Of a stretch of 10,822 nucleotides of DNA, positions 1-10,822 are shown piece after piece; within the stretch, counting starts at the first letter, position 1; every line of letters starts with the position of its first letter. Both the position numbers and the translations under genes were made by a program. Below the pieces are notes generated by a model that saw nothing but the letters and a program-made list of their open reading frames with translations, searched no databases and was not told the origin of the DNA. The stretch covers positions 1-10,822 of the forward strand of contig LKUE01000272.1 in NCBI GenBank assembly GCA_001412365.1. Reading direction: 5' to 3'. Origin of the DNA: Desulfuromonas sp. SDB. Its GTDB lineage: Bacteria; SDB-A.

Positions 1-949
1 ACCAGGTTTTTTTCAGGGTTAATTTCAGGAAGCTGAGGGGTTGTTGATAAATGAAATGCAATCCCCGTTTAAGCCAGTAAGAGGATACCTGTGAAGGCTT
101 AAGAGTGTGTCCTACTGCTCTTTCCGCCAAGGAAACTTCATCCCAATCATCTCCCACTTCGGGGATAACTGCACTTTTACCATCGGAATTTTCGTTGTTC
201 CCGATATAGAAGATAACTCCTCCCTGGGAAGCGATTAGAACCAGGTCATTACCTACTGCATAATTTCTCAAAGTTATTGGAAATATCAGTAATATCAATC
301 CCAGGGTCAGCCATAATAATTTTTTAATTGATTTCCGCCGGTACTTGAAAATCAGTGAAATTAAGTACAGGGGATAGAATATTAGAATATTGGGCCGGGT
401 TAGGGCAGCTAACCCCATAACCACTCCTGCCCAAAAGAACAGGGGAGAGGAAAATTTCAGTTCGGCTTGAATCAGCAGGTAGATAAAAATCAAGAAAAGT
501 AAAGTTAACAGGGTTGGAATTAATATTTCACCTTGAAAATATATTAAGATGCCGTTGAAAGCCACTAGGATCATAGAGACCAGGGCAATGGAGAAATTAA
601 ATAATTTTTTGGCGATAATATAGGTAAATAAAACAGCGGCGGTGGACAGAAAAACCTGGGTTATTCTAACTGCCCACAAGCTGTTATTGCTTAACCAGTA
701 AATTCCTGCCACAAAATAGGAATAAAGCGGCGCCCGGAAAAATACCTGACTGCCCATGAAGTTTTCATTTAAAATGGATAATGCTTCCCGGTTGAAAAAC
801 ATGGGGTCGCCGAATAAATTGTAAAAAAAGGGATTGGCGCTAATTTGCTTAATATACACTAACCTGATAATCAGGGATATTGATAAAATGAGGGCAACCG
901 GGATCAGTTCTGTTTTGTATTTGTTATATAAATATTTCAGCCGGTTCAT
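1..949 (-). CDS. GT-C membrane glycosyltransferase, family 39/PMT_2-like (3' end beyond window)
   Basis: The frame stays open for 316 codons from an ATG at 949 to the window edge, so the C-terminal part is missing. Members of this family move a sugar from a polyprenyl-phosphate donor to a lipid or protein acceptor on the outer face of the inner membrane. The translation starts with a short basic stretch and a membrane helix at about residues 14-33. A loop follows carrying an acidic residue in F-G-D-P (D48), the usual place of the catalytic Asp. Next come R-A-P-L-Y (72-76), typical of PMT_2 proteins, further hydrophobic helices (about 95-112, 120-137, 143-160, 170-182, 188-201, 210-226), F-Q-G-E (138-141), R-P-N (185-187), and a G-N-N-x-x-x-D-G motif at 250-257 opening the periplasmic domain. 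No Shine-Dalgarno sequence is visible before the ATG, but the helix and catalytic loop fit this start. It is divergent from the radical SAM gene. Family assignment is firm; donor and acceptor are unknown. Confidence 0.85.
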   Translation of the reverse strand, partial: MNRLKYLYNKYKTELIPVALILSISLIIRLVYIKQISANPFFYNLFGDPMFFNREALSILNENFMGSQVFFRAPLYSYFVAGIYWLSNNSLWAVRITQVFLSTAAVLFTYIIAKKLFNFSIALVSMILVAFNGILIYFQGEILIPTLLTLLFLIFIYLLIQAELKFSSPLFFWAGVVMGLAALTRPNILIFYPLYLISLIFKYRRKSIKKLLWLTLGLILLIFPITLRNYAVGNDLVLIASQGGVIFYIGNNENSDGKSAVIPEVGDDWDEVSLAERAVGHTLKPSQVSSYWLKRGLHFIYQQPLSFLKLTLKKTW

Positions 950-1027
950 GTTATAATTGAAAAGTTCTAATTCAATATGGTAATGATAAGAGCAATTAAA
1001 AAAAAGTAAAAGGTTTAATTAATTATA
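950..1027. promoter_or_regulatory. Divergent intergenic region with a short inverted repeat
   Basis: This 78-bp, strongly AT-rich spacer separates two divergently read genes, so it should hold promoters for both. A 6-bp inverted repeat, ATTGAA at about 956-961 and TTCAAT at about 971-976 with 9 bp between, could be an operator half-site pair. A TATAAT hexamer occurs at 952-957 and a TTGAAA at 958-963, but neither has a well-spaced partner hexamer. The promoter role is inferred from gene orientation; the sites themselves are weak in such AT-rich DNA. Confidence 0.35.
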
Positions 1028-2473
1028 ATGAAGAATGTCAAAAAAATAATGCTAATCTATCCCCCTGGAAAGATGTACCAGCGGGGTGAAGATCGTTCCC
1101 AGGGCAATATATTTCTTTCTGCTGCTACCACCATGAGAGCATGCAATGATTTGGGTTATGCTGCTTCTAATCTGAAAAAAGATGGACATGATGTCTTTCT
1201 CCGGGATTATCAGACTGAAGGTTTAACCAGGGATGAATTGATTGCAGATTTCAGAAGTTATCATCCCCATTACCTTTTTACCAGCACCACTGATGCAACT
1301 ATTTTCGATGATTTACAGATATTATCCCAATTAAACCAAATTTACCCAAAATGCAAAATCATCCTTAAGGGAGCTTTATTTTTTGATTTAGACCAGCAGA
1401 TATTGAACAGCTTGCCCTTGTCCGGCATTGATTATCTAATTGGTGGAGAAAGCGATTTTATTATCGCCAGGTTAATTAAAGCTGATCAGTGCAAAGAAAA
1501 ATTAAGTTCAGTACCGGGAATTATTTATAAAGAAAACAAGCAGTGGCATAAAACTGAATTTAAGTGGTGGGAAGAAAATCTGGATTCTTTGGATTTCCCA
1601 GACCGGGAGCAGATGAACAACCGTCTTTATATCCGTCCGGATACCGGAGAACCAATTGCTACCATTTCAGCATCCCGGGGCTGCAGTTATAATTGTATAT
1701 TTTGCCTCACTCCCCGTATTTCGGGGACCAGAATTAGATTCAGGTCAATATCCAATATTATTGATGAAATTAACAGTTGTTACCACCGTCACGGGATTAA
1801 AAATTTTTTCTTCAAGGCGGATACATTTACCCTGGATAAAAATTGGGTAGGGCAATTATGTGCTGAACTAATTAAAACCGGATTATCTGATAAAATCCAA
1901 TGGGCGGCAAATTCCAGGACCAATCCTTTGGATTTTGAAACCCTCGATCTTATGCATTCAGCCGGATGCTGGCTGGTGGCTTATGGTTTTGAATCAGGCA
2001 GTCCGGAAACCTTAACCAGAATTGAAAAGCAGATCAGCATTGCGGATAATCTCAGAGCAGCCCAAATGACAACAGAAGCGGGAATGGAGATTTACGGTTT
2101 CTTCGTCATCGGTTTTCCCTGGGAGGATTACCGGCATCTTGCTGATACTGAAAATCATATTTACCAGCTGAATTCAGACTTCATTGAGATTCATATCGCC
2201 AACCCTTATTACGGAACTAAACTTTATCAAATCGCCCAGCAGGAAAATGTACTGGAGGGGAATGTTTTGGGGGGAGATTATTTCAGCCCCACCATCAAGG
2301 GGACAAAATATTTAAGTTTGAAAGCACTGAAAAATTTTAGAAAAAGGTTGCTCCTTCATTATTATCTCCGCCCTGAGTATATCATGTCCAGAATTTACCG
2401 GAATAAGAAGAATGTTAACAAGATAAACAACTATATTAAATATGGGATAAAACTCATAAAAAACACTTTGTAG
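1028..2473 (+). CDS. B12-binding-domain type radical SAM enzyme
   Basis: The 481-residue protein has the two-part layout of class B radical SAM enzymes: an N-terminal Rossmann-like cobalamin-binding region (about 1-180, opening with I-M-L-I-Y-P-P) and a radical SAM barrel (about 205-420). The barrel carries the CX3CX2C motif at C219, C223 and C226 that binds the [4Fe-4S] cluster. A-S-R-G precedes it and the glycine-rich G-F-E-S-G-S follows at 320-325. The classical D-x-H-x-x-G lower-ligand motif is not intact: D60-Y-Q-T-E-G65 has Gln in the His position, as in many relatives that bind cobalamin without a His ligand. Members do methylations or ring rearrangements in lipid, glycan, antibiotic and chlorophyll pathways. 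The stop lies 7 bp before the dehydrogenase gene, so the two are probably co-transcribed. The ATG at 1028 has only an AAAGG about 14 bases upstream; an ATG at 1049 is possible but would clip the first strand. Family sure, substrate unknown. Confidence 0.88.
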   Translation: MKNVKKIMLIYPPGKMYQRGEDRSQGNIFLSAATTMRACNDLGYAASNLKKDGHDVFLRDYQTEGLTRDELIADFRSYHPHYLFTSTTDATIFDDLQILSQLNQIYPKCKIILKGALFFDLDQQILNSLPLSGIDYLIGGESDFIIARLIKADQCKEKLSSVPGIIYKENKQWHKTEFKWWEENLDSLDFPDREQMNNRLYIRPDTGEPIATISASRGCSYNCIFCLTPRISGTRIRFRSISNIIDEINSCYHRHGIKNFFFKADTFTLDKNWVGQLCAELIKTGLSDKIQWAANSRTNPLDFETLDLMHSAGCWLVAYGFESGSPETLTRIEKQISIADNLRAAQMTTEAGMEIYGFFVIGFPWEDYRHLADTENHIYQLNSDFIEIHIANPYYGTKLYQIAQQENVLEGNVLGGDYFSPTIKGTKYLSLKALKNFRKRLLLHYYLRPEYIMSRIYRNKKNVNKINNYIKYGIKLIKNTL

Positions 2474-2480
2474 AATCATT

Positions 2481-3212
2481 ATGTCCTGGATAATTCTAGT
2501 TGGCGCAAATTCCGATATGGCTAAAGCTGCTGCCGGGAATTTTGCCCGGAGAGGATACAACCTGTGTTTACTTACCCGCAATCCCCAAAAATTAAATTAT
2601 CTGACGTCTTATTTGTCCCAATCCTATAAGGTAAAAGTCATAGCCAGGTATTTTGAAATTGAACATTTTCTTAAATTTAAGCACTGCTGGGACGACTTAA
2701 AACCATTTCCAGTGGGGATAATATACTTTATCGGCTATTTAGGGGAAGACAGTTTAAACATCAGTTATTCTGAAATTGAAAAAGTGTACAATCTGAATTG
2801 CATTTGTGCGGTTAAAATGTTTAATTATTTCAGCTTAAAGTTTATTGATCTTAACCGGGGCAGTTTAATCGCAGTTAGTTCAGTTTCCGGAGAAAGAGGG
2901 AAAAGCATGCATTATCTTTACAACAGCGCTAAAAGCGCCCTGTCTATTTATCTGCAGGGATTGAGACTTAAGTTAATGGATAGAAAAATAAAGGTTGTGG
3001 ATATACGTCCCGGTTTTATAAAAACCAAGTTCACTAAGTTTTACGGAATAAAAGCAAAGATGGCGGTGTCTCCTGAATATACAGGAGAAAAGATATTTCA
3101 AGCTTATAAGTCAAACCGGGGTATCGTTTACATCCCCTGGTGGTGGAGATGGTTGATGTTGGCGGTTAAATTAACTCCGGAGAGATTATTAGGTTGGATA
3201 ACTTTAAAATAA
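2481..3212 (+). CDS. Short-chain dehydrogenase/reductase (SDR), DprE2-like shape
   Basis: This 243-residue protein is a classical-size SDR that should reduce or oxidise a hydroxyl/keto group using NAD(P)H. The nucleotide-binding loop is a variant, G8-A-N-S-D-M-A, instead of T-G-x-x-x-G-x-G. R33 in L-T-R-N after the second strand hints at NADP(H). The catalytic Ser is in A-V-S-S (133/134), and the Tyr and Lys are in Y147-N-S-A-K151. R-P-G-F at 176-179 is the usual strand after the active site. The C-terminus (219-240) is rich in Trp and hydrophobic residues and ends beside a Pro-Glu-Arg, like the membrane-hugging tails of SDRs acting on polyprenyl-phosphate sugars (DprE2 type). With a GT-C glycosyltransferase next door, a lipid-linked sugar substrate is an attractive inference but not shown. 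There is no clear Shine-Dalgarno; translation may be coupled to the gene 7 bp upstream. Confidence 0.88.
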   Translation: MSWIILVGANSDMAKAAAGNFARRGYNLCLLTRNPQKLNYLTSYLSQSYKVKVIARYFEIEHFLKFKHCWDDLKPFPVGIIYFIGYLGEDSLNISYSEIEKVYNLNCICAVKMFNYFSLKFIDLNRGSLIAVSSVSGERGKSMHYLYNSAKSALSIYLQGLRLKLMDRKIKVVDIRPGFIKTKFTKFYGIKAKMAVSPEYTGEKIFQAYKSNRGIVYIPWWWRWLMLAVKLTPERLLGWITLK

Positions 3213-3216
3213 GGAG
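3211..3216 (+). promoter_or_regulatory. Ribosome binding site of the lipoprotein gene
   Basis: AAGGAG lies 9 bases before the ATG at 3226 and overlaps the TAA stop of the dehydrogenase gene (3210-3212). It fixes the start that yields the signal peptide, and implies translation follows directly on the upstream gene. Confidence 0.75.
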
Positions 3217-3225
3217 CATGATATT

Positions 3226-5157
3226 ATGAGAATTGTTAACAATAGCTTAATGGTTATTTTAATCGCCTTAATTGGATTTAGCTGTTCTCAACAAAATAAT
3301 GAACAAGTGGAAACTGATTCCTCTGATCAAGTTTCACCGGGACCTCACTGGGATGGTGAGCCGCTGGATCCCTATGATATTCTCCGTAATTATTATCAAG
3401 CTCTGGGAGGTTTGGAAACAGTTAAACAGCATAAATCCTCCTATATGCGCGGTTCAATTGAAGTGGTGGGAGCGGGACTGGAGGGAATTTTTGAACAGTG
3501 GAACAAGTATCCCATATTTTCCAAAGAATTTTTAGATCTGAAAGTTATGACCCAGACTTCCGGAGATAACGGGGAATACAGATGGGAACTGGATATGAAT
3601 GGCAATCTGCAGATCAAACGTGATCAGAATACCTTGCAAGCCAGAGAATTAAGCGCTCTAACTGCTGATTATGAACATTTAAATCCGGAATCAGAAATAT
3701 TTAAAATAAGGTTTTTAGGGGTTGATACTGCTGCCGCTAAATACTGCTATGTTTTGGAAATCACCAATTCCTTAAATGAAGATACCACCTTGGAATACTA
3801 TGACAGTTCAACTTATTTACTTATTAAGAAAATAGAAGATAGCCAGGGGCATCAGACTCATACTGTTTATTCGGATTACCGGGAGGTGGAGGGAGTGCTT
3901 TATTCATTCCATCAGCACATCACCATAATGCCCATTAAACAGGAGTTGGATGTTATGGTGGAACAGCTGGAGGTTAATGTGAGCATGGACAGCAGTTTAT
4001 TTCAACCTCCCCAGACAGATTCCCGGGACTATTCATTTGCCAACGGAAAGTTTGTGGAAAATATTCCCATAAAATACATTCATGATCATGTATTTATACA
4101 GTCGGAAGTGGAGGGCGAGAAAAACTGGTGGATTTTAGATTGCGGGGCAGGAAAAACTGTGGTCAGTGCGGAATACGCTCAGCAGCTGGGATTGGATGTG
4201 CAGGGCAATATAACCGGGGGGGGAGCCGGAAACACGGTGGAAGTATCCTTAGCCACTTTACCTCCGTTGAGTATTGATCAGCTTCAGTTTGATTCCCAAA
4301 TAGTAGTAGTTATTGAAATAAAACCGTTCATGACCAGATTGATGAGAACGGAAGTGGTGGGTATTTTAGGCTATGATTTTCTTTCCCGGTTTGTTACTAA
4401 AATTGACTATGCCCGAGAATTAATCTCCTTCTATGATCAGGATTACTTTAACTATGAAGGACCGGGAACAGTAATCGATGCTCCTCTGGAAGACAATATG
4501 TTTGTGGTGGAAGCAGCAGTGGACAGCATTTACCAGGGTAAGTGGAGATTAGATATTGGAGCAACCGGGCTTGGTTTCCATTTTCCCTATGCCCAGCAGG
4601 AAAAATTGCTGGAGTTAAACGGCGTTCCCACTATTGGGTTTGGAGCAGGAGGAGAGATACACAGCAAGCTGTACCGGTTTAATAAGTTTGAAATTGCCGA
4701 GTACACTGTAGATGATCCCATAATTGCCATACCTCTGGAGAAGGGGGAAGGAGCTTTAGCTGACCGCAGATATATGGGAAATTTAGGCAACACTGTACTC
4801 AGGCATTTTATATTGTACTTGGATTATCCCGGGCAAACGGTGATTTTGGAACCCGGAGATAATTATGAAAAAGTATTTCCCACCGATCACAGCGGTTTGG
4901 GTATTTGGGACGGCGATCAGGGAGTGGAGATATTCTTTGTAGCAGAAGGAACCCCCGGGGATCAAGCTGGATTAGAAAAAGGCGATGTTATTGAGGAGAT
5001 CAACGGGCAGAGTGTTGAAGAGTTCGCCGGTTTACAAGAAATCAGGGATGTTTTCAAGCAGCCTCCGGGTACAGAGGTAGTTCTTTCCGTGATCAGAGAT
5101 GGTCAGACTGTAGATATTAATTTAATCCTGGAGGATTTATTTGCAGACCTGGAGTAG
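3226..5157 (+). CDS. Lipoprotein with LolA-like domain, two aspartyl-protease-like lobes and a C-terminal PDZ domain
   Basis: The 643-residue protein begins with a lipoprotein signal peptide: a hydrophobic stretch at 7-18, lipobox G-F-S-C, acylated C20, then a polar linker. Residues about 48-260 look like the beta-rich LolA/outer-membrane-lipoprotein-sorting fold often found before these proteases. Two retropepsin-like lobes follow. Lobe 1 (about 285-405) has I-L-D-C-G-A-G (D305) and the second signature V-G-I-L-G-Y-D-F (378-385). Lobe 2 (about 425-540) has R-L-D-I-G-A-T-G (D443) and M-G-N-L-G-N (517-522). A PDZ domain fills about 555-635 (G-L-G-I carboxylate loop, A-G-L-x-x-G-D-V-I). Both catalytic triads deviate from D-T/S-G, being D-C-G and D-I-G, so peptidase activity is uncertain and a binding role is possible. 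It probably sits in the periplasm or on a membrane. Third gene of the plus-strand group, 13 bp after the dehydrogenase gene. Confidence 0.85.
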   Translation: MRIVNNSLMVILIALIGFSCSQQNNEQVETDSSDQVSPGPHWDGEPLDPYDILRNYYQALGGLETVKQHKSSYMRGSIEVVGAGLEGIFEQWNKYPIFSKEFLDLKVMTQTSGDNGEYRWELDMNGNLQIKRDQNTLQARELSALTADYEHLNPESEIFKIRFLGVDTAAAKYCYVLEITNSLNEDTTLEYYDSSTYLLIKKIEDSQGHQTHTVYSDYREVEGVLYSFHQHITIMPIKQELDVMVEQLEVNVSMDSSLFQPPQTDSRDYSFANGKFVENIPIKYIHDHVFIQSEVEGEKNWWILDCGAGKTVVSAEYAQQLGLDVQGNITGGGAGNTVEVSLATLPPLSIDQLQFDSQIVVVIEIKPFMTRLMRTEVVGILGYDFLSRFVTKIDYARELISFYDQDYFNYEGPGTVIDAPLEDNMFVVEAAVDSIYQGKWRLDIGATGLGFHFPYAQQEKLLELNGVPTIGFGAGGEIHSKLYRFNKFEIAEYTVDDPIIAIPLEKGEGALADRRYMGNLGNTVLRHFILYLDYPGQTVILEPGDNYEKVFPTDHSGLGIWDGDQGVEIFFVAEGTPGDQAGLEKGDVIEEINGQSVEEFAGLQEIRDVFKQPPGTEVVLSVIRDGQTVDINLILEDLFADLE

Positions 5158-5166
5158 GAATTATTG

Positions 5167-6135
5167 TTATTTTTTCAGGGAAGATCCCCATCCTGATCCT
5201 ACCACCCGGTTTGCCTGGGAAATGACTTTAACTGTTTTTTCCAGAGTGATATGATCTTTGTGGTCATAGATCTGGTAGTTATGACGGTATTTATCAGGAG
5301 TGTAATCAACCATAATAACGTTACATCCTGCATTTAATCCCCGCAGGAGCCCCTGCTGGGGATCCAGGGAGGATAGTGCGGTAGTGGCGGGAATGTGTGA
5401 ATTGCAGGTAATAATCCTGGAAACCGCCAGAACTTTAAGGGTTAATTCCACTGATCCGGGAGGAGAACTGCCTAAAGGAGTATCGGATTGAGGTATAAAT
5501 GGACCTATTCCGAACATATCCGGTTGAAGTTTATCAATGAGTTCCAGATTCAGCACTAACTCCTGTTCAGTTTGACCGGGCAGACCTACAATAAAACCAG
5601 TGCCAATTTCATAACCTAGGGTCCTGAGATGAGATAAAATTTTTAACCGGTGATTTAAACTTTGACCGGGGTGAAATTTACTGTATCTCACTGAATCAGC
5701 AGTTTCCTGTTTTAGCAAATAGCGGTCTGCTCCTGCCTTCTTGAATAATTCATATTCCTCCAGGGGTCTTTCCCCAATGCTTAAAGTTAGAGCTACTGGA
5801 TAGGTGGATTTTATATTTTTGATAATACCGGCTATCTGCTTCGGTTTAAAATTAAAATCATCTCCGGATTGAAGTACAATGGTGTTTATTCCCAGGTTTA
5901 CCAGGTTTTCAGAGCTTTCCATTATTTCAGATTCAGTTAAACGGTAGCGGATTATTTTTTTATTTTCCGCTCTTAATCCGCAGTAAAGACATTGCCGACA
6001 GCAATAATTGGAAAATTCAATAATTCCCCTGATGTGCACTTGGTCACCGCAATAGTCCAAACATACCTGTTGGGCTTTATTGAACAGCTTCTCTGGTGAA
6101 AGGCGGAGTAATTCAGCAATCTGAGAGCGGTACAT
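5167..6135 (-). CDS. hydE: [FeFe]-hydrogenase maturase HydE (radical SAM)
   Basis: HydE acts on the Fe(CO)2(CN)-cysteine complex released by HydG, in the pathway to the 2Fe subcluster of the H-cluster. The 322-residue protein matches the family throughout: V-H-I-R-G-I-I-E-F-S-N, the CX3CX2C cluster motif (C45, C49, C52, followed by G-L-R), I-V-L-Q-S-G-D, D-R-Y-L-L-K-x-E-T-A, G-L-P-G-Q-T, and G-I-G-P-F-I-P. It has no cysteines in the C-terminal part, so the optional second [4Fe-4S] cluster seen in some HydE proteins is absent. By recalled comparison with Thermotoga maritima HydE it is about 18 residues short at the N-terminus, lacking the first helix. The ATG at 6135 has no good ribosome binding site (AGAAG lies about 16 bases upstream) and is preceded in frame by a TAG nine bases before it, the stop of the small upstream gene. 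Last gene of the operon; its stop is 9 bp from the stop of the convergent lipoprotein gene. Confidence 0.95.
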   Translation of the reverse strand: MYRSQIAELLRLSPEKLFNKAQQVCLDYCGDQVHIRGIIEFSNYCCRQCLYCGLRAENKKIIRYRLTESEIMESSENLVNLGINTIVLQSGDDFNFKPKQIAGIIKNIKSTYPVALTLSIGERPLEEYELFKKAGADRYLLKQETADSVRYSKFHPGQSLNHRLKILSHLRTLGYEIGTGFIVGLPGQTEQELVLNLELIDKLQPDMFGIGPFIPQSDTPLGSSPPGSVELTLKVLAVSRIITCNSHIPATTALSSLDPQQGLLRGLNAGCNVIMVDYTPDKYRHNYQIYDHKDHITLEKTVKVISQANRVVGSGWGSSLKK

Positions 6136-6144
6136 TGATTTTGT

Positions 6145-6438
6145 CTATAACTTCTGATGGATAAAATTTACAATCTGATTAATTATATCTTGCTGTTGTT
6201 CAGGGGGAAGATCGGGCAAGTCATTGGAAACTAAACCCAGGTTTGATTTAAGTTCAATGCGCAAAGGAGGGAGCAGCTGGTCTGGGTCACAAATTCCTGC
6301 AATATAAGACCACCTGCGGTTTAAAATCTCCACAAACCAGATATTGATTTTATATTGCTGTTTTATCTGTTCAGCTAGAAAATCCAGCTGGCGGATGAAA
6401 TCAGCATCGAACTGATCAGAAATATAAGTCCCGTTCAC
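6145..6438 (-). CDS. Unrecognised 97-residue protein between hydG and hydE
   Basis: I do not recognise this family. The frame starts with GTG at 6438, overlaps the end of hydG by 23 bp, and stops with TAG 9 bp before hydE, with which it shares a reading frame. AGGA lies 9 bases before the GTG, and no other in-frame ATG or TTG start occurs in the first third. The protein is soluble-looking, with no signal peptide or membrane segment. Its likely order is an amphipathic helix (10-29), strands around I-N-I-W-F-V-E-I (31-38), W-S-Y-I-A-G (43-48) and L-R-I-E-L (59-63), and a Gln-rich C-terminal helix (79-97). It has only one cysteine (C50), so it is not a metal-cluster protein on its own. Position suggests an accessory role in H-cluster maturation, perhaps binding HydE or HydG, but that is inference. 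It is unlike HydG, HydE or HydF domains except possibly its last few residues (see findings). Confidence 0.75.
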   Translation of the reverse strand: MNGTYISDQFDADFIRQLDFLAEQIKQQYKINIWFVEILNRRWSYIAGICDPDQLLPPLRIELKSNLGLVSNDLPDLPPEQQQDIINQIVNFIHQKL

Positions 6439-7900
6439 CTTTAGATATCCTGTGGTAGTACTTCATCATAGTATCATAGACCTGGGGCATCTGCTGTTTG
6501 ACTTCCTGAATTTCCTTCACTATTAATTTTTCCCCCACCTCTCTGGTTTGCTCTGAAGCGAAATCGTCCAGCCATTCCCGGTATGTGAGAATTGCGTTAA
6601 TTTTACAGAAGTGTCCTTCTTTACCGCACTTGAGCAGCTTCATTATATGATCGCCGGTTCGTCCGCAGCGGTAACCGGCGGTGCAGAAAGAAGTTATATA
6701 TCCCATCTCTGCTAATTCCCTGATCACTTCGTCCATCTCCCGGGTGTCCCCCAGCAAGAACTGCTGCCGGTTAGCCTCCTGCTGGTTGTAACTTTCACTA
6801 TATGCTCCCAGACCGATCCTGGTGGAGGCATCGGTTTGAGTTACCCCCAGGGGTATTACCTCTTTTCGGATATCAGCTGGTTCCCTGGCGGTTAAAATCA
6901 TTCCGGTATAGGGAACGGATAATCTGATTACCACAATCAGTTTTTTAAAATCTTCATCGGAGACTTTGTACTGGGAATTTTCGGTGAGGGGAGCTCCTGC
7001 CGCCGGCTGAAGCCGGGGAAAAGATATGGTATGAGGTCCAATCCCCCCAAAGTTATTTTCCAGTTCCAGAGCATGATAGACCAATCCCATCACTTCAAAT
7101 CTCCAGTGGTACAATCCGAACAGTACTCCCAACGCCACATCGTCAACTCCTGCCTCCAATGCGCGGTGGTGGGTGTACAGTCTCCAGGGGTAGTTGTTTT
7201 TAATGGTTCCCTGAGGATGTACCTGGTTATAAGTTTGATGATGGTAGGTTTCATGGAATACCTGATAAGTGCCTATTCCCACTTCTTTGAGCAGTTTAAA
7301 ATCCTGAATGGACATGGGGGCGGCATTGATGTTTACTCTTCTGATTTCACCGAAACCTTTGCGGGTGGGTACTTTCATGCTGTAAATGGTTTCCAGGGTT
7401 TTGGCAATATACCGGGCATCGGATTTAGGGTGTTCCCCGTAAACTGAAATTAGCCGTTTATGCCCCATCTTTCCCGCCAGAACTTCTATTTCCGCCTTGA
7501 TTTCCTCCATACTCAGCCGGCGTCTGGTTTCCTGTTGATAATCTTTGCGGAAAGAGCAGTACAGGCAGTTATTAATACAGTAATTACTGCAGTAAAGTGG
7601 AGCAAAGAATACAATCCGGTTGTCATATACTTTCCTCTTAATCTTACCTGCCGCTTCGGACATTTCCTCCCACAGCTGAGGATCTTCGACATTGAGAAGA
7701 GCCGCGGTTTCTTCAGGCTGAAGGGTTTGGATATCCAGGGATTTGGCTATCAGATCCCTTACCAATTGGGGATCGGGTTTAACCTGGGATTTAAGCTGTT
7801 CCCAGATTAAATCGTCATTGATAAAATCCCGACCCTTTTCCATGTACTTGGTGTACTGCTGTTCTATGATTATAGGCGATGATTTGGTTTTTGCAGGCAT
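6416..7900 (-). CDS. hydG: [FeFe]-hydrogenase maturase HydG, tyrosine lyase, variant auxiliary-cluster motif
   Basis: HydG is a radical SAM enzyme that splits tyrosine to p-cresol and dehydroglycine and makes CO and cyanide on an auxiliary iron-sulfur cluster, yielding Fe(CO)2(CN)-cysteine. The 494-residue protein has the usual length and ends in the family's G-E-R-D-L-Y-F. The radical SAM motif is C108, C112, C115 after F-F-A-P-L-Y (98-103). Other family blocks are V-Y-G-E-H-P (153-158), R-R-V-N-I-N-A-A-P (187-195), G-P-H-T-I-S-F-P-R (288-296) and S-V-P-Y-T-G-M-I (328-335). The C-terminal cluster domain departs from the classical CX2CX22C: C406 and C432 are in place, the middle position is G409, and cysteines appear at C412 and C425. 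Sequence quality around this point looks good, with flanking family residues R-T-G-D (414-417) intact. It lies 14 bp after hydF and has a strong ribosome binding site. Confidence 0.95.
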   Translation of the reverse strand: MPAKTKSSPIIIEQQYTKYMEKGRDFINDDLIWEQLKSQVKPDPQLVRDLIAKSLDIQTLQPEETAALLNVEDPQLWEEMSEAAGKIKRKVYDNRIVFFAPLYCSNYCINNCLYCSFRKDYQQETRRRLSMEEIKAEIEVLAGKMGHKRLISVYGEHPKSDARYIAKTLETIYSMKVPTRKGFGEIRRVNINAAPMSIQDFKLLKEVGIGTYQVFHETYHHQTYNQVHPQGTIKNNYPWRLYTHHRALEAGVDDVALGVLFGLYHWRFEVMGLVYHALELENNFGGIGPHTISFPRLQPAAGAPLTENSQYKVSDEDFKKLIVVIRLSVPYTGMILTAREPADIRKEVIPLGVTQTDASTRIGLGAYSESYNQQEANRQQFLLGDTREMDEVIRELAEMGYITSFCTAGYRCGRTGDHIMKLLKCGKEGHFCKINAILTYREWLDDFASEQTREVGEKLIVKEIQEVKQQMPQVYDTMMKYYHRISKGERDLYF

Positions 7901-7905
7901 TTCAC

Positions 7906-7912
7906 CCTCCTT
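7906..7912 (-). promoter_or_regulatory. Strong ribosome binding site of hydG
   Basis: On the minus strand AAGGAGG lies 6 bases before the hydG ATG, directly after the hydF TAG stop. It is the best Shine-Dalgarno sequence in the operon, which fits a need for high HydG output; hydF and hydE have none that is clear. Confidence 0.8.
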
Positions 7913-7914
7913 AA

Positions 7915-9177
7915 CTATTCTCTCTGTGTTTTTAGTTTATTTATTTCATCCTCATAAGCCATGAGCATGGCTGGAAAAGGTTTAAGCGTTCTTTCCACCA
8001 CTCCATGAAGGTAGGAGATGGCTACTCCGTAATTGGTTATGGAAACTCCATGCTGTTTAACATCCTGAATGCGGTTGAGCATTTCCCTGCGGGTGAGTAC
8101 ACAACCTCCGCAGTGTATAACCAGCTTATATTGGGACAGATTCTCCGGCCAGTCCCTTCCCGCAAATACATCAATAATAACATCCCCTCCGATGTACTGC
8201 CTGATCCACCGGGGTATTTTAACTCTACCTATATCATCCTGAATGGGATGGTGGGAACATGCTTCGGCGATGAGAATTTTATCTCCCGGCTGTATAAATT
8301 CCAACTGGGCTGCTCCCCGGGCTGCCTCCACCAGATCGCCCTTAAACCGGGCAAATAATATGGAAAAAGTGGTCATGGGAATATTCTTAGGGGTATCTGC
8401 GCTGACTTTGAGCACTGCCTGGGAATCACAGACCACCAGATCGGGGGGCTGGTTAAATCTTTTCAGCAGGGAGGCGAGCTCGCGTTCTTTAACTACCACT
8501 GCTGCGCTGTCATTATCCAGGGCATCCCTTATGGTTTGCACCTGAGGCAGGATTAATCTACCCTTGGGTGCCTGCAGGTCAATGGGCACCACCATTACCA
8601 CTATTCCTCCCGGAGAAATTAAATCCCCCACCAGGGGAGGTGGCTGGAGGAAATCATCGGGGCATAAGTGAATAAGAAGTTTTTTTAACTCAGATATGTA
8701 CTGATTTTGACGGGGATAATCAATACTGGAAACCAGCAGATAGTACTCAGTATGACTTTTAAGTTGAGTTAAAAATTTCTGCTGGGGTTTTTCCACATCA
8801 ATTTTGTTGACCACCACCACCACTGGAATATCAAGTTTATCTGCCTGGGCAACCACCATGTCTTCATATTCGGTCCACTGATTAGGTTCAGTTACTAATA
8901 GCACTATGTCTGCGCTTTTAAACACTTTGATTGTCCGGTTAATCCTCAATTTTCCCAGAGCGGTTTTATCATCTAATCCTGCAGTGTCCAGAAAATACAC
9001 CGGACCTAAGGGCAGCATTTCTATGGCTTTACCCACTACGTCAGTAGTAGTTCCGGCAATAGAAGAAGTTATAGCCACATCTTGACCGGTGACTAAGTTC
9101 AGATAGCTGGATTTGCCGGTGTTGGTCCGCCCGAACAGGGCGATGTGCAGTCTGTTTCCCCGGGGGGTTTTCTTCAT
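7915..9177 (-). CDS. hydF: [FeFe]-hydrogenase maturation GTPase HydF
   Basis: HydF is the scaffold on which the 2Fe precursor of the H-cluster is completed before transfer to HydA. The 420-residue protein has the three expected domains. The N-terminal GTPase domain (about 1-175) shows the P-loop G16-R-T-N-T-G-K-S-S24, a G2 region with G-T-T-T-D (42-46), D-T-A-G (64-67), N-K-I-D (124-127) and V-S-S (149-151). The middle dimerisation domain spans about 180-265. The C-terminal cluster domain carries the [4Fe-4S] ligands C307-S-H309 and H355-C356-G-G-C359, that is the CxH...HCxxC arrangement with normal spacing. The start ATG overlaps the aspA stop by 4 bp (ATGA), indicating coupled translation. 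Length and motifs are complete; I see nothing unusual in the protein. Confidence 0.96.
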   Translation of the reverse strand: MKKTPRGNRLHIALFGRTNTGKSSYLNLVTGQDVAITSSIAGTTTDVVGKAIEMLPLGPVYFLDTAGLDDKTALGKLRINRTIKVFKSADIVLLVTEPNQWTEYEDMVVAQADKLDIPVVVVVNKIDVEKPQQKFLTQLKSHTEYYLLVSSIDYPRQNQYISELKKLLIHLCPDDFLQPPPLVGDLISPGGIVVMVVPIDLQAPKGRLILPQVQTIRDALDNDSAAVVVKERELASLLKRFNQPPDLVVCDSQAVLKVSADTPKNIPMTTFSILFARFKGDLVEAARGAAQLEFIQPGDKILIAEACSHHPIQDDIGRVKIPRWIRQYIGGDVIIDVFAGRDWPENLSQYKLVIHCGGCVLTRREMLNRIQDVKQHGVSITNYGVAISYLHGVVERTLKPFPAMLMAYEDEINKLKTQRE

Positions 9178-10544
9178 TTACGGTATCCTAGTTTGGTAAG
9201 GTTAAAGGGAGATAATGTCTTTTCCACTATATCTTCTCCCAGTTTATGACTAAGCCATTGCCGGAAATTATTATCCGGTGAATTTTCAAATTCTCCCAAC
9301 AGCTTTTCCGCCCGGACATATCCGATTTCCGGAACAAAAGCAGTAATAATCCCAGGATGCCGGTTGAAATATTCCAGACAGCGGTTTCGATCTGCTTGAA
9401 TAGCTCTGACCATGGTGGCAAGCTGGGGATTGATATTTACCAGCAGCTGCAGAGATTCCAGGAGAGAATGAGCCAGAAGGGGCATAAATTCATTGATCTG
9501 AAGGTTCCCCCTGCTTACCCCTTCGGTAATAATCAAATCATTGGCAATTATCTTTATTCCGGTTTGGATAGCCAGTTCGCACATCACCGGATTTTTCTTC
9601 CCCGGCATGATGGTGGAACCGGCTTGATAAGAGGGAAGGATTATCTCCCCCAGCAAATTTAAATTTCGCAGATCATTGAATATCTTTATAAGATTTACCC
9701 CGTGAGTTTTAATCATGCCGGAAACCTCCACCAGGGGATCGGAATTGGCTGTTTCTCCGGCAAGATTTTCTCCCCGGGCTAAACCTAAATTAGTGATTTC
9801 CCTTAATCTTTCTGTTACTAAAAATATATACTGGCGGGGAGCAGTTAGTCCGGTGCCCAAAGCAGTACCTCCCAGGTTAATTACTCTGATTCTTTCGGTT
9901 GCTTTAAACACTCTCCACCGGTCCCGGGCAACTGCTTCGGAAAATGCGGAAAATTCAATTCCCATAGTAAGGGGAACTGCGGGTTGAAGTTCAGTACGGC
10001 CAATCTTGACGATATCTCCGAATTCCTTTTCTTTTTCCTGAAATGCGCCCTGCAAGAAACTTATCTCCTCACTGAGCTGGTTGAGCAGGTAGATTGCTGC
10101 AATTTTCAATGCGGTGGGGTAGGTGTCATTGGTGGATTGATGAAGATTTACATCTTCCAGGGGGTGGATTACTGCATAATCCCCTTTTGACTTCCCCAAT
10201 AGCTGAAGCCCCCGGTTAGCGATGACTTCATTGAGGTTCATATTCAGGGAAGTTCCTGCCCCCCCCTGCAGGGCATCCAGGGGAAATTGATCTGCATGCT
10301 CTCCTCTGATAATTTCATCGCAGGCTTGATTGATTGCCTCTGATATTGCCGGATCCAGAAAATTTAATTCAGAATTCACTGCAGCACATGCTTTTTTTAC
10401 CTGGGCATAGGATTTGATCAATAGAGGATGAACCGGAATCCCTGAAATATTAAAATTATTCAGGGCTCTTTGGGTATGTATCCCCCATAAGCTGTGGTCA
10501 GGAATGGATAAAGTGCCCAGTTGATCAGTTTCTTCCCTGACCAC
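9174..10544 (-). CDS. aspA: Aspartate ammonia-lyase (aspartase) within the maturation operon
   Basis: The enzyme reversibly splits L-aspartate to fumarate and ammonia. The 456-residue protein is a full member of the aspartase/fumarase superfamily: D-x-x-L-W-G-I-H-T-Q-R-A at 16-27, G-G-A-G-T-S at 94-99, Q-S-T-N-D-T-Y-P-T at 136-144, and the mobile catalytic loop G309-S-T-I-M-P-G-K-K-N-P319, with S310 the likely catalytic base. S-T-N-D and N-P-V favour aspartase over fumarase (S-S-N-D, N-P-T). T311 replaces the second Ser of the usual G-S-S loop but keeps a hydroxyl. The GTG start at 10544 follows AAGGAA by five bases and lies 2 bp after the regulator stop. A run of eight G on this strand encodes part of G-G-A-G. 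Its place among hydEFG genes suggests it serves hydrogenase assembly, perhaps as an ammonia source for the azadithiolate bridge, rather than only amino-acid catabolism; this is inference. Confidence 0.92.
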   Translation of the reverse strand: MVREETDQLGTLSIPDHSLWGIHTQRALNNFNISGIPVHPLLIKSYAQVKKACAAVNSELNFLDPAISEAINQACDEIIRGEHADQFPLDALQGGAGTSLNMNLNEVIANRGLQLLGKSKGDYAVIHPLEDVNLHQSTNDTYPTALKIAAIYLLNQLSEEISFLQGAFQEKEKEFGDIVKIGRTELQPAVPLTMGIEFSAFSEAVARDRWRVFKATERIRVINLGGTALGTGLTAPRQYIFLVTERLREITNLGLARGENLAGETANSDPLVEVSGMIKTHGVNLIKIFNDLRNLNLLGEIILPSYQAGSTIMPGKKNPVMCELAIQTGIKIIANDLIITEGVSRGNLQINEFMPLLAHSLLESLQLLVNINPQLATMVRAIQADRNRCLEYFNRHPGIITAFVPEIGYVRAEKLLGEFENSPDNNFRQWLSHKLGEDIVEKTLSPFNLTKLGYRK

Positions 10545-10546
10545 TA

Positions 10547-10804
10547 TTATTCCTTGGCAAAAGCAGATCGGACTTTAATTCCCTGAATTTGTCCTATCTT
10601 ACCGGTCAATGCCCCGATATCTTCAGTGCTTCCGTCCACAATTAAGGTGATGATGTTAATATTTTTTTCCCGGTAAGGCATTCCCATTCTTCCCAATATC
10701 AAATGTCCGAATTGGGAAAGTATCTGATTCAATATCTGGGCAGTTTGTTCCCGCTGCTGGATAATTATGCCGATGAAACCCACTCTGTTTTTATTTTTTT
10801 CCAT
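10547..10804 (-). CDS. TM1266-family iron-only hydrogenase system regulator
   Basis: This 85-residue protein matches the TM1266 family, small ACT/NikR-C-like ferredoxin-fold proteins found next to hydEFG or hydA genes and annotated as putative regulators of the [FeFe]-hydrogenase system. Family features are the first strand V-G-F-I-G-I-I-I, the amphipathic helix with Q-I-L-N-Q-I-L, the loop G-R-M-G-M-P-Y-R, the strand I-N-I-I-T-L-I-V, and the ending D-I-G-A-L-T-G-K-I-G-Q-I-x-G-I-K-V. There is no DNA-binding domain, so any regulation would act through ligand sensing or protein contacts. The frame is open upstream to the window edge with a TTG at 10822, but the ATG at 10804 is the better start: GGAGG lies 5 bases before it and the family begins with M-E-K. 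It stops 2 bp before aspA and is the first operon gene visible; the promoter lies beyond the window. Confidence 0.92.
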   Translation of the reverse strand: MEKNKNRVGFIGIIIQQREQTAQILNQILSQFGHLILGRMGMPYREKNINIITLIVDGSTEDIGALTGKIGQIQGIKVRSAFAKE

Positions 10805-10822
10805 ACAATCCTCCAAACGCAA

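Follow-up and report, generated by a model that had tools for sequence, protein, structure and literature searches.

A small conserved gene behind hydG is very probably an accessory component of [FeFe]-hydrogenase maturation operons

In the usual account, [FeFe]-hydrogenase maturation relies on three maturases, HydE, HydF and HydG, together with housekeeping helpers. The maturation operon described here carries a further small gene between hydG and hydE, referred to below as sml, which raises the question of whether this gene is a genuine part of the maturation system and, if so, with which maturase its product acts. The window (i.e. the whole stretch of DNA analysed, 10,822 nucleotides from Desulfuromonas sp. 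SDB) contains the operon in the order TM1266-aspA-hydF-hydG-sml-hydE, with profile scores for HydE, HydG, HydF and TM1266 that all exceed their cut-offs. The features are as follows:

5167..6135, minus strand: hydE, the next gene, of normal length (TIGR03956, 322 bits; HydE start comparison)
6145..6438, minus strand: sml, small HydG-associated protein gene (open reading frame; homologues 3' of hydG; predicted fold alpha-beta4-alpha)
6307..6321, minus strand: codons of the N40-R41-R42-W43-S44 hairpin (column counts in 41 members; model strands E33-39 and E42-48)
6416..6438, minus strand: 23-nt overlap of hydG and sml (open reading frame coordinates; similar overlap in most relatives)
6416..7900, minus strand: hydG, the constant upstream partner (TIGR03955, 455 bits)
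7915..9177, minus strand: hydF (TIGR03918, 538 bits)
9174..10544, minus strand: aspA, aspartate ammonia-lyase-like gene of the hyd operon (NF008909/PRK12273, 517 bits)
10547..10822, minus strand, reaching the window end: TM1266-family putative regulator of [FeFe]-hydrogenase systems (TIGR03959, 105 bits)

The first-pass annotation had described an extra small gene that overlaps the end of hydG and leads into hydE, and this arrangement was borne out by the open reading frame calls. The 97 codons of sml (97 aa) begin with a GTG that lies within the 3' end of hydG (HydG ...GERDLYF, ending at 6416), and 9 nt separate the sml stop from the hydE ATG at 6135. The span originally given, 6126-6438, thus holds for a real gene at 6145-6438, with its lower boundary running a few bases into hydE. 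Elsewhere in the window, a B12-binding radical SAM protein (HpnJ/BchE-like, under the cut-offs of those families) is closely followed by an SDR oxidoreductase at 1028-3212 (+), possibly as one operon, and a lipoprotein-like protein of 643 aa encoded at 3226-5157 (+) combines an aspartyl protease domain of the retropepsin type with a PDZ domain at its C-terminus.

The most basic alternative is that sml is a spurious open reading frame or a decayed piece of hydE or hydG. It could draw on the lack of a database family for sml and on the reading frame, which sml shares with hydE across the TAG and the three codons between them, the HydE profile match extending slightly over this TAG. A split or decayed hydE N-terminus was nevertheless rejected, since a normal-length HydE starts at 6135 and HydE starts at the same position in many other loci. 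Selection was assessed in eight close sml pairs, with codons overlapping hydG omitted as far as possible, yielding dN/dS values of 0.06-0.38 at dS 0.14-1.15; an earlier set of pairs included one with few changes and a dN/dS of about 0.5 (L076/L083) and several distant pairs near synonymous saturation. These substitution patterns indicate that sml is protein-coding and constrained by purifying selection, yet fast-evolving. Together with homologues in dozens of genomes, a confidently predicted common fold and the normal HydE start, they make a spurious or decayed origin extremely improbable for the window gene, and for the sml family that reading is already refuted. The test for a decayed gene piece suggested in the first-pass annotation therefore left the gene standing.

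Used as a single-sequence query, sml returned only hints in 60 genomes, although homologues were located directly 3' of hydG in G047, G013 and G038. Rapid divergence within the family left such searches nearly empty, so that an alignment had to be used. Scanning named genomes for HydG provided 80 loci, and an iterated profile run on these and the earlier loci recovered 29 sml members, nearly all immediately 3' of hydG. The bacterial members belong to Thermodesulfobacteriota, WOR-3/Hydrothermota, Omnitrophota, Fibrobacterota, Riflebacteria, KSB3, Coatesbacteria, Spirochaetota, Neomarinimicrobiota and Bacillota (Clostridium thermobutyricum, Vallitalea), and one archaeal member was found in an Archaeoglobaceae MAG.

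Because the iterated profile search had covered hyd loci only, whole genomes were searched next. The sml profile produced 19 clear matches in 386 genomes, every one of them immediately 3' of hydG and in a genome that also encodes Fe_hyd_lg_C proteins; two marginal matches lay elsewhere. HydG scored over its cut-off in 95 of these genomes, and sml occurred in 19/95 HydG-positive vs 0/291 HydG-negative genomes (Fisher p 6e-13). After the addition of further phyla, clear matches (E 1e-4 or better, G498 left out) amounted to 49 genomes, with hydG directly upstream in 48 of them; the homologues beside hyd genes that the first-pass annotation had proposed to look for are thus present. In the one exception (G782; L230/L241), sml follows a 3' remnant of hydG, and an intact hydG lies elsewhere, near an apparent contig end; this separation is probably an assembly break, or otherwise a natural one. 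A member in L110, at 9881-10126 (+), is located 3.3 kb downstream of hydG, past unrelated phosphoesterase-like genes. Several candidates were not counted: matches in G016 and G335 (E 0.003-0.005) fell outside hyd loci, and a doubtful one upstream of a yebC-like gene (G498:C120 4568-4741, L208; E 2.5e-8), also outside a hyd locus, is a possible distant homologue as judged by its profile match. An apparent sml-HydF fusion (a 419-codon frame in L220) arose from reading through a scaffold gap of N, and no fusions of sml were found among the members. One genome (L163, G230:C1) carries a second hydG copy, apparently in two frames and still followed by sml, in addition to an intact hydG elsewhere.

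Neighbouring genes were compared across 37 loci. The upstream gene was hydG, with an overlapping junction in 29/37 when overlaps were computed from the first possible start codon. Downstream, the neighbour was hydE in 18 loci, aspA in four, hydF in two and TM1266 in one; 11 others had another gene or none, and one ended with the contig. Furthermore, hydE is several genes away from sml in L061, L069 and L073. The downstream gene thus varies, and it is hydG rather than hydE that is the constant partner. The accessory role that had been read from gene position in the window is consistent with this conserved placement and overlap with hydG, whereas the tie to hydE that accompanied it extends to only about half of the loci.

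On a HydG tree, sml was present in 40/93 loci of one large clade and in 0/29 of the other sampled clade, with at least 16 gains or losses; support for the root split between the two clades is weak (SH-aLRT 57), and because sampling of loci followed their similarity to the window HydG, the clade fractions are not frequencies in nature. Three labels were corrected by hand where an over-long start had hidden adjacency. After correction for the tree, no HydG column was convincingly tied to sml presence, and HydE length and start were alike in sml-positive and sml-negative loci. The patchy distribution, including absence from the other sampled HydG clade, suggests a modulatory rather than essential function, HydG being able to work without sml.

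The window protein was modelled with AlphaFold2 from 26 sequences as alpha-beta4-alpha (mean pLDDT 90.7, pTM 0.80), in agreement with the compact alpha-beta pattern anticipated from the sequence. A divergent member from L100 was predicted with its elements in the same order (pLDDT 87.9), although the two models are only partly independent, as both alignments contain the same members. Conservation among 41 members is centred on the beta1-beta2 hairpin, G-[RK]-R-W-S: G40 in 35/41 (Asn in the window), R/K41 in 35/41, R42 in 41/41, W43 in 35/41 and S44 in 35/41, followed by G48 in 34/41. The earlier remark that cysteine motifs are missing agrees with the column counts, in which neither Cys nor His is conserved (best columns 18/41 and 5/41, respectively).

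PDB structures matched by the models, at Z up to 7.9 and 7.2 and Foldseek E values of 0.05 or more, were nearly all GAF and roadblock/LC7 domains. Like the roadblock/LC7 domains of MglB and the Rag C-terminal domains, the models have a helix, an antiparallel sheet and a C-terminal helix, and the match is weak (VIA Z 6-8, up to 7.8; rmsd 3.5 over 94 residues). Unlike these, sml is about 85-97 residues long, has no sequence match to them and lacks one strand and, in both models, the central helix of the roadblock topology (alpha-beta-beta-alpha-beta-beta-beta-alpha). GAF domains (miRFP670nano3, free methionine sulfoxide reductase, IclR effector domains) share the fold outline with a similarly weak match (VIA Z up to 7.9, rmsd 2.5 over 85 residues); however, sml has no sequence match to them either, is smaller than the usual GAF core, and shows four strands in both models instead of a five- to six-stranded sheet. 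Since Z values under 8 can mean just a common arrangement, according to the tool's own warning, only the fold outline is claimed, and sml may be described, weakly, as a minimal single-domain fold that is GAF/roadblock-like in outline.

The first-pass annotation had recognised no domain, and we likewise obtained no family match in Pfam, NCBIfam or PDB sequences. Among 26 members, Pfam roadblock profiles gave no match at E values up to 1 and Pfam GAF profiles gave none. The best profile match in PDB (E 0.22) and the best PHROG match (E 0.003 in two members, phrog_31151, no function) were judged to be due to chance. Literature searches on hydG neighbours returned no description of sml, which is absent by name from all the family libraries and papers searched.

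A caveat concerns the genome of the window organism. Its assembly (G000; 433 contigs, 98.7% complete, 3.9% contamination) has a full maturation operon, and a canonical HydA was not found in it (best TIGR02512 score 106 bits vs a cut-off of 406). It encodes three Fe_hyd_lg_C proteins of 418-445 aa (C351, C393, C206; L197-L199), in which the usual H-cluster motifs are all or mostly missing. Genomes of the same family carry a HydG of the other clade, and tetranucleotide use places the window close to other contigs of the assembly. The assembly may lack HydA, or the contig could stem from horizontal transfer or mis-binning; in each case the family-level evidence for sml is untouched. In L197, of the same genome, a Fe_hyd_lg_C protein lies between two related small proteins (488-874 (+) and 2855-3529 (-)), which to the eye resemble roadblock proteins; one of them has a DUF4388 domain.

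Taken together, sml is very probably a real accessory gene of the [FeFe]-hydrogenase maturation system. The Fe(CO)2(CN)Cys synthon produced by HydG goes directly to HydE, and defined in vitro maturation improves with NfuA, through which the dangler iron of HydG is reloaded (PMC11736057, PMC12752695). A CO-binding myoglobin variant also benefits in vitro maturation (PMC12752695). Synthon transfer and dangler-iron reloading are HydG tasks that could need help. The reading we tentatively prefer, at a little short of even chances, is that the sml protein acts directly with HydG, release or hand-over of the synthon being the favoured step. Made from the same operon as HydG, it would be a dedicated partner that docks on HydG through the G-[RK]-R-W-S hairpin; once docked, it might hold HydG in a productive state or, as an alternative step, promote the release of the Fe(CO)2(CN)-cysteine synthon and its hand-over to the next maturase. 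A gene that follows hydG, encodes one conserved hairpin and provides no metal ligands fits a HydG docking partner better than a metal carrier. Against direct action on HydG stand the patchy presence of sml on the HydG tree, its placements away from an intact hydG (L110, and L230 with the hydG tail only) and the lack of a HydG residue that convincingly tracks it; furthermore, a conserved position speaks for joint expression and does not imply physical contact.

Other functions were weighed against the same evidence. The fold matches bear on two of these. As a small-molecule sensor or regulator, sml would bind a metabolite (cysteine, tyrosine, SAM or a CO-related compound) in a GAF-like domain and adjust HydG activity or operon expression, perhaps together with the TM1266-like protein, whose gene occurs in many sml operons. 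GAF and related ligand-binding folds, along with roadblock domains, are indeed the best structural matches, but four strands and about 85 residues leave scant room for the usual GAF pocket, the Z values may signify a common arrangement only, and the conserved residues cluster on the hairpin, which would suit a docking site more than a pocket; we consider this reading unlikely. The Rag C-terminal roadblock domains and MglB among the top matches raise instead the idea of an MglB/MglA-like regulator that binds HydF, a GTPase encoded in most sml operons, and alters its GTPase or unloading step. With the central helix and a roadblock sequence match both missing, and hydF directly adjoining sml in few genomes vs hydG upstream in nearly all, this is quite improbable.

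Gene order and residue conservation bear on the remaining two. A role for sml in stabilising HydE or in presenting it with the synthon has about as small a chance as regulation of HydF: hydE is directly downstream in 18/37 loci, including the window, but the other half lead to aspA, hydF, TM1266 or unrelated genes, and HydE itself does not differ in length or start with and without sml. Stabilisation of HydE, one of the roles envisaged in the first-pass annotation, is accordingly less likely than action with HydG, as the gene upstream is constant and the one downstream varies; passage of the synthon from HydG to HydE, the other role envisaged there, may apply. Finally, sml could load a HydG cofactor by supplying the auxiliary [5Fe-4S] site with iron or cysteine between turnovers, as NfuA does in vitro; the constant pairing with hydG and the need to reload the dangler iron after each product (PMC12752695) would suit a loader, but without an invariant Cys or His the chances of this role are low.

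The preferred reading, direct action on HydG, has a stronger form in which sml would be a fourth dedicated maturation protein, confined to a single large HydG clade; by binding HydG it would govern how the Fe(CO)2(CN)Cys synthon is released or handed over. This is possible but doubtful; if true, the textbook set of three maturases would be incomplete in many anaerobes. The occurrence of sml across many phyla points to a helper that has been missing from accounts of the HydG step, at which additives improve in vitro systems, and makes sml a small candidate that might raise heterologous hydrogenase yields.

Compared with the known maturation set of HydE, HydF and HydG, sml is encoded in the same operon and overlaps hydG, but it is no maturase, has no radical-SAM, GTPase or Fe-S motif, and is missing from many HydG-bearing genomes. 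A closer parallel in kind is the aspartate ammonia-lyase of hyd operons, another accessory gene for which a role was proposed from a conserved position within the operon (PMC11736057). AspA is a known enzyme that supplies ammonium for the DTMA ligand (PMC11736057), whereas sml shows no catalytic signature and stays with hydG. Operon-linked accessories of metal-cofactor assembly are a known kind, and sml is a new case of it rather than a new kind of system.
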